Assembly (NCBI GenBank): GCA_014728035.1
Contig: WJMJ01000131.1
Location: 1 to 64,000 of the forward strand
Direction: 5' to 3'
From: Promethearchaeota archaeon
GTDB taxonomy: Archaea > Asgardarchaeota > Thorarchaeia > Thorarchaeales > Thorarchaeaceae
DNA length: 64,000 nucleotides
The position numbers and the translations under genes were made by a program. This document shows positions 1 through 64,000 of this stretch, piece by piece. Numbering within the stretch: position 1 is the stretch's first letter; every line of letters begins with the position of its first letter. Under the pieces are notes generated by a model. The model saw only the letters and a program-made list of their open reading frames with translations. It did not search any database and was not told the origin of the DNA.

Positions 1-280
1 AAACATACTGTCCAAACCGTCGATTGTAAAACACAGCCACATAACTCAAGAGGTTTCTCAATCGACATCTTGTGGAATGTTTTGCGTAATCTCGGTAAGA
101 GAGAAACATGGAAAGAAAAGGAGTGCGAAAAGCGGTTAACGTTCTTCGGTTTGTTAATGTTAAACTAATGAGCGTAGATACAGCGGTGTATAACCACGGG
201 TCCTGTTTCCTCAAATTCCTTGTTACCAAGATACTCTCCTGAATCTCAAGAGAGATATAAGGAAATGCACATACTAATGA
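1..280. other. Left-edge non-coding stretch
   Basis: I find no credible coding frame here. It contains an 8-bp perfect inverted repeat (GTCGATTG at 18-25, CAATCGAC at 59-66) that could form a long-loop hairpin. It also contains the first copy of the direct repeat that recurs downstream of the actin gene. The TA operon that follows begins near 296, so its promoter should lie here, but I see no convincing TATA box. Confidence 0.5.
111..222. repeat. Imperfect direct repeat, copy 1
   Basis: The core at 159-221 aligns without gaps to 973-1035 with about 10 mismatches in 63 bases. Looser similarity (an AAAGAAAAGGAG-type stretch) extends about 45 bases further upstream with small indels. The core holds the near-dyad ATACAGCGGTGTAT at 178-191. 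The two copies bracket the DUF433/DUF5615 module. Neither contains an obvious ORF, so this could be a duplicated regulatory or 3' flanking element, or the scar of an insertion. Confidence 0.7.
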
Positions 281-295
281 GTGAGGCCAATCTTC

Positions 296-526
296 ATGGG
301 AAATAGACTGATCGTTACAGACCCAGAGGTCATGATGGGAAAACCAGTGATTACCGGAACACGAATCACAGTTGAGATGATCTTGGACAAATTGGCAGCA
401 GGAGAAACCATCGACCAGATTCTAGAGGATTATCCTCAGTTGACCCGTGAATCGATTCTCGCAGCACTGTCCTTCGCGGCTGATGCCATGAAGACAATCA
501 CTGCATATCCGACTGAGGCGTCCTAG
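296..526 (+). CDS. DUF433 family antitoxin
   Basis: This short all-alpha protein of about 76 residues has the DUF433 signature: an N-terminal RLIVTDPEVMMGKPVITGTR stretch, then the TVEMILDKLAAGETIDQILEDYP helix-turn-helix-like part. DUF433 proteins are antitoxins, usually paired with a DUF5615 PIN-like toxin, and they bind both the toxin and their own promoter. The ATG at 296 has GAGG nine bases upstream. An alternative GTG at 281 lacks a well-placed site. The next gene is the expected partner, with its remnant start only 4 bases after this stop. Confidence 0.85.
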   Translation: MGNRLIVTDPEVMMGKPVITGTRITVEMILDKLAAGETIDQILEDYPQLTRESILAALSFAADAMKTITAYPTEAS

Positions 527-530
527 AGTT

Positions 531-885
531 GTGAATACTTGCGGACGAATGTATCGAGCAGAGTATAGTACAGAGTCTCAGAGAAAATGGTTTCAAAGTA
601 GATTACATCCTTGAATCCGCACCAGGATCTACAGACTCGACTGTACTCTCAATGGCCGAGTCTTCCCGCTCTATCTTGATGACTGCAGACAAGGACTTCG
701 GTGAATTGGTGTATCGTCAAGGGAAAGCTCATCATGGAATAATCCTGGTTAGACTGCATGGAGTTCCTAGAGAAAACAAAGTAGCAATACTAACTACAGT
801 GTTGAAAGAGCACGAAGGTAAGTTGGTAGGAGCTTTCACTGTTGTTGAACCAAATCAGGTCAGAATCAGTAGACCATCTGCATGA
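531..885 (+). pseudogene. DUF5615 PIN-like toxin, start region out of frame
   Basis: From 535 the frame encodes a complete-looking DUF5615 protein: ILADECIEQSIVQSLRENGF, then LMTADKDFGELVYRQG, then the GIILVRLHG strand. Members normally begin MKILADE with a GTG or ATG start. Here the only plausible start, GTG at 531, is one base out of frame: GTG A ATA CTT, with TGA at 532-534 in the body frame. No ATG, GTG or TTG occurs in frame before ATG 652, which would delete the first acidic metal-binding residue (the D of LADE). It is either a frameshifted toxin, an assembly indel in the A run, or a rare ATA start. Family function is RNase/nuclease toxin neutralised by DUF433. Confidence 0.75.
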
Positions 886-928
886 TAACATAGAGTTCAC
901 GGGATATCTTACACTCTAAGCGAGTTGA

Positions 929-1036
929 GAAAAGAAAAGGAGAAGAAGAGCGGAAGTCGCTCTTCACGTTGTGTTAAACTAATGCGCTTAGATACACCGG
1001 TGTATTACTTCCGGTCCTGCTTCCTCGAATTCTTTC
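929..1036. repeat. Imperfect direct repeat, copy 2
   Basis: This is the second copy of the 111-222 element. It begins 14 bases beyond the actin stop codon and therefore lies in the actin 3' flank. Its dyad is perfect here: ATACACCGGTGTAT at 992-1005 is a 14-bp palindrome. The sequence could act as a binding site or as part of the actin mRNA 3' end. There is no T-tract to make it a classical terminator. Confidence 0.7.
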
Positions 1037-1050
1037 CTTGAGACCCACAT

Positions 1051-2157
1051 TTACCAGGCTGCAACAGGAATTGCTGCAACATTCTGGAAGGTCTTCAAGG
1101 ACGCAAGAATTGAGCCACCGATCCAGACGGAGTATTGGCGCTCAGGAGGAGCAATGATACGGACCTCGATGTTCTCTGGGACGAGTTCGGAAATCTCTTT
1201 GTGGAGACGTTCCTTGAGTCCTGGGAACATGGTGGAACCGCCGGAGAGTACGATGTTAGCGTACAGGTCACGTCGCAAGTCAACGTCACAAGACTTGATA
1301 GCCTCGACAATGTGTTCGTCAAGAGGAATGGAGTCAAGTCCGATAGCGCTTGGGTTAAAGAACAGTTCAGGGGCCTGGAATCGCTCAGCACCTACAGTGA
1401 TAACCTCACCGTCGGGGAGCATGTATGGTTTATCCACACCAGCTTTGTCAGCAACGGAGCGTTCACGCTCGGGGTCAAGGGCAATGTAACATAATTTCTC
1501 CTTGATATCTCTGACAATTTCTTTCTCAGCACCGCTTACGAATGCATAACCTCTCTGACGGAGAAGTCTGCGCAAGTATTCGGTGATGTCTCGACCAGCC
1601 AAGTCAATACGTTTGATTGCGTGGTTGATTGAGAAACCTTCGTATACAGGAACGATGTGAGTAACACCGTCACCAGAGTCGATAACCAGACCAGTGGTTC
1701 TTCCGGACGCGTAGAGTGACAGAACAGCCTGTGTAGCCACATAGACTGCAGGGACGCCAAAGCTGTCAAACATGACAGAGGCCATACGTTCTCTGTTCTC
1801 TCGTGGGTTGAAAGGAGCTTCAGTCAGAAGGACTGGATTCTCACTAGGGTCAACTTTGAGGTCATTATAGAACGTGTATGACCAGATTTTTTCAATTGCA
1901 TCCCAGTCATCAACGACACCGTGTGTAATAGGATAGACTAGTCGAAGAACACCACGGAGGTTAATTGCCTCCTCACCAATGTAATAGTCACGTGTGTAGT
2001 GATCGACGTCAGTCATAATAGACTCATAACGTGGATAACCAATGAGTGTTGGCCATACACTGCGTGGTTGGTCCTCGCCTGCATATCCGTTTTTGCTCAA
2101 ACCAGTGCCATTATCAATGACAACGGGTTTGGCACCAAGAAATTCATCTTCAGCCAT
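1051..2157 (-). CDS. Asgard actin (Lokiactin-type)
   Basis: This is a polymerising ATPase of the eukaryote-like cytoskeleton. The 368 residues (eukaryotic actin ~375) carry phosphate 1 (VVIDNGTG ~12-19), [17 protein letters not shown], phosphate 2 ([12 protein letters not shown]), the connecting segments ([21 protein letters not shown]), the adenosine loop ([11 protein letters not shown]) and [21 protein letters not shown]. These are close to true actin and far from MreB or crenactin. The DNase loop is rewritten, and the C-terminus stops soon after the TFQ position with AAIPVAAW, lacking the usual WI...KCF tail. It is monocistronic, with a TATA box and dyad upstream. Profilin and gelsolin partners, known in Asgards, are not in this window. 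Confidence 0.97.
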
Positions 2158-2500
2158 TTTATTTCGGTCCTCGCTTTGTGCAAGTCACAGAATCTAGATT
2201 CTTAACGAGAAGTCTCTGTGTTACTTAACGATACGCTTGAGCGTATTTAAGCCTTGTCTGGATTGGTTCGAAAAATCGACGTTTTTCATTAGATATATAT
2301 GATATATATGTATGTATTGTTTTTAATTACGCATCACAGAACCGCCGTAGAAGGCTAAGAAATACGAAATAGTATTACGAAATCAGGTATTCGAAAACCC
2401 CCAGTAACATATATATTGTTATTATATGTATCTATGGAATGAATTCCTTCACGGAGGATCACTCCAAAGAACCCACAGAATCCGTTAGGAGCACCATACG
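2158..2500. other. Divergent intergenic region, AT-rich
   Basis: This stretch separates actin from the CARF-like operon. Besides the actin promoter it holds AT-alternating runs (about 2292-2320 and 2407-2432) and a dyad ACATATA-N9-TATATGT at 2407-2413/2423-2429. The dyad sits about 75-95 bases before the ATG at 2501 and could overlap that operon's TATA box. I found no tRNA- or snoRNA-like fold by eye. Confidence 0.4.
2231..2250 (-). promoter_or_regulatory. Actin promoter: TATA box with overlapping dyad
   Basis: Read on the minus strand, TTAAATA (2244-2250) is a good archaeal TATA box about 90 bases before the actin ATG, predicting transcription from about 2220. It overlaps a perfect 7-bp inverted repeat, ATACGCT-TG-AGCGTAT (2231-2246), at the downstream edge of the TATA. 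That is the position where a repressor would block TBP or polymerase. Confidence 0.55.
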
Positions 2501-3295
2501 ATGATTTGGAAACCAGCCGACCAACTAGTACGAGAGGAAGTAGAGTCAGTACGAGCAAGAAGAGTCATTCTTGACCAACTAGAGAGTGGTTCCAAGACTG
2601 GGAACGAATTAAGAGAGGCAATTAGAAAAGATATGATGGCACTAGCTGTAAAATCCGGAGTGAGAAAACCGGATCCGGCAGATTATGTAGTAACAGACCC
2701 AAAATTGTATTTTAACACAAAACACCTAGAGAATATAGGTCTGATTCAGAGTCAGAAAGTGTCCAAGCAAAGAGTTTTCCAACTTACACCCCCAGCAATT
2801 CAGCCTGTGCGAAGAGTACTTGAAATCACAAGGAAAAATATTCTGATTACTTCACTTGTAGAACCTGCTGACGCACGACCACTTATCGGATGGTATTGCA
2901 AGGAGAGAAGGTTTTCATTCAAGCAGCTTCATGTGGTGGTTGAGATGGAGAGGTTTCAACGAGGGGTTTCAAAGAATTTAGAGAGATATATTCCTGATGG
3001 AAGCATAAGGAAAATACGTGATCAATGGCATGAGCTCCCTCTCGAGATTGCAGGAGAATTTGGCGGAGGGAAACAAGGAGATCTTCGTTTAACATATAAC
3101 GCATTAGAAGCAATAATCTTTCAAGATATCAGAGAGTATAATATCATTCTTGATGGTTCATTAGGTCCACCAGTAATCAGCATGGCAATGATGTTGCTAT
3201 CGTCACATTACTCATTAGACATGATATATGTCAGAGAATATGCGGGGAAGGATTCCGATATTCAGAGGGTAACAGCTTTGGAGGTGGTAGATTGA
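2501..3295 (+). CDS. Winged-helix protein with C-terminal CARF-like domain
   Basis: Residues ~15-100 look like an ArsR-type winged helix (VILDQLESGSKTGNELREAI, a recognition-helix region, then KHLENIGLIQSQKVSKQRVF as the wing). Residues ~112-250 alternate strand and helix in Rossmann fashion: NILITSLVE, PLIGWYCKER, LHVVVE, then YNIILDGSLGPPVISMAMML and LDMIYV. The last pair resembles the CARF motif in which a strand ends in a small-residue turn before a helix (D-x-S/T-G-G-x-K). CARF domains bind cyclic oligonucleotides and usually sit N-terminal to the HTH; here the order is reversed. AGGAG precedes the ATG by 9 bases. The stop overlaps the start of the RNase III-like gene, so the two are co-translated. 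The fold call is by eye. Confidence 0.5.
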   Translation: MIWKPADQLVREEVESVRARRVILDQLESGSKTGNELREAIRKDMMALAVKSGVRKPDPADYVVTDPKLYFNTKHLENIGLIQSQKVSKQRVFQLTPPAIQPVRRVLEITRKNILITSLVEPADARPLIGWYCKERRFSFKQLHVVVEMERFQRGVSKNLERYIPDGSIRKIRDQWHELPLEIAGEFGGGKQGDLRLTYNALEAIIFQDIREYNIILDGSLGPPVISMAMMLLSSHYSLDMIYVREYAGKDSDIQRVTALEVVD

Positions 3296-3966
3296 ATATC
3301 GAAAAGAAGTTGTCTTGGAAAAAGATTGATCTGATGAATAGGTTACACAAGTTAGAAAAAACGATTCAAGACGACCTGAAAAGAACACCACCACAAAATA
3401 CTAGGACAATACAAAAATTTGCTAGATGGCTTGAGCAACTGCAATATATCTTTTCAAAGATTCAGAGTATCAATACCCAAGTCATACCAAAAGTGGAGAA
3501 AGCTTTAGGAATAAAATTGAAAGATAAAGAGCAAGTGGTTATTGCACTCTTTCAGCCAAGTACAAGGAATCTGTTTTTGGAAACTAAGACCCATTTTTAT
3601 GGAGAGGATATATTTTCGACGAATTTCTTCGATATTCTATCAACACTAAGCGATAGAGCTGAGCTGTTGGCTTTAATTGGAGATGCTGCAATTTCACTCA
3701 GCGTTATCCACTATATTTGGCCTCCAGCAGAGATTAGCGCAGGTTCACTCACATTACAAAGAGCTGATATTGTTAGTAATGAACACATGAGTGAGATTTG
3801 TGACAAATGGGAATTATACGAACATAGAATTCACTTTGATCCAGGAGAGCCTTCGCAAACGGAGATGAATCATGATAAAGGCACATTGCTGGAAGCAATC
3901 TATGGCATAATCTATCTGAATTACGGATACGATAAGACTAGAGAGTTAGTCAAGCATATTCTATGA
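3292..3966 (+). CDS. RNase III-like domain protein
   Basis: An N-terminal helical/coiled region (1-80) precedes an RNase III endonuclease-like domain (~85-224). RAELLALIGDAAISLSV matches the signature helix (ERLEFLGDAVL, with the acidic E and D retained). RADIVSNEHMSEICDKWEL matches RAxLVSNxxLA. LLEAIYGIIYLNYGY matches FEALIGAIYLDGG. The conserved Asp three residues before the last catalytic Glu (ADxxEA) is Thr here (GTLLEA), so a metal ligand seems altered. There is no dsRNA-binding domain. Translation starts at TTG (3292), inside the upstream stop (TTGA), behind a strong GGAGGTG. RNase III is uncommon in archaea. Function is unknown: RNA processing or a degenerate RNA-binding role. Confidence 0.6.
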   Translation: MNIEKKLSWKKIDLMNRLHKLEKTIQDDLKRTPPQNTRTIQKFARWLEQLQYIFSKIQSINTQVIPKVEKALGIKLKDKEQVVIALFQPSTRNLFLETKTHFYGEDIFSTNFFDILSTLSDRAELLALIGDAAISLSVIHYIWPPAEISAGSLTLQRADIVSNEHMSEICDKWELYEHRIHFDPGEPSQTEMNHDKGTLLEAIYGIIYLNYGYDKTRELVKHIL

Positions 3967-3969
3967 TAA

Positions 3970-5535
3970 TTAGGTCTCGGTCATGTCATATTCATCCTGT
4001 CGATATCGAGCCTTTCTTTTCAAAGGATACATTTTGTTGAATCGGTCCCGAATCTCTCCAGCAATTTCAGGATCCGAATATACTCTCACCGAGGGTATTG
4101 TGCGTTTCTGTTGACGGAGAGCATGAATTATCGGTTTGCCTTCCTGAGCCTTTTTCAGGCGGACAATCTCAATTCCGCTCTTCTCGCCCCCAACCAAGAG
4201 AGGGATACGTCCAAGACTCTTCTCACCCAATTCTGGGTTTACCACATCGATAATTACCTTACCGATATCGTCCCCTAGTTCAACCTCATTATCAATGAGA
4301 GTTTCGATATCAGATAACATCTTCATAAAGAGATTACGCGTATCATCCTCAAAGGACAAAAGTGGACGGGATAGAACTACTTTGAAGAGTCGTCTATAAC
4401 GTATCCGAGCAGCATACTCGCGAATAAAATCGGTTTCCGATTCTTTTAGCCAAGCGTAGAGATCGGAGTCAGTCATTCGTGTAAAAAGACCGATACACTC
4501 ATTCTTTGTCAGCTCTTCCTCTTTCATTCGAAAATAGGTAGCCTTGGACACAAGAGATTCTGCAACACGTACTGCGTGGTGAAGGTATAGACTTGCAAAC
4601 ATCCAATTCCGGCTTAGGGTCAGTGCTTCTAGAGAATGTAATGCCTTGAGCATAAATGCACGATGATATTTTCCTCGGCCGTCACGTACAACTCGGTTTG
4701 TTAGCAACACCCGTTCTGCTGGAAACACACCTAATTGTACACCACTAAAATGAGCATCACGAATGAGATAATCTGTCTTGTCAATATCAAGAGGACTATC
4801 AATGAAATCAGAAAGTAGCATCAGAACTGGATCCTTTGACCTGCGTTTAAGCACATCAACTACTGTTTTTGGCTCAATATCATGACGTTCAAGGATTTCA
4901 GTGACACCACTATTTAGAATCAAGAAAGCTCCGAGATCGGTATGATCAAGACCAGACCAGCTTTCCAATGCAAATTCAATCGTATGAGATGTGGGCGGGT
5001 GACCTACATCATGAAGTAAAGCCGCTGCACGAAACACTTTCTGCTGGTAATCATCCAACAATTGAGAAAGAGGGCTGAAGCACACATTGTCAAGGTCATC
5101 ACAATAATTCACTACACGGACACATTTCTGAGCAAGAAAATTAGTTCCAAGACAATGCTGAAATCTTGTATGTGTAGCTCCAGGGTAGACTATATGTGCG
5201 GGTCCAAGTTGTTTTACAAATCGCAGTCTCAAAATCTCCCACCCGGAAACCAAATCTAGCTCCCACGGATCAAAAATAATAGCACCATGAACGGGATCTT
5301 GAATTGCTTTCTGTCTAGAATGGGCCTCGGTCTTTGAAAGTAATTTCGAGTGGTCAGATTGAATTCGTTGGATTTGTTTCCAAATTTTATCTTTCTTTTT
5401 CCGTGCATCAACTAGTTCTGATTCACGCATGCCAGTGACACGAACTAATTTCACAGTTTCAACATCAACTGGTTGGTCAGCAACAAACCCATGTGACGTT
5501 GTACTCTTTTCGCGCCCGGATTGTTTCTTGGGCAT
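3970..5535 (-). CDS. HD-domain phosphohydrolase (dNTPase/SAMHD1-like)
   Basis: This is a predicted metal-dependent phosphohydrolase acting on nucleotides, of the dGTPase/SAMHD1-like HD family (521 aa). Motifs run in family order: HTRFQHCLGT (first His, residue ~130), AALLHDVGHPPTSHT (HD pair) and DSPLDIDKTDYLIRDAHFSG (final Asp and the DxxDYLxRD segment). I chose the ATG at 5535 (MPKKQSG) because GGGAG lies about 10 bases upstream and the longer frame adds residues with no family match. It converges with the RNase III-like gene, the two stops 4 bases apart. Substrate is not determinable here; a housekeeping dNTP or an antiviral role are both possible. Confidence 0.85.
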   Translation of the reverse strand: MPKKQSGREKSTTSHGFVADQPVDVETVKLVRVTGMRESELVDARKKKDKIWKQIQRIQSDHSKLLSKTEAHSRQKAIQDPVHGAIIFDPWELDLVSGWEILRLRFVKQLGPAHIVYPGATHTRFQHCLGTNFLAQKCVRVVNYCDDLDNVCFSPLSQLLDDYQQKVFRAAALLHDVGHPPTSHTIEFALESWSGLDHTDLGAFLILNSGVTEILERHDIEPKTVVDVLKRRSKDPVLMLLSDFIDSPLDIDKTDYLIRDAHFSGVQLGVFPAERVLLTNRVVRDGRGKYHRAFMLKALHSLEALTLSRNWMFASLYLHHAVRVAESLVSKATYFRMKEEELTKNECIGLFTRMTDSDLYAWLKESETDFIREYAARIRYRRLFKVVLSRPLLSFEDDTRNLFMKMLSDIETLIDNEVELGDDIGKVIIDVVNPELGEKSLGRIPLLVGGEKSGIEIVRLKKAQEGKPIIHALRQQKRTIPSVRVYSDPEIAGEIRDRFNKMYPLKRKARYRQDEYDMTET

Positions 5536-5587
5536 AGAACATACTCCCGATGATGGATAAAAGAATAGTAGTATATAAGACAGCCCG

Positions 5588-6130
5588 TTATTCGATTTGG
5601 AGAGGTTGATGTTGCTTGATTCTCCCACGGGATGTAGAGTAACTCAAAGGATTTCGTGTAATCATTGACTGGCAATAACGGTCGGATTGACAGAGACCCC
5701 ATTCTTGTAACCAGCTACAATTCGGAGTGCCTTTTGATTTGTAAAAGGGAGGTTCAAGTAAATGAACTCGAACGAGAAAATCCACTACAACTCGGATTTG
5801 CTTTCGGACGTATGCGATTCTAATACAGGGAGGTGCTCTTCGTAATACCGACCATCGAATCATCTTAAAGAGGTCATACCACAATAGACATTCTTTTTCC
5901 TTGTAAAGGAAATCACAAGAAACACAAGCTTGTTCGTGTTGTGAAAGATTGCAAAATTGAAGCCTTGATTCTTCTACAAGACCAACATCGCGTAGCAGAT
6001 GAAAATTGATTTCAACAAACCAATCGGGATTGAAAGAGCCAAATTCTGTAATGAAATCATGAAGTTCTTCTGCTACAAACGAGGAGTCTTCAAGCCAGTA
6101 TTTGGAAGATAATTCGGACGAGTTTGACAA
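5588..6130 (-). CDS. Small Cys-rich protein resembling the PriL Fe-S domain
   Basis: This protein of 180 residues begins at TTG. Its C-terminal half has a spacing reminiscent of the 4Fe-4S domain of the archaeal/eukaryotic primase large subunit: APPCIRIAYVRKQIRVVVDF, then a helix, NCSWLQEWGLCQSDRYC, then NPLSYS (PriL: PPCI...GLC...C...NPLxYY). The N-terminal half adds a CVSCDF pair but no full PriL N-domain. It ends 52 bases before the HD phosphohydrolase start on the same strand, so they may be co-transcribed. It could be a primase-related accessory from a replicon or an unrelated Cys-cluster protein. The start is uncertain because no strong ribosome binding site is visible. Confidence 0.5.
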   Translation of the reverse strand: MSNSSELSSKYWLEDSSFVAEELHDFITEFGSFNPDWFVEINFHLLRDVGLVEESRLQFCNLSQHEQACVSCDFLYKEKECLLWYDLFKMIRWSVLRRAPPCIRIAYVRKQIRVVVDFLVRVHLLEPPFYKSKGTPNCSWLQEWGLCQSDRYCQSMITRNPLSYSTSRGRIKQHQPLQIE

Positions 6131-6189
6131 AGCAGTTCATTATTCTATTAAATAGTTCAACTATTAAGCTCATCACAAAGTGAGATACA

Positions 6190-6219
6190 GCAGTGTAACC
6201 ACTGCAATAACTCTTAAAT
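6190..6219 (+). promoter_or_regulatory. Promoter with upstream hairpin/dyad
   Basis: CTCTTAAATT at 6211-6220 is TATA-like and predicts a start near 6240 for the beta-propeller gene. Immediately upstream is a perfect 6-bp inverted repeat with a 4-base spacer, GCAGTG-TAAC-CACTGC (6190-6205), placed where BRE/TFB contacts occur. AGATACAGCAGTGTAACCAC here also resembles the core of the repeat at 176-197. Confidence 0.45.
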
Positions 6220-6274
6220 TACTCATAGTGGAATTGGTATTTCAATGCCTTTTGTCCTATGAGGCCCGACTCCC

Positions 6275-7282
6275 ATGATTGATCTCGTAAAGACTTCAGA
6301 AGTAATGTTCAGGGAAGCAATCACATCAATAGAGCTTACTGATTTAACACGAGATGGAAAGCAAGAGTTGGTAATAACCACAATGAATGGAGATCTTAGA
6401 GTCTTTCATTTAGGTTCAGGAACCCAGGAAGAAGTTTCTGAGGTTTGTAAGACAGGGGGGCTTCCACCAGTTGCAGCAGTAGGTTTTGGAGATATATTAG
6501 ATAATGAAATAGACGAACTTGTAGTAGGTACACTTGATAATATGCTCCAAGTGATTGTATTTGATGGAAAGGAGTTATCTAGCAAAGCAAGCACACCCTT
6601 GGGAACATTGCCCACGGCAATATGTGTGACAAATGTAATGGGAGAAAAAGGAGCTGAAGTAATCGTATCCACTAATGACAAAGCACTTCGTTGTTACGGA
6701 TGGTTTTACTCATGTCTTGATAAACTCGCTCACAAGGTGGTTGAAAGACCAACTTTTTCAATGGCACCTCTTAGAAGTAAAGGACTGCCATATAGCAGAT
6801 TTGTCTTCGGGGATGAAGTGGGTTATCTGTATGTATATCAATATGCAGATGATAGATTACATGAGATTGCGAAAAGAAAAGTGGGTGGAGAAATCATGAG
6901 AGTTGCAACTGGAAATATCAATGCTGATCGTAATTACGAGATAGCAACCGTATCAGATGGAAATATCCTAACCCTCTTTGGAATTGGTAAGAACGAGCTT
7001 GAAGCAATAGCCAAGTACAAAACAAATTCGCCAATCACATCTTTACGGTTTAGTCATTTGTACGGAGAACCGGAAGATACCCAATTAGTTCTAAGCCTTG
7101 GCGACTCAACTATCCATGTATTAGAATTGAACGAGTCTGGATTCACTGCAAAAGGCAAAATACGGACCATGAAAAAGTCAATTGAATCAATGATAGCAGT
7201 AGGAGATATCAATGGAGATGGAAACAGGGAGATTGTCCAAGCAGTAGGGAACAATCTCTCCATTATTCGTCCAAAATTTTGA
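6275..7282 (+). CDS. FG-GAP/VCBS-type beta-propeller protein
   Basis: This predicted cytosolic beta-propeller (335 aa, no signal peptide) is built of about seven repeats ending in D-x-D-G-D-G-like calcium loops: LTDLTRDGKQELVI, GDILDNEIDELVVG, GNINADRNYEIATV and the best one, GDINGDGNREIVQ near the C-terminus. Such integrin-alpha-N/FG-GAP propellers are protein-interaction scaffolds. The lack of secretion or membrane signals argues for an internal role, as with eukaryotic ITFG2- or BBS-type propellers, but that link is only analogy. It converges with the next gene, its stop directly abutting that gene's stop. Confidence 0.75.
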   Translation: MIDLVKTSEVMFREAITSIELTDLTRDGKQELVITTMNGDLRVFHLGSGTQEEVSEVCKTGGLPPVAAVGFGDILDNEIDELVVGTLDNMLQVIVFDGKELSSKASTPLGTLPTAICVTNVMGEKGAEVIVSTNDKALRCYGWFYSCLDKLAHKVVERPTFSMAPLRSKGLPYSRFVFGDEVGYLYVYQYADDRLHEIAKRKVGGEIMRVATGNINADRNYEIATVSDGNILTLFGIGKNELEAIAKYKTNSPITSLRFSHLYGEPEDTQLVLSLGDSTIHVLELNESGFTAKGKIRTMKKSIESMIAVGDINGDGNREIVQAVGNNLSIIRPKF

Positions 7283-7702
7283 TTAGTCCAGTTTGGGCAT
7301 AAAAACTTCGTTTGGTTGTAAGACTTTGATGGTCTTGACAGGGAGATTGGATTCAATCTTAGGAACAATTTCGGATTCAACCCAAGATTTTACCTTTTCT
7401 CGAGCCGCCTCAATGGTTTCTGCTTCCGCATTTCTATCAAAACGAATGAAGAGGTTGTAAGGTTCTCTTTCGGTGACTTCTTTCTTAATCATAGCCCAAA
7501 ACGCTTTAGATCCAGCTGGAACATCAATGCGTCCTAGAATTTCGGACCATTGTTTTCCTTCAAGACGTTTAGAAACAATAGCTAAATCCTTCAATTCGGA
7601 CATTTCAGAAAGAGCATCTAACACCTTCTGTCCTGATGCCTTTGTGTCTTTAATATCTTTGAACTCTGCGATGAGATAGTGATCTGCCCTAAAAATGGCC
7701 AT
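7283..7702 (-). CDS. Conserved-looking hypothetical protein
   Basis: I do not recognise a family. The protein of about 139 residues is an alpha/beta fold by eye, with FRADHYLIAEFKDIKD near the start, a helix-rich middle and a basic/hydrophobic C-terminus; no Cys or clear catalytic motif. I chose the ATG at 7702 because a TATA box (minus-strand TTATATTTAAG, 7753-7763) predicts transcription from about 7731 and GGAG lies upstream of this ATG. The longer start at 7744 would lie upstream of that transcript. Confidence 0.6.
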   Translation of the reverse strand: MAIFRADHYLIAEFKDIKDTKASGQKVLDALSEMSELKDLAIVSKRLEGKQWSEILGRIDVPAGSKAFWAMIKKEVTEREPYNLFIRFDRNAEAETIEAAREKVKSWVESEIVPKIESNLPVKTIKVLQPNEVFMPKLD

Positions 7703-7752
7703 AATTAGATAGTCTCCAATGAGTATTTGAGTGCCGCGAGCCATATTTGACT

Positions 7753-7763
7753 CTTAAATATAA
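7753..7763 (-). promoter_or_regulatory. TATA box for the 7283-7702 gene
   Basis: Minus-strand TTATATTTAAG is a good archaeal TATA element. With usual spacing the transcript would start near 7731, which decides the choice of start codon in the gene below it. Confidence 0.5.
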
Positions 7764-7766
7764 TGG

Positions 7767-8372
7767 TTACTCCGTATTTGGTTCTAGCAATTCTTGTTGA
7801 TAGTGATAATACCGATAAGCTGCAGTAAAAACCCCCATAATTGTTACAAGTACTAGACCCCATAGCAAAAAGCCAACCAGTGAAAAAATCACAAGTGTGA
7901 GAAGTCGTTCTGACCTTCCACCAAGACCAACATCTAAATCCCGTACTCCGACAGATTCAGCTCGCGACCGTGTATAACTGGTAAGAAGCCACCCAAATAA
8001 ACAGAGAAAGCTCCAAGCTGGAACAGATAGGGACAGAATTGTTTCGGAAGAATAGGTTAACAGAATAGCAAACAAAATTAGCATCTCAGCTACCTTATCT
8101 ACCACAGAATCGATAAATCCTCCAGAGTGCGATTTTCTTGAACCCAATCGAGCAACAGCCCCATCAACACCATCGAATAGGCCAACCAAAAAAACAAGAA
8201 ATGCGAATAATGGTTGCCAGTAGGTTACTTGCAGGGTGAGAAAAGCAATAAGTGAAAGAAGGAGGGTGAAATAAGTAACTGTGTTGGGATGTATATTTCG
8301 AGAAACAAGAGGTCTTGCAATAGCAATTACCACGCTGCGAAATAATCCGCGAACTCGAAATTTACTTGGCAT
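7767..8372 (-). CDS. CDP-alcohol phosphatidyltransferase
   Basis: This integral membrane enzyme transfers a phosphoalcohol between a CDP-activated donor and an acceptor. The catalytic signature D-x2-D-G-x2-A-R-x8-G-x3-D-x3-D is complete (DGVDGAVARL ... GGFIDSVVDK, residues ~76-105), within about six membrane spans. The ATG at 8372 has GAGGTTAG upstream and follows the neighbouring stop by 4 bases. Pairing with a nucleotidyltransferase mirrors the inositol-phosphate modules (archaetidylinositol-phosphate or di-inositol-phosphate synthesis), so an inositol phospholipid or related product is likely but not proven. Confidence 0.88.
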   Translation of the reverse strand: MPSKFRVRGLFRSVVIAIARPLVSRNIHPNTVTYFTLLLSLIAFLTLQVTYWQPLFAFLVFLVGLFDGVDGAVARLGSRKSHSGGFIDSVVDKVAEMLILFAILLTYSSETILSLSVPAWSFLCLFGWLLTSYTRSRAESVGVRDLDVGLGGRSERLLTLVIFSLVGFLLWGLVLVTIMGVFTAAYRYYHYQQELLEPNTE

Positions 8373-8376
8373 TATT

Positions 8377-9408
8377 CTAACCTCTGAGTATATGATTTTT
8401 ATGAACAACTGCATCTTGAATGTGACTATTAGCAGCTACTTCGGTATCACCAGTGGTTAGAACATTTCTAAGAACACTATTACGTTTCACCGAGGTTTTT
8501 GCCCCAAGACTGACATAAGGTCCAATCTTACATCCTTCTTCTATGATACAGTCTTTGTCCACACAGACAGGACCATGAAATGATACACCTTGATGCAATG
8601 CAATACCATTGTGGAGTTGCAAAGTATCACCAAGTTCCATAGTATCACCAATAGGAATCAAAATCGATGCGGTGCCTTGTATATGTGATTCGAGGAAATA
8701 TTTAGATCCTCTTAGAAGTGCTGAGTGTGTGTCAATATCAAAACACAAGCCATCTACAGGTGTGGATTTTACCTTGGCACCTTGAGAGATAAAATGATTG
8801 AGAGCTTGACTCACATGGGAGTATCCTTTCCTCAAAGCAGTAGTAAAAGAAGGGAATAAGTCACGTTTTAGTGATAGAAGCATCGCAGAAGATAGTGATT
8901 TCGAGGCGGATTCCACATCTTTGCCAATTCCCAGGATATAACCAGAATCATCAAGATGGATTTGAGGCTTATGTGTGGAGGATAAAACACCCAGAAGAGC
9001 ACTAGAAGACATCTCACTTGAAGCACATTCGAGAAAAGACCTGACAATATCAGAAGTAACTACTAAATCAGAAGGAACTACTAGAACTCTGTGCTCTTTG
9101 GTTTTGCCCAATGAAGAAACCAGTGTTTGAAGTGGTCCATTTCTATAGTTAGAAACCTCAATAAATTCTACTTTTTCGGAGATTTTCAATTCAGTAACTG
9201 CTTCTTGTATCTGTTTTCCTTTGTATCCAAGACCTACAGTAATTTTGTTAACGCCAGCATTCAAACAGGAGGTGATAAGCTGCTCAATCAGAGAAATGCC
9301 ACATATCCGAATCAATGGCTTAGGGATGTTTTCCGTGATTGGATTCAATCTCTTTCCTCGTCCAGCAGCCAAGATAATTGCACGAATCGTAAGAACCTCC
9401 GAAAGCAA
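8377..9408 (-). CDS. Sugar/inositol-phosphate nucleotidyltransferase with left-handed beta-helix
   Basis: The N-terminal GT-A nucleotidyltransferase domain begins IRAIILAAGRGKRLNPITEN and continues with IPKPLI (substrate-activating Lys). The C-terminal ~100 residues are hexapeptide repeats (IGPYVSLGAKTSVKRNSVLR), as in GlmU-like enzymes. It activates a sugar- or polyol-phosphate with an NTP, probably for the adjacent CDP-alcohol transferase. Start choice is odd: GGAGGTT lies 7 bases before ATT (9385-9387), which would give the canonical I-R-A-I-I-L start, whereas the recorded TTG at 9408 places that site inside the gene. Confidence 0.8.
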   Translation of the reverse strand: MLSEVLTIRAIILAAGRGKRLNPITENIPKPLIRICGISLIEQLITSCLNAGVNKITVGLGYKGKQIQEAVTELKISEKVEFIEVSNYRNGPLQTLVSSLGKTKEHRVLVVPSDLVVTSDIVRSFLECASSEMSSSALLGVLSSTHKPQIHLDDSGYILGIGKDVESASKSLSSAMLLSLKRDLFPSFTTALRKGYSHVSQALNHFISQGAKVKSTPVDGLCFDIDTHSALLRGSKYFLESHIQGTASILIPIGDTMELGDTLQLHNGIALHQGVSFHGPVCVDKDCIIEEGCKIGPYVSLGAKTSVKRNSVLRNVLTTGDTEVAANSHIQDAVVHKNHILRG

Positions 9409-9440
9409 GATAATGTGCCTTTGATGTAACCTTCATATGT

Positions 9441-10154
9441 ATGTTTGTTCATTCAAAAGTTGTGATTCCTGTGACAGCTGAAATCATTGTAGCAACTGAG
9501 GAAAACTATGATGATGCCATAGAAAAAGGGGTAGAAGTACTTCAAAATGGTGGAATTGTGGTCTATCCCACTGATACGAGCTATGGAATAGCCTGTGATC
9601 CCCGAAATGAAGATGCAATTTCAAGATTACTTGCAATAAAACAAAGAGATGCAGGAATGGGAGTGCCATTACTTTTTTCGGATCTCGATCAATGTGAGAA
9701 ATATGCAGATATGGGTAGCCTCGAAAAAGTTCTTGCAAGACTGTTTTGGCCAGGTATGCTCACAATGGTAGTAACTCCAATAGATAGTCTTCCATCGCAT
9801 ATCACTGGAAACAGAACATCTCTAGCAATCCGCATTCCGAATCATCCAGTTCCAAGAGGATTAGCAAAAGGGTTGGGAGCCCCAATAGTTGGAACGAGTG
9901 CAAACAGGACAGGTGGACCAAGTCCGTTCATAGTTGATACAGCTCGAGAGCAATTAGGAGATGAGGTTGACCTCTATATTGATTGTGGACCTTCTGAATC
10001 AGAGAAAAACTCGACCATTATTGGTGTTGAGGACGGAAGTATCAAAGTATATCGAGAAGGACAACTAAGCATAAGTGAAATGTCTGAATCATTAAAGGTA
10101 GATTCTGATGCCTTGAAACTCTGGACTACAAGAATTGTCTATGCAGATATGTGA
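9441..10154 (+). CDS. L-threonylcarbamoyladenylate synthase (YrdC/Sua5)
   Basis: Makes threonylcarbamoyl-AMP from Thr, bicarbonate and ATP, the first step of tRNA t6A37 synthesis. The protein of 237 residues is a YrdC domain: GGIVVYPTDTSYGIACDPRN, AIKQRDAGMGVPLLFSDL, LFWPGMLTMV, RTSLAIRIPNHP and GAPIVGTSANRTGGPSPF are all family motifs. It lacks the full C-terminal Sua5 domain. A KEOPS subunit (Cgi121) lies 550 bases downstream on the other strand and another (Pcc1) at 32.7 kb, completing part of the t6A pathway. It overlaps the THUMP gene by a few codons. Confidence 0.93.
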   Translation: MFVHSKVVIPVTAEIIVATEENYDDAIEKGVEVLQNGGIVVYPTDTSYGIACDPRNEDAISRLLAIKQRDAGMGVPLLFSDLDQCEKYADMGSLEKVLARLFWPGMLTMVVTPIDSLPSHITGNRTSLAIRIPNHPVPRGLAKGLGAPIVGTSANRTGGPSPFIVDTAREQLGDEVDLYIDCGPSESEKNSTIIGVEDGSIKVYREGQLSISEMSESLKVDSDALKLWTTRIVYADM

Positions 10155-10698
10155 GGAGAATAGACTGAGAAAATATAACCTCCTAATTGGATGCCCTCGT
10201 GAACGAGAGAGAGCAGCACGGTCAGAGATGAGATACTTTGTTGGTGATTTGATAGGTGACGAAGATCTAAGGATTTCGAGAACTCATGTTTCTGGACTGC
10301 TTGCTGCTAGAACCTCATTAGATCCTATTGAAGTAGTACATCAATTGAAAGAATTTGCAGAAGAAAATCCCTACCAATTTCGATTTGCTATCAGAATCAC
10401 CCCTCTTGAGTTATGTGTCGAAGCAGATATAGATGAAATAACAAAGGCTGCTGAATCATTACTCCATAAAATCGAGAAAGATGAATCGTATCGTGTTACG
10501 GTTAGACGGAGACATACCGACCTTGAGCATATGGATATTGTGAGTGCCATCGCAACAAAAGTCGATAGAGAAGTAAATTTGGACCACGCGGATAAATACG
10601 TGTGGGTCGAAGTGGTCGGAGAATGGGCAGGAGTTTCAGTACTAGTAGAAGACGAGGACATTCTATCGATAATGACAATGAGAGATGACCAATACTAG
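10141..10698 (+). CDS. THUMP-domain RNA-binding protein
   Basis: A stand-alone THUMP domain (~185 aa). The N-terminal half (YNLLIGCPRERERAARSEM) begins like archaeal Tan1-type proteins. The C-terminal half has the THUMP hallmark ESYRVTVRRRHTDL, then IVSAIATKVDREVNLDHADK, then VWVEVVGEWAGVSVL. THUMP modules bind the tRNA acceptor end. The closest functional analogue is Tan1, the adaptor for tRNA N4-acetylcytidine formation. It overlaps the end of the YrdC gene, so both are probably co-translated. I took ATG 10141; TTG 10135 is also in frame. Confidence 0.82.
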   Translation: MQICEENRLRKYNLLIGCPRERERAARSEMRYFVGDLIGDEDLRISRTHVSGLLAARTSLDPIEVVHQLKEFAEENPYQFRFAIRITPLELCVEADIDEITKAAESLLHKIEKDESYRVTVRRRHTDLEHMDIVSAIATKVDREVNLDHADKYVWVEVVGEWAGVSVLVEDEDILSIMTMRDDQY

Positions 10699-10703
10699 AT
10701 ATT

Positions 10704-11282
10704 TCACGAGTCAACAGCAACCAAAGAAACTCTACTCGCAACACACTTCGAAAGAGCTATCCAACGAGATTCGATATCAGATTTTGATGTTAATGCAGTA
10801 ATCTCTAGCACCGATATATCAAAATGCTCCATAATAGAATCCATTCGTTCTTTTGACGAAGCAAAAGGAGGAAAAACAAAAGGCCCGATTTGTTCTTCAA
10901 ATCGATCCAAAAAGGTTTGTATCTCCTTCTTTTCAGTTCCAATTAGTACCAACGCGACAGTATCTAATCTATCCTTTAGTCCGAATTGATCTAAAGCAAC
11001 AGAAATCTGCCGCTGGGCTGAACTATAGAGTATTATTTCCACATCCAGGCTCCGAGATATTGCATATTGACCAAGCCATGCATTCAAAGCATTTTGAGCT
11101 GCAGAAACTAAATGAAGGGTGCCAGCAATCAGAGAGGAATTAAGAAATTGTACCGCCATAATATTGTCAGGATTTTTTTGAGCGAGTTTCAATATTTCCT
11201 TCATTGAAAGATTATGCTCGTTTCTGATTTCAGCAATCCCAACAAAAAACGATTCAGTTGGATGATATAGAGATTCAATCAT
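10704..11282 (-). CDS. KEOPS complex subunit Cgi121
   Basis: This is the accessory KEOPS subunit that binds the tRNA 3' end and the kinase Bud32 during t6A modification. Recognisable family elements are NIMAVQFLNSSLIAGTLHLV, ALNAWLGQYAISRSLDVEII and SSAQRQISVALDQFGLKD, followed by the conserved hydrophobic strand ALVLIGTE. The protein is 192 residues against ~150-180 for the family, the excess being a C-terminal helical extension. It converges with the THUMP gene, 5 bases between stops, and follows the phosphoribosyltransferase by 15 bases on the same strand. Confidence 0.8.
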   Translation of the reverse strand: MIESLYHPTESFFVGIAEIRNEHNLSMKEILKLAQKNPDNIMAVQFLNSSLIAGTLHLVSAAQNALNAWLGQYAISRSLDVEIILYSSAQRQISVALDQFGLKDRLDTVALVLIGTEKKEIQTFLDRFEEQIGPFVFPPFASSKERMDSIMEHFDISVLEITALTSKSDIESRWIALSKCVASRVSLVAVDS

Positions 11283-11297
11283 TGTGCCTATCTCGCA

Positions 11298-11879
11298 TCA
11301 GAGTCGTTTCATGAAATAATCCGCTACAGTTGGATCAAAGCCAACTTCAAAGACCAACTTATCTCGAATCTGTTTCATATCAAGAGAGGGGTCTTCATTC
11401 TTGAATATCTTAACCAAAGAGATAATTGACTCTCTGTTTTCCCACGGATAAACGGTCCAAGAGTCAACCACTTGGCAATAGAAATCAGGGGTTATCTTAG
11501 AGGTCGGTTTCAGGTGTAATACTGCGGTTTTGACTTTTCCGACACCTTGATCTTTGATGTATTTAACAGCATGTTCCAAACTATCACCAGTATCAGCTAC
11601 TTCATCTACTATAAGGACACTCTTGTCTTTTATCGATACAGAGATTGGTTGTGTGATCTTTGGTTCTTTTCCACGACGGCCCAAGTCACTATAGTACTCG
11701 ATACGAACATTCCACATTGTGCTGGTATATAGCACATCCGAAAGAATTCGAGCAGGAATCCAGCCACCACGAGCAATTCCAACAATCACATTTGGCTTAA
11801 ATCCACTGTTGACAACCTGTTCTGATAGTCTTAATGTGAGATTATAAACGTCCTCCCAGCTGATAATTAGATATTCCAT
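11298..11879 (-). CDS. Purine phosphoribosyltransferase-type protein
   Basis: A type I phosphoribosyltransferase of 193 residues. The N-terminal half has NVIVGIARGGWIPARILSD (PPi loop region). The PRPP loop is SVLIVDEVADTGDSLEHAV. WTVYPWENRES at residues ~140-150 is the base-recognition segment of the xanthine/guanine/hypoxanthine-type family. It most likely salvages a purine base onto PRPP, but regulatory or other base specificities share this scaffold. Start ATG at 11879. It precedes the Cgi121 gene in an apparent two-gene operon. Confidence 0.85.
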   Translation of the reverse strand: MEYLIISWEDVYNLTLRLSEQVVNSGFKPNVIVGIARGGWIPARILSDVLYTSTMWNVRIEYYSDLGRRGKEPKITQPISVSIKDKSVLIVDEVADTGDSLEHAVKYIKDQGVGKVKTAVLHLKPTSKITPDFYCQVVDSWTVYPWENRESIISLVKIFKNEDPSLDMKQIRDKLVFEVGFDPTVADYFMKRL

Positions 11880-11989
11880 ATGACTCAGTTCCTATGATTG
11901 CCTGTTATTCGAAAATGTGGTTTCCTTAATTAAGAATACTACGAAGCGTAATGTAAAAGAAGAGGCGCTGTTCTATCGGATTGTGTATA

Positions 11990-13258
11990 ATGATGAAACC
12001 CGACTTGCTGCTTACCAATATTGGCCAATTAGCCACACTTGAGGGCCATTCTGAGAAGCCAAAAATTAAGGACGAGCTGAAAGAGCTATCAATCATTACG
12101 GATGGAGCAATCGCAATAAAGGACGGAAAAATCATTGCAGTTGGTACTACCAAAGAAATTACATCTGAAATATCAGAGGAACCAGCTCTTCCAGCGATAG
12201 AATTCCCTAATATGTTGGCATTGCCAGGATTTATTGATAGCCACACACACCTTGTTTTCGGAGGATCTCGCGAAAAAGACTTTGCAATGAAGCTTGATGG
12301 AAAATCGTACATGGAAATATTGGAAGCGGGAGGGGGCATTCTCAACACACTTAGGGCAACAAGAGAAGCTACGAAAGAAGAACTTTGTAGTAATGCATTT
12401 TCTTATGCGGAAAGCATGTTAGCACAGGGTACAACCACAATTGAAGCAAAGAGCGGCTATGGACTCAATGTAAATGATGAAGTCAAAATGCTTCAAGCTC
12501 TTCAGGAATTGCATGAAAAAATTCCAAATTCAATTGTTTCCACATTTCTAGGAGCTCATGCAATACCACCCGAGTACAAAGGGCGAACAGATGAATACGT
12601 TGATCTTGTTGTTAATCAGATGATTCCCGCAATTACAGACAAATCATTAGCAGAGTTTTGTGATGTGTTTTGTGAAGAGGGGGTATTTGATGTAGAACAG
12701 TCACGAAGAATACTAGAAGCAGCTAAAACGCATGACATGAAAATCAAAGTCCATGCAGACGAGATAGTTCAACTAGGTGGAGCTGAACTTGCAGCAGAAA
12801 TTGGAGCTGTTTCAGCAGACCATCTTTTACAGGCATCTGATGACGGTTTAGAAGCGATGAGAAAGGCAGGTACTATTGCAACCCTTCTACCTGCAACAGC
12901 ATTCAGTCTTGATACAGAGTATGCAAATGCACGGAAAATGATTGAGATGGGTTTGCCAGTCGCATTGGCAACTGACTTTAACCCAAACTGTGCAAATGAG
13001 TCGATGTTCTTTACTATTGCATTAGCTTGCTACAAAATGAAGATGCATCCAAGAGAGGCAATATCAGCTTCTACGATAAATGCTGCACATGCAATAGACC
13101 GTGCTCAAGATTTGGGAAGCATCGAGTTAGGAAAAAGAGCAGATATCATCATTCTCGAGTGCCCCAACCCAGAATTTATAGCTTATAGGTTTGCAGTTAA
13201 TCAAGTTCACACAGTTATCGTCAATGGAGAAGTTGTACATACCAGATTAGGCCCATAA
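11990..13258 (+). CDS. hutI: Imidazolonepropionase
   Basis: Third enzyme of histidine degradation: opens 4-imidazolone-5-propanoate to N-formimino-glutamate. Amidohydrolase fold of 422 residues: PGFIDSHTHLVFGGSREKDF (metal HxH), TTTIEAKSGYGLN, FLGAHAIPPEYKGR, IKVHADEIVQLGG (metal His, catalytic Glu), SADHLL and ALATDFNPNCANE (metal Asp). All are typical of HutI. I prefer ATG 11990 (followed by AAA CCC); TTG 11981 is also open. Its stop abuts the DtxR-type gene on the opposite strand. hutH and hutU follow within 6 kb. Confidence 0.95.
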   Translation: MMKPDLLLTNIGQLATLEGHSEKPKIKDELKELSIITDGAIAIKDGKIIAVGTTKEITSEISEEPALPAIEFPNMLALPGFIDSHTHLVFGGSREKDFAMKLDGKSYMEILEAGGGILNTLRATREATKEELCSNAFSYAESMLAQGTTTIEAKSGYGLNVNDEVKMLQALQELHEKIPNSIVSTFLGAHAIPPEYKGRTDEYVDLVVNQMIPAITDKSLAEFCDVFCEEGVFDVEQSRRILEAAKTHDMKIKVHADEIVQLGGAELAAEIGAVSADHLLQASDDGLEAMRKAGTIATLLPATAFSLDTEYANARKMIEMGLPVALATDFNPNCANESMFFTIALACYKMKMHPREAISASTINAAHAIDRAQDLGSIELGKRADIIILECPNPEFIAYRFAVNQVHTVIVNGEVVHTRLGP

Positions 13259-13699
13259 TTAGTTATCTGTTCCTTTTTGGAACTCACGGAAGCGCTCAAG
13301 CCATTTTGGGTCTTCCGTGCTTTTGACCCATTCCACGAATTGTGTTAATTTTTCGATAGTTTCAGAGGTAGCTATATGTTCGAATTCACACGCGTCAGCA
13401 TCAGCCACATCTGGGGTGACACCAATTAGGGTGAAAAACCATCTCAATATTTTATGAGTTCTATCTAATCGCGCAGCTATTTTTCTTCCTTTTTCAGTAA
13501 GATGTACTGCTTTGTATGGTTCGTATAGTATTAGTTCACTATCACTTAATCTCTTCAATACATGTGTGACACTTGGAGCTCTCACTCCTTTACTTTCAGC
13601 TATTGCCGTAACACTGGCTTCGCCATGGACATTTTCAAGCGCATATATAATCTCAAGGTATTCTTCCATGGCCCTAGTCAATTCTCTCAAGTCACACAT
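13259..13699 (-). CDS. DtxR/MntR-family metal-dependent regulator
   Basis: A transcriptional regulator of 146 residues with the N-terminal winged helix (MEEYLEIIYALENVHGEASV, APSVTHVLKRLSDSELI) and the dimerisation/metal domain. DRTHKILRWFF and ACEFEHIAT supply the His, Cys, Glu and His ligands of the DtxR-type site (C-x2-E-H). The Cys rather than Asp/Met ligand favours Fe2+ over Mn2+. No SH3 domain is present. It converges with hutI and lies just downstream of hutH on the same strand (59 bases), but metal control of histidine degradation is only a possibility. Confidence 0.88.
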   Translation of the reverse strand: MCDLRELTRAMEEYLEIIYALENVHGEASVTAIAESKGVRAPSVTHVLKRLSDSELILYEPYKAVHLTEKGRKIAARLDRTHKILRWFFTLIGVTPDVADADACEFEHIATSETIEKLTQFVEWVKSTEDPKWLERFREFQKGTDN

Positions 13700-13758
13700 C
13701 TCGATTGGTTTAACAATAGGTTGTTCTCAACGAATAAAGATAAGCCTTAGCGAGATTG

Positions 13759-15297
13759 CTACTTGAGGAGTTTTCCAGTAACCTCTTCAACTTCTGCAAT
13801 TATCGTGCCAGAATCCATAAGTTCACGAACTTCATGTATGTCTTTTGCAATTATCCGATCCTCTTCAAGCGGAGGAACTACATCACGGATAACACCAAGC
13901 GCAGACTCAAGTGCACTAGAGGGCTTCATGGGTTCCAGCAAGGTTATCCCTTGAGCTGCACAAAGATACTCAACAGCTATTACATTACGAACATTTTCCA
14001 AGATTTGCATTGCTTTTCGAGCAGCTATCGTGCCCATACTAACATGATCTTCTTGGTCAGCACTGGTTGGAATCGAATCTACACTAGCAGGATGGGCAAG
14101 TGTCTTATTCTCAGAAACTAGAGCAGCTGCAGTATACTGGGCAATCATTAATCCCGATTCCAATCCACCCTCAGTTGTTAAGAATGCGGGTAATCCACTG
14201 AGATCAGGATTCACCAATCGATTCACTCTTCGTTCTGCTATATTTGCCACCTCAGAAAGAGCAATACCAAGAAAGTCCATCACGAGAGCGACGGGTTGTC
14301 CATGAAAGTTCCCACCAGATAAGACATCACCTTCCTTTGGAAAAACTAACGGGTTATCAGTCGCAGAGTTGAGTTCGACTTCAATCACACTTCTAACATA
14401 TCGCATGGAATCAAGAGAAGCTCCCAGAACTTGAGGTATACATCTCAAGGAGTATGCATCCTGTACTTTTCCACATTCTGCATGTGACTGATTAATCTCA
14501 CTATCTTGGAGTATTGCTAGCATTGAACTTGCAACAGTCTTCTGCCCTTCATGGGGTCTTATGAGATGAATGCGCTCATCAAAAGCAGCTCTGGTCCCAC
14601 GTAAAGCCTCCAGACTCATAGATGCAGCAATCATGGCATCCTTTATGAGCTGAAGAGAATCATGAATAGTTAATGCGCCAACAGCGGTCATTGGTTGTGT
14701 ACCATTTATCAGCGCAACACCTTCCTTGGCACCTAGAGAGATGGGTTCTATCTCTGCACGTTCCATGGCATCTTTGCCAGCGAGCAATTCCCCATCATAA
14801 AACGCATCACCTTCACCCATAAGTACAAGCGCCATGTGAGCCAGAGGAGCGAGGTCTCCACTGGACCCAACAGAACCTTGTTGGGGAACAACAGGAACTA
14901 CAGACTCATTTAGCATATCAACCAAGGTGTCAACGACTTTTTCACGTACTCCAGAGAATCCTTTTGCTAATGCATTCGCACGCAAAAGCATCATACCACG
15001 TACAACATCGTGATTAAATAGTGGTCCAACCCCTGCAGCATGACTGCGAATCAGATTCACCTGCAGTTTCGCTAGGTCTTCTTTGCCAATACTAATAGAT
15101 GCAAGATCACCAAAACCAGTATTCACTCCATATACAGTTCTATTTTCTTGGAGTGCTTTTTCGATAATCTCACGACTTCGAGATATTTTCTCCCTGGTTT
15201 GTTGTGGAATACCTACTTTTTGTCTATGTCTTGCTACCTGAACTACATCTTCAATTGTCAGGGTTTCGCCATCAATCTCTACCGTCATGACATTCAT
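13759..15297 (-). CDS. hutH: Histidine ammonia-lyase
   Basis: Deaminates histidine to urocanate. Its 512 residues match the aromatic amino acid lyase fold: the active-site Tyr in TVYGVNTGFGDLA, NLIRSHAAGVG, the MIO region, LINGTQPMTA, QDAYSLRCIPQVLGA, SATDNPLVF, SGGNFHGQPVAL and SADQEDHVSMG. The MIO-forming tripeptide, normally Ala-Ser-Gly, reads Ser-Ser-Gly (GSVGSSGDLAPLAH, residues ~145-147, near 14857-14865). The catalytic Ser and Gly are kept, so the cofactor can probably still form. Start ATG 15297; an in-frame ATG lies three codons later. Confidence 0.95.
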   Translation of the reverse strand: MNVMTVEIDGETLTIEDVVQVARHRQKVGIPQQTREKISRSREIIEKALQENRTVYGVNTGFGDLASISIGKEDLAKLQVNLIRSHAAGVGPLFNHDVVRGMMLLRANALAKGFSGVREKVVDTLVDMLNESVVPVVPQQGSVGSSGDLAPLAHMALVLMGEGDAFYDGELLAGKDAMERAEIEPISLGAKEGVALINGTQPMTAVGALTIHDSLQLIKDAMIAASMSLEALRGTRAAFDERIHLIRPHEGQKTVASSMLAILQDSEINQSHAECGKVQDAYSLRCIPQVLGASLDSMRYVRSVIEVELNSATDNPLVFPKEGDVLSGGNFHGQPVALVMDFLGIALSEVANIAERRVNRLVNPDLSGLPAFLTTEGGLESGLMIAQYTAAALVSENKTLAHPASVDSIPTSADQEDHVSMGTIAARKAMQILENVRNVIAVEYLCAAQGITLLEPMKPSSALESALGVIRDVVPPLEEDRIIAKDIHEVRELMDSGTIIAEVEEVTGKLLK

Positions 15298-15391
15298 CTC
15301 ACTGGAAGATAAAGGAGAACAGAAATGTTTCCATGCAGAATCGACCGTAGAGGACTTTAGAAATTATCGGAAAGCGACATATAACAAAAAG

Positions 15392-15988
15392 TTACTTGCC
15401 TTCAAGTCTTGTGGCTGATACAAGATACGCCTTTGCACCACCAACATGTAAAGCGGATTCGAATAAGGTATCAGCGATATAATTTATTTTGAAATGTTTT
15501 CCAAATACCGTATCGATTTCTGCCTTTGATACACGTCTTGGTCCTGCGCGACTCTGTTCCTTTTCAGAAAAACAGAGAAGGTAATATCGCCCATTTTCTT
15601 TCAGAACGCGATGAATCTGACGAACATAGGTCCAACGGTCATCATCTGATAGAATATGAAATAGTCCTGAATCTATAATAGCATCAAAACTGTGTGCTGG
15701 GAAATATCTACTCAATCTAAGGACATCGCCCACTCGAAAACCAACAGACACTCCGATTTCTTTTGCATTTTCTCGTGCTAAGGATATTGCTTCTGGAGAA
15801 ATATCAACACCTATTGCATCAAATCCATTCTCCGCAAGGAAGATGGTATTTTGTCCAGTTCCACAACCAAGATCAAGAACCTTACCAGGACGCAATTCAT
15901 TGTTGAAGACAAGTTCAACAATTGCAAATTGTGGATGTCCTACGTCCCATGGTGGTTTTGAATCATATGCATCTGACCACGAGTTCAT
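15392..15988 (-). CDS. Class I SAM-dependent methyltransferase
   Basis: Rossmann methyltransferase of about 198 residues: PGKVLDLGCGTGQNTIFLAE (motif I), FDAIGVDISPEAI (motif II acid), VGDVLRL, SFDAIIDSGLFHIL and a C-terminal ENGRYYLLCFSE strand. The N-terminus SWSDAYDSKPPWDVGHPQ resembles the small-molecule branch (TehB/thiopurine-type) rather than protein or RNA methyltransferases. I chose ATG 15988 because GGTGAG lies 5 bases upstream; GTG 15997 would put that site inside the gene. The substrate is unknown. Confidence 0.85.
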   Translation of the reverse strand: MNSWSDAYDSKPPWDVGHPQFAIVELVFNNELRPGKVLDLGCGTGQNTIFLAENGFDAIGVDISPEAISLARENAKEIGVSVGFRVGDVLRLSRYFPAHSFDAIIDSGLFHILSDDDRWTYVRQIHRVLKENGRYYLLCFSEKEQSRAGPRRVSKAEIDTVFGKHFKINYIADTLFESALHVGGAKAYLVSATRLEGK

Positions 15989-16010
15989 CAAGCTCACCTA
16001 TATACCATAT

Positions 16011-16026
16011 ATTAACAATTGTTAAT
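16011..16026. promoter_or_regulatory. 16-bp perfect palindrome between divergent genes
   Basis: ATTAACAATTGTTAAT is its own reverse complement. It lies 22 bases before the methyltransferase ATG and about 60 before endonuclease V, in an AT-rich divergent promoter region, so it could be an operator controlling one or both. Confidence 0.5.
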
Positions 16027-16087
16027 TAATCTTCAGGTTGTGCATGATTTAGCAAAGAATTTTTGGTAATTGGATTATTATTGGATT

Positions 16088-16747
16088 ATGCCACCGTACA
16101 CAGAAAAACAACTACAGGATCTAAAAAGAAATCAAGAAAGGCTTGCAAACCTAGTAATTATGGAAGATAGACCAGCCTTTAGAGGTGGTTCAGTCACTGG
16201 CATTGATGTGACATATTCAGAAGGTGTAGCAGCTGTTTGTGCGGTTACAATCAATAGCGATACAAGACAGACCACCAGAATAGAAAAACAGGTAGTCGAG
16301 GACAAGTCAGTATATATTCCGGGATTTTTCTATCTGAAAGAGGGGCCAATTATAAAGCGGATATTGGAGGATTTGGAAGAAACCGGACCAGTTCTTATTG
16401 ATGCAAATGGCGTATTGCATCCAAGAGGTCTTGGAATGGCTTCACAGATTGGAGTCGAATTGGATATTCAGACCATTGGAATTGCAAAGAAACTGCATAC
16501 TGGATCTATTTCTCAACGGATGGGAGATAATGCCCATGTAGTGGGAAATTCACAGGAGATTATAGGACAAGCGGTATGGTGTCCTAAGAAAAAAAGGCCC
16601 TATATTATTTCGATAGGACATAGGATATCTCTTAAGACCGCTGCTAAAGTAATGAGAAAGGTATCTAATGAATATGGTCCGATTCCGCTTAGATTAGCAG
16701 ACAGATATTCACGCGAAGTAATTGCAGAGATAAAGAGAGGAGAGTAA
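16088..16747 (+). CDS. nfi: Endonuclease V
   Basis: Nicks DNA (or inosine-containing RNA) one phosphodiester 3' of deoxyinosine. Family residues are visible: GIDVTYSEG (catalytic Asp), VYIPGFFYLKEGP (base-wedge YIP and metal Glu), VLIDANGVLHPRGLGMASQI (second catalytic Asp, His) and ISIGHRISL (His). DANG replaces the usual DGxG, and ASQ replaces ASH. Length of 219 residues is normal. The ATG at 16088 is preferred over a TTG six codons earlier. It is followed by the NTF2-like gene after a one-base gap. Confidence 0.9.
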   Translation: MPPYTEKQLQDLKRNQERLANLVIMEDRPAFRGGSVTGIDVTYSEGVAAVCAVTINSDTRQTTRIEKQVVEDKSVYIPGFFYLKEGPIIKRILEDLEETGPVLIDANGVLHPRGLGMASQIGVELDIQTIGIAKKLHTGSISQRMGDNAHVVGNSQEIIGQAVWCPKKKRPYIISIGHRISLKTAAKVMRKVSNEYGPIPLRLADRYSREVIAEIKRGE

Positions 16748-16748
16748 G

Positions 16749-17207
16749 ATGTCATCAGATTACGAAGCTATCAAAACAGAGATTCAAGGGATGGTGGATA
16801 GAGAAACCCGAGCTTGGGACACAAAAGATCTTGATTTGTTGATGACATTATGGCATGAGGATATGGTGTGGCCATGGCCTGAAGATGCCTATGCCCACGA
16901 CCCCATTAGGTGGAAGCTGGTACAGGGAAAGTTCGATTATGACCGATGGAAAAGTGGTTGGAAGAAACTCTTCGACACTCATCAGCTTATTCATAACAAG
17001 AGGATTACACAAAAGATTGAGGTTTCGCAAGAGGGAGATGGCGCATTTGCAGTTGTGGACATAGACACGCTCTGGGAGAGTAGAGACGGAAAACAACAAC
17101 ATTGGCATGGGAGAGTATGTAAAGTGTACACCAAAGTTGCGAAAGAATGGAAAATCATCATGCATACTGGTGCATTAGACTATACGTTATGTAAAAAGAA
17201 AGAATAG
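16749..17207 (+). CDS. NTF2-like/SnoaL-type fold protein
   Basis: A small alpha+beta cone protein of 152 residues. The two N-terminal helices (VDRETRAWDTKDLDLLMTLW) and HEDMVWPWPED are typical of DUF4440/SnoaL-like proteins, followed by strands GAFAVVDIDTLWESR and HWHGRVCKVYTKVAKEWKII. This fold can be an isomerase, a hydrolase or simply ligand-binding, and no catalytic set can be assigned. It is co-transcribed with endonuclease V and converges with hutU at a hairpin terminator. Confidence 0.75.
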   Translation: MSSDYEAIKTEIQGMVDRETRAWDTKDLDLLMTLWHEDMVWPWPEDAYAHDPIRWKLVQGKFDYDRWKSGWKKLFDTHQLIHNKRITQKIEVSQEGDGAFAVVDIDTLWESRDGKQQHWHGRVCKVYTKVAKEWKIIMHTGALDYTLCKKKE

Positions 17208-17224
17208 GCTCTGTGAAAAGAGCC
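17207..17224. terminator. Bidirectional hairpin between convergent genes
   Basis: GGCTCT-GTGAAA-AGAGCC forms a 6-bp stem with a 6-base loop, starting within the last codons of the NTF2-like gene and 8 bases beyond the hutU stop. Both genes could use it as a transcript end. Confidence 0.6.
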
Positions 17225-17231
17225 AATAATT

Positions 17232-19295
17232 CTATTTCTTCAGTCTTTCACGAACAAGGTCTTCAACCAAGGATTCTTCTGGCACATATGGAAGAGTAAT
17301 CTGACCTTTACCATCCATGACCTTATTCCATTCAACTACGGTTTCAATTGCATGTTCATTTCGAGCCCAAGATCTTCTTGCTACGCCACCCATGACATCC
17401 CAATCAATTGCAGATTTGATGATAGTATCAACTCGTTCACTGCCATCAAGAACTAGTCCGAATCCACCATTGATAGCTTTACCAGTACCAACACCACCAC
17501 CATTTGATAGAACACAGAGTGACATACCCCGGGCCGCATTGCCAGCCCAACATTGATGAGCCATATCACTAGTTATGTTGCTGCCATCGTAGATATTTGC
17601 GGTCTCACGGAAAGGCGAGTCAGTTCCACCAGTATCATGATGATCTCTGCCAAGCATGATTGGACCTACTTTTCCGTCTCGAACCAGTTTATTGAACTCC
17701 AAAGCTATCTTCACTCGACCCTGAGCATCTGCATAGAGAATACGGGCTTGCGAACCAACAACTAGGCTGTTCTCCTCTGCGTCACGAATCCAAACATAGT
17801 TGTCCCGGTCTTGACCCCGCCGTTCTGGGTCGATACACGCCATAGCTGTTTGATCAGTCATAATCAGGTCATCAGGTTTTCCACTCAGACAGACCCATCG
17901 AAATGGACCATAACCATAATCAAAACACACAGGCCCCATAATATCCTCTACATAGGATGGAAAGACAAAACCATCATTGGTGTTTTCACCATTCTTAGCT
18001 ATTCGGGTCACACCTGCATCAAATACTGCTTTCAAGAAACTGTTTCCATAGTCCCAGAAAAAGGTGCCACGCTTAGACATTATCTCAATGAGCTCGAACT
18101 GTTTTCTCAACGATTTATCAACAAGTTTGTTGAATTTGACCCTGTCAGACTCGAGAAGTTTCCTACCCTCTTCAAATGTGATTCCTTGGGGAGTGTAGCC
18201 ACCCTCATATACTGCATGACAGGAGGTCTGATCAGAGGCCAACTCGATTTTGATATCATTGTCTACTACATATTGCCATAGGTCAACAACATTTCCGTAA
18301 TACCCAATCGATACTGGTTCGCCGGTATTTCGGTATTCATCTACCCATTCGAATATCTCATCAAGATTATCAGACCATCTGGACAACCAACCCTGTTCAT
18401 GACGAGTGTCAATTCTGCTTTTGTCCACTTCTGCGATGAGGCCGATGCCTCCTGCAATCTCAATTGCCTTTGCCTGCGCTCCGCTCATACCACCCAGACC
18501 GGATGTAAGGTACACCTTTCCGCTCAAGTCTTGGTCTTCAGGAAGACCGAGATATTGCCTACCTGCATTCAAGAGTGTGATGTAGGTACCATGAACAATA
18601 CCCTGCGGTCCAATATACATCCAACCACCAGCCGTCATTTGTCCATAATTTACAGTGCCCATCTGAGTTGCCCAGTGAAAATCATTCGGAGTATCAAACA
18701 TACCCACCATAAGACCATTCGTTGATATCACTCTGGGAGCATTTTTCTTGGTTGGAAACAGCCCAAGTGGATGACCCGAACTTACAACAAGAGTCTGATC
18801 TTCGGTCATGTTCTCAAGATATTTCTTAATCAGAAGATATTGCCCCCACTGAACAACTACTTGACCTGACTCCCCGTACGTCACGAGTTCGTATGGATAC
18901 AGAGCGATATCGAAGTCGAGATTATTGTCGATCATAAGCTGTATGGCCCTGGCTTCAAGAATACCCTTGTATTCATCGACAGGCTTTGCCTTGATCGCAC
19001 CAGGAGGCCGATATCGGTACGCATAGATTCGACCACGAGTCATCAATTCCTCAAGAAATTCAGGTGCCAAAGTATCATGTAGTTTGGAAGGAAAATACCT
19101 CAAGGCATTCTTCAATGCAGTGATAGTCTCAACCTCTGTGAGGGTATATCCTCTATCGGGAGCACGACGGTACTTGGGGTCAAACTCCGGATAAGGGGGA
19201 AGCTCGTCAGAGAGCTTAATTTTCATCGCTTTTGAGATATCTAGATTCATGGAACCACATCCAATAACAAAGGATTGTGGCTTTGATTTATGCAT
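17232..19295 (-). CDS. hutU: Urocanate hydratase
   Basis: Converts urocanate to imidazolonepropionate using a tightly bound NAD+. At 687 residues it matches the long, animal-type form (~676) rather than the ~555-residue bacterial form. Segments seen: ELPPYPEFDPKYRRAPDRGY, SSGHPLGLFPTKKNAPRVI, QMTAGGWMYIGPQGIVHGTY, VYLTSGLGGMSGAQAKA (NAD loop), DQTSCHAVYEGGYTPQG (active-site Cys region), VGPIMLGRDHHDTGGTDSPF and SNGGGVGTGKAINGGFGLVL. Its ATG overlaps the preceding stop (TAATG), supporting this start and co-translation with the PLD-fold gene. Confidence 0.95.
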   Translation of the reverse strand: MHKSKPQSFVIGCGSMNLDISKAMKIKLSDELPPYPEFDPKYRRAPDRGYTLTEVETITALKNALRYFPSKLHDTLAPEFLEELMTRGRIYAYRYRPPGAIKAKPVDEYKGILEARAIQLMIDNNLDFDIALYPYELVTYGESGQVVVQWGQYLLIKKYLENMTEDQTLVVSSGHPLGLFPTKKNAPRVISTNGLMVGMFDTPNDFHWATQMGTVNYGQMTAGGWMYIGPQGIVHGTYITLLNAGRQYLGLPEDQDLSGKVYLTSGLGGMSGAQAKAIEIAGGIGLIAEVDKSRIDTRHEQGWLSRWSDNLDEIFEWVDEYRNTGEPVSIGYYGNVVDLWQYVVDNDIKIELASDQTSCHAVYEGGYTPQGITFEEGRKLLESDRVKFNKLVDKSLRKQFELIEIMSKRGTFFWDYGNSFLKAVFDAGVTRIAKNGENTNDGFVFPSYVEDIMGPVCFDYGYGPFRWVCLSGKPDDLIMTDQTAMACIDPERRGQDRDNYVWIRDAEENSLVVGSQARILYADAQGRVKIALEFNKLVRDGKVGPIMLGRDHHDTGGTDSPFRETANIYDGSNITSDMAHQCWAGNAARGMSLCVLSNGGGVGTGKAINGGFGLVLDGSERVDTIIKSAIDWDVMGGVARRSWARNEHAIETVVEWNKVMDGKGQITLPYVPEESLVEDLVRERLKK

Positions 19296-20056
19296 TACTG
19301 AACAAGTCTTCTATAGGTCCCACGATTATCGACAAACTCGAGTAGTCCAAAATCGCGAAGTTGCTGTAATATCTGGCGGATTTTGCCTTTGATGTTCCTA
19401 TTATCAGGATATAGACGGGAAAAATGTTCAACGTAATCATATAGGTCTTGAAGTGTGAAGACTTCACTTGTGAATTGACTAATTATCTTGTAGACCTCTT
19501 TATTCCAACCAACAAGCGATTCGATAATCATGCTTCTCTCAATGAACTGTTCACTGTCCATTTGTTCAAGTTGAAAACGTAGGTCAGGAGGAATACGTTC
19601 CAATAGTCTTCTGATTGACTCGACAGTATCAGTATCCACATTTGCACCATTTGAAAACAAGTAATCGAAATCCCTACGTACTTGTCTAACAATCCGGTCA
19701 TCCGAAACAAGTAGACCATATTCTTGATTTCGAACAAGACCACCTAAAGTGAGATTTGCAGACGTTACAACAGCTCGATTATCGAATATGTAGACCTTGG
19801 CATGTAATGGATTGATAGATTTCATCTCTGCACCAATATTCAGAAGATTGTTGATAGACTCTATATCTGAAACTCCCTTTACAAACCGAAGAGGACTAAG
19901 AACAGTTACACCACGAATTTTTAGATCATATTTGGTTACGTATTCAACTCCATTTTGAGTGATGAACGGAGAAAGAAAATCAAAGGAACTCGATTCAGAT
20001 AAGAGACTATCGAATAGATCATCCCATGGACTTGTTATGGTCATTACCTGCGACAA
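19295..20056 (-). CDS. PLD-fold (HKD) protein with DpnI-like winged helix
   Basis: Residues 1-130 form one phospholipase D-type domain with a single HKD-like set: HAKVYIFDNRAVVTSANLTL, then NQEYGLLV. Residues ~185-253 (VFTLQDLYDYVEHFSRLYPD ... IKGKIRQILQQLRDFGLLEF ... GTYRRL) closely resemble the C-terminal winged helix of DpnI-type restriction enzymes. Single-HKD nucleases such as BfiI dimerise to cut DNA, so a restriction or repair nuclease is plausible. TTG 20056 is the start because GGAGGTT lies 5 bases upstream. It is tightly linked to hutU by a TAATG overlap, an unexpected neighbour. Confidence 0.7.
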   Translation of the reverse strand: MSQVMTITSPWDDLFDSLLSESSSFDFLSPFITQNGVEYVTKYDLKIRGVTVLSPLRFVKGVSDIESINNLLNIGAEMKSINPLHAKVYIFDNRAVVTSANLTLGGLVRNQEYGLLVSDDRIVRQVRRDFDYLFSNGANVDTDTVESIRRLLERIPPDLRFQLEQMDSEQFIERSMIIESLVGWNKEVYKIISQFTSEVFTLQDLYDYVEHFSRLYPDNRNIKGKIRQILQQLRDFGLLEFVDNRGTYRRLVQ

Positions 20057-20169
20057 TTAGGAACCTCCATATTCAATTTTCACATCGAGAATATAGATCT
20101 TACTGAAAATTAGAACACGTGTTCCAATACTCATTCTAGAATGAAAGTGAAAGAATGAGAGAAACCAAT

Positions 20170-21147
20170 TCAAACTTCCATAACAGAATATCCTTTTGCC
20201 AAGGCATTAAGAAAAGAACCTTTTCGAAACTCATCTGCAACTGCAGCTACTTCATCACGAACCTCAATCCACTGGAAAGCATTGTCCATGGTCCATTCCA
20301 AATTGTTATTCTGATGCAGTTCGCGATTCAGAGCCCAGGACAGGACTTCGACGGTGCGCAGATATCGCTCCATATCTTCTTCAATTAGAGAACCAACCTC
20401 ATCACTAAGTATTGCATGTGTGTTGTACATGATGTGAGTACCAATCTCATGGGAAACATTATTCGAAATCTTTTCTGCGGATGTTCTTGCATAGAAGCCA
20501 TCACGGTCTGCTAATAGAGAGGTTCCCATCGTACGAACGGAGTCGATTAGCTCGATTTGAAACGTATCATATGGGAATTTGATGTTTGTACGTTCTTCCC
20601 ACCAACCAATCCAATCAATTCGTTTTGCATATTTAGTAGATAGCAATTCAGCCTTTTTTTCAAGTTCAGGAGATATCTTCTGCCATCTTTTGCGGTAGAC
20701 AGAATCATAGGTATATGTAACCGCATCAGAAAACTGTTGGATGACTTCAGGCCATGGGGAAGGTGGTTTTCCAGAGTAGCCGAGATATGTGTGAAACTTC
20801 GATTCTGGAATGAATTTTTCAATGATAATTTGTTTATCTAGGAAAAGTCTAATGACCTCATAAGTCGGATTGACTGTGAGCATATCGTATATATCCAATA
20901 GAGATGCAAGATCATCACTGGCTAGATAAACGGGAATCTGATACAATAGAGCAAACCAAGTCGTAGAGCTAACACCTTCTATTTTTCCTAAATCCGGCAA
21001 GACCTTCAAATCTCTACGAATCCAATCTTCATATTCATCTTCATATTTTGGATTCAATATTTCATGATATCTTCCTATTTTCATGCCGGCCAGTGTATGT
21101 TGAACTAGATTAGGAAGTAGATTAACAGTGTACTCTAAGCTTTTCAT
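20170..21147 (-). CDS. HExxxH metallopeptidase-like protein
   Basis: Protein of 325 residues, mostly helical. Around residue 230 it has NNVSHEIGTHIMYNTHAILS, an HExxxH zinc motif of the type used by DUF1704/MATCAP peptidases (HEIGTH is the shared hexapeptide), followed ~25 residues later by acidic residues (SLIEEDMERYL) that could supply the third ligand. MATCAP removes the terminal Tyr of tubulin in animals; other DUF1704 proteins are uncharacterised. No signal peptide, so cytosolic. I cannot confirm the family beyond the motif and its surroundings. It is isolated between a minus-strand gene and a divergent Lrp-type regulator. Confidence 0.5.
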   Translation of the reverse strand: MKSLEYTVNLLPNLVQHTLAGMKIGRYHEILNPKYEDEYEDWIRRDLKVLPDLGKIEGVSSTTWFALLYQIPVYLASDDLASLLDIYDMLTVNPTYEVIRLFLDKQIIIEKFIPESKFHTYLGYSGKPPSPWPEVIQQFSDAVTYTYDSVYRKRWQKISPELEKKAELLSTKYAKRIDWIGWWEERTNIKFPYDTFQIELIDSVRTMGTSLLADRDGFYARTSAEKISNNVSHEIGTHIMYNTHAILSDEVGSLIEEDMERYLRTVEVLSWALNRELHQNNNLEWTMDNAFQWIEVRDEVAAVADEFRKGSFLNALAKGYSVMEV

Positions 21148-21273
21148 GCTTGATTGGTCTCATATCAGATGGCACAAAACTAGTTAATAGTACTTGAGGT
21201 CAGTGAAAAGCGATAATGGGAATCCCTAAGTAGTAGAATGCAAAGAAAATCTGATAGATAAGGTGTAAAGGCC

Positions 21274-22173
21274 ATGGACTTGATTGATAAGGGTATTCTC
21301 CTTGATTTGATTCGGAATTGCAGAATAACATATCGAGAATTATCAATCAAACATGGAATCACAGCAAATGCAATTCGTAACAGAATACGGAATCTTGAGA
21401 AGGATGGAGTGATTTCTGCATACAAAATTAATTTCTCTTCAGGAATGGATGAGCGGGAATATGTCTATGGGGTGATAAAAAGTGACGGATCGCAAGATGA
21501 CATTACCTTTGTTGAGAATATGGGACAATGTCCTGGTGTTGTTGCAGCTGCAGCTTATACAGGTGGGGTATATTACTTCGTAGCACATTACAGAACTCCT
21601 GAAGATCTAGTTTCGATCAGAAAATATATGACCCGATTAGAAAGCGTGAAAGATTTAGAGATTCACACGATTATCACAGGAATAGGAGAAAAAATTAAGC
21701 TTTCAAAATATCAAAAACGGATAATTCGAGTACTCCTTGAAAATCCAAGGATGACAATTGCCGAGATAGCAGACCGGGCAAGACTAACTGCGAAAAGAGT
21801 GAGAAAAAACCTTAGAAAACTAGAAGAAAGTAGCGCAGTCAGATTTTCAGTAGAGATCGAGCTTGGAGCTGCTAGTGGTATCCCGTTTATATTAGAGATA
21901 GAGATAGATGATCAAGTTTTGACATATTACGAGATTGAAGAATGGTTCAGAGAAAATCATAATTTAGCATTTTGGGAAGTGTATTGCGCTGCTTTAGAGC
22001 CGAAACTTTTTGCACTCTTGGCAGTTGATACTCTCACCGAGCTAAATGATATCATACGAGATGTTAGGAAGCAGTCTTTTGCCAAGAATGTGATATCTCG
22101 CATCAGTACATACCATTCATATTTTCCAGAAATAGAAAAGAAGAAAATATTAGAGTTAACCAAGTTAGAGTAA
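21274..22173 (+). CDS. Lrp/AsnC-like regulator with two HTH domains
   Basis: Two copies of the Lrp-type winged helix are present in one chain. The first is at residues ~3-50 (DKGILLDLIRNCRITYRELS, TANAIRNRIRNLEKDGVISA). The second is at ~148-195 (QKRIIRVLLENPRMTIAEIA, TAKRVRKNLRKLEES). Each is followed by a ligand-sensing-like alpha/beta region. Tandem Lrp proteins of this kind occur in archaea as transcription regulators of amino-acid or redox metabolism. It lies divergently from the HExxxH gene, its most immediate candidate target. Ligand unknown. Confidence 0.8.
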   Translation: MDLIDKGILLDLIRNCRITYRELSIKHGITANAIRNRIRNLEKDGVISAYKINFSSGMDEREYVYGVIKSDGSQDDITFVENMGQCPGVVAAAAYTGGVYYFVAHYRTPEDLVSIRKYMTRLESVKDLEIHTIITGIGEKIKLSKYQKRIIRVLLENPRMTIAEIADRARLTAKRVRKNLRKLEESSAVRFSVEIELGAASGIPFILEIEIDDQVLTYYEIEEWFRENHNLAFWEVYCAALEPKLFALLAVDTLTELNDIIRDVRKQSFAKNVISRISTYHSYFPEIEKKKILELTKLE

Positions 22174-22229
22174 TAAATACATCAAGTACACAAATGCGAT
22201 ATTACGATTCAAGTTGCAAAAGCAATCTA

Positions 22230-22646
22230 TCAAAAAGACATGGTAGGAGGGCAGAGAAGTTTGAAAATATTCTCTGAGGGCTCGTTAATGAATTCTTTAG
22301 AGACCGTCCACAAACAGTCGGGACCTACAACATCTGCTGTGAACCCCTGCTCACACAATGCAGTCATATATTGGAGATGAATAATCATTCCGTCAAGAAG
22401 GTCCCTTGCATCCATTTGAAAATCACCACAGTCCTTTGTAGTCTTAGATGCGCAAAGCGGTAATGAAGTTTCAACTTCGATGCTAGCACAATGGGGAGCT
22501 TCTTCCGAGCGTACAACATAAATTCGAACCCATTCGGTTTCATACAATATTTGTACTGATTCTAAATCATCATTTTCAGGCATTGCCCGAAAAGGTTCAT
22601 TCAACAATTGCTTATACAGCTCTAACAGTTTGACAGACTGGGCCAT
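22230..22646 (-). CDS. Hypothetical protein
   Basis: No family recognised. About 138 residues with an acidic N-terminal helix (SVKLLELYKQLLNEPF), a central strand region (EWVRIYVVRSEEA) and several cysteines (HCAS, LCASK, DCGDF, LCEQG, DCLW, LCPP) without regular spacing. Starts at 22646, 22652 or 22661 are all possible. It follows the small winged-helix gene by about 40 bases on the same strand, so the pair may be an operon of regulator plus unknown protein. Confidence 0.5.
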   Translation of the reverse strand: MAQSVKLLELYKQLLNEPFRAMPENDDLESVQILYETEWVRIYVVRSEEAPHCASIEVETSLPLCASKTTKDCGDFQMDARDLLDGMIIHLQYMTALCEQGFTADVVGPDCLWTVSKEFINEPSENIFKLLCPPTMSF

Positions 22647-22684
22647 AATCATCACTAACAATTGAATAATCTCAATTTGCTAAT

Positions 22685-22942
22685 TCATGTTAATACTCTG
22701 CCATATTTCATGAAGACAGCACGCATTTTTTCACGATCTACGTGATAGAGAGGTCTACGCATATCAGCCAAGTTAGGAATTTTCTTGCAGATTTTCCAGC
22801 CGACAAGCTTACGGAGAGCAAAACTTACAGTTCTTAGAGGAATATTTGCTTTCTGGCTGATATCCTTTGGGGGCATTGGACCATTTTCCTTCAAGCAATC
22901 TAATACAATAAGCGCACTTCGTGGGATTTCTGTTTGGGACAT
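22685..22942 (-). CDS. Small winged-helix (MarR/ArsR-type) regulator
   Basis: A single winged-helix domain of 85 residues: SALIVLDCLKENGPMPPKDI, then KANIPLRTVSFALRKLVGWK as the recognition helix, then a wing (ICKKIPNLADMRRPLYHV). No sensor domain and no Cys metal site. GAGGTGA lies 8 bases before the ATG. It probably regulates itself or the gene that follows it. The divergent DinB-type gene is the other nearby candidate. Confidence 0.75.
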   Translation of the reverse strand: MSQTEIPRSALIVLDCLKENGPMPPKDISQKANIPLRTVSFALRKLVGWKICKKIPNLADMRRPLYHVDREKMRAVFMKYGRVLT

Positions 22943-23232
22943 TTCTTATTCACCTCAAGAATTGTTAGGAGTTTTCAGAAGACAAACCCAAAGAGTTGGT
23001 CATAATCTGAAACTACCAGACAATTCCGTCTAAGGTATATGATAGAAAGAATAGATATTATTCCACGGAAAACAGCGGTTTAGGATTTCAGATGATAAAG
23101 GACTCAATTACGCGGAAAAACGAAAAGCAAGCTTCAGAAACTGGCCTTGATGTACAGAATTGTGCATGTTGAAATGATATTCATACGTTTTCTTGTCAAT
23201 ACTCTTATTTTGCAAGAATTGCACTAGCATAA
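22943..23232. other. Divergent intergenic region
   Basis: About 290 bases between a winged-helix gene (minus) and the DinB-like gene (plus). I see no ORF of interest, no tRNA and no strong dyad. AT-rich tracts near 23190-23215 may hold the plus-strand promoter. Confidence 0.4.
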
Positions 23233-23736
23233 ATGGAAAAGATGAAGCTTGCAAATATATTGTTGAATTCAATAAGGACCGAAGTGGATCAAGCAAAAGT
23301 AGTGCTTGAAGTTGCAGAGGGTGTTGACTTTGATTTTACTCCAGGTTATGGATTAAAACCACTGAGAAGCCTTGCCAACCATCTTGTGCAAATTCCAAAA
23401 ATGGATTTTCGAATCTTTACCATGATGATGGAGAATGCGGAGCAAGCACAGGCATATGAGAGAGAACTAACAAGGAATTCAATACAAGATATGCTCCAAG
23501 TATTGGATGAAGGAATGGAAGAAGTAGAAGAACATTTCAAAGACATGTCTGATAACGAATTATTAGAAAAGAAGATTACTCCATTCTACGTACAGGACGT
23601 AAAAGAAAGTCTTACACATTATCTGCAAGAGATGGCAACTCATATTGCAATGCATAAAATGCAATTATGGATGTATTTGAAGTTGGCTGGAAAAGATGTG
23701 AATATGATGACTTATTATGGAATAAAGCATGATTAA
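23233..23736 (+). CDS. DinB-like four-helix protein
   Basis: Protein of 167 residues with the DinB/YfiT helical-bundle layout: LLNSIRTEVDQAKVVLEVAE, SLANHLVQIPKMDFRI (first metal His region) and MATHIAMHKMQLWMYLKLAG (second His region, H-x3-H). The family are metal-dependent, often thiol-S-transferase-like, enzymes with mostly unknown substrates. The downstream VOC-family gene starts in the very next codon after this stop, suggesting they act together, for example in detoxification. Confidence 0.75.
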   Translation: MEKMKLANILLNSIRTEVDQAKVVLEVAEGVDFDFTPGYGLKPLRSLANHLVQIPKMDFRIFTMMMENAEQAQAYERELTRNSIQDMLQVLDEGMEEVEEHFKDMSDNELLEKKITPFYVQDVKESLTHYLQEMATHIAMHKMQLWMYLKLAGKDVNMMTYYGIKHD

Positions 23737-24120
23737 TTGGTGTTTGACTTGGCAGGAATAATATTCTTTGAAACTCAAAAACTGGAAGAGATTGTGGAAT
23801 TTTATACATCCACTCTTGGAATGAAGATATGGTTGGAACAAAAAAGTTGTACCATTCTAAGTCACGGAAATCTCTTGCTTGGATTCTGTCTGAGAAACAA
23901 TGCAGAAATTGAAGGAATGATCACTCTATTTTACAAGACTCAAAGAATAGTAGATCAAATGTATGAAAGAGTAAAACATCTAGCTAACACAGAACCAAGG
24001 AAAAATGAGGTATATAATATCTATCAGTTTTTTGCGAAAGATCCTGAAGGGCGAGACCTAGAATTTCAAGCATTCCTCCACAAATTGACACCGTTGGATA
24101 TAGAAGACTTTCTCAAATAA
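23737..24120 (+). CDS. VOC (glyoxalase/bleomycin-resistance) superfamily protein
   Basis: A single beta-alpha-beta-beta-beta VOC pair of 127 residues: LAGIIFFETQKLEEIVEFYT, STLGMKIWLEQ, and the C-terminal half YQFFAKDPEGRDLEFQAFLH, whose F-x-D-P-E-G-x-x-L-E-F is the family signature with the metal Glu. Members are lyases, dioxygenases or drug-binding proteins. It begins at TTG (GTG one codon later), immediately after the DinB-like stop, so translation is coupled. Substrate unknown. Confidence 0.8.
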   Translation: MVFDLAGIIFFETQKLEEIVEFYTSTLGMKIWLEQKSCTILSHGNLLLGFCLRNNAEIEGMITLFYKTQRIVDQMYERVKHLANTEPRKNEVYNIYQFFAKDPEGRDLEFQAFLHKLTPLDIEDFLK

Positions 24121-24135
24121 CAGGACACATTATCC

Positions 24136-25080
24136 CTATGGTTCACACAAGCTGTGCTTTGAAATAACGCATATTTTTCCATTTGAGCCAGCAATGAATA
24201 GACGAGTAGAATCTTGTGTCAGGTCTTTAGGAATAAATCCAAGAGTAAGAACACCTACCGCTTCGAAATTGTCTTTTTGATATATGCGCAACGTGCAATC
24301 ATCTGAAATAGTATAAATGTACTCGATATCTACAGCAATTCCATTAATATTGTCGGAATGTTCAGATTTTGTAGCTATACACATCCACTTGGTTTTGTCC
24401 CATACACGTAAAGCACTCTCAAAAAGACTAGGGCGAGGAGCTCCAGGTCCACCCCACATTATTTCTCCAGAACCAGAGTAAACGTAGTCATCATCAGCTG
24501 AGAGTGTAAAAACACTGGCTTCGTGGCCTTGCAAAGTTGCAACATGAGTGTAATCAGATTTTAGAAAGACACGCGTCATTCTGTCAAGTCCACCGGCAAA
24601 TATGTGCTTGGAATCAATCGAAATCGATAGAACAAAGTATTCCTGAACTTTCAATGTGTACATCATCGACCACGTGTTCTTTTCCCACATTTTGACAGTA
24701 CCATCAGCTGAGCCAGTATAGAGAAATGATGAATCTATGGCCATATCTAAGATAGAATTAGTGTGGCCTGAAAGTTTTGTAAATTGTTGATGGTCTGACA
24801 TATGGCATATGTATACATCAGGAGTTCGATAGCCAGATCCTAAATAGACATAATCTTCATCTGAAACTATACTGATCAAGGGAATGGAACTATCAAATTT
24901 AGTTGTTTTAAAATGAAGCAGATCATTGCAAGTCCAAGAAACAAATCGCCCATTAGAAGTCAATGCGTGAATGTATGTTGAATCTATAGTGACTTTGTTC
25001 ATCAAGAAATCCTGTTCTATGTTGGGAATAGTAAGGAAGAGAACATCATCAAGGGAAGTGATATGTCTATCTTCACTCAT
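24136..25080 (-). CDS. WD40-repeat beta-propeller protein
   Basis: Seven degenerate WD40 blades in 314 residues. The clearest are FTKLSGHTNSILDMAI...TGSADGTVKMWEK, VATLQGHEASVFTLSAD...GSGE and SEHSDNINGIAVD...SDDCTLRIYQ. These have the GH...SD...W pattern of eukaryote-type WD repeats. There is no signal peptide or enzymatic domain, so it is a cytosolic interaction scaffold. One blade carries an insertion (MWGGPGAPRP). The TPR-like gene ends 41 bases upstream on the same strand, probably in the same transcript. Confidence 0.88.
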   Translation of the reverse strand: MSEDRHITSLDDVLFLTIPNIEQDFLMNKVTIDSTYIHALTSNGRFVSWTCNDLLHFKTTKFDSSIPLISIVSDEDYVYLGSGYRTPDVYICHMSDHQQFTKLSGHTNSILDMAIDSSFLYTGSADGTVKMWEKNTWSMMYTLKVQEYFVLSISIDSKHIFAGGLDRMTRVFLKSDYTHVATLQGHEASVFTLSADDDYVYSGSGEIMWGGPGAPRPSLFESALRVWDKTKWMCIATKSEHSDNINGIAVDIEYIYTISDDCTLRIYQKDNFEAVGVLTLGFIPKDLTQDSTRLFIAGSNGKICVISKHSLCEP

Positions 25081-25121
25081 AACTCATCACGAAAGATATT
25101 GAAAACGTTTCTAATTTCGAA

Positions 25122-25745
25122 TCAGATAGCCACCAACTTGGATGTTTCTGGATCCCAACCGAGTTTCTTTGCTTTATTAAACGCTCCAGTTGCCTCTTCA
25201 TAACAACCAGTAAGCCATAAGACAAGTCGAAGCTGATTCCAAAGATCCTCGTTTTCAGGTTCTTCTTCAATGACCTTCTTAATTCCAGCAATCATCTTCT
25301 CATATTCCGCATTGTCTTTTGCAGTTTGCTTTTTGGCAGATTCTAGAACTCTCTGAATTTGTTTCTTACTACGACCAAGAGGGTACTCAAAAAATACATC
25401 GGGTTTATCGCTAAGGAAGTGGTCTATTGCACTACTGGGTGTATTACTTCCAACTCCAAGTTCACCCCTAACAAGTCGCTGTTCATAGCCACTCTGCATG
25501 AACTCGAGCAAATCTGTGAAGTTTCGGGTTATCTCGTGCTCTTCACCAAGATTCCGTTTACAGAAAAGGATTTCATGATAGATTAACTCTCGACCAATAG
25601 TGAATAGTGCTCGGGGAGTTGGTTCAATCTCTTTTATCTCCTCAATCAAGTCTGCTAAAGTGTAACATTTTGCGGCATCGCCACCAAGAGACTTGGGTAT
25701 AATCTCGCCAAGTTTTCCGGGTAGTTTTGGAAGCTTATCGAACAT
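25122..25745 (-). CDS. TPR-like helical protein, function unknown
   Basis: The last ~60 residues (VIEEEPENEDLWNQLRLVLW, TGCYEEATGAFNKAKKLGWD) look like tetratricopeptide repeats. The N-terminal 130 residues are helical and acidic (TLADLIEEIKEIEPTPRALF) without a recognised family. TPR arrays bind partner proteins. Position just upstream of a WD40 gene suggests a scaffold pair. Start ATG 25745. Confidence 0.6.
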   Translation of the reverse strand: MFDKLPKLPGKLGEIIPKSLGGDAAKCYTLADLIEEIKEIEPTPRALFTIGRELIYHEILFCKRNLGEEHEITRNFTDLLEFMQSGYEQRLVRGELGVGSNTPSSAIDHFLSDKPDVFFEYPLGRSKKQIQRVLESAKKQTAKDNAEYEKMIAGIKKVIEEEPENEDLWNQLRLVLWLTGCYEEATGAFNKAKKLGWDPETSKLVAI

Positions 25746-25821
25746 AGTACAATCCCCGTAGACATAGAGGGTATCAAGATTAGATAAACTCTATCCATAT
25801 ATAGTACGTATCGGCACTATG

Positions 25822-27168
25822 TTAATCTATTGTATCTATGCGTTTTACATACCTGTCAATATCGAATTTTCGTTCTAGTCCCCGCGCATTCATATATCGC
25901 ACTTTGCCAAAAATAGGTCGTTCTTTCCATGCACGATCATGCTTTCCAAAACACCAAGCAACACCTGCATATCCGTTGGGGTCTCTACCATCAAGTTCGT
26001 ATTTGTTATTTAGATATATAGCATTTTGATAAGCTATTTCTGGGGTTTCACTCCATTCAAGAATTTTCTTTCCCCAATACATACGCATGTAGCCATGCAT
26101 TTTGCCACATTTGACCATCTCTTTTTGAGCAGCATTCCAATAAGAGTCGTGAGTTTCTGCATTCTCGAATTCGGATAGAGAATAGATATACTCTCTTTTA
26201 TCAGCACTATGGATTTCAAGTGTCGATTTCGCCCAATCGGGAAGACATTGAAGAGTATCATAATGAGGATTATAATAGACAAAATTCATACTCAACTCTC
26301 TTCGTACAAGTAGCTCCTCGATGTAACTAGCAGTACCAGGGCTTTCAGCATCTAGAACACGTAGTGCCATATACAGGGGAGAAATCTGTCCAAAGTGAAG
26401 ATACGGGCTCATGTTTGAAAGATGGTTTTCAGAGGGATCGTTTCGTAAATCTTCAAATATATCAAGACCACCATCCAAAAAACTATGAAATGTATCTAGA
26501 GCAGAGTCATAACCTGACTCTAGCCAATTTACCGGCGGAATGCGTCGATCAATATCAAGAGATGACAAAATCTTGGATGGACGCTCAAATGAGTCGTGTC
26601 TGAATACATCTGGAACGGGATTTTCTATAGAAACTGGTTTTAGTGATACGAGATACTTATCCAAAGCACGACATATTTTAGGCCTAAACGTCCCTGCAGT
26701 GTATTCTTCTTTTGGTGAGGCAACTTCAAGGGGAACAACAACATCGGTTTCAACTTGAATGAGCGGGCATTTAACCCGTTCTGCAACATGCATTCGCCAC
26801 AATCTTTGATGACGTAGATAACCACGGTCTACAACAACCAAACTCGCAGATCTTGTGTGTTTCACGATACCAATCTCAGGGGATGATAATTCAATACCAA
26901 AACTAATCCCTCGTTCAAAAAGCGCATCACACGTTTTTTCCAGGCCATCAAGCATAAAAGAGTAGGAGCGAAGATTCGCCTCAGGATAGGAAGGTGAAAC
27001 CCCAACATAGACGGCTAATGGTTGCATGTATTTGTTAGCTAGTTCAATACCATACTCCAGTGCATGATTGTAGTTTGGCCTTTGTGATGCTTGCATCCAA
27101 TATAGTACAAAGTCACCATCTTGAATGGAATTTTGATTTAACCTCTTAATTCGGGAGTTTTCGATCAT
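25822..27168 (-). CDS. phr: Class II CPD photolyase
   Basis: Light-driven repair of cyclobutane pyrimidine dimers using FADH-. Its 448 residues belong to class II, the branch found in animals, plants and methanogens: GDFVLYWMQASQRPNYNHAL at the N-terminus, AGTFRPKICRAL, SPYLHFGQISPLYMALRVL, then the diagnostic C-terminal KMHGYMRMYWGKKILEW and DPNGYAGVAWCFGKHDRAW. Start ATG 27168 or TTG 27174. Presence indicates life history with at least some light exposure, or acquisition by transfer. Confidence 0.95.
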   Translation of the reverse strand: MIENSRIKRLNQNSIQDGDFVLYWMQASQRPNYNHALEYGIELANKYMQPLAVYVGVSPSYPEANLRSYSFMLDGLEKTCDALFERGISFGIELSSPEIGIVKHTRSASLVVVDRGYLRHQRLWRMHVAERVKCPLIQVETDVVVPLEVASPKEEYTAGTFRPKICRALDKYLVSLKPVSIENPVPDVFRHDSFERPSKILSSLDIDRRIPPVNWLESGYDSALDTFHSFLDGGLDIFEDLRNDPSENHLSNMSPYLHFGQISPLYMALRVLDAESPGTASYIEELLVRRELSMNFVYYNPHYDTLQCLPDWAKSTLEIHSADKREYIYSLSEFENAETHDSYWNAAQKEMVKCGKMHGYMRMYWGKKILEWSETPEIAYQNAIYLNNKYELDGRDPNGYAGVAWCFGKHDRAWKERPIFGKVRYMNARGLERKFDIDRYVKRIDTID

Positions 27169-27290
27169 AGTCAACAGCTATCTCTTGATTTCAGGGCAGT
27201 TCGTCTTTTCAAAGCGAACAAATAGTAAACCATGAAAATCTGTTCGATTTATCTAAACAAATACATCTTTAAAACAATATACTATCATTG

Positions 27291-27301
27291 ATGATAATCA
27301 T
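27291..27301. promoter_or_regulatory. Possible operator upstream of photolyase
   Basis: ATGAT-A-ATCAT is a perfect 11-bp dyad, overlapped by TATCAT-TG-ATGATA a few bases earlier. It lies ~125 bases before the photolyase start and resembles half-site arrays bound by Fur/DtxR-like proteins. The evidence is limited to symmetry and position. Confidence 0.3.
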
Positions 27302-27349
27302 TTTTCAGAGTAGCAATCTTACCACTTCTCAAAGCATTCTGTGCATTTA

Positions 27350-28240
27350 TTAGACAAATTCAGAGAGTCCGGTCTGATTGATAATAGAAACGTCAGAATC
27401 CAAATCCAGAAAATAACCAATGAACCGTTTCAAGTTTACAAATTTATACAAACCATCTAATGTTACGACAAGAAGCGGTCCTTTCAGCCCAACAACCTTT
27501 CCAAGAATCGTAGTACCAGGAATTGATTCTCCACGCTTCAAGATTGGCCGAGGCAGACTATCGAGTGATTCAAGATTGTAATGTTTTGATAAATCATGAA
27601 GATTTACATCCTCATCCGGTGCTAGCCCTGATTGAGTTAGAAAAGTTTCTATCTTTGACATGGCATCAGATGCTGTTAGTGAGGTCAAAAGATGCTTTGC
27701 TTTTGTAGAAGCGCGAACCGATTTTGTAACACCGATTAAATGTCCAAGACGTGATTCGATACTACGAGCTAGTTTTCCACCAGTTACTTTTTGAACAATT
27801 GCTGCATAGTCTGCCCCTTGCTCAATACAACGAGTACGAACACGTCCCAATGTGGATACACCTACTTTAACTGCACCACTTTTGAATAATGCGACATAGA
27901 TAGCGTATTCGGTATTCTTGCATTTCTCCCAACGTTCAGGCTGGGCTAAACAATTTCGTCCATCACATCTAACACAGGCTTGAACAAAGTCCATCGCAGA
28001 ACATGGCCCACATTTGATACTGGTCTTTGGGAGTTGCATCGTATCAGGACACTGATTCGTTTGCATTTTAGAGTCAAGATAACCAATACACGTCTTAGGG
28101 CCTTGTATAGTCCATGATACTTTCTCACCGAGTATAATAGGGAAAGTTATTGGAGATCTAGAACCACATTTCCAAACCTGAAGACCATGTTCGAATTCAC
28201 CGGTAGGTGTTTCATTCCAGATAACATTGAGGATATGCAT
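27350..28240 (-). CDS. DUF2797 protein (zinc-binding, GIY-YIG-like core)
   Basis: Protein of about 296 residues. Cysteine pairs in the middle (KCGPC, ACVRCDGRNC, KC) form a likely zinc site. After them, EYAIYVALFKSGAVKVGVST, then RTRCIEQGADYAAIVQKVTG, recall GIY-YIG-type nuclease strands and helices and are characteristic of DUF2797. No function is established for this family. ATG 28240 is taken (a GTG lies three codons earlier). It is the last gene before a 230-base gap upstream. Confidence 0.7.
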   Translation of the reverse strand: MHILNVIWNETPTGEFEHGLQVWKCGSRSPITFPIILGEKVSWTIQGPKTCIGYLDSKMQTNQCPDTMQLPKTSIKCGPCSAMDFVQACVRCDGRNCLAQPERWEKCKNTEYAIYVALFKSGAVKVGVSTLGRVRTRCIEQGADYAAIVQKVTGGKLARSIESRLGHLIGVTKSVRASTKAKHLLTSLTASDAMSKIETFLTQSGLAPDEDVNLHDLSKHYNLESLDSLPRPILKRGESIPGTTILGKVVGLKGPLLVVTLDGLYKFVNLKRFIGYFLDLDSDVSIINQTGLSEFV

Positions 28241-28471
28241 GATAATCACTTAGGAAAAATCAGATAGGTTCCATCATTCATCTGATACAATCTAGCTATT
28301 TCAATGTCAGCATTGCTTTCTGAAATCAACCTCTATAAGATTCTTCTTCAAGTATTCATCTTCTGATTCTAGACCATTTTGTTTCAATCAAATAGAATGA
28401 ATTGGAAAAATCCGGACATTTTCGATTTGGCTGAGTAAAAATTTCTCTAACGCATTATTCTTTGATGATAT

Positions 28472-29242
28472 TCAAAATGGAAATCCCCATAACATCCAGT
28501 CGGGAAGGCTAGAGATAGATAGAAAATAAATCAGACCAAGCAGAACAGCAATCGAGGAAAATACTAGAATCCAGTCACGTCTTTGAAATTCTAACCTTTT
28601 TAGATAAGTTCTATTTTGTGAAACACCAAATGCACGAGATTCCATGCTCTCTGCAACGGAAAGAGCTCTCCTTATTGAAACTATAATCAACGGCACAATG
28701 ATAGGAATCATATTTCGGATTCGTTTCAGGATGTTTCCTTTATCGAGCTCAATCCCTCTAGCTTTTTGGGCATCCATTATAGTATATGCTTCTTTAGCAA
28801 GTGTAGGAACATAACGCATTGCCATGCTCATTGCAAAAGCAAACTCAAATCGCACTCGCATCTGAATCAAAGCTTGTGACAACTCATCAGGATGAACGGT
28901 AAGGAAAAAGATGGAAAATGATGTCATCAAAGCAACAAGTCGGATTGTAAGAGCTATCGAATAGGAGAAGGGATTTGTAGCGGTTGAGAGCAATGTGTTA
29001 AAGACAATTATGAAAATCAATAGGAAAGAAAGGCCCTTCATACTATGAAGCCATCTCTTAACGGATTTTGCAAGAAAAAGAAGAGGAACTAGAAAGGTCA
29101 AAATGATAAGTAATGGAATAATATTTAGAAACATCAGAGAAATCGCTGCAGAACAAATTGTAAATACCATTTTGGAACGTGGATCCAGTCTGTGAATAGT
29201 CGAATCTTGCCGAGTATACTGAAATACCTCAAGAAAAGACAA
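28472..29242 (-). CDS. ecfT: ECF transporter T component
   Basis: Integral membrane coupling subunit of an energy-coupling-factor importer. Five or six membrane spans in 256 residues. The coupling helices near the C-terminal half contain the A-R-G motif (MDAQKARGIELDKGNI) and a second (ESMESRAFGVSQNRTYL), which contact the two ATPases. TTG start. It directly follows the two ATPase genes with a 1-base gap. No substrate-specific S subunit gene lies nearby, so this is likely a shared (group II) energising module. Confidence 0.92.
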   Translation of the reverse strand: MSFLEVFQYTRQDSTIHRLDPRSKMVFTICSAAISLMFLNIIPLLIILTFLVPLLFLAKSVKRWLHSMKGLSFLLIFIIVFNTLLSTATNPFSYSIALTIRLVALMTSFSIFFLTVHPDELSQALIQMRVRFEFAFAMSMAMRYVPTLAKEAYTIMDAQKARGIELDKGNILKRIRNMIPIIVPLIIVSIRRALSVAESMESRAFGVSQNRTYLKRLEFQRRDWILVFSSIAVLLGLIYFLSISSLPDWMLWGFPF

Positions 29243-29243
29243 T

Positions 29244-30068
29244 TTAGAACCCTCCTACTAGATTAAGAATTGTATCCTCCAATTCTTGAACAGATGTGAT
29301 TCTATCGGATACTTGTGGAAAGTTCTTTTTTAACGCAATAGCTGCAATTGTAGTTTGAGGTGCAGACAAAGAGCATCGTTCAATTATCATGCTGTTGCTT
29401 AATAGTGCATTAGTAGGGCCATCACCAACAATAAGACCACCAGACATAGCTACTGTACGTGGGAAGTATTCTACTACAAACTCAATATCATGTGTAACAA
29501 CGATTACCGTACAACCTTCTGAATTCATCTCGGTCAGCAAATCAGCAAGCATTTTTTTCTGGTACGCATCTTGACCAATTGTAGGTTCATCCAGAGCGAG
29601 AATTTTTGGTTCGGTTGCAAGAACAGAAGCTAATGCAACTCGTTTTCTTTCTCCACCAGAAAGAGTGAATGGAGACCTATCTGCAAAGCCCTCCAGGCCT
29701 AAACGTGCCAATGTGTCATCACAACGTCTTTTTGCTTCTTCCTCAGAGTATCCAAGATTACGAAGACCAAAAACAACTTCCTTTTCAACAGTTTCAAGAA
29801 ATAACTGGTGATCAGGACTTTGGAAGACCAGTCCCACAGTCTTAGCCATCTCTGCCACTGACATCTTTTTTGTATCACGGTCATTCAAAAACACATGACC
29901 ACTATTTGGGCGTATTAAACCATTCATATGTTTGACAAGGGTTGTTTTGCCAGCACCGTTAGTTCCAACAACAGCAATACGTTCACCTTGATCAATTTGA
30001 AGAGATACTCCCCTTAATGCAGTATATAGCCCGTCATAAGAAAAATGAACATCATCGATTTTTAGCAA
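29244..30068 (-). CDS. ECF transporter ATPase
   Basis: Cytoplasmic ABC ATPase of the ECF module (274 aa). Walker A GTNGAGKTTLVKHMNG, Q-loop LVFQSPDHQLF, signature LSGGERKRVALAS, Walker B ILALDEPTIGQD and switch His VVTHD are all intact. It begins at TTG (ATG-free start, L-K-I-D-D-V-H-F-S-Y). It pairs with the upstream ATPase gene, 2 bases apart, forming the usual EcfA/EcfA' heterodimer. Confidence 0.92.
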   Translation of the reverse strand: MLKIDDVHFSYDGLYTALRGVSLQIDQGERIAVVGTNGAGKTTLVKHMNGLIRPNSGHVFLNDRDTKKMSVAEMAKTVGLVFQSPDHQLFLETVEKEVVFGLRNLGYSEEEAKRRCDDTLARLGLEGFADRSPFTLSGGERKRVALASVLATEPKILALDEPTIGQDAYQKKMLADLLTEMNSEGCTVIVVTHDIEFVVEYFPRTVAMSGGLIVGDGPTNALLSNSMIIERCSLSAPQTTIAAIALKKNFPQVSDRITSVQELEDTILNLVGGF

Positions 30069-30070
30069 TC

Positions 30071-30907
30071 CTAACCAACCTCCTGTACTAACCTAGCAAG
30101 TTCTTCACCGGATAATGGAACTGAGGGGAGAACCAATCCACGGGATCTTAATCCTTTGTAAACCTGGGTAGCTTTAGGAATTCCTACACCAATTTCTTGG
30201 CAGATGTCATCCACAAGAACCTCTCGAGGCGCTCCATCTGCTACAACTTGACCATCATTCATCAACACCACCCTGTGCGCATCTTGAGACACTAAATCAA
30301 GACGATGTTCAATGAGTACTACTGTCATGCCGCGTTTATTCAAAGCAGAAACGATGTCAAGAATGTGTTCTGCATTTTGAGGATCGAGATTGGATGTGGG
30401 TTCATCAGCAACGAGAATTTTTGGTTTCATAGATAAAGTAGCCGCCAGAGCTACTCTTTGTTGCTCGCCGCCAGACATCTCATGAGGATGTTTTTCAAGT
30501 AAATGGTCTAAATCAAGCAAATCTACAATCTCATCTATTCTGCGACGGATTTCTGCAGGCTCAACTCCTAAGTTTTCTGGTCCAAAAGCTAACTCACGTT
30601 CTACATTTAGAGTGACTAATTGATTAGCTGGATTTTGAAATACCATTCCAGCGATTGCTGATAGGTCAGCTACAGAGCTAACACGTGTGTTGATCCCATC
30701 GATGATGACACTTCCACGGATATACCCTCTATGAAAATGAGGAACAAGGCCATTAATTGCACGACAAAGAGTAGTTTTTCCACATCCTGAAGGTCCTGTG
30801 ATAACAACATATTCACCCTCAGTGATTTCAAGTTGTATTTTTTTGAGAGCTAGAAAGCTCGACCCAACGTATTTGAAACTGAAATCTGCGAACTCTATTA
30901 GGGCCAC
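30071..30907 (-). CDS. ECF transporter ATPase
   Basis: Second ATPase of the heterodimer (278 aa). Walker A GPSGCGKTTLCRAING, Q-loop MVFQNPANQLVTLNVERELA, signature MSGGEQQRVALAA, Walker B ILVADEPTSNLD and the switch-loop His VVLIEHRLD are intact. It starts at GTG. It is the first gene of the ecf trio and lies 15 bases downstream of the DHH phosphoesterase gene, so the transporter may share the transcript of the long core-gene run upstream. Confidence 0.92.
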   Translation of the reverse strand: MALIEFADFSFKYVGSSFLALKKIQLEITEGEYVVITGPSGCGKTTLCRAINGLVPHFHRGYIRGSVIIDGINTRVSSVADLSAIAGMVFQNPANQLVTLNVERELAFGPENLGVEPAEIRRRIDEIVDLLDLDHLLEKHPHEMSGGEQQRVALAATLSMKPKILVADEPTSNLDPQNAEHILDIVSALNKRGMTVVLIEHRLDLVSQDAHRVVLMNDGQVVADGAPREVLVDDICQEIGVGIPKATQVYKGLRSRGLVLPSVPLSGEELARLVQEVG

Positions 30908-30922
30908 GACACATCACTCCAA

Positions 30923-31921
30923 TCAAGCGGATGGGGTTTCCATTGCTTCTGCCTGCAACTTACGCCTAATGAGTTCTACTGCTTCTTTCAGTGCCTCACC
31001 TCGATTCTTGACACCATTAGCTCCAGCAGCATTTTGATGTCCACCACCCTGACCTCCAATTAATTCACCCAAAGGTGCCATTACATCACTACCAAGGTTG
31101 ATTCCTGTTGCTCTCGAGAATTTTGTAGTACTGCGAGAACTAATACGGACACGCTTCTTTGAAGGTTTTCCTCCTACAATAGCAACATCTGCACCAAGGT
31201 CAATAAGTCCTCGACAAGAACTTGCTTCAAATGCACCAATTTTAGCTGTTGCAATAACCCAGTCACCAATCGTGTAAATAGTTAGACGACTTGCTGCTTT
31301 CAGTCTTGCTATGCGTTCTGAACGATCAGGACGCACAATTAGAGATTGAACACATCTTCTGTAATTAGCACCAGCATTGATTAAAGTGGAAATTGCTTCA
31401 AATGTGGTCTTTTCAGCATAAAAGAAGCGTCGTGTATCAAAAAGAATTCCTGTCAGCAAAAGATTTGCTACTTTTTCAGAGATGTCAATGGAATAATCTG
31501 AATATAGTTGAACCATCATCTCACAAGTTGATGAAATATCAGGTTTTATCCAACGAGTGTGAGCAAGTTCGGAAGCATCTTCGCTTTCTTCGTGATGGTC
31601 AATAATAAGGGTCTTTTGAGGATCCAGAGTCAGAAACGCAGACAATGAACCCAATTGGCTTATACTATTGGTATCTAACAAGACAAGAAGATCGTACTCT
31701 CCAGAGATGCCTGATTCAATGCGTTCATTTTGAGCAAATGTTTCTAGAATTTTTCGGGATAGTTTACTGATATCATCACACGCTAAAAGTATAGATGATT
31801 CTGGATACAAATGATGATACATCTCTTTGAATGCAATCATTGAGCAAACTGCATCAGGGTCTGCATTGTGATGGCCTAAAACAAGTACTCGCTCTGCCTG
31901 CATAATGGAGTGAGTATTCAC
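30923..31921 (-). CDS. DHH/DHHA1-family phosphoesterase
   Basis: A RecJ/NrnA-type Mn2+-dependent phosphodiesterase (332 aa) of nanoRNA, cyclic-dinucleotide or ssDNA. DHH domain: LVLGHHNADPDAVCS, LVLLDT, TLIIDHHEESED and the IST linker helix. DHHA1 domain ends IGGQGGGHQNAAGANG. The GTG start overlaps the preceding stop by one base (TAGTG). Location after DUF3194 and prefoldin beta is the conserved archaeal order for this DHH protein. Confidence 0.9.
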   Translation of the reverse strand: MNTHSIMQAERVLVLGHHNADPDAVCSMIAFKEMYHHLYPESSILLACDDISKLSRKILETFAQNERIESGISGEYDLLVLLDTNSISQLGSLSAFLTLDPQKTLIIDHHEESEDASELAHTRWIKPDISSTCEMMVQLYSDYSIDISEKVANLLLTGILFDTRRFFYAEKTTFEAISTLINAGANYRRCVQSLIVRPDRSERIARLKAASRLTIYTIGDWVIATAKIGAFEASSCRGLIDLGADVAIVGGKPSKKRVRISSRSTTKFSRATGINLGSDVMAPLGELIGGQGGGHQNAAGANGVKNRGEALKEAVELIRRKLQAEAMETPSA

Positions 31922-32226
31922 TACTTCATCCCCTGTAGCTCTTCTTCAATCCAGCTAATACCATGTGTTATTGCATCATTGATTATTTCATTTAGATTAT
32001 GATTAGTTTCGTATCTTTGAATAATGTCAATATCTATGGAGATGTCCAGTTGCCCACTCGATAACTCAAACATGCAAACAACAACGATTTGTTCTAAGCT
32101 TTTTTTAGGAACCTGCTCCAGTATATATTGAGTGACTTCATTTTCACACTCTTCAGCGAGTTTTTCTATTTCTGTATCAGATAGATTGGGTAGTCCAATC
32201 TCCAATAAGGGGCTCATAGTGTTCAC
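31921..32226 (-). CDS. DUF3194 archaeal conserved protein
   Basis: A 101-residue archaeal-specific protein with an N-terminal acidic helix (SDTEIEKLAEECENEVTQYI) and a strand pair (QLDISIDIDII), as in DUF3194. Function is unknown. In many archaea it lies, as here, between prefoldin beta and a DHH phosphoesterase, which supports the assignment. GTG 32226 or ATG 32217 could be the start. Confidence 0.7.
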   Translation of the reverse strand: MNTMSPLLEIGLPNLSDTEIEKLAEECENEVTQYILEQVPKKSLEQIVVVCMFELSSGQLDISIDIDIIQRYETNHNLNEIINDAITHGISWIEEELQGMK

Positions 32227-32230
32227 TGTA

Positions 32231-32593
32231 TTATTGGCTACCTTGACCCAGAGATTGAATCTTCGTTGCGATTTTTGTTATTTCTTGTTTAGTTTCCTCA
32301 AGTTTCTGTTCGAATCTTGGGACTGTTTCTTCAAGACGTTGCTTTTCTTTCTTCAAATCTTCTTGTGTCTTCACTTTATCAACTTGAAACATGACTTGCC
32401 CAACAAACTTGTAGGTAGTAGTATCATCAGATTGTTTTTCCAATTCTTTAAGGGTTTCAGTTACTTCATGAAGCCGTTGTTTGAATGCTTGAAGATTTAC
32501 AGATGTTTTCTCGTAACTTTGTGCAAGTTGCTCGTACTTCTGGCGATATTTCATCATCTCATGCTCGACTTCAGGAGGGTTGCGTTGTGCCAT
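32231..32593 (-). CDS. pfdB: Prefoldin subunit beta
   Basis: Beta subunit of the hexameric co-chaperone that delivers unfolded proteins (in eukaryotes actin and tubulin) to the group II chaperonin. The protein of 120 residues is a long coiled coil (KYRQKYEQLAQSYEKTSVNL) interrupted by the beta hairpin TYKFVGQVMFQVDKVKTQED, then a second coil. ATG 32593 (MAQRNP) is the natural start. With an actin gene in the window, an actin-folding role is reasonable inference. Confidence 0.9.
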   Translation of the reverse strand: MAQRNPPEVEHEMMKYRQKYEQLAQSYEKTSVNLQAFKQRLHEVTETLKELEKQSDDTTTYKFVGQVMFQVDKVKTQEDLKKEKQRLEETVPRFEQKLEETKQEITKIATKIQSLGQGSQ

Positions 32594-32687
32594 CGTATTG
32601 TAACTCCCTGTAATTATAACAGGTTTCACATTGCGCGACCTCTCTGGTGACTTAAGGCTTTTGGCATATATGATTACAAGAACTCTG

Positions 32688-32987
32688 TTATTGGGATAAT
32701 GATTCTAGGATTTCGAATGTTTGTTGACAACTGGATGCCCAAGCAAGATATGAGTTCATTGATGCCCGTAGTGCAGTCAAATCTTCTGCATCAATATCAA
32801 TGAAAAGAATTGGCCCCTCAACACGAAGTGATGCAGACGCACGATCTGATGAGATAGAAACACTCTCTGGAAGAAGAGCAGCAAAAGCTACTTTTGCTAG
32901 ATCAGGGGTTCCAAAATCTAATTCAAGGTTTGCCTGACAAGCAACTATCGGGCTTTCATCCTGATTTGTCATAGATACTACATTCAC
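32688..32987 (-). CDS. pcc1: KEOPS complex subunit Pcc1
   Basis: The dimerisation subunit of the KEOPS t6A-modifying complex (99 aa). ANLELDFGTPDLAKVAFAAL, then SISSDRASASLRVEGPILFI, then IDAEDLTALRASMNSYLAWA follow the Pcc1 pattern of an N-terminal strand, a D/R-rich strand pair and the closing A-L-R-A-S-x-N-S helix. GTG 32987 or ATG 32972 may be the start. It sits in the conserved exosome-L37Ae-Brix-Pcc1-prefoldin order. Confidence 0.88.
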   Translation of the reverse strand: MNVVSMTNQDESPIVACQANLELDFGTPDLAKVAFAALLPESVSISSDRASASLRVEGPILFIDIDAEDLTALRASMNSYLAWASSCQQTFEILESLSQ

Positions 32988-33029
32988 GTCCGAGAACTTG
33001 TTTGTTTTGATGGCGATATTAGATGAAAA

Positions 33030-33581
33030 TCATTGAATGGATTTGACACTAATACGAGGTCCAATTTCCATCCCGTCTGCAGAATGATAATGGGTCCAAA
33101 TTACACTCCCAGATTTAGGCGCATCAAGAACTATAGAACCCATATTACTATAATCAGATCCCAATGGCATAATTCCATCCGATTTGACAACAGGAACATC
33201 TGTTACTTCTGCAAGTATTGCTCCTAAACGAATCACGTCAGGGTTATCGGAGTTAAGAGAAACAATAGAATGAATCGAATTGATCCGAGGGGCTTTTCTC
33301 GATTGTACTTCACGCTTAAGTGCAGCACTCTTAGTCCGAATAGTGATGAACTCAACACCATTGGAATTGATGAATCGAATATCTCCAACATTTCCTCTAA
33401 ACATGGTAACAACTAGTGCTACTTTTGCGGTGCTTATTTGAATTCTAGCAGTAAGTTCGGAAAGGTTCATTCCTCCACGATTGAAACGCTCAGAACCAGG
33501 AAGTACAGACCATAAATCGCGAACGAAACTACGCACTCTGTTAGAGGTTCTACGTGAGGTGGTGATTAGAAACAAATCCAA
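33030..33581 (-). CDS. Brix-domain rRNA-processing protein (Imp4-like)
   Basis: A 183-residue Brix protein, the archaeal relative of Imp4/Brx1, which act in ribosomal subunit assembly. FLITTSRRTSNRVRSFVRDL is the N-terminal Brix signature. FNRGGMNLSELTARI and AKVALVVTMFRGNVGDI follow, ending with the second half, which includes SGSVIWTHYHSADGMEIGPR. It starts at TTG just downstream of L37Ae (14-base gap), in the standard archaeal order. Confidence 0.85.
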   Translation of the reverse strand: MDLFLITTSRRTSNRVRSFVRDLWSVLPGSERFNRGGMNLSELTARIQISTAKVALVVTMFRGNVGDIRFINSNGVEFITIRTKSAALKREVQSRKAPRINSIHSIVSLNSDNPDVIRLGAILAEVTDVPVVKSDGIMPLGSDYSNMGSIVLDAPKSGSVIWTHYHSADGMEIGPRISVKSIQ

Positions 33582-33595
33582 TCGAACCCTATGTT

Positions 33596-34063
33596 TCAGT
33601 CAAAAGACTCTGAATCGCCTATCTCTTCGTCCTCTACATCTTCAGGCAGTTCATAATCATCAGAAATGTCTTCGTATGCGTCAGATGCTTCAAGGACTAT
33701 TTCTTCTTCATCCAAATTTGGGAGAAACGAAGGCAGTTCTTCTGACTCGGTTGTTTCCCCAATTTCGATATCTTCAGTATCTTTGAGTGACAGAAGGTCA
33801 TCAGATACACGCTGGGCAATAGCACGACGAGCTGCTTTTCCTGCATCTGTATAGGGGACGTAAGCGCCACCAGCAAAGAGAATACCACATTTTCGGCATG
33901 TCCAGAGACCAGCAGCTTTTCTCTTCAGAGCTTTTGTTGCACAAGATGGACACCTATGCTCTTCCTTTCGACGTCGCTCGATATCGAGTACTCTACGACG
34001 TAGCTTAGAACCGTATCTTGCTCCAAAGCGACCAGTGCTACCAACTTTCTTTGTTCTTGCCAA
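33596..34063 (-). CDS. rpl37ae: Ribosomal protein L37Ae with acidic C-terminal extension
   Basis: A zinc-ribbon protein of the large ribosomal subunit. TKKVGSTGRFGARYGSKLRR is the L37Ae N-terminus. The ribbon is C-P-S-C-x14-C-R-K-C (residues ~38-58), then FAGGAYVPYTDAGKAARRAI. Typical archaeal proteins end near residue 90; this one continues for about 65 residues, dominated by Asp and Glu (LDEEEIVLEASDAYEDISDD). The extension is in frame and without stop, so it is probably real. It starts at TTG with AGGAG ~10 bases upstream. The rpoP gene often found here is absent. Confidence 0.92.
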   Translation of the reverse strand: MARTKKVGSTGRFGARYGSKLRRRVLDIERRRKEEHRCPSCATKALKRKAAGLWTCRKCGILFAGGAYVPYTDAGKAARRAIAQRVSDDLLSLKDTEDIEIGETTESEELPSFLPNLDEEEIVLEASDAYEDISDDYELPEDVEDEEIGDSESFD

Positions 34064-34178
34064 TTTAGTGGGCTCCTGTTAATTATAATGATTCCAATTA
34101 TTTCACAATAGGCGTGAGGAATCTATTAGTCGCCCATCGTGTCTACTTATTAGCGTATCTATTTGTCGAATGAAACCA

Positions 34179-34202
34179 GGAGGTTCCAGTAGCAGAACCT
34201 CC
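34179..34202 (-). terminator. Hairpin between rrp42 and rpl37ae
   Basis: GGAGGTTC-N8-GAACCTCC gives a perfect 8-bp stem 16 bases beyond the rrp42 stop. It separates the exosome genes from the rpl37ae group and could end or attenuate the exosome transcript. No long T-tract follows. Confidence 0.55.
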
Positions 34203-34217
34203 CAACATTTCGATTTC

Positions 34218-35048
34218 TTATTCTTTCTTGGATGCTACTGCATCTCGTATTGCCTTGCGAATCTCTTTGGACCTGGCAAGAGCAATATCCATTGCTTCGT
34301 CTATCTGAGAGAGAGGCATCGGTCCACTACCGCCGCCTTTCTGTAAAGCAGTGAATTTCTCATGGTCATCAATAGCCATGGTCAACCTACAGTCCTGAAC
34401 AAACTCTTCCTTCAGAACAGGATCAATAACAATATGGTCACCGATTTTTGACACGGTGTGTTCAATAGCCATATTCTGCACAGGTAATTTGAGTTTCTTT
34501 CCAGTTGGGACGACTTCGTCATCTTCTACTTTCAGTTCATCATACTCAGTAGTCAGCAATGCGGCATTGACTGCCATGGAACTTGCATCTATCAAGTTTC
34601 CATCATATTCTAACGTGTACACATCAGCAAATACCATGAAGACTTTCTTGCCTTCTTCAAGACAGAGCTGTTTAACATCTATGGTTTCTGATTCACGAAC
34701 ACCACGATCAACAACACGTGCTAGCTCAATGGCATTCTCACGTGGTGGACCCAGTTCAAATAATGGAGAGGCTATCGGAGCTAATTCTGCAGTCACCATA
34801 ACAACACCCTCATCAGGATTGTCAGGATATGGTTCACCAACAAGAACCTTCACTCCAGCAATGACAGTCGTACCACCCAATCTAATAATTGCTGAACCCT
34901 CTGCTTTTGCGTCAACAGGATTAAGCTCTATCTCTAGTGGACGATACATGTCAAACTTTCTGCCATCAACACGTTCTCCATTCTTGAGGAGATCATCGAT
35001 GTAATCTCGGTCAATGTGACTGATTGTTTCTGCACTATAGTCTCCCAT
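34218..35048 (-). CDS. rrp42: Exosome subunit Rrp42
   Basis: Non-catalytic RNase PH-type subunit of the archaeal exosome ring (276 aa), pairing with Rrp41 for 3'-5' RNA degradation and tailing. Recognised by LLKNGERVDGRKFDMYRPLE, AEGSAIIRLGGTTVIAGVKV, the VVDRGVRESETIDVKQLCLE segment and NLIDASSMAVNAALL. The ATG overlaps the rrp41 stop (TAATG), coupling translation of the two ring subunits. Confidence 0.95.
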   Translation of the reverse strand: MGDYSAETISHIDRDYIDDLLKNGERVDGRKFDMYRPLEIELNPVDAKAEGSAIIRLGGTTVIAGVKVLVGEPYPDNPDEGVVMVTAELAPIASPLFELGPPRENAIELARVVDRGVRESETIDVKQLCLEEGKKVFMVFADVYTLEYDGNLIDASSMAVNAALLTTEYDELKVEDDEVVPTGKKLKLPVQNMAIEHTVSKIGDHIVIDPVLKEEFVQDCRLTMAIDDHEKFTALQKGGGSGPMPLSQIDEAMDIALARSKEIRKAIRDAVASKKE

Positions 35049-35872
35049 TACTCTTCATCCTCCAAATCAGATTCTCCAAGGTCCGTTTCTAAATCGTCCT
35101 CGTAGTCATCATCGTCATCGTCATCGTCATCATCGTCATCTGTGGGGCGTCTCTTTGCATATGCCTGTTTTAGGGCTTCTTTCTGGAGCTCATGCATGTA
35201 TTTGCAGGCAGTGACACCCATCTCAATTGCCTCGAGCAATTCTTCTTTTGTGAAATGACCATCTTGCTGTAACAGTGTGATGTCATCCTTTGGGGGTAGC
35301 GTGGCTAATGGGATATCACCTTCTCCATATTTGTCCTCGGCATCTCCAAGATCAAGCAGAAGAGTGCCTTGTGCCTTTCCGACCGCAACTGAAGGTACCA
35401 ATGTACGCATTGGAATACCAGCATCTGCTAGAGCTAGGGATGCTGCATTGATTGATGCACAACGTGTACCGCCATCAGCCTGGATGACTTGAATGAAAAC
35501 GTCAACTACTGCTTTTGGAAATTCCTCCAAGAACAGTGCGGGTTCAAGAGCATTTGCTATAACCATTGAGATCTCTCTCTCGCGTCGAGATGGTGCGGGT
35601 CGTTTCCTATCCGGTACTGAGAAAGTTGCCATTCTGTAGACCACTCGGAGATAGGCACGATCATTCAATGTGAGATGTCTTGGATGTAGTTCACGAGGTC
35701 CATATACAGCAGCAAGGATGTATGTGTTTCCCTGTCTTATTGACGCGGATCCGTCTGCTTGTTTTAATACACCAACCTTCATCTCGACAGGACGGAGCTC
35801 ATCTGGGCGTCTCCCATCTATTCTGAGACCCTCTGCATTTATCAGATTGTCCGGCTTTTCTTCGGGACTCAT
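35048..35872 (-). CDS. rrp41: Exosome subunit Rrp41 with poly-Asp tail
   Basis: The catalytic phosphorolytic subunit (274 aa). LRIDGRRPDELRPVEMKVGV, ADGSASIRQGNTYILAAVYG, REREISMVIANALEPALFLE, VDVFIQVIQADGGTRCASIN and LDLGDAEDKYGEGDIPLATL carry the arginines and acidic residues of the phosphate/metal site. The core ends near residue 240; after ALKQAYAKRRPTD comes an Asp-rich tail encoded by GAY codon repeats (35095-35145). It overlaps rrp4 by 4 bases (ATGA). Confidence 0.95.
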   Translation of the reverse strand: MSPEEKPDNLINAEGLRIDGRRPDELRPVEMKVGVLKQADGSASIRQGNTYILAAVYGPRELHPRHLTLNDRAYLRVVYRMATFSVPDRKRPAPSRREREISMVIANALEPALFLEEFPKAVVDVFIQVIQADGGTRCASINAASLALADAGIPMRTLVPSVAVGKAQGTLLLDLGDAEDKYGEGDIPLATLPPKDDITLLQQDGHFTKEELLEAIEMGVTACKYMHELQKEALKQAYAKRRPTDDDDDDDDDDDDYEDDLETDLGESDLEDEE

Positions 35873-36615
35873 TCTTCTTTATCCTCCATTTCTTCTTCTT
35901 TATCATCAGTTTCTTCTTCGGTCTCTTCTTCAAGCTTTGCCAACTCTTCTTCCAGCATGCCTTTCACGCGGTCCGTGAGTTTGGATGTGTGCGCTTGTTC
36001 CTCAATCATGCGAAATGCCTTGATTGCTAGACGTGTAGTGGTTATATCTTTTGCACGAACCCAGATACGACCGTTTTGTGCAACCACAACCTGGATTCCT
36101 AATAGGTCTTTGATCATGTTAATCATTGAACCTCTGCGTCCAATTATTCTGGGTACCTTTGCAGGGCTCACATGCATGATCATTCCACCTTCCAATTTGC
36201 GTAATCCACGACCTTTCATTGAAAGAAAGGGTCCGGTTACACGATCATAGGTGGAAATCTCTGCGACGATTACGTCTCCGATATCCATATAGTAGGAAAT
36301 ATCATCCTTATACGGACGACGTAAAGCATTGTTTGCGTGAAGTGATGCCCCATACGGACCTCCAATTTCAACACGCCAATTATTACCTACAACTTGTGTT
36401 ATTGTACCAATTACTAAATCGCCCTGCCGTGGAGCGTAAACTCCCTCTAGGGCTACAACTTTGACAGTATTCCCACGTAGCTCTGCTAAGCCCACTACTG
36501 CAGAGTAGACCTTTCCTTCTCTGTCAGCATATGTGCCATAAGACGGACGATATCGCCCCTCTGCTAGCAGCTGTCCGGGTACAACTATCTCGCGTTTATT
36601 AAAATAGACAGCCAA
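35869..36615 (-). CDS. rrp4: Exosome cap subunit Rrp4 with acidic tail
   Basis: RNA-binding cap protein of the exosome (248 aa). IVVPGQLLAEGRYRPSYGTY is the N-terminal domain. S1 domain: DLVIGTITQVVGNNWRVEIG. KH domain: VPRIIGRRGSMINMIKDLLG (GRRG instead of GxxG). Residues ~215-248 are almost all Glu, Asp and Lys (LEEETEEETDDKEEEMEDKE), which is unusual for the family. First gene of rrp4-rrp41-rrp42. Confidence 0.95.
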   Translation of the reverse strand: MAVYFNKREIVVPGQLLAEGRYRPSYGTYADREGKVYSAVVGLAELRGNTVKVVALEGVYAPRQGDLVIGTITQVVGNNWRVEIGGPYGASLHANNALRRPYKDDISYYMDIGDVIVAEISTYDRVTGPFLSMKGRGLRKLEGGMIMHVSPAKVPRIIGRRGSMINMIKDLLGIQVVVAQNGRIWVRAKDITTTRLAIKAFRMIEEQAHTSKLTDRVKGMLEEELAKLEEETEEETDDKEEEMEDKEE

Positions 36616-36670
36616 TTTTTATTCCTCTTTCTACTGTTATCTATCTATAAGTGATTATGCTATGAATGTT

Positions 36671-37396
36671 CTATCGTACTACTTCGATTCTGACTTGGCC
36701 TTTTGTTAGTTTGTTAAGAGTGTCATATAGCTCTTGGCGCTGTGCAGCAGGTAGCTCCACAACCCCAGTCCATGAACCATCTTTTTCCCAAGTTTCAGAT
36801 TTGATTACTCCCGTTTCTGCGACGAGATTATATCCCTTTCCGGTATGCGCAGCAGGAAGAGTGACTTTAAGTTTTACACTCTCAAAAGATATGGGGATAA
36901 TCACACGAAGGGCCTTTACAATTCCTGGAACTTGTTCTTCCACTTTGATGAAAGGGTCAACACGGACTTTTGCCTCTTCCATAGCTTGGGCTATTCGGTC
37001 AGGAGGGTGGGGGTGTCCTGTTTGAGGATTCATCGCACGCTTCGATATATTGTGAATGATATCAGCAGTCTTTTCCTCAACAAGATGTGTTCTTTGTTCG
37101 TGGGTTAATTTGAATTCACCATATTTGATTATTTCAGGAGCAATCTCGAAGATTTCAGCTGTGCCAAAGGTATCTTCAGCAAGGTCATCAGATGCTTTTT
37201 CTCCACGTCGGGCATCTTCATAAATCTCGTAGCTTTTCAGAATTTCTTCGAGTGGAATGTCCGTACCACGTCGATATTCAAATGCTAAATCGGGGTCAAC
37301 AAAGATTTCAAACCTAAGATGTCCCTTTTGAATGCCTATAACTACTGCATCAAGATCAAGCCATTTCTCACCAGATTTCTTGCCAGAACCCATCAT
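36671..37396 (-). CDS. SBDS family ribosome maturation protein
   Basis: Homologue of human SBDS (241 aa), which with the EF-2-like GTPase releases aIF6 from the nascent large subunit. The N-terminal FYSH domain (FEIFVDPDLAFEYRRGTDIP) binds the ribosomal P-site. The central helices include KLTHEQRTHLVEEKTADIIH and INPQTGHPHPP-type DRIAQAMEEAKVRVDPF. The C-terminal ferredoxin-like domain ends SWTGVVELPAAQRQELYDTL. Lies between proteasome alpha and the exosome genes, as in most archaea. Confidence 0.95.
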   Translation of the reverse strand: MMGSGKKSGEKWLDLDAVVIGIQKGHLRFEIFVDPDLAFEYRRGTDIPLEEILKSYEIYEDARRGEKASDDLAEDTFGTAEIFEIAPEIIKYGEFKLTHEQRTHLVEEKTADIIHNISKRAMNPQTGHPHPPDRIAQAMEEAKVRVDPFIKVEEQVPGIVKALRVIIPISFESVKLKVTLPAAHTGKGYNLVAETGVIKSETWEKDGSWTGVVELPAAQRQELYDTLNKLTKGQVRIEVVR

Positions 37397-37422
37397 TCTT
37401 CAAAGTCAACTCCAAGTGTTAG

Positions 37423-38175
37423 TTATTCCGTTCCAGATTCCAATAATGCCTTTATTTCATCATGGGTCAATCTTTCAAACTCTTTTGTCTTAACTGGAAT
37501 CTTTGCAATCTCAACATTTTCAGGAGTCAGTTCAGTGTTTCCAGTTTCTCGTAAAGCTGCAAGAGCCAGTTCAACTCCCTTAGACACGGTGACGGATGGT
37601 TTGTAATGTTCTTCTAAGTATGCACCTGCACGAGAACTACCACGACCAATAACCGTTGCCATATAACCCCAAGAAGTGCCTACTGGATCAGTGACTATCA
37701 GTTGAGGTGAATCATCAAAATCCACCGAACTGATTATCATAGCAACACCAAAGGGTCTTCCAGGTGGTAGTTGACTATAATCGGGCAGTTCCAATGCAAT
37801 GGATAAACGAGCTGCTTTCACCTCACAGATGAAATCAGCTAGTGCTTCTGCAGTTATTGGTTCATCATAGCTCAACCAGTAAGACTGAGTATGAGTCCGC
37901 GCTTCGCGAATAAGATATCTTGCATCGGCCATAAGACCTGATGTCGCAACAGCAATGTGTGAATCTATCTTTGAAATCTTTTCTACACTATCTGGTTCTT
38001 GTAGAGGCATGAGTTTCTTTTCGGCTAATAATACAACACCATCTTTACAAAGAATGCCGATTGATGTTGCACCTTGTTCTACTGCCTTCTTCGCATATTC
38101 GGCAGCAAATATACGCCCATCTGGGCTAAATACACTGGTGGACATGTCATATCCACGACCCGAGATTCCAAACAC
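37423..38175 (-). CDS. psmA: Proteasome alpha subunit
   Basis: Forms the outer rings of the 20S proteasome, gating entry. YDMSTSVFSPDGRIFAAEYA is the alpha-type N-terminal signature, then KAVEQGATSIGILCKDGVVL, SHIAVATSGLMADARYLI and GRPFGVAMIISSVDFDDSPQ. The best start is GTG 38175 (FGISGRGYDMSTS), because GGAGGA lies 9 bases upstream. Starts at 38199 or 38256 would place that site inside the gene. Heads the long minus-strand core-gene run. Confidence 0.93.
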   Translation of the reverse strand: MFGISGRGYDMSTSVFSPDGRIFAAEYAKKAVEQGATSIGILCKDGVVLLAEKKLMPLQEPDSVEKISKIDSHIAVATSGLMADARYLIREARTHTQSYWLSYDEPITAEALADFICEVKAARLSIALELPDYSQLPPGRPFGVAMIISSVDFDDSPQLIVTDPVGTSWGYMATVIGRGSSRAGAYLEEHYKPSVTVSKGVELALAALRETGNTELTPENVEIAKIPVKTKEFERLTHDEIKALLESGTE

Positions 38176-38376
38176 TGTATAGATTCCTCCATAAGTCATT
38201 AATTGCAAATCGAAAGTCAGAACCTCAAAGGGCGAATCCTGACAGTTCCGAATCATCCTAATGCCAGATGTGGCAGATATTGATTGCCCATAGCATTGAT
38301 AATTGCATTAGGCTCAAAAGCTTAAGGCTTTAAATAACTCATAAAGCTTCTGGTACTGCAAATAAATAAGGAGGGA

Positions 38377-38393
38377 TTGGACTCGTAGTCCAA
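38377..38393 (-). terminator. Hairpin terminator after the 38395-38793 gene
   Basis: On the minus strand TTGGACT-ACG-AGTCCAA forms a 7-bp stem with a 3-base loop right after the stop codon, followed by a T-rich tract. TTTAAATA at 38326-38336, within the gap toward psmA, may be the psmA TATA region. Confidence 0.6.
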
Positions 38394-38394
38394 A

Positions 38395-38793
38395 TCACCT
38401 TTGAATCATATAGAAATACGAGAGAACACCGAGGGATGCGATGAACGTTGCTGCAGCCAATTCGGGACTGAACATGAGATAAGACATAGCTGTAACAATG
38501 ATTATGAGTACAATAATCTCGGTCCATCCTGCTCGGATACCACTAATCATTAGACGTAGGTTGAAAGCTGAAATCGAAGCAAAGAAGAAGAATCCAATCA
38601 TAACAAGGAGTTCGAGACCCCATAGAACCCAAGGATTAAGATCCTGAATAGCACCGACAGGACTGGTATCAATAACATCCGGGGAAGACCACGCCCATAA
38701 TGTCAGAGCGACCACTAATAATATGATGGACAACAATATAGTTACTACATTAGAACGCATTAGTTCACTTTTTTCAGGAGTATTACCGCTCAC
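38395..38793 (-). CDS. Small four-span membrane protein
   Basis: No family recognised. 132 residues with four predicted membrane helices (~15-36, 54-76, 88-106, 110-128), a short polar N-terminus and no long loops. It lies 73 bases downstream of the metal ABC permease on the same strand with its own possible promoter between, so a link to metal transport is only positional. Confidence 0.65.
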   Translation of the reverse strand: MSGNTPEKSELMRSNVVTILLSIILLVVALTLWAWSSPDVIDTSPVGAIQDLNPWVLWGLELLVMIGFFFFASISAFNLRLMISGIRAGWTEIIVLIIIVTAMSYLMFSPELAAATFIASLGVLSYFYMIQR

Positions 38794-38866
38794 TATGAGT
38801 CACACCGACCTTGATTCGCGAAACAAAGATATTCCCACTTAAAGATACCGACAGAGCTAGTATCGT

Positions 38867-39823
38867 CTAGTCATGGTTATGCTCGTGCTCATGGGCTTGT
38901 TCAGCAGATGCGGAGAGAGCTTCGTAGAAAGTGTCAGATAGGTCTTCTTCTTCGGGGAATTCAGTATCAAAATCAGCGTTCACTCTGTCACGGAACCGTT
39001 TGATTTGCATTGTAACGACATAGATTAGAGCAGCAATTATTCCAGCGATAGCGCTTGGAGATGCTTGTATTGTTAACGATGCAAAGAGCCCTACAACTTC
39101 CGAAACCAGTGCAAAGAAGAACACAGTGACCATAACACCACGTACTGAACGCATGACCTCATTCGAGGCAGCCGCTGGTGCAACCATAATGGCATAAACC
39201 AAAATAGCCCCGACTGCTTTTGTTGCAAAAGCAATCGCTAAAGCTGAAGTGATGAGCATAAGATAATGATATGCTCGGGCATTCAGCCCATGTGCGATAG
39301 AACCTTCCATATCAACACTGACATAGACATATTCCTTGTTGAAAAGTAATGCGATCAATACTAGGATAATTGCTGTGCCACCCAGTAATACGACATCCAA
39401 GTTATCCAGTAGAAGAATATCACCAACAAGATATCCCCAAACCTGAGGCACCTGCGTTGGAGGAATATAGTGTAATAAAAAGACTGCAATACTCATGGAT
39501 AGAGCAAAAGAAACCCCAACTGCAACCTCCATCTTTTGAGAGATGCCGCTTTCGCCAGCATAGCCAGTGACTACCGCGACTAACACACTGAATATAAGAG
39601 ATCCCAGAACGGGATCAAACCAAGGCAAGATGCCAGAATATTGTAAGAACATACCAAGCGCAGCGCCGCCTAATGCAGCATGAGCTACACCAGCGGTCAT
39701 AAAGGACAGGCCTCGAAACACTAGAAATGTTCCACTTGTCGATGCTACAACTGCAATAAGAATAGAGGCAATGAGAGCCCTTTGAAAAAAAGGAATAGCA
39801 AATAATTGTATTAGATCATTCAT
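38867..39823 (-). CDS. Zn/Mn ABC transporter permease
   Basis: Membrane subunit of an ABC-3 family metal importer (~318 aa, eight or nine spans), recognised by the conserved segment RGLSFMTAGVAHAALGGAAL and the coupling/transport helix ALAIAFATKAVGAILVYAIM followed by MVAPAAASNEV. The C-terminal cytoplasmic tail ends in a His-rich metal-binding motif, HEHEHNHD. ATG 39823 overlaps the ATPase stop by 8 bases. Confidence 0.92.
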   Translation of the reverse strand: MNDLIQLFAIPFFQRALIASILIAVVASTSGTFLVFRGLSFMTAGVAHAALGGAALGMFLQYSGILPWFDPVLGSLIFSVLVAVVTGYAGESGISQKMEVAVGVSFALSMSIAVFLLHYIPPTQVPQVWGYLVGDILLLDNLDVVLLGGTAIILVLIALLFNKEYVYVSVDMEGSIAHGLNARAYHYLMLITSALAIAFATKAVGAILVYAIMVAPAAASNEVMRSVRGVMVTVFFFALVSEVVGLFASLTIQASPSAIAGIIAALIYVVTMQIKRFRDRVNADFDTEFPEEEDLSDTFYEALSASAEQAHEHEHNHD

Positions 39824-40622
39824 GTCTATCAATTCCAGAATCATGTGTGACACAGTATCTATGGCCAGCATACTCGACTATTCGAGCAGTAGGCCCGTAT
39901 ACTTTAGTCAATAATTCTACATCCATGATTGAACAGGGAGCGCCAATTCCAATCACGGTTCGTTTTAGAAGCAACACACTTCGAACCATTTTATGAATAG
40001 GATTCAAGTCATGTGTGACCATAATTATACTCACATCATTATTCTGATGGTATTCTTCAAGTGCGTCGACAATCAATCGCTGGCTTTCAGCATCTGTTCC
40101 AGCTAGTGGCTCATCAAGAATGAGGATACTGCCTTTTCCTGCAAGGGCTCGTGCAACTAGCACTCTTTGTCTTTGCCCTCCAGAAAGTTCAGGAAAAGGC
40201 CGTTCCCACAACTCCAACATATCTACTTGTTTAAGAGCTTCTTTTGCAATCCGCTTGTCTTTAGATGATGCGAAACGTGGAGGTGATTTTTTCAATAACC
40301 GCCCCATAAGTGCAATATCTTTGACTTTCATAGGAATATTTAGACCAATTTGGTCGCGTTGGGGCACATAACGAACCATCCTCTGGATTTTATGGCTATC
40401 ACGTACCGAATCATACCCCATCATTTTGATGAATCCTCTAGTAGGTTGTATCAATCCCAAAGCGGCCTTGAGAAGAGTACTTTTCCCAGATCCGTTGGGA
40501 CCAATAATAGCCATGAAACTGGGAGATTCAACACTGAAATTCACATGATGAAGTGCATATTCCCCATTCGGATATCGTACAGCTAGGTCTTTGACATCAA
40601 ACAATAGGTTTGATTCACTCAC
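39816..40622 (-). CDS. Zn/Mn ABC transporter ATPase
   Basis: ABC ATPase (268 aa) of the metal importer: Walker A GPNGSGKSTLLKAALG, Q-loop RYVPQRDQIGL, signature LSGGQRQRVLVAR, Walker B ILILDEPLAGTD and switch MVTHDLNP. Sequence order and the P-Q-R-D Q-loop are typical of the ZnuC/MntB group. Its start overlaps the NikR-like regulator stop by 4 bases, so regulator, ATPase and permease form one operon, transcribed divergently from the binding-protein gene. Confidence 0.93.
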   Translation of the reverse strand: MSESNLLFDVKDLAVRYPNGEYALHHVNFSVESPSFMAIIGPNGSGKSTLLKAALGLIQPTRGFIKMMGYDSVRDSHKIQRMVRYVPQRDQIGLNIPMKVKDIALMGRLLKKSPPRFASSKDKRIAKEALKQVDMLELWERPFPELSGGQRQRVLVARALAGKGSILILDEPLAGTDAESQRLIVDALEEYHQNNDVSIIMVTHDLNPIHKMVRSVLLLKRTVIGIGAPCSIMDVELLTKVYGPTARIVEYAGHRYCVTHDSGIDRHE

Positions 40623-41020
40623 TCAACTTTGCCCCCGATGAGGGCCATATGTAATCGGGTCATATGAATTTCCCCTTTGATTTCTTTTACGAAAGCCTTC
40701 ACCTCTTCAGCATCACCTTTCACAATCATTATCTCGATATTCTCTCCGGTGTTCGATTTAGTGTGCATCACAGTTGACACTATCGAACCATAATTATCGA
40801 GAATTGATTTTGATTGAAATCCCTTTAGGGTCTTATTGTATACAGCAGTCGCTACTACTGTTACTTCTCCCTTAATCTTGTCAAGGTCTTGGTGGCGAGA
40901 AAGTAATATCTGAATTGCTTGTCGCACTACATCAGATCTACTGTTGAAACCACCCTCTTCCCTAAGAAATTCAAGTTCTTCTAAATCGGACTCGGGCATT
41001 GAAACAGCTACTATAGGCAT
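40619..41020 (-). CDS. NikR-like ribbon-helix-helix regulator
   Basis: 133 residues. N-terminal RHH DNA-binding domain (VAVSMPESDLEELEFLREEG, RSDVVRQAIQILLSRH). C-terminal ACT-like metal-sensing domain (GEVTVVATAVYN, STVMHTKSNTGENIEIMIVK, GEIHMTRLHMALIGG), as in NikR, though the ligand set is not fully conserved: HTKSN and HMTRLH supply histidines but the Cys is absent. MPIVAVS at 41020 is the start; longer frames run into the promoter. First gene of the metal-uptake operon, probably its autoregulator. Confidence 0.85.
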   Translation of the reverse strand: MPIVAVSMPESDLEELEFLREEGGFNSRSDVVRQAIQILLSRHQDLDKIKGEVTVVATAVYNKTLKGFQSKSILDNYGSIVSTVMHTKSNTGENIEIMIVKGDAEEVKAFVKEIKGEIHMTRLHMALIGGKVE

Positions 41021-41109
41021 TACTATCATCTCTTTTGTGTTCTGTAACTTGCTCAGGCTATTTAGTAGAACATAAACCATTAATAACATTGCTGGAAAAA
41101 ACATTAGGA

Positions 41110-41117
41110 TGCATTTA
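41110..41117 (+). promoter_or_regulatory. TATA box of the metal-binding-protein gene
   Basis: ATTTATAG about 45 bases before the TTG start predicts a short leader from about 41140. The 140-base divergent region to the regulator gene is where the NikR-like protein should bind. I could not single out one convincing operator. Confidence 0.4.
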
Positions 41118-41158
41118 TAGAAATAAAGTGCTGTCATTATCGAAAAGGTGTTGAGGTT

Positions 41159-42226
41159 TTGAAACAAAAAATCAGGATTACATTATTGATACTATTGTTA
41201 TTTTCAGGCGTGATTTGCTCCTTATTTCCATCTACTACAGCTCAAGAGAGTCCAGTTCTCAAAGTAGCTGTATCAGTTACTCCCTTGGCAGGGTTGGTAG
41301 AAGCAACAGGAGGGGACCTAGTCGAGATATTTACGCTATTACCAGAAGGGATAGAACCCCATGTCGCTCAACTTCCTCAAGATGCAATCAATGCAGCTGA
41401 AGAAGCAGATTTGTTAGTTTTCACAGGACATTTCCCATGGGAAGAAAGTCTGGCTGACACAGTCGATACACCATACATTGACCTTGAAGATTTCGAACAA
41501 TATGGTGCTGAACTTCTGCCATTTCCAGGCGAAGAACATGACCACGCACTTGCGCAGGATGAACATGATCATGAGGGGAATCCTCATGGATTTTGGTTGT
41601 TGCCAGATAATGCAATTGCAATTGCTAATGCCACCAGAGTAGCTTTTACTAGTCTGAATTCAACATATACAGAAACATGGAACGACAATTTTGCCCAGTT
41701 CGTTGAGCGGGTAGATTCGTTTCAAGGGTTAGTAGCTGCAATGGATTCCGAGTATGATTTCTCATCACTAACAGCAGTAGTTGTTTTTCCAGCTGAAGCA
41801 TATGTTGCAGAAACCTTCGGGATAGAGCCAATAGGTGTTCTTCAGGAGGGAGAAAATACCTTCATCTCAGGAGGAGAATTATTAGAGGTTCAAGAGGGTT
41901 TGAGAAACGGGAGTATTGACATGATTATCGGGTCTGAAGTCGCATTACTCCAAGCGGGAGGAGAATTTGCCACTCAATTATCACAAGATACAGACTCTTC
42001 TTTGGCATGGATTAGAACCCTGTCATTTCCAGAGATGAATGATTACATTTCACTAATGACATACAATCTTGGAGCCGTAATCAACAGTTTGAATCAAGCA
42101 GAAGCTTCAGCCGGAGAAGGAACCCTCACACTTGTACTAGTAGGGATTTCGGGGGGTTTAGCAGTTATTGCTATTCTTGAAGCAGTCATATTAATTCAAC
42201 GCGCCAGAACCGAAGAGGACTTCTAA
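41159..42226 (+). CDS. Zn/Mn ABC transporter substrate-binding protein
   Basis: Extracellular metal-capturing lipoprotein-like subunit of the importer (355 aa). N-terminal signal/anchor (ITLLILLLFSGVICSLF) and C-terminal membrane helix (LVLVGISGGLAVIAILEAVI), so membrane tethered. Cluster A-I features: VAVSVTPLAGLVEATGGDLV, EPHVAQLPQ (metal His), a His-rich loop (EEHDH ... DEHDHEG), then NPHGFWLLP (second metal His). The His-rich loop favours zinc. Starts at TTG with GAGGT close upstream. Confidence 0.9.
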   Translation: MKQKIRITLLILLLFSGVICSLFPSTTAQESPVLKVAVSVTPLAGLVEATGGDLVEIFTLLPEGIEPHVAQLPQDAINAAEEADLLVFTGHFPWEESLADTVDTPYIDLEDFEQYGAELLPFPGEEHDHALAQDEHDHEGNPHGFWLLPDNAIAIANATRVAFTSLNSTYTETWNDNFAQFVERVDSFQGLVAAMDSEYDFSSLTAVVVFPAEAYVAETFGIEPIGVLQEGENTFISGGELLEVQEGLRNGSIDMIIGSEVALLQAGGEFATQLSQDTDSSLAWIRTLSFPEMNDYISLMTYNLGAVINSLNQAEASAGEGTLTLVLVGISGGLAVIAILEAVILIQRARTEEDF

Positions 42227-42237
42227 CAGACCAAATA

Positions 42238-42264
42238 TTAGGCATCAACCTTGGTGCCTAATCT
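42238..42264. terminator. Hairpin overlapping convergent gene ends
   Basis: TTAGGCA ... TGCCTAA forms a 7-bp stem (inner mismatch with CAA/TTG pairing). It begins exactly at the stop codon of the coiled-coil gene and 11 bases beyond the metal-binding-protein stop, so it may end both transcripts. Confidence 0.5.
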
Positions 42265-42555
42265 CATATTATATACTTGGAATTCTAATTCTGTAAGTTC
42301 ATCTTGTAGTATACGATATTTTTCATCAAATTCCTCTGGACTAATAGTACCAGACTTCTTCTCACGAACTAGACTCTTGAGTTCTTTCTGACGTTTTTGA
42401 ATCTCAGCTTTGAGTTGTTCCCAACGTTCCTTGTTTGAAGACATGGAAGATGCCCAAGATTTGCTGGATTTTGCGTCTTGCTCAAGTTGTTCTACCATAT
42501 CATCAAGAGATTTCTTGATAGTTGCTGGATCGTTCTTCTTTTCTTTTTCACTCAA
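42238..42555 (-). CDS. Coiled-coil protein, function unknown
   Basis: About 105 residues, almost all helical and charged (SLDDMVEQLEQDAKSSKSWA, KERWEQLKAEIQKRQKELKS, then FDEKYRILQDELTELEFQVY). There is no recognised family; the last part resembles short bacterial/archaeal SHOCT-like coils. TTG 42555 (LSEKEKKND) has AGGTGTCAGG upstream; in-frame GTGs lie a few codons earlier. Its last codons form a hairpin (TTAGGCA...TGCCTAA) shared with the convergent binding-protein gene. Confidence 0.6.
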   Translation of the reverse strand: MSEKEKKNDPATIKKSLDDMVEQLEQDAKSSKSWASSMSSNKERWEQLKAEIQKRQKELKSLVREKKSGTISPEEFDEKYRILQDELTELEFQVYNMRLGTKVDA

Positions 42556-42610
42556 ACCTGACACCTGCACAAGAGTAGAAGTCAGGAAATATATGCCTTC
42601 AGATAAGACG

Positions 42611-43525
42611 TTATGGGAAAATAACCGCAAAGAAAGGAATTACTGGTAACAGCAGCAAGGTTCCAATAGTTACGGCTGTGGCAGCAGTTTCATGGTCCAA
42701 ATCAAACCCTGCCGCCAGAATTACAGTAATCACTGCGGGAGGCATCATTGCTTGAAGTAACAACACCTGTGTAGTGACTTCAGACAATCCTGCAAAGAAA
42801 AGAACTAGTGCAATAAAGAAAGGCACAATAAGTTGTCTAATTCCGATCGCTTCCACAGCTGCTCGTAAATCACTCAAAAGGAATTTACTACCAACGCCAA
42901 TTCCAACCACAAATAGAGAGAGATATGTAGTAATCTGCCCGTTCCAGAAGAGCAGGGGTTCAAACACTAAAGGTATTGAAACACTAAATGCAAGCAACAC
43001 AATACCTAGCAGAACAGTCAAGAAAGGTGGAAAAGTGATTGCTTTTTTCACCTGTTCCTGCCATTTTACTTCGTTTCCACTGAAATGAGCTGCTATCAAA
43101 GGTCCCAAAGTTGTAATCAATGTCATCTGAGTGATTGAAAAAAATGCAACAACTGCAATTCCAGCATCCCCAATAAACATCAAGATGAGAGGAACAGGGA
43201 GAAATATCCCATTATTGAATCCAGCACATAATAGTAGAGCTCCTTTTTTGGGATTGGGTGTTTCAGTGGTCCTGAATCTTATCAGCATAAAGCCTATTCC
43301 GAGAATATGAATAAGAAGAGTTATCGAAATGATTGCAGGTACTTCAAGAACAGTACTTGTCGGTGCAGTAAGAAGTGTTTGTAAAACCAGAATCGGTAAC
43401 ATGATATTGAGCAATATTTTTGTCAAAATCTTGTTGATTGATTCTGCTTTCTGATACAGTTTCACAAAAAGATAGCCTATCAAAATAGGTATGTAGAACA
43501 AAGTAAGTTTGATAGTGAAATCCAT
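42611..43525 (-). CDS. AEC-family (auxin efflux carrier-like) permease
   Basis: Ten-span secondary transporter of about 304 residues. LFYIPILIGYLFVKLYQKAE and LTKILLNIMLPILVLQTLLT are the conserved N-terminal half. The second half includes LLQAMMPPAVITVILAAGFD, the P-P motif typical of AEC/MdcF permeases. Substrates in the family are organic acids such as malonate or auxin. ATG 43525 is preferred over 43546. Confidence 0.85.
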   Translation of the reverse strand: MDFTIKLTLFYIPILIGYLFVKLYQKAESINKILTKILLNIMLPILVLQTLLTAPTSTVLEVPAIISITLLIHILGIGFMLIRFRTTETPNPKKGALLLCAGFNNGIFLPVPLILMFIGDAGIAVVAFFSITQMTLITTLGPLIAAHFSGNEVKWQEQVKKAITFPPFLTVLLGIVLLAFSVSIPLVFEPLLFWNGQITTYLSLFVVGIGVGSKFLLSDLRAAVEAIGIRQLIVPFFIALVLFFAGLSEVTTQVLLLQAMMPPAVITVILAAGFDLDHETAATAVTIGTLLLLPVIPFFAVIFP

Positions 43526-43593
43526 GATTGCTTGAATCTGCAACACCCAATTATTTCGAAATCAGTCATGTAAAAAGACAGTCGATATACGCA

Positions 43594-45384
43594 CTAGATT
43601 CCATCGAGTTGAAGATTCTTTAAAGCCTTCAAAGAGGGGATACCTGAAGCCCGGTCCCATTTACGATATCGATAATATTCATCCAATTGAGATTCAAGAT
43701 CAGGTACACTTTCTTCAATGATGCTATCTTTCAATGGTTGAAGTAGTGGTTTAGGTAATGTATCTTGTTTTGGTTTGAAACCAAGACGCAGATTGATTAG
43801 ACGTTTCAGAGTAACCCCTCTGGCACCAATATGGGGAATATCTTGAATAGAATAGTTTGAGCCAATTGCAAAATTAAGTAAATCAATCAGGTCAGCCAAT
43901 GGAAATATCGGAAAATGACAAACAATTACAGAATCACAAAATGCCCTGAAATCTTGAACTCGCGCTACTAGTTCCCCTTTGCCAGTATTGTCCAGTCGGT
44001 CTCCAGAATTTATTCCGAGCTCGGGGTATTCAACATCCATAGCCACTGCGAAAACATCACTCTCAGTATGTGCTGCACCTCGAGCTGCGATTGCATATGT
44101 AGTAGCCATTCCAACAAAAGCACGTGGATCGTGATAGGGGATATCAAGTCCCTTCACATGGAGAGCTTGGTCAAGAGAATCAATTTTTTGTGCAAATTGG
44201 ACGATTCCGTTGGCAAGACTATCTCCAAAACCTCTGCGATGGGAAATTTCTACTATCAAATCATAGACAAGCTGAGAATCACCCCATTGAAGATTATGGC
44301 CTGATGCCTTACTACTTAATCTACCACATTTGGTCATAGAAATGGCAAATCCGATAACACCACCCGTACTGATGGTATCAATTCCCATCTCATTGCATAG
44401 ATGATTCAATCTAGCAATATCAGGCAGATTATCAATTAGTAGATTTGTCCCAAAAGCAGCAATTGTTTGGAATTCAGGCCCCATAACAGCATCTTCAGAT
44501 ACAGCTAGCTCTACTTTGCGTCCACAGCCTATTGGACAGGAATAACAGGCATTTCTACCAACCAAGATATCCTTCATTGCATCTGCATTAATTCTGTCAA
44601 CATCGAACTCTGCATCTTGGAAGTACCGAATTGGCATGTCATTGTGCAACATACCCCGGGTAACATACATAGCAGTCCCTTGCTTTGATAACATCTCATG
44701 ATTTCTTCGTAGTGATTTTCCGACTTTTCGAGCTAATTCTTTGAACTTGTGTGGATACGCCAGCAATATTGGCTGAGAACCTTGCACTGCAAGTGCTTTT
44801 AGATTCTTAGAGCCCATTACAGCCCCAAGCCCACATCGTGCAGCAACACGCCCATCATGATTGATACCCGCAAAATGAACCAAATTTTCACCGGCAGGCC
44901 CAATTGTGGCAACTTCACATCTGCCAACTTCTTCTCTAATACTCTGTTGAGTCTCGCTAGTGGTCATTCCCCATAAGCTCTCGGCGGATCTAATTTCGAT
45001 TTGTTGTTCAGTTATGTGAAGATAACACGGATTTTCAGATTGGCCAATTACAAGCACCCCATCCAGACCAGCGAACTTCAATTCCGCACCAAATCTACCA
45101 CCAACATGAGATTCACCCCAAAGGCCAGTAAGGGGTGACCTTCCACACACAACATGTCTACCTGAGCATGGAGCTGATGTGCCAGTAAGAGGACCCGTCA
45201 TGAATAATAATGGACTGGAGGGGGAAAGGGGGTCAGATGAGGTTGTAGAAAAATCATATAAAATACGAGCAGCAAGACCACTACCACCAAGAAATTGGTC
45301 TAAGAAAGATCTGCGGGGTTTTACTACCTGTGTCATCTTCTTTGTTAGATCGGCTACTAGAATTCTATCACAATGTCCATTCAT
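43594..45384 (-). CDS. Tungsten-type aldehyde:ferredoxin oxidoreductase
   Basis: Oxidises aldehydes to acids with ferredoxin as acceptor, using a tungstopterin and a 4Fe-4S cluster. 596 residues with the AOR layout: RILVADLTKKM at the start, FLGGSGLAARILYD, PLLFMTGPLTGTSAPCSGRH and GAVMGSKNLKALAVQG in domain 1. The cluster Cys motif is C-x2-C-x3-C (ACYSCPIGCGRKV). A further Cys at VIVCHF near residue 500 is the fourth ligand. Which paralogue (AOR, FOR, GOR) is unclear. Solitary gene. Confidence 0.93.
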   Translation of the reverse strand: MNGHCDRILVADLTKKMTQVVKPRRSFLDQFLGGSGLAARILYDFSTTSSDPLSPSSPLLFMTGPLTGTSAPCSGRHVVCGRSPLTGLWGESHVGGRFGAELKFAGLDGVLVIGQSENPCYLHITEQQIEIRSAESLWGMTTSETQQSIREEVGRCEVATIGPAGENLVHFAGINHDGRVAARCGLGAVMGSKNLKALAVQGSQPILLAYPHKFKELARKVGKSLRRNHEMLSKQGTAMYVTRGMLHNDMPIRYFQDAEFDVDRINADAMKDILVGRNACYSCPIGCGRKVELAVSEDAVMGPEFQTIAAFGTNLLIDNLPDIARLNHLCNEMGIDTISTGGVIGFAISMTKCGRLSSKASGHNLQWGDSQLVYDLIVEISHRRGFGDSLANGIVQFAQKIDSLDQALHVKGLDIPYHDPRAFVGMATTYAIAARGAAHTESDVFAVAMDVEYPELGINSGDRLDNTGKGELVARVQDFRAFCDSVIVCHFPIFPLADLIDLLNFAIGSNYSIQDIPHIGARGVTLKRLINLRLGFKPKQDTLPKPLLQPLKDSIIEESVPDLESQLDEYYRYRKWDRASGIPSLKALKNLQLDGI

Positions 45385-45584
45385 CGCAATACCTCACAAT
45401 TCTACTTTTGCTAGAGAAGCAAATCCTTGATGGATATGCAATCTATCTTATTACATATAGGTGATAAAAGGTGTCTGAATCTTCGTGAATAACGGATACA
45501 CTTGTATAAAATTAGATTCTATGACAGAAATAAACAAGTAACTAGCGCAGGTCAATTATTGAACACACAAGATGAAAAAGAAAA

Positions 45585-45606
45585 GCCCTGAGCACATTCT
45601 CAGGGC
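45585..45606 (-). terminator. Intrinsic-type terminator of the CPBP gene
   Basis: On the minus strand GCCCTGAG-N6-CTCAGGGC is a perfect 8-bp GC-rich stem followed by TTTTCTTTTT, about 25 bases beyond the protease stop codon. The rest of the 245-base gap up to the AOR gene shows no coding frame. Confidence 0.75.
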
Positions 45607-45630
45607 GTCAATTTACTACTTTGTAGTTTG

Positions 45631-46548
45631 TTATGATGAATTCTCCTGACCGGTAAGAGTTTCACTCCCATAGTGTCTAAGAAGGGGAATTGCAATAGCC
45701 CATGGCAATATACCAACAACAAACGCTAAAGCAACAGGAATTATTGCCATTAGAAACAAACTGACGATATTGTTAATGGCATGGAATATGATGCAGATGA
45801 ATACACTCTCAGTATTGTTGTACAACCAAGTGTAAATCACAGCAATCCCAACCATCGTTAACACATTGAAGAATAACACCTGAATTATTGACACGATTGC
45901 AACAATCAGAAATCCTTCAGCGGGGATATCTGCAGGAAGGTTTGTAATTGTATTAAAGATCAGAAAAGGCCAATGCCAAATGCTCCAAACAACACCTAAC
46001 TTGTAACTAGCTTTCTCAGCTGTCATATTACTCATCATTTCTGGCAATGCGAATCCTCGCCATCCTGGTTCCTCAAATCCACTAGTGAATATCTGATAAA
46101 TAATAAGTGGTAGAAGATATTGTATGGGAACAGCTAATTCCAATGGAGTCGGAAGAGGTATATCAGCAACCAATGCAATCATCAAAGCTGGTACTGTAAG
46201 AATAAAGGGGATGATGAAAATTGCAAGATAGTACCTTTTGTCAACTTTCCATTTCTTCATTCTAGAGAATAAATCTGACAGGCCTTCTCGACCATTTGTT
46301 GTTAACAGAACTGTAATAGCAGCAATCAAAGGACCATACACACCAATTGCGAATACAATAGAAATGATGGCATGTTCTGAGTTTACAAAACCAGTCTGGA
46401 TAATCTGCCCAAATGTACTATGATTAAGAAGACTATAACCATTCAAATATGCAATAATTGATGTGGGAATCCAGCATAGAGCAGTGAATATAATTGCTAT
46501 CGCGAAATAGGAGTTTAGTGGTTTCTTTTTTATAAGCGCGGTTACCAT
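45631..46548 (-). CDS. CPBP-family intramembrane metalloprotease
   Basis: Eight-span membrane protein (305 aa) of the CAAX protease/bacteriocin-processing family. Motif 1 EEPGWRGFALPE has the Glu-Glu-x3-Arg catalytic set, motif 2 is WSIWHWPF and motif 3 is FHAINN. Eukaryotic Rce1 cuts prenylated CAAX proteins; in prokaryotes the family is linked to bacteriocin immunity or membrane quality control. Nothing nearby indicates the target. Confidence 0.88.
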   Translation of the reverse strand: MVTALIKKKPLNSYFAIAIIFTALCWIPTSIIAYLNGYSLLNHSTFGQIIQTGFVNSEHAIISIVFAIGVYGPLIAAITVLLTTNGREGLSDLFSRMKKWKVDKRYYLAIFIIPFILTVPALMIALVADIPLPTPLELAVPIQYLLPLIIYQIFTSGFEEPGWRGFALPEMMSNMTAEKASYKLGVVWSIWHWPFLIFNTITNLPADIPAEGFLIVAIVSIIQVLFFNVLTMVGIAVIYTWLYNNTESVFICIIFHAINNIVSLFLMAIIPVALAFVVGILPWAIAIPLLRHYGSETLTGQENSS

Positions 46549-46662
46549 GGTAATCGAAACAACGCAAAAAACGACCCCTTAGTAAGAGTTTCTAAATGAA
46601 TCATAAAACTGACAACTTATTACTTGCTTTCGAAGTTCAAAGAGGATGAGGAATTTAGTACG

Positions 46663-47754
46663 ATGTCGGAGAGCGAGCAAGTTCAGGACATAAAAGAGAG
46701 TGAACCAAAGAATGGTTCTTCAAGTCAAGATGATTCACCGAAAGCGGTCTATGCATGGATTGGCGGATTGATATTTGCTATAGGATTTACCATGTTGATC
46801 TGGGCTTTAGGACCCCTTCTTGATGGGTATTCACACTTGCCAGATCAAGGTGCTACTTGGTACTATTGGCAACTTCCAGTTCGGGACGATATACTCATGT
46901 TGCTTACATGGATATTTTACCTGTCACATCAGTTTGCCATTTGGGGCGCAATATACTGGGCTCAAAAGAATTTGAAAGAGCTCAGGGCAAGACCAACAAA
47001 AGGATTGACAAAATATAATTTCATGGCAATCTTCATCAATGTAGCATTTGTAATTCTGCATCTGATTCAGACTCACTTGTGGTATGATGGGCTAGCCCAA
47101 GACGTTCCAATCTGGACATCACAAGGTTCAGTAATAGTTATGCTTGCAGTCATTCTTGCTATCGAGAATCCAAGACGTGGTTTCATTCTGGGTAAGAAAA
47201 TGGGCAAACCAATGACCGCTAGAGTTACTGGCTTCTTCAGAAGAGCTCATACATACATCTTCGCATGGGCCCTTGTCTATACATTTTGGTTTCATCCAAT
47301 GGATGCAGACCCCCAGTTGTTAACAGGTTTCTTCTACATGTTCTTGCTGTTCACACAGATATCACTAGCATATACTACAGTTCATGTGGATAAACGTTGG
47401 ATAGTCATCTTGGAGTATAATGTGGCGTTTCATGGAGCGATTGTAGCAGTGTTCAATACAGCATTCTTCAATAGTGCTGAGATGTGGCCAATGTTCTTTA
47501 GTGGTTTCACATTCATGTTTGTATTCACGTACATGTACGCATTCGATATCAAGCGAGAGATTCGCTGGCTAGTCATGCTGCTTTACTTTGGATTCTTAGC
47601 TTGGTTATACTTGCCAGCGCCTCTAGGATTTGGTCGAGATCCAATGCGACTGATGATGCTAGAATTTCTCTGGATTCCAATAGTACTCTATGGGCTATCA
47701 ATAGCACTTGCAGGACTAGTTTTTCTGTATTATAAAGTACGAAATAGAGAATAA
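46663..47754 (+). CDS. Ten-span membrane protein of unknown family
   Basis: I do not recognise a family. About 363 residues with roughly ten membrane helices spread evenly from residue 28 to the end. Histidines and acidic residues occur near membrane edges: SHQFAIWG, HLIQTHLWYDG, HTYIF, WFHPMDADPQ. The acidic N-terminal tail is cytosolic. ATG 46663 has GAGG upstream; an earlier TTG (46624) also reads through. It is divergent from the CPBP gene and converges with the hydrogenase operon; it has no hydrogenase-subunit motif. Confidence 0.6.
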   Translation: MSESEQVQDIKESEPKNGSSSQDDSPKAVYAWIGGLIFAIGFTMLIWALGPLLDGYSHLPDQGATWYYWQLPVRDDILMLLTWIFYLSHQFAIWGAIYWAQKNLKELRARPTKGLTKYNFMAIFINVAFVILHLIQTHLWYDGLAQDVPIWTSQGSVIVMLAVILAIENPRRGFILGKKMGKPMTARVTGFFRRAHTYIFAWALVYTFWFHPMDADPQLLTGFFYMFLLFTQISLAYTTVHVDKRWIVILEYNVAFHGAIVAVFNTAFFNSAEMWPMFFSGFTFMFVFTYMYAFDIKREIRWLVMLLYFGFLAWLYLPAPLGFGRDPMRLMMLEFLWIPIVLYGLSIALAGLVFLYYKVRNRE

Positions 47755-47763
47755 AATAGAAAG

Positions 47764-47787
47764 AGGTGGGGGCTATCCCCCCAACCT
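47764..47787. terminator. Bidirectional GC hairpin
   Basis: AGGTGGGGG-CTAT-CCCCCCAACCT, a near-perfect inverted repeat with one bulge, lies between the convergent membrane-protein gene and the last hydrogenase gene, 3 bases beyond the latter's stop. It can end transcripts from both sides. Confidence 0.7.
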
Positions 47788-47789
47788 TC

Positions 47790-49121
47790 TTACTGAACAT
47801 CAGCAACATGAACACTACAAGAAACACAGGGATCGTATGAACGTACAACGGTCTCAAGTTTTTGTCCGATTATCTTTTTGTCAGACACACCTTGCTCAGA
47901 GAGTGCAGATGCCATCCTTTTTAGATCATCCTCAACAATAGGCAGAAACATCGCAGTAGGGGTAACGATGTCAGTTTCAGACACCTTGCCACTCTTATCA
48001 ACCCTTATCGTATAAGCAAGAAGTCCACGAGGTGCTTCTGTCATGGATACCCCTGTACCGGCCTTGGTTATCTTGGGCTTGATACGTTTCTCATACGGTT
48101 TGAGTTCTTCCGATAAAGTTTCAGCAATTTGTTCAGCTCTGTGTACAAAGTGTACAAGTTCTACTGCTTGTGCAAAATTATTCGACATAGGATTGTTAGG
48201 GTCAAGGTGTGACTCGTACATTGTTGCTAGCTCTTTTGCTCGTGAGCTCAACCCCTCACCAAAGAGAGTATATCGTGATAAAGCTCCGGTCATGAAACAT
48301 TGTTCGTTATATGTGCCATGTTTAGCAAAAGAATGTCTAACAACAGATTCGTTAATCCGAATCTTATATGCGTCAGCCTTGAATTTGTCACCATCAGATG
48401 CAAAGACGGTATCACCTAACATTGTGTAGGACCCGTCATACGGTTGTAAAGCAAGATGGACTCGTTCAGCATCAACCTCAGGCCAGTTACGATAACTTAC
48501 CAAATTCTCTAAAGCTTCTTCTGAAGCGTTGTAGAGACGTGTAAGTCGAGCAGCAAGGGTCTCAAGACTTTTCTTTGTTGGGAGCTTGCCAAACCCACCG
48601 ATTAGTGCGTTCTCCTGATGGATGTACCTTGAACCAATAGTTGTCTGAATATCGGCACCGATATCTTTCAATTGAAGCCCCGCTTTCACTATATCTTTGT
48701 GGTCTTGACTCATTTGGAATGCATCAGGATAGCCAAGATAGTCCGGAAGAGCTAATAAGAAAAGATGCAAAGCATGACTCTCAATGAAATCACCTAAATA
48801 CATCAGTTCTCGTAACTTGATAGTCTGCTCTGTTGGAGTTAGACCAATTGCATTCTCTGCAGCTTGTACTGCTGTTATTTTATGAGCCGCTGCACAGAAT
48901 GAACATACTCTTGGAAAGACTGCAACAGCCTCTTCGACGGGTTTTCCAATCGTGATAGCTTCAAAATATCTTGGCCCTTCATAGACATTCATCTTGACAA
49001 TCTTAACTTCAGCGCCATCATATTCAACTTCAATTCCAGCTTTCCCCTCAATTCGAGCTATGTGGTCAATAGAGAGAGGATGCTTTAGAGATTTCGATGA
49101 TGATTTCTTTGACTTTGTCAT
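47790..49121 (-). CDS. hydA: [NiFe] hydrogenase large subunit (group 3b, HydA-type)
   Basis: Catalytic subunit (443 aa) binding the Ni-Fe(CN)2CO site. N-terminal L1 motif RVCSFC (in PRVCSFCAAAHK) and C-terminal L2 motif DPCVSC (in DPCVSCSVH) supply the four Ni/Fe cysteines. The five residues VADVQ after the His are the peptide removed by the maturation protease, which is not in this window. Fourth gene of a hydB-hydG-hydD-hydA operon, all with TAATG or 4-base overlaps, the order of Pyrococcus soluble hydrogenase. Confidence 0.95.
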   Translation of the reverse strand: MTKSKKSSSKSLKHPLSIDHIARIEGKAGIEVEYDGAEVKIVKMNVYEGPRYFEAITIGKPVEEAVAVFPRVCSFCAAAHKITAVQAAENAIGLTPTEQTIKLRELMYLGDFIESHALHLFLLALPDYLGYPDAFQMSQDHKDIVKAGLQLKDIGADIQTTIGSRYIHQENALIGGFGKLPTKKSLETLAARLTRLYNASEEALENLVSYRNWPEVDAERVHLALQPYDGSYTMLGDTVFASDGDKFKADAYKIRINESVVRHSFAKHGTYNEQCFMTGALSRYTLFGEGLSSRAKELATMYESHLDPNNPMSNNFAQAVELVHFVHRAEQIAETLSEELKPYEKRIKPKITKAGTGVSMTEAPRGLLAYTIRVDKSGKVSETDIVTPTAMFLPIVEDDLKRMASALSEQGVSDKKIIGQKLETVVRSYDPCVSCSVHVADVQ

Positions 49122-49936
49122 TATTCTGCACCTCCATAAATCCGATCCAACATATCTTCTAGACGAGGTTCATGTGCGCCAAAAATACGCATTCTATCCC
49201 GAACATGTTCCTTGGAGAGTCCCTTTTTCTTGAAAGTCATTGCTAGCGAGTCAAACCACGCAGTATCAAAGGGAACAGGTCCACGACATCCAACACAAGG
49301 GGTGTCAAAAGTGATACACCGTGCATCACAACCAGCAGTTGTAACCGGGCCCAGGCAAGGAGCGCCACGTTCGATAAGAATACAAGGATTGCCCTTTAGT
49401 CTGCATTCAGCACAAACCGGATAATCAATACGTTCGGGAAACGTGCCAAACAGAAAGGTCGATATTGAATACATGAGCTCATCTTCCTCAGGAGGGCAGC
49501 CAGGAATGTAGTAATCAATTTCCACATGATGATCGACGGGAGTTGCTTGAAGAGGCTTCATGTCAATCTCATCTTCACCATACACTGCCTTGTGTAGTTC
49601 ATCACAATTCTTCTCATCCTCAGACCAGCTTTGTACCCCACCATTGACAGCACATGCTCCTAATGCAACGACAATACGAGAGTGTTTTCGGATTTCCATC
49701 AATTCCTCCAAATCTTTCTCTGTAGAAACTGACCCCTCAACAAATGCAATATCTACATCTGCTGGCATCTTACTATCACTAGATAACATGTAGAAACTCT
49801 CGAAGCTAACACTCTTTGCAATATCAAGTATTTTTTGAACCGTCGCCAACATTAGCTGACAACCATAACAAGAGGTGAGAGCGTAAACTCCGATTTTGGG
49901 TTTGCAGTCGCCAAGACATTCAGATAGTGTAACCAT
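49121..49936 (-). CDS. hydD: [NiFe] hydrogenase small subunit (HydD-type)
   Basis: Electron-transfer subunit of 271 residues carrying the chain of 4Fe-4S clusters. Proximal cluster: TSCYGCQLML (C-x2-C), then LGACAVNGG and IPGCPPEE. C-terminal cysteines (AECRLKGNPC, CLGPVTTAGCDARC, PCVGCRG) bind the medial and distal clusters. Short and lacking a Tat signal, therefore cytoplasmic, as in group 3 enzymes. Start overlaps the hydG stop (TAATG). Confidence 0.94.
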   Translation of the reverse strand: MVTLSECLGDCKPKIGVYALTSCYGCQLMLATVQKILDIAKSVSFESFYMLSSDSKMPADVDIAFVEGSVSTEKDLEELMEIRKHSRIVVALGACAVNGGVQSWSEDEKNCDELHKAVYGEDEIDMKPLQATPVDHHVEIDYYIPGCPPEEDELMYSISTFLFGTFPERIDYPVCAECRLKGNPCILIERGAPCLGPVTTAGCDARCITFDTPCVGCRGPVPFDTAWFDSLAMTFKKKGLSKEHVRDRMRIFGAHEPRLEDMLDRIYGGAE

Positions 49937-50796
49937 TAAATCAACCCCGGTATACTGGTAATTGCGTAGTAATCAAAGACAGGACCGTCCTTGCACGCAT
50001 ATTTCCACGAAGTAGCTGTACCTATGTTGCAATGACCGCATTTGCCCACTCCGCATTTCATCCTTCTTTCCAAAGTCACAAAGATATATCGTGGGTCATA
50101 TCCTTTTTCTACAAGATAGTCAAACATTCCACGGTACATAGCTGGGGGACCACACATTGCCACTGCGCAATTTTTCGGATCCACATTAGCTTTATCCATA
50201 TGAACAGTAGCTCGACCATGAAGTCCTTCAAAATCAGGATCCCGTGTCGCAGTCTGAACAATTGAGATATTTTCTGCGGTTGCGATATCTTTCATTGCCT
50301 CCAGTTCTTTTTGGAAGAGCAATTCATTTCCATATTTTGCACTGTTAATGATCGTAATATTTCCAAATAACCATCGGTTATCTAGAGCATAGAGAAATAC
50401 CGAACGCAATGGGGCCATTCCCAGACCCGCAGCAACACACAACAAATCGCGCCCATGAAATTGCTCCATCGGAAAACCATTTCCATAAGGACCACGAATT
50501 CCGACCAGAGCACCAGGCTGTAATTCGTGAATTGCGGATGTGACTCGCCCAGCATTGCGAATACATAGTTCAAAAAATCCAACTCTTCTAGCTGAGGAGC
50601 AAATTGAGATAGGAACTTCACCCAGACCGAGAAGTGATACTTCTACAAATTGACCTGGCATGAATCTCCAATCTTGAGCAACTTCAGAATCTTCAAACCT
50701 AAAGAGGAACAATGATTCGAGCTCTGTTAGCTTGTACTTTCTCAAAAGTCTACATTTGTGAGTCTCATAGATACTTGGTTCTTGTTCTTTGGTCAT
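49936..50796 (-). CDS. hydG: Hydrogenase FAD/NAD(P)-binding subunit (HydG-type)
   Basis: Diaphorase subunit (286 aa) of the ferredoxin:NADP+ reductase-like fold, passing electrons between NAD(P)H and the Fe-S chain. FAD-binding RxxS-like region around [22 protein letters not shown](P)-binding [20 protein letters not shown] and [16 protein letters not shown]. The 2Fe-2S motif [12 protein letters not shown] plus a final Cys (YACKDGPVF) closes the chain. Overlaps hydB by 4 bases. Confidence 0.93.
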
Positions 50797-51824
50797 TTCT
50801 CCACCTCCGGATATCCTCCAATCTCCATCAGATTACTTCTGAATTGAATTTCAGCAGGACAGAAATAGGTACATCTGCCACAGCCAACACAATAGGCAGT
50901 AGTGGTTTCGGGACAGTAAGCATTCTTACATTGATATCGATTATAAAATCGGTCTTTCTTGGTTTCTCGGAAATTGTGTCCACCAGCAACTAGTCCGTGA
51001 GTTCGGAATTGGCAAGAGTCCCAGAAACGGATACGTTCACCAGTTCTACCATCAATACTAGGTTTATCCTTTACATCATAACAGCGGCAAGTTGGACAAG
51101 TGAGTGTACAGTTTCCGCACCCGAGACATTTGTCAGCCTCGCGTTCGTACATCTTGTGATCCATTCTCAATTCTAGAAGATACCGCAAATCATCCCAATT
51201 ACCCTGTACCTTGAACTGTTTTGCCTTCTTTCGCTCGAACTCTGATACATTATCAACGTCTTTCTTTGAAACTTCAGAAAATAGATCCATATTTGGATCG
51301 ATAAGTTTGTGGCCTGTGACAGTCCCTACCCGGACCATAAATCCATCAGGGAGTTCGTGGAAAAATAGGTCAAACCCAGCATCAACAAACTCAATCCTTC
51401 GTACATTACAGAAACAGTATTCATCAGGAAGGCAAGATAGACCAATAATTATCCCATTTTGCCGACGAATCTGATAATAGGGATCAGGTTGTTCATCGAG
51501 AAATTCTGCATCCATAATCCGCAGACCGACAATGTCACAATTGTGAACACCAAACAAAATCACTCGTTCTTTCCTAGGCAGTTTTTCCTGTAATTCGACC
51601 TTGTGGGTATCAAATGTAAACATGGTTTCCTCTACAGGATAAAAAAATCGCCTCGGAGGACGAATCGTTCGATGATAGTCGAACTCCACCTGTTTTACAT
51701 CTTCAACCTCTTTGAAATCGTAGAACTTCTCAGAGATTTTTGAGGGCGCATACAGCGTCCCCATACCTTTGAGCCGATTCAGGAACTCATACGTGTTCTC
51801 ATGGGATATCTTCACATATCGCAT
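50793..51824 (-). CDS. hydB: Hydrogenase 4Fe-4S subunit (HydB-type)
   Basis: First gene of the operon (~343 aa). The C-terminal half has two ferredoxin-like clusters of the [C-x2-C-x2-C-x3-C] type: [19 protein letters not shown], then [15 protein letters not shown] near the end. [11 protein letters not shown] and a [13 protein letters not shown] segment lie between. The N-terminal half ([34 protein letters not shown]) matches sulfhydrogenase beta. ATG 51824 has GAGGTG 7 bases upstream; GTG 51833 is less likely. Confidence 0.92.
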
Positions 51825-51968
51825 TTCCGGCACCTCATGGGGTAAATCAGCGGATGTGTTTGTTCAAACGATGAGCTCTAATAAAATGAAGCATGTGTAC
51901 TTGATGCTGAAAGTTTAAGTCAAAAAAAACTAATATAAATCAAAATATAGAGAAGGAATGGAATACTT

Positions 51969-53069
51969 TTGTATGCTCTGAAGCCCTATTTCAGATTCTG
52001 GTCAATACTGCTATTCTTGTCAATATTGCTTGCATCACTAACACCATTTATGATTCGATTTCCCCAGTACGATAGAGTTGAGTATACAGATATCAATGAA
52101 AACATATTCTTGAGCGCCACCAACTCCACATATAATATCGAATTGCCAGAGGAGGTATATCAAGTTGATATTAGACAACTGGTCACAAATGGTTCGAAGG
52201 TCGATATTACATCATTCAATTCAAGTACAACCTTTTTCAAAATGTTAAACATAACGGAAATAGACGACATTCCAATCAGTATAGAATCTCAGTTCGATAG
52301 GTGGAATCAGTGGGAAAGCTGGAACATTACAATTTCTCGAGTAGATTCAGATGTATCAGTATTCCTTGATATCAGAATAGGAAAACTGACCCAGATATTA
52401 GTTGATTACGCACCGCTGCAAAATTTTGGTGTTTTTGGAATCGTTTTTGCAGGCATTGGACTCTATTGGTTTGTATCCAGTGAGAGAGAATATAGGAAAA
52501 GACTTGGCAATGATGAGAGATTCGAGAATACAATTAGTCCAATGAAGATTGCGTCTCTAATCATCATAGCTGGATTGTTATTTGCACCATCGGCAATATC
52601 ATTATACCAAAGTCAAACAATGACCGAACTAAACGAGTCGGTTGAAAAGAAATCAGTAAATTTGTCACTGAATTCAACACATCCATCATTATCAGTGAAC
52701 CTTGGCGATATTTCAAATGAAGATGCAATTGAAGCACATGCAAAAATTACGATGTCCACAGGGCAAAATGCCTCGTTTATTGTTCAATTGGAAGATTATG
52801 AAAGTGTTGTAAGATATCAAATTCAGTACCAAGAATTAGTTTCTGAGCAGAGCTGGCATCTCCACATTGGAAATATTACTAGATTCTCATCAGTTACTGT
52901 AGAACGTCTTGATCAGGATGTAGATGTGTTGATTGAAGTAGCAATATATCTCACGGTTCGCACTACAAAGCAGAATCCTATGATTTTAGCAATTCTCGCA
53001 GTGTTTGGAAGTATTCCACTGGTATATGCAATGATGAATTCACACAGATTTGACAATGAAGTAACATAA
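51969..53069 (+). CDS. Membrane protein with large Ser/Thr/Asn-rich exterior domains
   Basis: No family recognised. 366 residues, four membrane helices (~10-30, 153-172, 197-215, 340-357) flanking two predicted exterior segments rich in N-x-S/T sites (ATNSTYN, NITEID, NITISR, SLNSTHP, GQNAS), suggesting a glycosylated surface protein. The cytosolic loop (SEREYRKRLGNDERF) is short and charged. TTG start. Lies divergently from hydB across an AT-rich promoter (CTAATATAAATC, 51928-51940 region). Confidence 0.6.
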   Translation: MYALKPYFRFWSILLFLSILLASLTPFMIRFPQYDRVEYTDINENIFLSATNSTYNIELPEEVYQVDIRQLVTNGSKVDITSFNSSTTFFKMLNITEIDDIPISIESQFDRWNQWESWNITISRVDSDVSVFLDIRIGKLTQILVDYAPLQNFGVFGIVFAGIGLYWFVSSEREYRKRLGNDERFENTISPMKIASLIIIAGLLFAPSAISLYQSQTMTELNESVEKKSVNLSLNSTHPSLSVNLGDISNEDAIEAHAKITMSTGQNASFIVQLEDYESVVRYQIQYQELVSEQSWHLHIGNITRFSSVTVERLDQDVDVLIEVAIYLTVRTTKQNPMILAILAVFGSIPLVYAMMNSHRFDNEVT

Positions 53070-53169
53070 TTATTGTACAATCAATCATTCTACACGGTCA
53101 TGACACAACTGTTATATCCCGAGATAGAAACTTGTCCAAATTGTATCACTAGACTGGAGACTCAAGTCT

Positions 53170-56100
53170 ATGGGCAAATCCTCATCAAAAAAGGGTAAGT
53201 CAAAAACGAAACCCACAGATGTTCTTGTTATTGGATCAGGGATGGCAGGCATTAATGCCGCTCTTGATCTTGCTAATGGTGGCTATCAAGTACACCTAAT
53301 TGAAAAAACCGTGAACATAGGCGGGAACTATGTTGCAATATACAAGATATTTCCCATGCTAGAATGTTCTGCGTGTGTTATGACACCACTCACCTCGTTT
53401 GTGGGTAAGCATCCTAATATCAAAATTCATGCGCTCACACAGGTGGAGAAGGTCAAAGGAAGAGCAGGTAACTTCACAGTTACCCTTCGCAAAGAAGCAC
53501 GGTATGTTGACGAAGAAAAATGTACAGGGTGTGGACTCTGTATCAGTGCATGTCCAGTAGAGGTTCCCAATGAATATGATAGGGGATTATCCTTGCGAAA
53601 AGCAGCATACATGAATTTCCCTCAACAAATACCACTAATCTCATGTATTGACAGAGAAGCATGTATTGGATGCGGCACTTGTGCTGCGGTCTGTCCACAG
53701 GATTGCATTAATTACGAAGATGAGGACAAAATATACGATTTAGATGTGGGAGGGATAATTGTTGCAACAGGATTTGATGAATACCAGCCAGTAGATTATG
53801 GTGAATATGGGTACGGAATCTATCCCAATGTTGTGACAAGCCTGGAATACGATAGACAGACACACCCCACAGGGCCAACTGATGCTCATATGGTACGCCC
53901 TTCAGACGGAAAAGAACCTGAAAGAATACTTTTCGTTAACTGTGTTGGGAGTAGAGATGTTAGAGAGCATATTCAAGGATATAGTCAACATTGTAACAAA
54001 GTATGCTGTTCTTTTGGTCTCAAATTGGCTCAAGTTACAAGAATGCATTATCCAGAAGACCATTGTGAAATTATTTACACCTATATGGATTTGAGAACCG
54101 CAGGAAAAGCTCTTGAAGAATTCCTTTGGGATTCACAACACAATCAAGGAATCGATTTCATTCGTGGTAGAGTATCAGAAATACAAGAGAATCCAGATAC
54201 ACATGACCTGTACGTGAAAATGGAGAATACAGATACAGGAGAGATTATTGAGCTCGAGGACATATCAATGGTTGTGCTTAATGCAAGTTTCAGACCCCAT
54301 CCGGAAATGGAAGAACTTGCAAAAACATTGAATATTGAACTGACCGAAGAAGGTTGGGTTAAAGAAGCACATCCAAATACAGGTACACTGGATACAACAC
54401 GACCAGGAGTCTTTGTGGCAGGTTGTGCACACGGACCTCGTGATGGGACTGATACCGTCAACGAAGGAAAAGGTGCAGCTCTAGCTGTTCATTCACTAAT
54501 GCCACTGCCTCCGAAACGGGAAGTTGAGGAAATACCACCTGCTGAAATAACTGACGAACCACGCGTTGGTGTATTCATCTGTCATTGTGGAGGGATCATT
54601 GGAAATGTCATTGACTCACCAGGACTTGCAGAATGGGCAAAAGACATTCCTAATGTAGCATATTCAACAGATTATATTTTCATGTGTAGTGATCCTGGAC
54701 AACAGCTCGTAACTGATGCAATCAGAGAACACAAACTCAATCGAGTTGTTGTTGGATCATGTTCACCGTTACAACACGAGGCAACTTTCAGAAGTGCATT
54801 AGTAAGAGCTGGTCTCTCACCATATTATCTAGTAGGGCCAGTTGGACTTCGTGAACACTTAGCACTGGTAAATGCAAATGCACCCCCAGAAGAAAGACAA
54901 GAGAAAGCTCAAGACCTAATCCGAAGTGCTGTGGCAAAAGCGGTAAACAATGAAGATATCCCTCTCAAACAGGTTGAAGTCGAACGAACTTCAATGGTTA
55001 TTGGTGGGGGTGTTGCAGGAATGACTGCAGCACTCGACATTGCAAAGAAAGGCTTTGATGTTATTTTGGTAGAGAAAACAGACAAGCTAGGTGGAAGGCT
55101 TAACGACTTGTACAGATTATTTCCAAAAATGGAATCTGCTGAAGAGATCATTACGGACCTTATCTCACGAGTTGAAAAGGAAAAACGTATCAAAGTTCTT
55201 CTAAGCAGCAAAGTAACCAATCGAGATGGAGCATATGGAAACTATCAGATAACCATTAGAAATCACGAAACGGAAGAAGAAACTATCTATAACATCGGTT
55301 CAATTGCGATCACAATTGGTTCAGATACATATGACCCAGAAGTTGGTGAATATGGTTGGGGAGAAGTTCCTGGTGTCATATCAAGTTTAGACTTGGAACG
55401 AAAGCTAAGAAATGGAGATATCAAACAAGCACCAAAAAATCCAATCTTTATCCATTGTGTGGGTTCAAGACAGACTCCAGGTGAAGGCAACAAATACTGC
55501 TCAAGAGTCTGTTGTTCAGCTGTTATCACTATGCAATACGAATTGAATGAGATGTTTCCAGACATCAAAATATTTTCTGCATACAAGGAACACATTCGAC
55601 CAGTTGCATCAGGAATGGAAGAAATGTGGCGGGAGAATCGCCAAAATGGTGTTACCTACCTTAGATGGATTCGTGAGCGTCCAATCACTGTAGAAGAAAA
55701 TCCTGATGGAGATGGGGCTATTGTAACAGTCTATGATACTCTATCTCAACAAGAATTCAAGATTGAATCGGATATGGTCGTCTTGGCACTCGGATTGGAG
55801 GCACCAAAGGATGTGGGAGAACTAACCAAAGCACTAGGTATTACTGTAGGACAAGATGGTTTCCTACGAGAGATGCACATGAAATTCAGACCAGTAGAAA
55901 CCACTGTACCAGGTGTATTTACAGGCACCACCTATGCTAAAAATGTGGCTGATTCGGTGGCACAAGGAAGAGGAGCAGCAAGTGAGGCAACGATACCTCT
56001 AAACCTGGGAACTGTTGAAATCGAATTACTGGTTGCTGATGTTGACCAAGACCTTTGTGTTGGATGTGATCTTTGTCATTATTCAGAGATTTGTCCATAC

Positions 56101-56274
56101 GATGCTGTTTCAATGATTGAGACATCTCCTGGCGTGAAAAAGAGTGTAACTGATGAGTTGCGTTGTGAGGGATGCGGTGCATGTGCGGCAATATGTCCAA
56201 CAGGTGCCCGGGATCTACGTTGGTGGAGAGAGAAAAGTTTCCTTAACCAAGTAGAAGAGATGCTAAGAGAGTGA
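53170..56274 (+). CDS. Double HdrA-like FAD/Fe-S protein
   Basis: 1034 residues with two HdrA-type modules. Module 1 (1-450): FAD loop VIGSGMAGINAALDL, ferredoxin clusters CTGCGLCISACPVE and CIGCGTCAAVCPQD, CCSFGLKLA. Module 2 (~465-1034) is a full HdrA: N-domain VGVFICHCGGIIGNV, CSPLQHEATFR and AGLSPYYLVGPVGLREHLAL; FAD loop VIGGGVAGMTAALDIAKKG; CCSAVITM; two C-terminal clusters (CVGCDLCHYSEICPY, CEGCGACAAICPTG). HdrA is the FAD electron-bifurcating hub of heterodisulfide reductase. Ordinary HdrA is ~650 residues, so this is an in-frame fusion. Promoter TGTTATATCC, GGAG before ATG. Confidence 0.9.
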   Translation: MGKSSSKKGKSKTKPTDVLVIGSGMAGINAALDLANGGYQVHLIEKTVNIGGNYVAIYKIFPMLECSACVMTPLTSFVGKHPNIKIHALTQVEKVKGRAGNFTVTLRKEARYVDEEKCTGCGLCISACPVEVPNEYDRGLSLRKAAYMNFPQQIPLISCIDREACIGCGTCAAVCPQDCINYEDEDKIYDLDVGGIIVATGFDEYQPVDYGEYGYGIYPNVVTSLEYDRQTHPTGPTDAHMVRPSDGKEPERILFVNCVGSRDVREHIQGYSQHCNKVCCSFGLKLAQVTRMHYPEDHCEIIYTYMDLRTAGKALEEFLWDSQHNQGIDFIRGRVSEIQENPDTHDLYVKMENTDTGEIIELEDISMVVLNASFRPHPEMEELAKTLNIELTEEGWVKEAHPNTGTLDTTRPGVFVAGCAHGPRDGTDTVNEGKGAALAVHSLMPLPPKREVEEIPPAEITDEPRVGVFICHCGGIIGNVIDSPGLAEWAKDIPNVAYSTDYIFMCSDPGQQLVTDAIREHKLNRVVVGSCSPLQHEATFRSALVRAGLSPYYLVGPVGLREHLALVNANAPPEERQEKAQDLIRSAVAKAVNNEDIPLKQVEVERTSMVIGGGVAGMTAALDIAKKGFDVILVEKTDKLGGRLNDLYRLFPKMESAEEIITDLISRVEKEKRIKVLLSSKVTNRDGAYGNYQITIRNHETEEETIYNIGSIAITIGSDTYDPEVGEYGWGEVPGVISSLDLERKLRNGDIKQAPKNPIFIHCVGSRQTPGEGNKYCSRVCCSAVITMQYELNEMFPDIKIFSAYKEHIRPVASGMEEMWRENRQNGVTYLRWIRERPITVEENPDGDGAIVTVYDTLSQQEFKIESDMVVLALGLEAPKDVGELTKALGITVGQDGFLREMHMKFRPVETTVPGVFTGTTYAKNVADSVAQGRGAASEATIPLNLGTVEIELLVADVDQDLCVGCDLCHYSEICPYDAVSMIETSPGVKKSVTDELRCEGCGACAAICPTGARDLRWWREKSFLNQVEEMLRE

Positions 56275-56278
56275 TAGA

Positions 56279-56848
56279 ATGATCTCTATTAACGGATTAC
56301 GAGCAGGCTGGATGATTCTCAACGAGTTATTGGGAGAACTCAGCAAAATGGATGTATTCATCCCGGATTTGACCTATGCAGACCTTCGAAATTCAAAAAT
56401 GGTTATAGAATATCTGAGTTCCTATGAAGAAGAGATTAGAGAAGCAGACCCCCAAGATGATCAGTTACGTGAAGAAACGGAAATCAAGATTCAGGATCTC
56501 AGAGATGTCCTTATGACATGGATTGAAAAGGAAAAAGGCGTTGATGTCCGAAAAACTTGGGATGAACGGTTTATGCGTGCTATAAATGAGGATGGCGAAG
56601 TAGAATTACCTGAACAGCCAACACCCATTTCGGATATTCCTAGAGAGAAAGATGTTGGATTCTTCAGAATACGATTGCCTGAAGATATACCAGTAGAGAT
56701 TGTTTCTGAAATTGCTGAAGATTGCGAGGTCTTAGTTTCTCTTGATGGTGATAGACATCTCCAAGTAAGTGGGAAAAAAGATTGCGTGAGAGCTGCAATG
56801 AAAAGACTCGGTAAAGTGTTCTATGGCGAAAGTAAAATGGAGAAGTAA
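56279..56848 (+). CDS. DUF2096-like archaeal protein
   Basis: 189 residues; the N-terminal GLRAGWMILNELLGELSKMD, then KMVIEYLSSYEEEIREADPQ, resembles the archaeal DUF2096 family, a protein of unknown role. The middle is acidic and helical, and the C-terminal ~60 residues (IRLPEDIPVEIVSEIAEDCE, VSLDGDRHLQVSGKKD) form a small alpha/beta, possibly KH-like domain. It starts 4 bases after the double-HdrA stop, so is co-transcribed; a link to that enzyme is possible. Abuts the convergent kinase gene. Confidence 0.6.
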   Translation: MISINGLRAGWMILNELLGELSKMDVFIPDLTYADLRNSKMVIEYLSSYEEEIREADPQDDQLREETEIKIQDLRDVLMTWIEKEKGVDVRKTWDERFMRAINEDGEVELPEQPTPISDIPREKDVGFFRIRLPEDIPVEIVSEIAEDCEVLVSLDGDRHLQVSGKKDCVRAAMKRLGKVFYGESKMEK

Positions 56849-59800
56849 TTATTTCGCAATTTTTAGAGTAATCTTGAATGATGCCCCACTTTCGGATCGG
56901 ATGTATTCGATTGTTCCATCATAGACCGCAAGTATCTGTTTTGCAAGATAAAGACCAAATCCGCCATCTTTAGTTGAAACTCCTTTCTCAAAAAGGCGAG
57001 GAATGATATCTGAAGACACTCCAGGACCATCATCTGACAGGAGTACTTCTATCCAATCATCAGTTTTTGTGATATTAATCTCAACAGTGGCATTTTCACC
57101 TGCATGTTGAGCTGAATTCCTTAGAAGATTTTCAAAGACCATTGGAAGAAGACGGCTTCCAAACACACGTATCTTTTTAGTACCGCGTTTTGGTTTGACT
57201 AGGACAGTCATACCAGAATGCACTTCCTCCGCATTTTTGGCAACGGATTCAATTAAAGGAATGATCCGATTCTCTGCTTCAACAGGTCTTCCAAGAACCT
57301 GCAAAAGATGACCCATTCGCTCAGCGGATGCCTTTGCGGAATCTACCATGCATAGATAAGATGTAGATTCAGGAGTTTCTAATAATTCCAATGCTTGGAT
57401 AGATGTCATTAGAACCTGCAAATCATTACTTAGGTCATGATGTAGAAGGCTTGCATATAGTTCGAGTTCTCTGTTTTGGAGAGTTCTCTCCTCAGCAATT
57501 TTCTTTTCTTCTGTGATATCTCTTACAATCGCCAGCATTCTTATCGGTTCATCATTTTCATCTAACACAAGCCAAACACGTAGACGAATAGGAATGGTTG
57601 ACCCATCCTTGCGAATGTATTCCTTTTCATATGGGTCAGAATAACCTCTACCCAGGACTTGATTCTGAACAATTTCATCCTCAAATTCTTTCCAGCGGGA
57701 CGGTGTAAATTGTTCGTAAGGAATTTCACCGAGTTCCTCTAAGGTGTATCCAACCATCTCTAAAAACGAAGAGTTAGCATCTACTACGTATCCATCTAAA
57801 TCAGTAATAGCAATTCCATCACGACTAGATTCGAATAAGCTTCTATATCGTTCCTCAGACTCCCGTAGAGCCACTTCTGCCTGAGCTCGAGCAATAAACC
57901 CACTAACCAAAGTAGAGAGCGATTCAAGTGCATTCTTAACAGCGTCTGGAAATCGCTTCAATTTGAGCGATGAAACTGTAAGAGCAGCAATCACTTCATC
58001 CTCATGCAAAAGGGGGATTATACATGAAGCATGCATTCCTCGTTCGAAGTGTGCTTCAAAAATATCATCAAATTCTTCGATATAACTTGGTTCTTTATCA
58101 GAGATGTATTGTACCATCTTAGGATGCAGTTTCTGAAGATGTGAAAGAAGTTCTTCTGGAACGCTGTGTTGTGCACGGAGTTCGTATATATTATCAGATG
58201 TTGGAAAATGAAGCAGAGCATAATCAATTCCAGGAATTCTAATTACAGCCTTCAAAATTTCATTAAATCCTCTATCAAGTCCAATTCCTGAACTAAGAAT
58301 GAAACCTAAATCTTTCTGAATTCGAAATAATGCTTCGCGCTGATGGCGTTCTGTTACATCAACAACGTACTCTATCAGACGTTTGACATCACCATTTTCA
58401 GAGAAAATCGGATGACCATGAATCTCATATACTTGTAGAAGTCCATCATCGCCAACACGTTCATGAACCACAGTGACCGGAGATTTTGTCTGCTTTATTT
58501 GTTTTATTGGACAATCCAGGCCGATTTCGAAACAAGGTTTTGATTCACCTAGAAGTTGATAGCAACAAGGTTCTTCAAATCTATCAGAATTAGTTAGCTT
58601 GTTTGCAATACTTAAGCTCAGATCTTCTGTATTCACAACGTAGAATGGAAGAGCTAAAGAGTCAATCACAGCTTTGAAGAAGTCTCGTTGATAGGCAATA
58701 AGGTCTTTCGTTTCTTTCTCTGCGGTTATGTCAATAATCACAGTTTCAATAATATCGGTATTAGGGACGATGTGAGCATTCATGAGAGCCCAGAATGTTG
58801 AACCATCCTTTCGTTTCAGAAGAACCTCATAATCAGTAGCTTTTCCAGCAAACTGGATAATTTCTGCAAATCGAAGGCGGTCTTCGGGATTAACATAAGC
58901 GTCGTAAGCAGTACTCTCTGAAAGATATGCTTCACGACTCTCATAACCAAGCATGAGGGCTAATTTTTCATTGCATTCAACAATACTTCCGTCAGCTACT
59001 CTGCTACGTACAAGACCTGCAGGAGCTTTACTGTAAAGCTCTCTATATCGCTTTTCACTTGCTCTAAGTTCCTTCTCAACCTCAGCTCTGGCAACACTCT
59101 GTCTATCTCGCTCCAACCGAGTATGAAGAATTGGAGAGATTATCTCAGCTAAAGATTCCATGAGAGCAAGATCGCTTTTTTGATAAGGTGTATTCTTATT
59201 CGCAACCGTGATGACTCCAATTAGGGACTCGCCATAAACTAGTGGTACCACAAGAGACCTTACAATAGGCACGTGGCCATCTGGGACAACATTAGGCTCA
59301 TTCTTGATGTGTGACTTCTTTGTTAGCATTGCTTCTCCCCAGATGCCTTTCCAGCTTTCTTTTGGAAAAACAAGATCTTTCTCTGGAATTTCGCATTCTT
59401 CCCAAATCTCTGAAGTCATCGAAGCAGAAACCATTGCCCCGTCTTCTCGAATATATCCAAATATTCCATATTTGCTATCAGTTGCCTCCAGTAATATATT
59501 CAGTACTGCTGCGTAGATTTTCTTGTCTGTAATTTTAAGAAAAGTTTCGGAAATTCGATTTTTCAATGATAATTCAAGTTCAGTAGCTCTCAATGTGGTT
59601 TCGATCTGCTGAATATCGGTAATATCATACCCGTAGGATATTGATCCTTTAACAGATCCATCTTCATCAAACAAAATCTTTGTTCGCCAAGTAATTAGAC
59701 GAGTTTGACCATTCTTTGTTAGGACAGGATTGTATTGTCGTGGGTTGAATTCCTTTCTAATGGAACTATCCCTTTTTTGAATCATTTTTTTGTATGAATC

Positions 59801-60034
59801 AGTGAGTTTTTCCGCTACGTCAGCAGGAAGTATTGATTCAAACCAATTCTTCCCGACCAATTCCTCCTTTGAATACCCCAACAAGTCACAGCCGGAATGG
59901 CTTATATCGAGAATTTCACCTGTTCGAGAGAGGTATACCATTATTGTGCCTTTTGAACCAATTAAATCTTCAATATCATCTGGCATAAGATGGCCTAATA
60001 TTGAGTGAGGTTCGTCCGTCCTCTTCCTAGGCAT
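56849..60034 (-). CDS. Multi-sensor PAS/GAF histidine kinase
   Basis: A soluble sensor kinase of 1061 residues without membrane spans. By eye: PAS (~25-150, ILDISHSGCDLLGYSKEELV), GAF (~165-310), PAS (~325-440, RELYSKAPAGLVRSRVADGS), Cys-rich PAS (~450-570: PCCYQLL, PCFEIGLDCPI), GAF (~580-720), PAS (~730-855). Then the HisKA-type region (ELYASLLHHDLSNDLQVLMT, phosphoacceptor His) and HATPase (FENLLRNSAQHA, SDDGPGV, LFEKGVSTKDGGFGLYLAK). It has no receiver domain and no neighbouring response regulator. The Cys-rich PAS could sense redox or metal. It sits among Hdr genes. Confidence 0.9.
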   Translation of the reverse strand: MPRKRTDEPHSILGHLMPDDIEDLIGSKGTIMVYLSRTGEILDISHSGCDLLGYSKEELVGKNWFESILPADVAEKLTDSYKKMIQKRDSSIRKEFNPRQYNPVLTKNGQTRLITWRTKILFDEDGSVKGSISYGYDITDIQQIETTLRATELELSLKNRISETFLKITDKKIYAAVLNILLEATDSKYGIFGYIREDGAMVSASMTSEIWEECEIPEKDLVFPKESWKGIWGEAMLTKKSHIKNEPNVVPDGHVPIVRSLVVPLVYGESLIGVITVANKNTPYQKSDLALMESLAEIISPILHTRLERDRQSVARAEVEKELRASEKRYRELYSKAPAGLVRSRVADGSIVECNEKLALMLGYESREAYLSESTAYDAYVNPEDRLRFAEIIQFAGKATDYEVLLKRKDGSTFWALMNAHIVPNTDIIETVIIDITAEKETKDLIAYQRDFFKAVIDSLALPFYVVNTEDLSLSIANKLTNSDRFEEPCCYQLLGESKPCFEIGLDCPIKQIKQTKSPVTVVHERVGDDGLLQVYEIHGHPIFSENGDVKRLIEYVVDVTERHQREALFRIQKDLGFILSSGIGLDRGFNEILKAVIRIPGIDYALLHFPTSDNIYELRAQHSVPEELLSHLQKLHPKMVQYISDKEPSYIEEFDDIFEAHFERGMHASCIIPLLHEDEVIAALTVSSLKLKRFPDAVKNALESLSTLVSGFIARAQAEVALRESEERYRSLFESSRDGIAITDLDGYVVDANSSFLEMVGYTLEELGEIPYEQFTPSRWKEFEDEIVQNQVLGRGYSDPYEKEYIRKDGSTIPIRLRVWLVLDENDEPIRMLAIVRDITEEKKIAEERTLQNRELELYASLLHHDLSNDLQVLMTSIQALELLETPESTSYLCMVDSAKASAERMGHLLQVLGRPVEAENRIIPLIESVAKNAEEVHSGMTVLVKPKRGTKKIRVFGSRLLPMVFENLLRNSAQHAGENATVEINITKTDDWIEVLLSDDGPGVSSDIIPRLFEKGVSTKDGGFGLYLAKQILAVYDGTIEYIRSESGASFKITLKIAK

Positions 60035-60210
60035 CGTAATCCACCAGAGTTAGCTGATATAATTTTCTTAACATAAAATGATTTCTAGAGTTCAACACCA
60101 GTATTATCCTTTAAGTCAGACTTCGCAATATTCAAGATATAATATAGCTGAAACTATTAAAAGATATTCGACATGTGCATTTTGTGTGCACATGCAGAGA
60201 AGAATACAGA

Positions 60211-61089
60211 CTATTGGATACCTAAAATGTCTGAAAGTGATTCTAATGATACTCGATTCAGTTCGAATCCAAGAGCTTCTTCATCTAACCCCATTGCAGC
60301 ACCTAGAATTTGTGTGATGAATAGAGCTGGCAGTTCTAATGATTCACCTTCATCGTTTTTCAACCCATATGCTTGTACATCAAACTGAGTATGGCATGCA
60401 GGACAATTAGTGACGATACAATTTGCTTGTGCTTCCTTTGCAGATTCCATTTTTTCGGTTAGAATCTCTGTTGCAACATCTTCACTTGCAATTAAAAGAG
60501 GGGATCCACAACATCGTAATTTCAAATTCCAAGCTACACTTTTTGCACCAGTCAGTTCTATTAGTTCATCAACTTTCCTTGGTAATTCTGGATCATCAAA
60601 TCCAGCAACATTGGAAGGTCTGAGAAGATGGCATCCAGGATGAAAAGCAACTCTAAGTCCATCAAGAGGATGTACTATATGTTTCTCTATCTCTTCACGA
60701 AGGTCATATAATACTTCGACAAAATGTCTTACCTTCGCCGTTCCCGTATATTCGAGGCCAATTTCTTTCAGAATATTGTTGACTTTTTCTCGTTCTTCCT
60801 CCATATCATGAAGAACATGAGCAGTATCTTTCAAAGAACCAAAGCATCCATTACAGGGAGTTACTACATCATGCCCCCGTTTTTCAGCGAGAGCAATATT
60901 TCTACCAGACATGGAAAGCCAACTAGTTTCATCAATAGATTTGAGAACAACCGTGCCACAACATGAGGCTCCTTCAAAATCAAGCAATTCGATTCCTAGT
61001 TTATCAGCAACAGCGCGCATTGAGGATTCATAATTATTGAAGCGATTGGGAATAGCACATCCAAGGAACACCTCGTAAGTATGAGTCAT
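60211..61089 (-). CDS. hdrB: Heterodisulfide reductase subunit B (HdrB)
   Basis: Catalytic subunit (292 aa) reducing disulfides at a pair of non-cubane 4Fe-4S clusters. Two CCG domains: GASCCGTVVLKS with TPCNGCFGSLKD, and LRCCGSPLLIAS with TNCPACHTQFDV, plus HPGCHLLRPSN. N-terminus YEVFLGCAIPNRFNNYES is typical. Starts directly after hdrC with a GGAGGGTG site in the hdrC 3' end. In a non-methanogen the substrate disulfide is unknown. Confidence 0.94.
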   Translation of the reverse strand: MTHTYEVFLGCAIPNRFNNYESSMRAVADKLGIELLDFEGASCCGTVVLKSIDETSWLSMSGRNIALAEKRGHDVVTPCNGCFGSLKDTAHVLHDMEEEREKVNNILKEIGLEYTGTAKVRHFVEVLYDLREEIEKHIVHPLDGLRVAFHPGCHLLRPSNVAGFDDPELPRKVDELIELTGAKSVAWNLKLRCCGSPLLIASEDVATEILTEKMESAKEAQANCIVTNCPACHTQFDVQAYGLKNDEGESLELPALFITQILGAAMGLDEEALGFELNRVSLESLSDILGIQ

Positions 61090-61608
61090 CTATTCACCCT
61101 CCTTAAGCTTCATCAAATTAGTAGTGTCTAGCATCTTTTGGGTCTCACTCAGATCCAATTCGGGTACATCATCAAGTTCAAGGTCTTCTCGTTCCCAGTC
61201 TGTTGGCTCATACAGACGACCTTTGTCATAAAGTGACTGCCTGGCACTAGTATACCCAGAGGGAGTGATATTTTTTTGAAAAGCCATATTTTTTAGACCG
61301 AAAATGATATCGGTAATATCAATACCTTGTGGACAACGTTCTTGGCAAGTATAGCAAGTGGTACATAACCAAACCATATCGGTCTGCAGCACATCTTCAA
61401 GACCAAAGAGAAGCATTCTCATAAGCTCATGCACTTGGATATTCACTTTGTCACTCACTGGACAACCAGCACTGCACTTTGCACACTGGAAACAAGCAGT
61501 AAGGTCTTGACCACCCAGAAGCTTTGCAACTTTCTGTGTGAACTCTGCATCAAAGGTGTTGAACACCTTTCCTTCGAACGATTTTAATTGACCCCAGGTC
61601 TCGGTCAT
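61090..61608 (-). CDS. hdrC: Heterodisulfide reductase subunit C (HdrC)
   Basis: Electron-relay subunit (~172 aa) with two 4Fe-4S clusters, CFQCAKCSAGCPVS and CTTCYTCQERCPQG (each C-x2-C-x2-C-x3-C), linking HdrA to HdrB. DLTACF... then LWLCTTCYT-type spacing matches HdrC of the soluble complex. The C-terminal half is helical (SGYTSARQSLYDKGRL). ATG 61608 or 61617. The hdrA partner gene lies ~500 bases upstream on the same strand (62131 to the right edge), separated by a small gene. Confidence 0.93.
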   Translation of the reverse strand: MTETWGQLKSFEGKVFNTFDAEFTQKVAKLLGGQDLTACFQCAKCSAGCPVSDKVNIQVHELMRMLLFGLEDVLQTDMVWLCTTCYTCQERCPQGIDITDIIFGLKNMAFQKNITPSGYTSARQSLYDKGRLYEPTDWEREDLELDDVPELDLSETQKMLDTTNLMKLKEGE

Positions 61609-61617
61609 GATATTCAC

Positions 61618-62004
61618 CAGTAACCTTCGAAGCTCCTATCATGAATGAACCACTTATATCAATAGCGTCACGGCACTAAAACGGAAACAGCAAAAACAGT
61701 CACTTGAATAGGTGACTCTTCATTAGTGTCAGCATTATTCTTTACGAAGCGTTTGAAGTAATCATATATCCGTAATTCAGATAGCGGGATTAGAAATAGT
61801 ACCATAAATGAATAATAGAAAAATGAGCCACTAAATCAAATATTTAGTATATTATAGCTTCGTTATTTTAGATAGGAAATCGTATAGGATTCGAATTTCA
61901 AATGATATGGCGAGGCGTGTGTACAGTCAGCCATCTAGTACCTTGATTGTAAGCAGATCTCACTCAGGATAAATACCTCATAACTTTCTAGAGAGGTGAA
62001 ATAC
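61618..62004. other. Intergenic region with hdrC and peptide-gene promoters
   Basis: Roughly 390 bases with no longer ORF. It holds a hairpin (AGTCAC ... GTGACT, around 61706-61726), AT-rich stretches, and near its right end GATAAATACC (about 61969), TATA-like and 35 bases before the small peptide gene. Confidence 0.4.
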
Positions 62005-62058
62005 ATGGCTAAGGACAAGAAGGGAAAAAAGGACAAGAAACCAAAACCAAAAAAATAA
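62005..62058 (+). CDS. 17-residue lysine-rich peptide
   Basis: ATG followed by 16 codons encodes MAKDKKGKKDKKPKPKK, ten Lys of 17. It is preceded by a strong ribosome binding site (GAGAGGTGA, ~5 bases before ATG) and a TATA-like GATAAATACC about 35 bases earlier, and followed at 62086-62108 by a terminator hairpin, so it looks like a complete small transcription unit. A polycationic peptide could bind nucleic acid or a protein partner; I know of no named family. It may alternatively be part of a small RNA. Confidence 0.55.
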   Translation: MAKDKKGKKDKKPKPKK

Positions 62059-62085
62059 CCTGTGAATGGTAATGGAATATAAAAT

Positions 62086-62108
62086 GGGAAGGTACAGCTT
62101 TCCTTCCC
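62086..62108. terminator. Hairpin between the peptide gene and HdrA-MvhD
   Basis: GGGAAGG-N9-CCTTCCC is a perfect 7-bp stem, 28 bases after the peptide stop and 23 bases beyond the HdrA-MvhD stop. Neither side has a long T-tract. Confidence 0.6.
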
Positions 62109-62130
62109 AACAGATTCAATTGGTTAATAT

Positions 62131-64000
62131 CTAGTCCTTCCTTAGGGGACTAGGCCCTAATTTCTCTGCAAGATCCGATAATTTCTTGACAGTATCAGCC
62201 CAGATTGGGCCTTCACTTGCACTAATCTGAGTGAACTGAAGACGGTCGGGTTCAAGACCTGCTTTTTCTATGATTTTCTTGGCGATTGCATATCGGCGTT
62301 CAAAGGAAACATTTCCATCCACATAATGACAGTCTCCAAAATGACAACCTGAAATCCACACCATATCTGCACCCAATCTAAAAGCTTCAAGAATGTGAGT
62401 TACGCTGACCCGTCCCGTACACATCACTCGTATATCTCGAACGGTTGTAGGTTGTTGAAATCTCGATACACCAGCACTATCCGCCCCAGCATAGCTACAC
62501 CAATTGCAAAGAATGGTAAGAATTCGTGGCTGGCTAGCGGGCATATCCTTCAACGCTGACCGCACCTGTGCAAGAATTTGGTCATCAGTGAAATGTTTCA
62601 TTGTAATTGCACCAGCTGGACACCCAGCTGCACATTTTCCACAACCTTGACAAAGAACAGGATTAGGAACAGCATAATCATGGCTTCCATCTCCAGGAAC
62701 AACTTCAATTGCATTGTATGCACAGTTTATCTCACAAGTTCCACATCCCACACAGACTTCTGGATCAACAACAGAAACAATTGCTTCGGCTCTTCGTATA
62801 CCCCTTGCAAGAGGAATTAGAGCTCTTGCAGCAGCTCCTCGTCCTTGAGCAATCGCCTCATCAATTCCTTTGGGAGCGGTAGCTGTTCCTGCAACATAGA
62901 CCCCATCAGTTTGGAAATCAACAGGACGTAGTTTAGGATGAGCTTCCATAAAGAATCCCGACATGTTAAGTGGAACTTTGAATAATTCAGATAATTCTTT
63001 GTTCTTATCTCGAGGAATCATAGCAGTTGCAAGAACAACATGGTCTACATCCAGATTCAACTGAGCACCAAGAATTTGATCCTCCACTTCAATGTGAACA
63101 GCCTTATCTTTCCCTTTCTTAACCACTGGAGGAGTATCACCATCAAAACGAATGAATACGATTCCCCTCTTTCGCGCCTCACGGTATTTATCCTCAACTG
63201 CATAGGGTACACGAAGATCCCGGTAGAGATGAAATATTCGTGAATTAGGATACTTCTCAAGAAGTTCTAGTGAATGCCCGATAGCTACTGAGCAGCAGAT
63301 TCCTGAACACCATGTCCGAGAACCTTCGAGGGATTCTTTCTCACGAGAGCCAGCACAATGAATGACAGCGAAAGTTTCACCATCTTTGATGTCGTCGCCT
63401 GTTGCAACTCGATTATTAAGTTCGACTTCAGTCATAACCTCTGGAATCTTCTTGAGGCCATACAGACCTTCCTCTTCTAGCTGAGTAGCTCCAGTTGCAA
63501 CAATTACAACTCCAACTTTCAATTCATGCTTTTCTTTTCCGGTTTCTACAACAATATCAAAGTCACCAATAGAACCCTTTGCCTCAACCACTTCAGAGGA
63601 GAGATATAGCTCGATGTTCTCATTTTTCTTTATCAGCTCATCATACTGATTTATTATTTCTGAGGTTGAACGAAAGTCAAAATTGACTGTATGTAAGTCA
63701 TTCAATAATCCGCCAATTTGGTCTTCTTTCTCAACTAGATGGACTTTGTATCCTTTATCAGCAATAAGATTAGCAGCAGTCATTCCTGAGACTCCAGCTC
63801 CAATGACAAGAACAGCTGGTTCAATCTCCGTCACAGCTTCTTCTTGAGGTTCTAATAACCGTGAACGTGCAACAGCCATTCGTACAAGATCCATAGCCTT
63901 GGAAGTTGCCTCGTCTTTAGCACCCTGATGTACCCACGAACAATGCTCACGGATGTTTGCCATCTCAAATAGATACTTGTTTAATCCAGCTTCCTCAATA
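62131..64000 (-). CDS. HdrA-MvhD fusion protein, 5' end outside window
   Basis: HdrA FAD subunit fused to an MvhD-type hydrogenase-linking domain. The frame is open to the right edge: codons before ATG 63963 read AGLNKYLFE, which with MANIREHCSWVH is the HdrA N-domain consensus, so the real start lies beyond 64000. Visible parts: FAD loop VIGAGVSGMTAANLIADKG, WCSGICCSVAIGHSLELLEK, clusters CVGCGTCEINCAY and CQGCGKCAAGCPAG, then MvhD (ILCNWCSYAGADSAG, VMCTGRVSV, GCHFGDCHYVDGN). MvhD passes electrons from a hydrogenase or dehydrogenase into HdrA. Upstream of hdrC-hdrB. Confidence 0.92.
   Translation of the reverse strand, partial: IEEAGLNKYLFEMANIREHCSWVHQGAKDEATSKAMDLVRMAVARSRLLEPQEEAVTEIEPAVLVIGAGVSGMTAANLIADKGYKVHLVEKEDQIGGLLNDLHTVNFDFRSTSEIINQYDELIKKNENIELYLSSEVVEAKGSIGDFDIVVETGKEKHELKVGVVIVATGATQLEEEGLYGLKKIPEVMTEVELNNRVATGDDIKDGETFAVIHCAGSREKESLEGSRTWCSGICCSVAIGHSLELLEKYPNSRIFHLYRDLRVPYAVEDKYREARKRGIVFIRFDGDTPPVVKKGKDKAVHIEVEDQILGAQLNLDVDHVVLATAMIPRDKNKELSELFKVPLNMSGFFMEAHPKLRPVDFQTDGVYVAGTATAPKGIDEAIAQGRGAAARALIPLARGIRRAEAIVSVVDPEVCVGCGTCEINCAYNAIEVVPGDGSHDYAVPNPVLCQGCGKCAAGCPAGAITMKHFTDDQILAQVRSALKDMPASQPRILTILCNWCSYAGADSAGVSRFQQPTTVRDIRVMCTGRVSVTHILEAFRLGADMVWISGCHFGDCHYVDGNVSFERRYAIAKKIIEKAGLEPDRLQFTQISASEGPIWADTVKKLSDLAEKLGPSPLRKD

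What the first reader, a model, noticed from the sequence alone, without database searches (positions are those of the whole stretch)
2501..3966. Candidate undescribed two-gene system: winged-helix/CARF-like protein translationally coupled to an RNase III-like protein
The two genes overlap (TTGA) behind a strong GGAGGTG, so they are made together. The first looks like a DNA-binding sensor with a C-terminal CARF-like Rossmann domain, in the reverse order of Csa3-type regulators. The second is a lone RNase III fold, rare in archaea, without a dsRNA-binding domain. A ligand-sensing regulator paired with an RNA-cutting or RNA-binding domain resembles the logic of cyclic-nucleotide-activated RNases, but with an RNase III fold instead of HEPN. 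An HD phosphohydrolase and a PriL-like protein lie alongside. No CRISPR array is present, so any signal molecule would have another source.
Basis: partly seen in the sequence, partly recalled or inferred. Interest (0 to 1): 0.75.

Follow-up and report, generated by a model that had tools for sequence, protein, structure and literature searches.

The report
Actin-linked CARF regulator with RNase III-like partner
In Asgard archaea, the closest known archaeal relatives of eukaryotes, a ligand-sensing DNA-binding protein of a kind known from antiviral CRISPR systems sits back to back with the actin gene in at least eight families, and in Thorarchaeia it shares an operon with a slimmed-down RNase III, which points to a housekeeping regulator rather than a defence system.

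Summary
Window 2501-3295 (P1) encodes an N-terminal winged helix plus a C-terminal CARF domain; 3292-3966 (P2) encodes an RNase III fold without a dsRNA-binding domain. They overlap by four bases and are adjacent in essentially every Thorarchaeia genome; both are under purifying selection. 'A two-gene cyclic-nucleotide-activated RNase system' is not the best reading. (1) P1 is an Asgard-wide CARF_m5 protein; outside Thorarchaeia it occurs without P2. Its most consistent divergent neighbour is the actin gene, in eight families, inside an old synteny block with lipid-headgroup genes. (2) P2 also occurs alone, patchily, in other Asgard families. It has the Mini-III active-site signature (A-D-T-E; both catalytic acids in 44/44 sequences). 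It is the only RNase III in Thorarchaeia, although RNase III is common in Asgard. (3) Cas10 is absent from this genome and most Thorarchaeia; the basic residue after the CARF loop (R/K, 14/14 elsewhere) is absent in Thorarchaeia, the lineage with P2. Best explanation: P1 is a ligand-responsive transcriptional regulator of its own operon and the divergent actin gene; P2 is a co-expressed Mini-III-like dsRNA endonuclease. Domains and synteny are shown; regulation, ligand and RNA target are inferred.

The parts
2501..3295 (+). P1: PadR/ArsR-like winged helix (about residues 16-96) followed by a CARF domain (about 111-258), family CARF_m5
3292..3966 (+). P2: N-terminal helical region plus RNase III domain (about residues 87-224), Mini-III-type active site A127, D131, T198, E201
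3278..3295 (+). Translation junction: GGAGGTG ribosome-binding site, then P1 stop and P2 TTG start overlapping by four bases
1051..2157 (-). Actin (Asgard actin, PF00022 1.4e-121), divergently transcribed from P1; conserved arrangement in eight Asgard families
2158..2500 (.). Actin/P1 divergent promoter region; conserved actin TATA element (CTTAAATA on the minus strand, about 2244-2251) and ribosome-binding site; proposed regulatory target of P1
2288..2314 (.). AT-rich dyad about 40 bases beyond the actin TATA element, candidate operator only (weak statistical support)

Best explanation
P1 is a one-component transcriptional regulator: a dimer with N-terminal winged helices that bind DNA in the shared actin/P1 promoter region, and C-terminal CARF domains that bind a small nucleotide-like ligand and change DNA affinity. 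It sets expression of its own operon and of the divergent actin gene. In Thorarchaeia a Mini-III-like RNase III (P2), of a type that also occurs alone elsewhere in Asgard, became locked into this operon by translational coupling; it probably cuts double-stranded or structured RNA using D131 and E201 with metal ions, and takes the place of canonical RNase III, which Thorarchaeia lack. Shown by computation: domain content, folds, operon, conservation, divergent actin linkage, active-site signature, absence of Cas10. Inferred: dimerisation, DNA target, regulation of actin, ligand, RNA cleavage and its substrate.
For: P1 fold = winged helix + CARF, CARF_m5 profile 1e-15, up to 6e-56 in other Asgard members. 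Divergent adjacency to actin: 46 of 54 strong P1 hits with listed actin positions, remaining Thorarchaeia cases mostly contig ends; also in families f3, f5, f6, f9, f11, f12, f16, named as Hermod-, Jord-, Baldr-, Sigyn- and Freyarchaeota where titles are available. The winged helix is more conserved than the CARF domain (63% vs 42% identity within Thorarchaeia, 41% vs 18% to other Asgard). P1-P2 adjacency 42/43. P2 active site A/D/T/E as in Mini-III 4OUN/6TNN; D and E 44/44. P2 is the single RNase III hit in nearly every Thorarchaeia genome with a hit. Purifying selection on both genes. Cas10 palm in only 9 of 47 Thorarchaeia genomes, not in this one.
Against: No expression or binding data. 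The candidate operator is weak: dyads in the actin-side region exceed shuffles at p<0.1 in 30% of sequences (10% expected), not corrected for relatedness, and no motif was found shared between lineages. Actin-P1 adjacency is part of a wider conserved block with CDP-alcohol phosphatidyltransferase and nucleotidyltransferase genes, so it may reflect slow rearrangement, and actin is lost from the neighbourhood in f4, f24 and one f26 genome. P2 lacks two of the four canonical RNase III carboxylates.
Confidence: 0.5

Rival explanations
1. Ligand-gated RNase pair: P1 CARF senses a cyclic oligonucleotide or similar alarm and acts on P2 by contact or by induction, giving a stress or antiviral RNA-cutting response.
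For: Strict pairing and translational coupling in Thorarchaeia; CARF fold close to Card1, Cam1, Csm6; nuclease partner with both catalytic acids kept.
Against: P1 exists without P2 in other Asgard families and P2 without P1 elsewhere; near-universal and single copy in Thorarchaeia, unlike patchy defence genes; Cas10 mostly absent; the basic residue after the CARF loop, R/K in 14/14 relatives without P2, is P in 17 of 19 Thorarchaeia rows.
Confidence: 0.15
2. P1 only autoregulates its own operon or serves the lipid-headgroup block; the actin neighbour is an ancestral gene-order relic without regulatory meaning.
For: The block actin-P1-CDP-alcohol transferase-nucleotidyltransferase-Sua5 is broadly conserved, and P1 stays with it when actin has left (f24, f26).
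Against: In the f3 loci the actin-P1 pair remains while the rest of the block is gone; the divergent orientation is kept in all eight families.
Confidence: 0.25
3. P2 is a catalytically dead RNase III fold that serves as an RNA-binding or structural protein, as RNase III-like mitoribosomal proteins do. (This rival concerns P2 only and can be true together with any reading of P1.)
For: Two of four canonical carboxylates replaced, at near-invariant columns; Thorarchaeia-specific conserved motifs (FQPSTKNLFLE, RIHFDP).
Against: The same replacements (A and T) occur in active Mini-III, whose two remaining acids are kept in all 44 P2 sequences.
Confidence: 0.3

Closest known systems
Csa3-type CARF-wHTH transcription factors (Csa3a, MM_0565)
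   Same: CARF sensor joined to a winged helix; one-component DNA-binding regulator; Csa3 is among the top fold matches
   Different: Domain order reversed (Csa3 and MM_0565 are CARF then wHTH: PMC8699464, PMC7465815); no CRISPR or Cas10 link; different genomic partner (actin)
PADLOC CARF_m5 (PDLC01987), a minor CARF family
   Same: Profile matches all 33 P1 relatives, best 6e-56
   Different: The model carries no function; no hit in 14 control genomes; the paper I believe defines it (Makarova 2020) was not held, so its description could not be compared
Mini-III (class 4 RNase III, B. subtilis MrnC, 4OUN)
   Same: No dsRBD; identical four-position active-site signature A-D-T-E
   Different: P2 has an extra N-terminal helical region of about 85 residues; sequence match to 4OUN is weak (0.15), and the best matches are Drosha and bacterial RNase III
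Canonical Asgard RNase III
   Same: Homologous domain, same phylum
   Different: Canonical forms are mostly about 240 aa, several with a C-terminal dsRBD-like region by inspection, most with all four carboxylates; P2 forms a separate clade on a long branch
Csm6/Csx1 CARF-HEPN RNases
   Same: CARF sensing linked to RNA cutting as a concept
   Different: Not one polypeptide, RNase III fold instead of HEPN, no type III CRISPR linkage

Membership tests
CARF superfamily | Rossmann-like CARF fold | tested here: met
   AlphaFold2 pLDDT 90; Foldseek to Card1, Csa3, Cam1, Csm6, probability 1.00
CARF superfamily | Match to a curated CARF profile | tested here: met
   CARF_m5 1e-15 for the window protein; 33/33 members
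CARF superfamily | Ligand loop D-x-T/S-x-G-T-K/R | tested here: inconclusive
   Core kept (D218 16/19, G222 17/19) but the basic residue is absent in Thorarchaeia rows (P in 17 of 19); R/K in 14/14 other Asgard
Csa3 | CARF N-terminal, wHTH C-terminal | tested here: not met
   Order is wHTH then CARF
Csa3 | Encoded with CRISPR-Cas genes | tested here: not met
   No array in the window; actin and housekeeping neighbours
Csa3 | Binds cyclic tetra-adenylate | not testable with these tools
   Needs a binding assay
RNase III superfamily | RNase III endonuclease fold | tested here: met
   PF00636 1.5e-11; Foldseek probability 1.00
Canonical (class 1) RNase III | Four active-site carboxylates | tested here: not met
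   Positions are A127, D131, T198, E201
Canonical (class 1) RNase III | C-terminal dsRBD | tested here: not met
   Protein ends with the RNase III domain
Mini-III (class 4) | No dsRBD and A-D-T-E active site | tested here: met
Mini-III (class 4) | Single RNase III domain without additional domains | tested here: not met
   Extra N-terminal helices, residues about 14-85; definition from PMC4357697
Mini-III (class 4) | Matures 23S rRNA | not testable with these tools
   Needs an RNA assay

The most novel reading that the evidence does not exclude
Asgard archaea ancestrally control their actin cytoskeleton gene with a nucleotide-second-messenger-type (CARF) transcription factor, and Thorarchaeia added a Mini-III-like RNase III to the same regulatory unit, giving combined transcriptional and RNA-level control tied to the cytoskeleton.
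Probability: 0.2. Interest if true: 0.85.

Novelty: new variant of a known kind. Interest (0 to 1): 0.58.

Why it matters
How Asgard archaea regulate the actin they share with eukaryotes is, as far as the searches here show, unknown. A conserved sensor-type regulator back to back with the actin gene across eight families gives a specific, testable candidate, and would extend CARF sensing from antiviral defence to cell biology. The P2 family adds a second, apparently convergent use of the Mini-III active site, in an archaeal lineage without canonical RNase III.

Tried and rejected
A strong palindrome ATACGCTTGAGCGTAT over the actin TATA element in the window looked like an operator but is absent even from the same-genus genome, so it was dropped. 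A dyad further upstream is recurrent but only weakly above shuffles. A Cas10-derived ligand was rejected as the general source. A consistent partner for P2 outside Thorarchaeia was sought in 18 loci, and only closely related genomes shared neighbours. Catalytic death of P2 was considered because two acids are missing, then judged less likely after the Mini-III comparison. The first genome scan with P2 alone found nothing. Papers on a CARF protein beside Asgard actin: none found; the 2020 CARF classification paper is not held.

Full report
Observation. Window 2501-3295 (P1, 264 aa) and 3292-3966 (P2, 224 aa, TTG start) are two same-strand genes overlapping by TTGA behind GGAGGTG. The window lies in a Thorarchaeia genome: contigs of same-family genomes have the lengths of named Thorarchaeota records, for example SHMX01000010.1, 72,140 bases.

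P1. Pfam gives nothing above its cut-off for the window protein, but PADLOC CARF_m5 matches it at 1e-15 and all 33 relatives, up to 6e-56. AlphaFold2 with 33 sequences gives pLDDT 90. Foldseek finds CARF proteins first (Card1, Csa3, Cam1, Csm6) and PadR/ArsR-type winged helices (SqrR, LmrR, RosR) for the N-terminal half, all at probability 1.00. The order, winged helix then CARF, is the reverse of Csa3 and MM_0565 (PMC8699464, PMC7465815). A 2014 survey places the wHTH after CARF in most families (PMC4012209).

P2. Pfam Ribonuclease_3 1.5e-11; AlphaFold2 pLDDT 92, all-helical RNase III fold with an added N-terminal helical region and no dsRBD. The four catalytic positions read A127, D131, T198, E201. 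This is the pattern of Mini-III (4OUN: LAYIGDA and STAFEALLG), where the retained D and E are the residues substituted in 6TNN and 4OUN. Across 44 P2 sequences D and E are invariant, A is 42 of 44 and T 43 of 44. P2 forms one clade apart from canonical Asgard RNase III (support 100/99, branch 2.4), and Thorarchaeia form one clade within it (98/98).

Distribution. RNase III (PF00636) is found in 139 of 212 Asgard genomes; sampled proteins outside Thorarchaeia are mostly canonical in their catalytic residues. In Thorarchaeia P2 is the single hit in nearly every genome with one. P2 also occurs in 16 genomes of five other families (f2, f15, f17, f18, f21), in varied neighbourhoods and without P1 beside it; one copy has two internal stops and another genome holds only broken pieces. 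These families are unnamed in the data; I think they are mainly Lokiarchaeia and relatives but did not verify this (the label LOKI is mine). P1 occurs in Thorarchaeia and, without P2, in many other families, including Hermod-, Jord-, Baldr-, Sigyn- and Freyarchaeota by record title. The pattern scan of 84,980 species genomes returned only Asgard loci, but it used one strict pattern.

Genomic context. In Thorarchaeia P1 and P2 are adjacent in 42 of 43 P1 loci, and actin is divergent from P1 in 39 of 43; three of the four exceptions are contig ends or split actin, and the fourth (G153) has a wider gap of about 1.5 kb. Outside Thorarchaeia the divergent actin-P1 pair is seen in seven more families: f3, f5, f6, f9, f11, f12, f16. 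It is not seen in f4, f24 or one f26 genome, and actin lies about 3.3 kb away in the other f26 genome. The pair belongs to a wider conserved block with CDP-alcohol phosphatidyltransferase, a nucleotidyltransferase and Sua5 genes; in the f3 loci only actin-P1 survives, while in f24 and f26 P1 stays with the lipid genes. So both links are old. That a regulator often controls the gene it is divergently transcribed from is general knowledge, used here as an argument, not a test.

Ligand. Cas10 palm domains occur in 9 of 47 Thorarchaeia genomes and not in this one, whereas P1 and P2 are near universal, so Cas10-made oligoadenylates cannot be the general signal. In relatives without P2, the CARF loop reads D-V-T-x-G-T/G/S-R/K with the basic residue in 14 of 14. 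In Thorarchaeia it is mostly D-L-S-x-G-P-P and the basic residue is gone in all 19 rows listed (P 17, S 2). This suggests a changed or lost ligand mode exactly where P2 is present, which weakens the idea that a CRISPR-type signal drives P2. Csa3a, which does bind cA4, also lacks a lysine thought to be catalytic in ring nucleases (PMC8699464), so binding is not excluded.

Regulatory DNA. The intergenic region (2158-2500) has a conserved actin TATA element and ribosome-binding site in Thorarchaeia. An AT-rich dyad recurs about 130-165 bases from the actin start in many genomes, but it exceeds dinucleotide shuffles at p<0.1 in only 30% of sequences, so it is a candidate only. The winged helix is better conserved than the CARF domain, in keeping with a constrained DNA-binding role.

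Selection. dN/dS in two close pairs is about 0.10-0.12 for P1 and 0.11-0.17 for P2.

Conclusion. The better-supported unit is an Asgard CARF-type regulator divergent from actin, to which Thorarchaeia joined a Mini-III-like RNase III. Regulation of actin, the ligand and the RNA substrate remain untested inferences.

Noticed in passing
window 281-885 +: DUF433 gene followed by a DUF5615 frame, resembling a small toxin-antitoxin pair, beside the actin gene.
   Followed up: no
window 6275-7282 +: FG-GAP/BBS7-like beta-propeller protein, conserved in the Thorarchaeia neighbourhood.
   Followed up: no
window 3970-5554 -: HD plus HD_assoc_2 phosphohydrolase, convergent with P2 in nearly all Thorarchaeia loci.
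   Followed up: partly
window 7767-10154: CDP-alcohol phosphatidyltransferase, nucleotidyltransferase and Sua5 genes form an old synteny block with P1 and actin in several Asgard families.
   Followed up: partly
G000:C104:11741-12007: A second, weak CARF_m5 match in the same genome (3.5e-4).
   Followed up: no
L159 (G146) and L163 (G189): P2-like copies with internal stops or only broken pieces, suggesting decay outside Thorarchaeia.
   Followed up: partly
L119, L120 (Baldrarchaeota): Near-perfect 28-base dyad TCGATATAGACGATATCATCTATATCGA (13 of 14 in L120, 12 of 14 in L119) about 95 bases from the actin start.
   Followed up: no

What the first reader, a model, noticed from the sequence alone, without database searches (positions are those of the whole stretch)
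62005..62108. Complete-looking transcription unit for a 17-residue lysine-rich peptide
Strong ribosome binding site, plausible TATA and a terminator hairpin frame an ORF encoding a peptide with ten lysines in 17 residues. It is placed between hdrC and the HdrA-MvhD gene and is too short for ordinary gene calling. It could be a nucleic-acid or acidic-protein binding micropeptide.
Basis: seen in the sequence. Interest (0 to 1): 0.6.

Follow-up and report, generated by a model that had tools for sequence, protein, structure and literature searches.

The report
Conserved lysine-rich Thorarchaeota micropeptide gene
A tiny gene for a 17-residue, highly positively charged peptide is real and conserved in several Thorarchaeota (Asgard archaea), where in one lineage it has been inserted backwards into a redox-enzyme operon; its function is untested, but sticking to RNA or DNA is the likeliest guess.

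Summary
The ORF is real as described: 62005-62058 (+), MAKDKKGKKDKKPKPKK*, ten lysines, strong Shine-Dalgarno sequence (SD) GAGGTGA, hairpin 62085-62109. It is not chance. A same-genus Thorarchaeota genome (isolate BC) encodes the identical peptide with only three, all synonymous, changes. ORF identity is 94%, leader 81%, flanks about 55%. Related SD-led peptides of 17-24 aa occur in five genera of the same family. The first-stage reader missed two things. (1) An approximately 90-nt conserved leader carries TGTACAG. Leader motif plus SD plus start matches only four places in 47 family genomes, all at these genes. (2) Relatives have hdrA and hdrC 1-4 bp apart. Only the clade holding the window's genus and one other has a 0.5-1 kb insert, with the peptide gene on the opposite strand, so it is not part of the Hdr system. 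Best reading: an autonomous, translated, disordered polycationic micropeptide that binds RNA or DNA electrostatically. Translation is strongly supported by sequence. Binding is inferred from composition only. No Pfam, NCBIfam, Rfam or PDB match. Lysine-attenuator leader, eS25 tail fragment and chance ORF are disfavoured. In passing: a second, far more widespread Thorarchaeota micropeptide family ending FEW(F/L)A(A/G)(A/T)TR, in 30 of 47 genomes.

The parts
62005..62058 (+). micropeptide ORF, MAKDKKGKKDKKPKPKK*
   Evidence: identical peptide with 3 synonymous changes in G001; relatives
61993..61999 (+). Shine-Dalgarno GAGGTGA, 5 nt before ATG
   Evidence: present in all eight family members
61905..61992 (+). 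conserved leader (5' UTR/promoter-proximal region)
   Evidence: 81% identity to G001 versus about 55% on either flank
61920..61926 (+). TGTACAG element (near-palindromic; candidate operator or part of leader stem)
   Evidence: TGTACAG + SD + start matches only 4 places in 47 genomes, all micropeptide genes
61913..61960 (+). candidate leader stem-loop (GAGG..TGTACAGTCA / TGATTGTA..)
   Evidence: pairs kept in G000 and G001 but no two-sided covariation; whole-unit z-score -0.22, so weak
61882..61888 (+). candidate TATA (GTATAGG)
   Evidence: GTATA conserved in G001 at the same place (alignment); no transcript data
62085..62109 (+). 3' hairpin TGGGAAGGTACAGCTTTCCTTCCCA
   Evidence: different hairpins follow the other copies except G001 (by eye); no T-run here
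62131..64000 (-). HdrA(-MvhD)-like gene, convergent neighbour, runs off the window
61090..61617 (-). hdrC, divergent neighbour; in relatives it starts 1-4 bp after hdrA
61618..62130 (.). inserted spacer carrying the micropeptide unit, absent from most relatives
   Evidence: hdrA-hdrC distance 522 bp here, 824 in G001, 1040 in G007, 1-4 bp elsewhere

Best explanation
A single-gene unit with its own promoter and leader, translated into a disordered polycationic micropeptide (17-24 aa, net charge +6.5 to +8.5, almost no hydrophobic residues). Shown by sequence: conserved ORF, SD, leader and frame. Inferred: a transcript starting near 61910, control through the TGTACAG site, and action as an electrostatic binder of polyanions, most likely RNA/ribosome or DNA, comparable to the loose lysine/proline tails of ribosomal proteins and chromatin proteins. 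The unit is independent of the hdr genes; it was inserted antisense into an hdrA-hdrC operon in the ancestor of two genera.
For: Identical peptide in G001 with three changes, all at third positions and synonymous (chance 0.7-1.9%). Between the two G007 tandem copies, 8 of 10 changes at third positions (chance of so few amino-acid changes 2-6%). Length differences are whole codons (17, 19, 20, 21, 24 aa). The SD+MAKDK-type pattern gives 6 places in 47 family genomes with no control hits; TGTACAG+SD+start gives 4, all here. Copies in G000 contig C91, G002, G020 and G060 lie next to unrelated genes, so function is not tied to Hdr. Extreme conserved charge. KPKPKPKKKKKKK-type linkers occur in this organism's own eS25 ORF, so such tracts are used on ribosomal proteins here.
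Against: No expression, proteomic or binding data. Low-complexity lysine peptides can look alike by convergence: a Trujillonella 18-mer and a phage 29-mer resemble it. Third positions are also more conserved than in neighbouring genes (3 of 16 changed versus 44% in hdrC and 57% in hdrB), which leaves room for RNA-level constraint. Patchy distribution (6 of 47 family genomes by these patterns) argues against an essential housekeeping role.
Confidence: 0.55

Rival explanations
1. A small regulatory RNA (about 200 nt) in which the leader is the functional part and the peptide is secondary, or a dual-function RNA.
For: Leader 81% conserved; a leader stem-loop is predicted in both genus members; third positions of the ORF unusually conserved.
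Against: All substitutions in the ORF are synonymous and the peptide pattern, not the RNA, survives in distant copies; fold energy no better than shuffles (z -0.22); no Rfam match; no two-sided covariation.
Confidence: 0.15
2. A cis-acting antisense element that governs the split hdrA/hdrC genes, kept because it separates or interferes with their transcription.
For: Inserted antisense exactly at the hdrA-hdrC junction and kept in two genera.
Against: Copies at unrelated loci; the peptide is conserved; the transcript as bounded by the hairpin does not overlap HdrA coding sequence.
Confidence: 0.07
3. A lysine-sensing attenuator leader peptide followed by a terminator hairpin.
For: Ten Lys codons then a hairpin, as in amino-acid attenuators.
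Against: No same-strand gene follows in the window, G001, C91, G002 or G020; the next gene is convergent. Only G060 has a same-strand gene downstream.
Confidence: 0.03
4. Breakdown product of a larger gene such as the lysine-rich tail of eS25, or a truncated paralogue of the FEW-type micropeptide.
For: Similar KPKPK tract in the eS25 ORF; the FEW peptides share an SD-led K-rich N-terminus.
Against: eS25 does not start with MAKDK and its tract is internal; the TGTACAG leader is absent upstream of the FEW genes; independent purifying selection on the 17-mer.
Confidence: 0.08
5. A chance ORF in an intergenic region.
For: SD+TG pairs are as common as chance in the window; A-rich DNA yields Lys codons.
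Against: Cross-genus conservation with synonymous changes and zero control hits.
Confidence: 0.02

Closest known systems
Small basic ribosomal proteins eL41, bTHX, bL37/bS22 (own knowledge)
   Same: Tens of residues, very basic, encoded as very short genes
   Different: Those are Arg-rich or helical with conserved residues; this one is Lys/Asp/Pro, with no profile match in Pfam, NCBIfam or PDB
Lysine-rich tails of chromatin proteins (histone H1 tail, HMGN) and of archaeal/Asgard histones (own knowledge)
   Same: Disordered K/P/G/D-rich polycation
   Different: Free-standing 17-24 aa peptide, no folded domain; no homology shown
Unannotated archaeal micropeptides found by Ribo-seq (e.g. Methanosarcina mazei, PMC11456600)
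   Same: Class of unannotated archaeal small ORF
   Different: No relative identified there; this one rests on comparative genomics only
FEW(F/L)A(A/G)(A/T)TR micropeptides of Thorarchaeota (found here)
   Same: SD-led, K-rich N-terminal part, 27-30 aa, same genomes
   Different: Conserved C-terminal motif absent here; different locus (often between tRNA-Thr and tRNA-Leu genes); no TGTACAG leader

Membership tests
Translated micropeptide gene | ORF under protein-level constraint | tested here: met
   Only synonymous changes between G000 and G001; 8 of 10 changes at third positions between the G007 copies
Translated micropeptide gene | ribosome binding site conserved with the ORF | tested here: met
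   GAGGTGA before all eight family members
Translated micropeptide gene | peptide or ribosome footprints detected | not testable with these tools
   No expression data held
Amino-acid attenuator leader peptide | regulated gene downstream on the same strand | tested here: not met
   Convergent gene follows in the window, G001, C91, G002 and G020
Ribosomal protein eS25 fragment | matches the eS25 N-terminus of the same genome | tested here: not met
Known RNA family (Rfam) | covariance model match above gathering score | tested here: not met
   only sub-threshold chance matches
Known protein family (Pfam/NCBIfam/PADLOC/PDB) | profile match | tested here: not met
   such short, biased peptides have low power; the 17-mer itself is under the 20-residue limit, relatives were used
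Nucleic-acid-binding polycation | binds RNA or DNA | not testable with these tools
   Only charge and composition

The most novel reading that the evidence does not exclude
A mobile, self-contained micropeptide gene of Thorarchaeota, controlled by a palindromic TGTACAG operator, whose free-standing lysine-rich peptide acts as a small RNA/chromatin condensing agent, one of several undetected micropeptide families in Asgard archaea.
Probability: 0.2. Interest if true: 0.7.

Novelty: new member of a known kind. Interest (0 to 1): 0.45.

Why it matters
Asgard archaea are the closest known prokaryotic relatives of eukaryotes, and their smallest genes fall below ordinary gene callers. This shows that conserved genes as short as 17 codons can be recovered by combining SD, leader and codon-level conservation, and gives a concrete, cheaply testable peptide.

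Tried and rejected
Direct protein search with the 17-mer finds only G000 and G001; DNA patterns were needed. First MAFFT alignment used the wrong strand of G001 and is meaningless. One translation call had a wrong frame and one script failed. Rfam, Pfam, NCBIfam, PADLOC and PDB were negative. eS25 origin tested and rejected. Attenuator rejected by gene order. The viral-contig scan mostly gave starts of ordinary longer proteins. Bacterial hits of the genome-contig scan are mostly starts of longer proteins. Literature searches found no paper on such an Asgard peptide in the held open-access library.

Full report
Observation. ATG 62005 to stop 62058 encodes MAKDKKGKKDKKPKPKK. The SD GAGGTGA is among the strongest in the window; only 5 of 63 ORF-called genes have a 6-7 nt match. 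By itself SD+start is not rare, and the hairpin is unremarkable against shuffles and lacks a T-run. The case therefore rests on comparison.

Conservation. A search with the 261 bp around the ORF found one strong match, in the only other genome of the genus, G001 (E 1e-45). It encodes the same 17 residues with three third-position synonymous changes. Identity is 94% in the ORF, 81% in the leader 61905-61992, and 55-56% upstream and downstream. Three random substitutions in this ORF would all be silent in 0.7-1.9% of simulations. The two tandem copies in G007 (Thorarchaeota TEKIR_12S) differ at 10 sites, 8 of them third positions; so few amino-acid changes are expected by chance in 2-6% of simulations.

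Family. Pattern searches in 47 genomes of the family and 228 of the phylum give these members in the window's family: G000 window copy; G000 contig C91 MAKDKRTPKKDDQKQKTKKTGSSK (TTG start); G001; G002 (TEKIR_14) MAKDKKPAKTQKKKNEKKPKK; G007 MAKNNKGKKTTEEKKQKPKK and MAKDKKGKKTTDEKKKKPKK; G060 MGKDNKQKKKLKPNQKPKK; G020 MKNNKQKKQAKPKPKPKINS. G020 is the least certain. Outside the family, G119 MAKNKKRRQTPKRKPQPNPVGQKKK is only a candidate. SD+TGGCNAARRANAARARR gives six places and no control hits. G000 has 8.5% estimated contamination, so the C91 copy could belong to a related strain.

Leader. The motif TGTACAG lies about 60-75 nt before the SD in G000 (both copies), G001 and G060. TGTACAG-N45-75-GAGGTGA-start matches only these four places in 47 genomes. 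It is nearly palindromic (TCTGTACAGA in G060), so a regulator site is plausible; in G000/G001 it is also part of a predicted stem, without two-sided covariation. G002, G007 and G020 lack the exact motif.

Locus history. On the minus strand relatives have hdrA followed by hdrC 1-4 bp later, wherever the script could measure it (13 genomes; several others look the same by eye). In G000, G001 and G007 the gap is 522, 824 and 1040 bp, and holds the micropeptide gene(s) on the opposite strand. An HdrA tree puts these three together (87/78), consistent with one insertion. Other copies sit beside CorA-like, DUF362-like, transcription-regulator-like and flavodoxin-like genes (names from my reading of the translations). 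So the peptide is not an Hdr component.

Mechanism. Shown: protein-level constraint, SD, conserved leader, independent movement. Inferred: transcription start near 61910, translation, and binding of polyanions by a disordered +6.5 to +8.5 peptide. The same genome uses KPKPKPKKKKKKK-type tracts inside its eS25 ORF, which makes RNA or ribosome association the reading I favour, but nothing here measures binding.

Rivals. A functional RNA is the main alternative: synonymous change in the ORF (3 of 16 codons) is below that in hdrC (62 of 140) and hdrB (73 of 128). Attenuation fails on gene order. A chance ORF is excluded by conservation.

Novelty. No match in Rfam, Pfam, NCBIfam, PADLOC or PDB, and no paper found. 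Large small-ORF catalogues such as GMSC (PMC11364881) may hold the sequence unnamed; I could not check. It is a new family of a known kind, the unannotated micropeptide.

In passing. A second micropeptide family, K/R-rich then FEW(F/L)A(A/G)(A/T)TR at the C-terminus, 27-30 aa, SD-led, is present in 30 of 47 genomes of the family, with no match in the other 181 genomes of the phylum and no control hits. It often lies between tRNA-Thr(CGT) and tRNA-Leu(GAG) genes. It deserves its own study.

Noticed in passing
G000:C25:181112 (L235, minus strand start 1593) and L226-L255: Second, much more widespread Thorarchaeota micropeptide family: 27-30 aa, SD-led, K/R-rich N-terminus and near-invariant C-terminus FEW(F/L)A(A/G)(A/T)TR; 30 of 47 family genomes, no hits elsewhere in the phylum, often between tRNA-Thr(CGT) and tRNA-Leu(GAG). 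No credible Pfam or PDB relative.
   Followed up: partly
L003 about 1330-1470 (G001 hdrA-hdrC spacer): Extra block between HdrA and the micropeptide gene with inverted repeat ATCTTGGACAT, possibly a small mobile element (seen by eye).
   Followed up: no
L199, L201, L220 (G120, G125, G126): 327-338 aa protein with a KDKK-type lysine-rich N-terminus, MPKDKKDKKVATKEKVDKKEK..., in another Asgard family.
   Followed up: no
L180:3883-3972 (IMG/VR phage contig) and L107:2917 (Trujillonella endophytica): Similar-looking lysine-rich short ORFs, MAKDKKKVPKKVPVISKKKTPAPGKKKGK and MAKDKKKKDKKGKKGKKK, probably convergent.
   Followed up: no
L225:1462-2358 (G000:C37): ORF with an eS25-like domain, a long KPEKPKPKPKKKKKKK linker and what looks like a C-terminal helix-hairpin-helix domain: an unusual architecture.
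   Followed up: no
window 22686-22942, minus strand: GAGGTGA-led ORF of 85 aa, winged-helix-like (MSQTEIPRSALIVLDCLKENGPMPPKDISQKANI...), short enough to be missed by size cut-offs.
   Followed up: no
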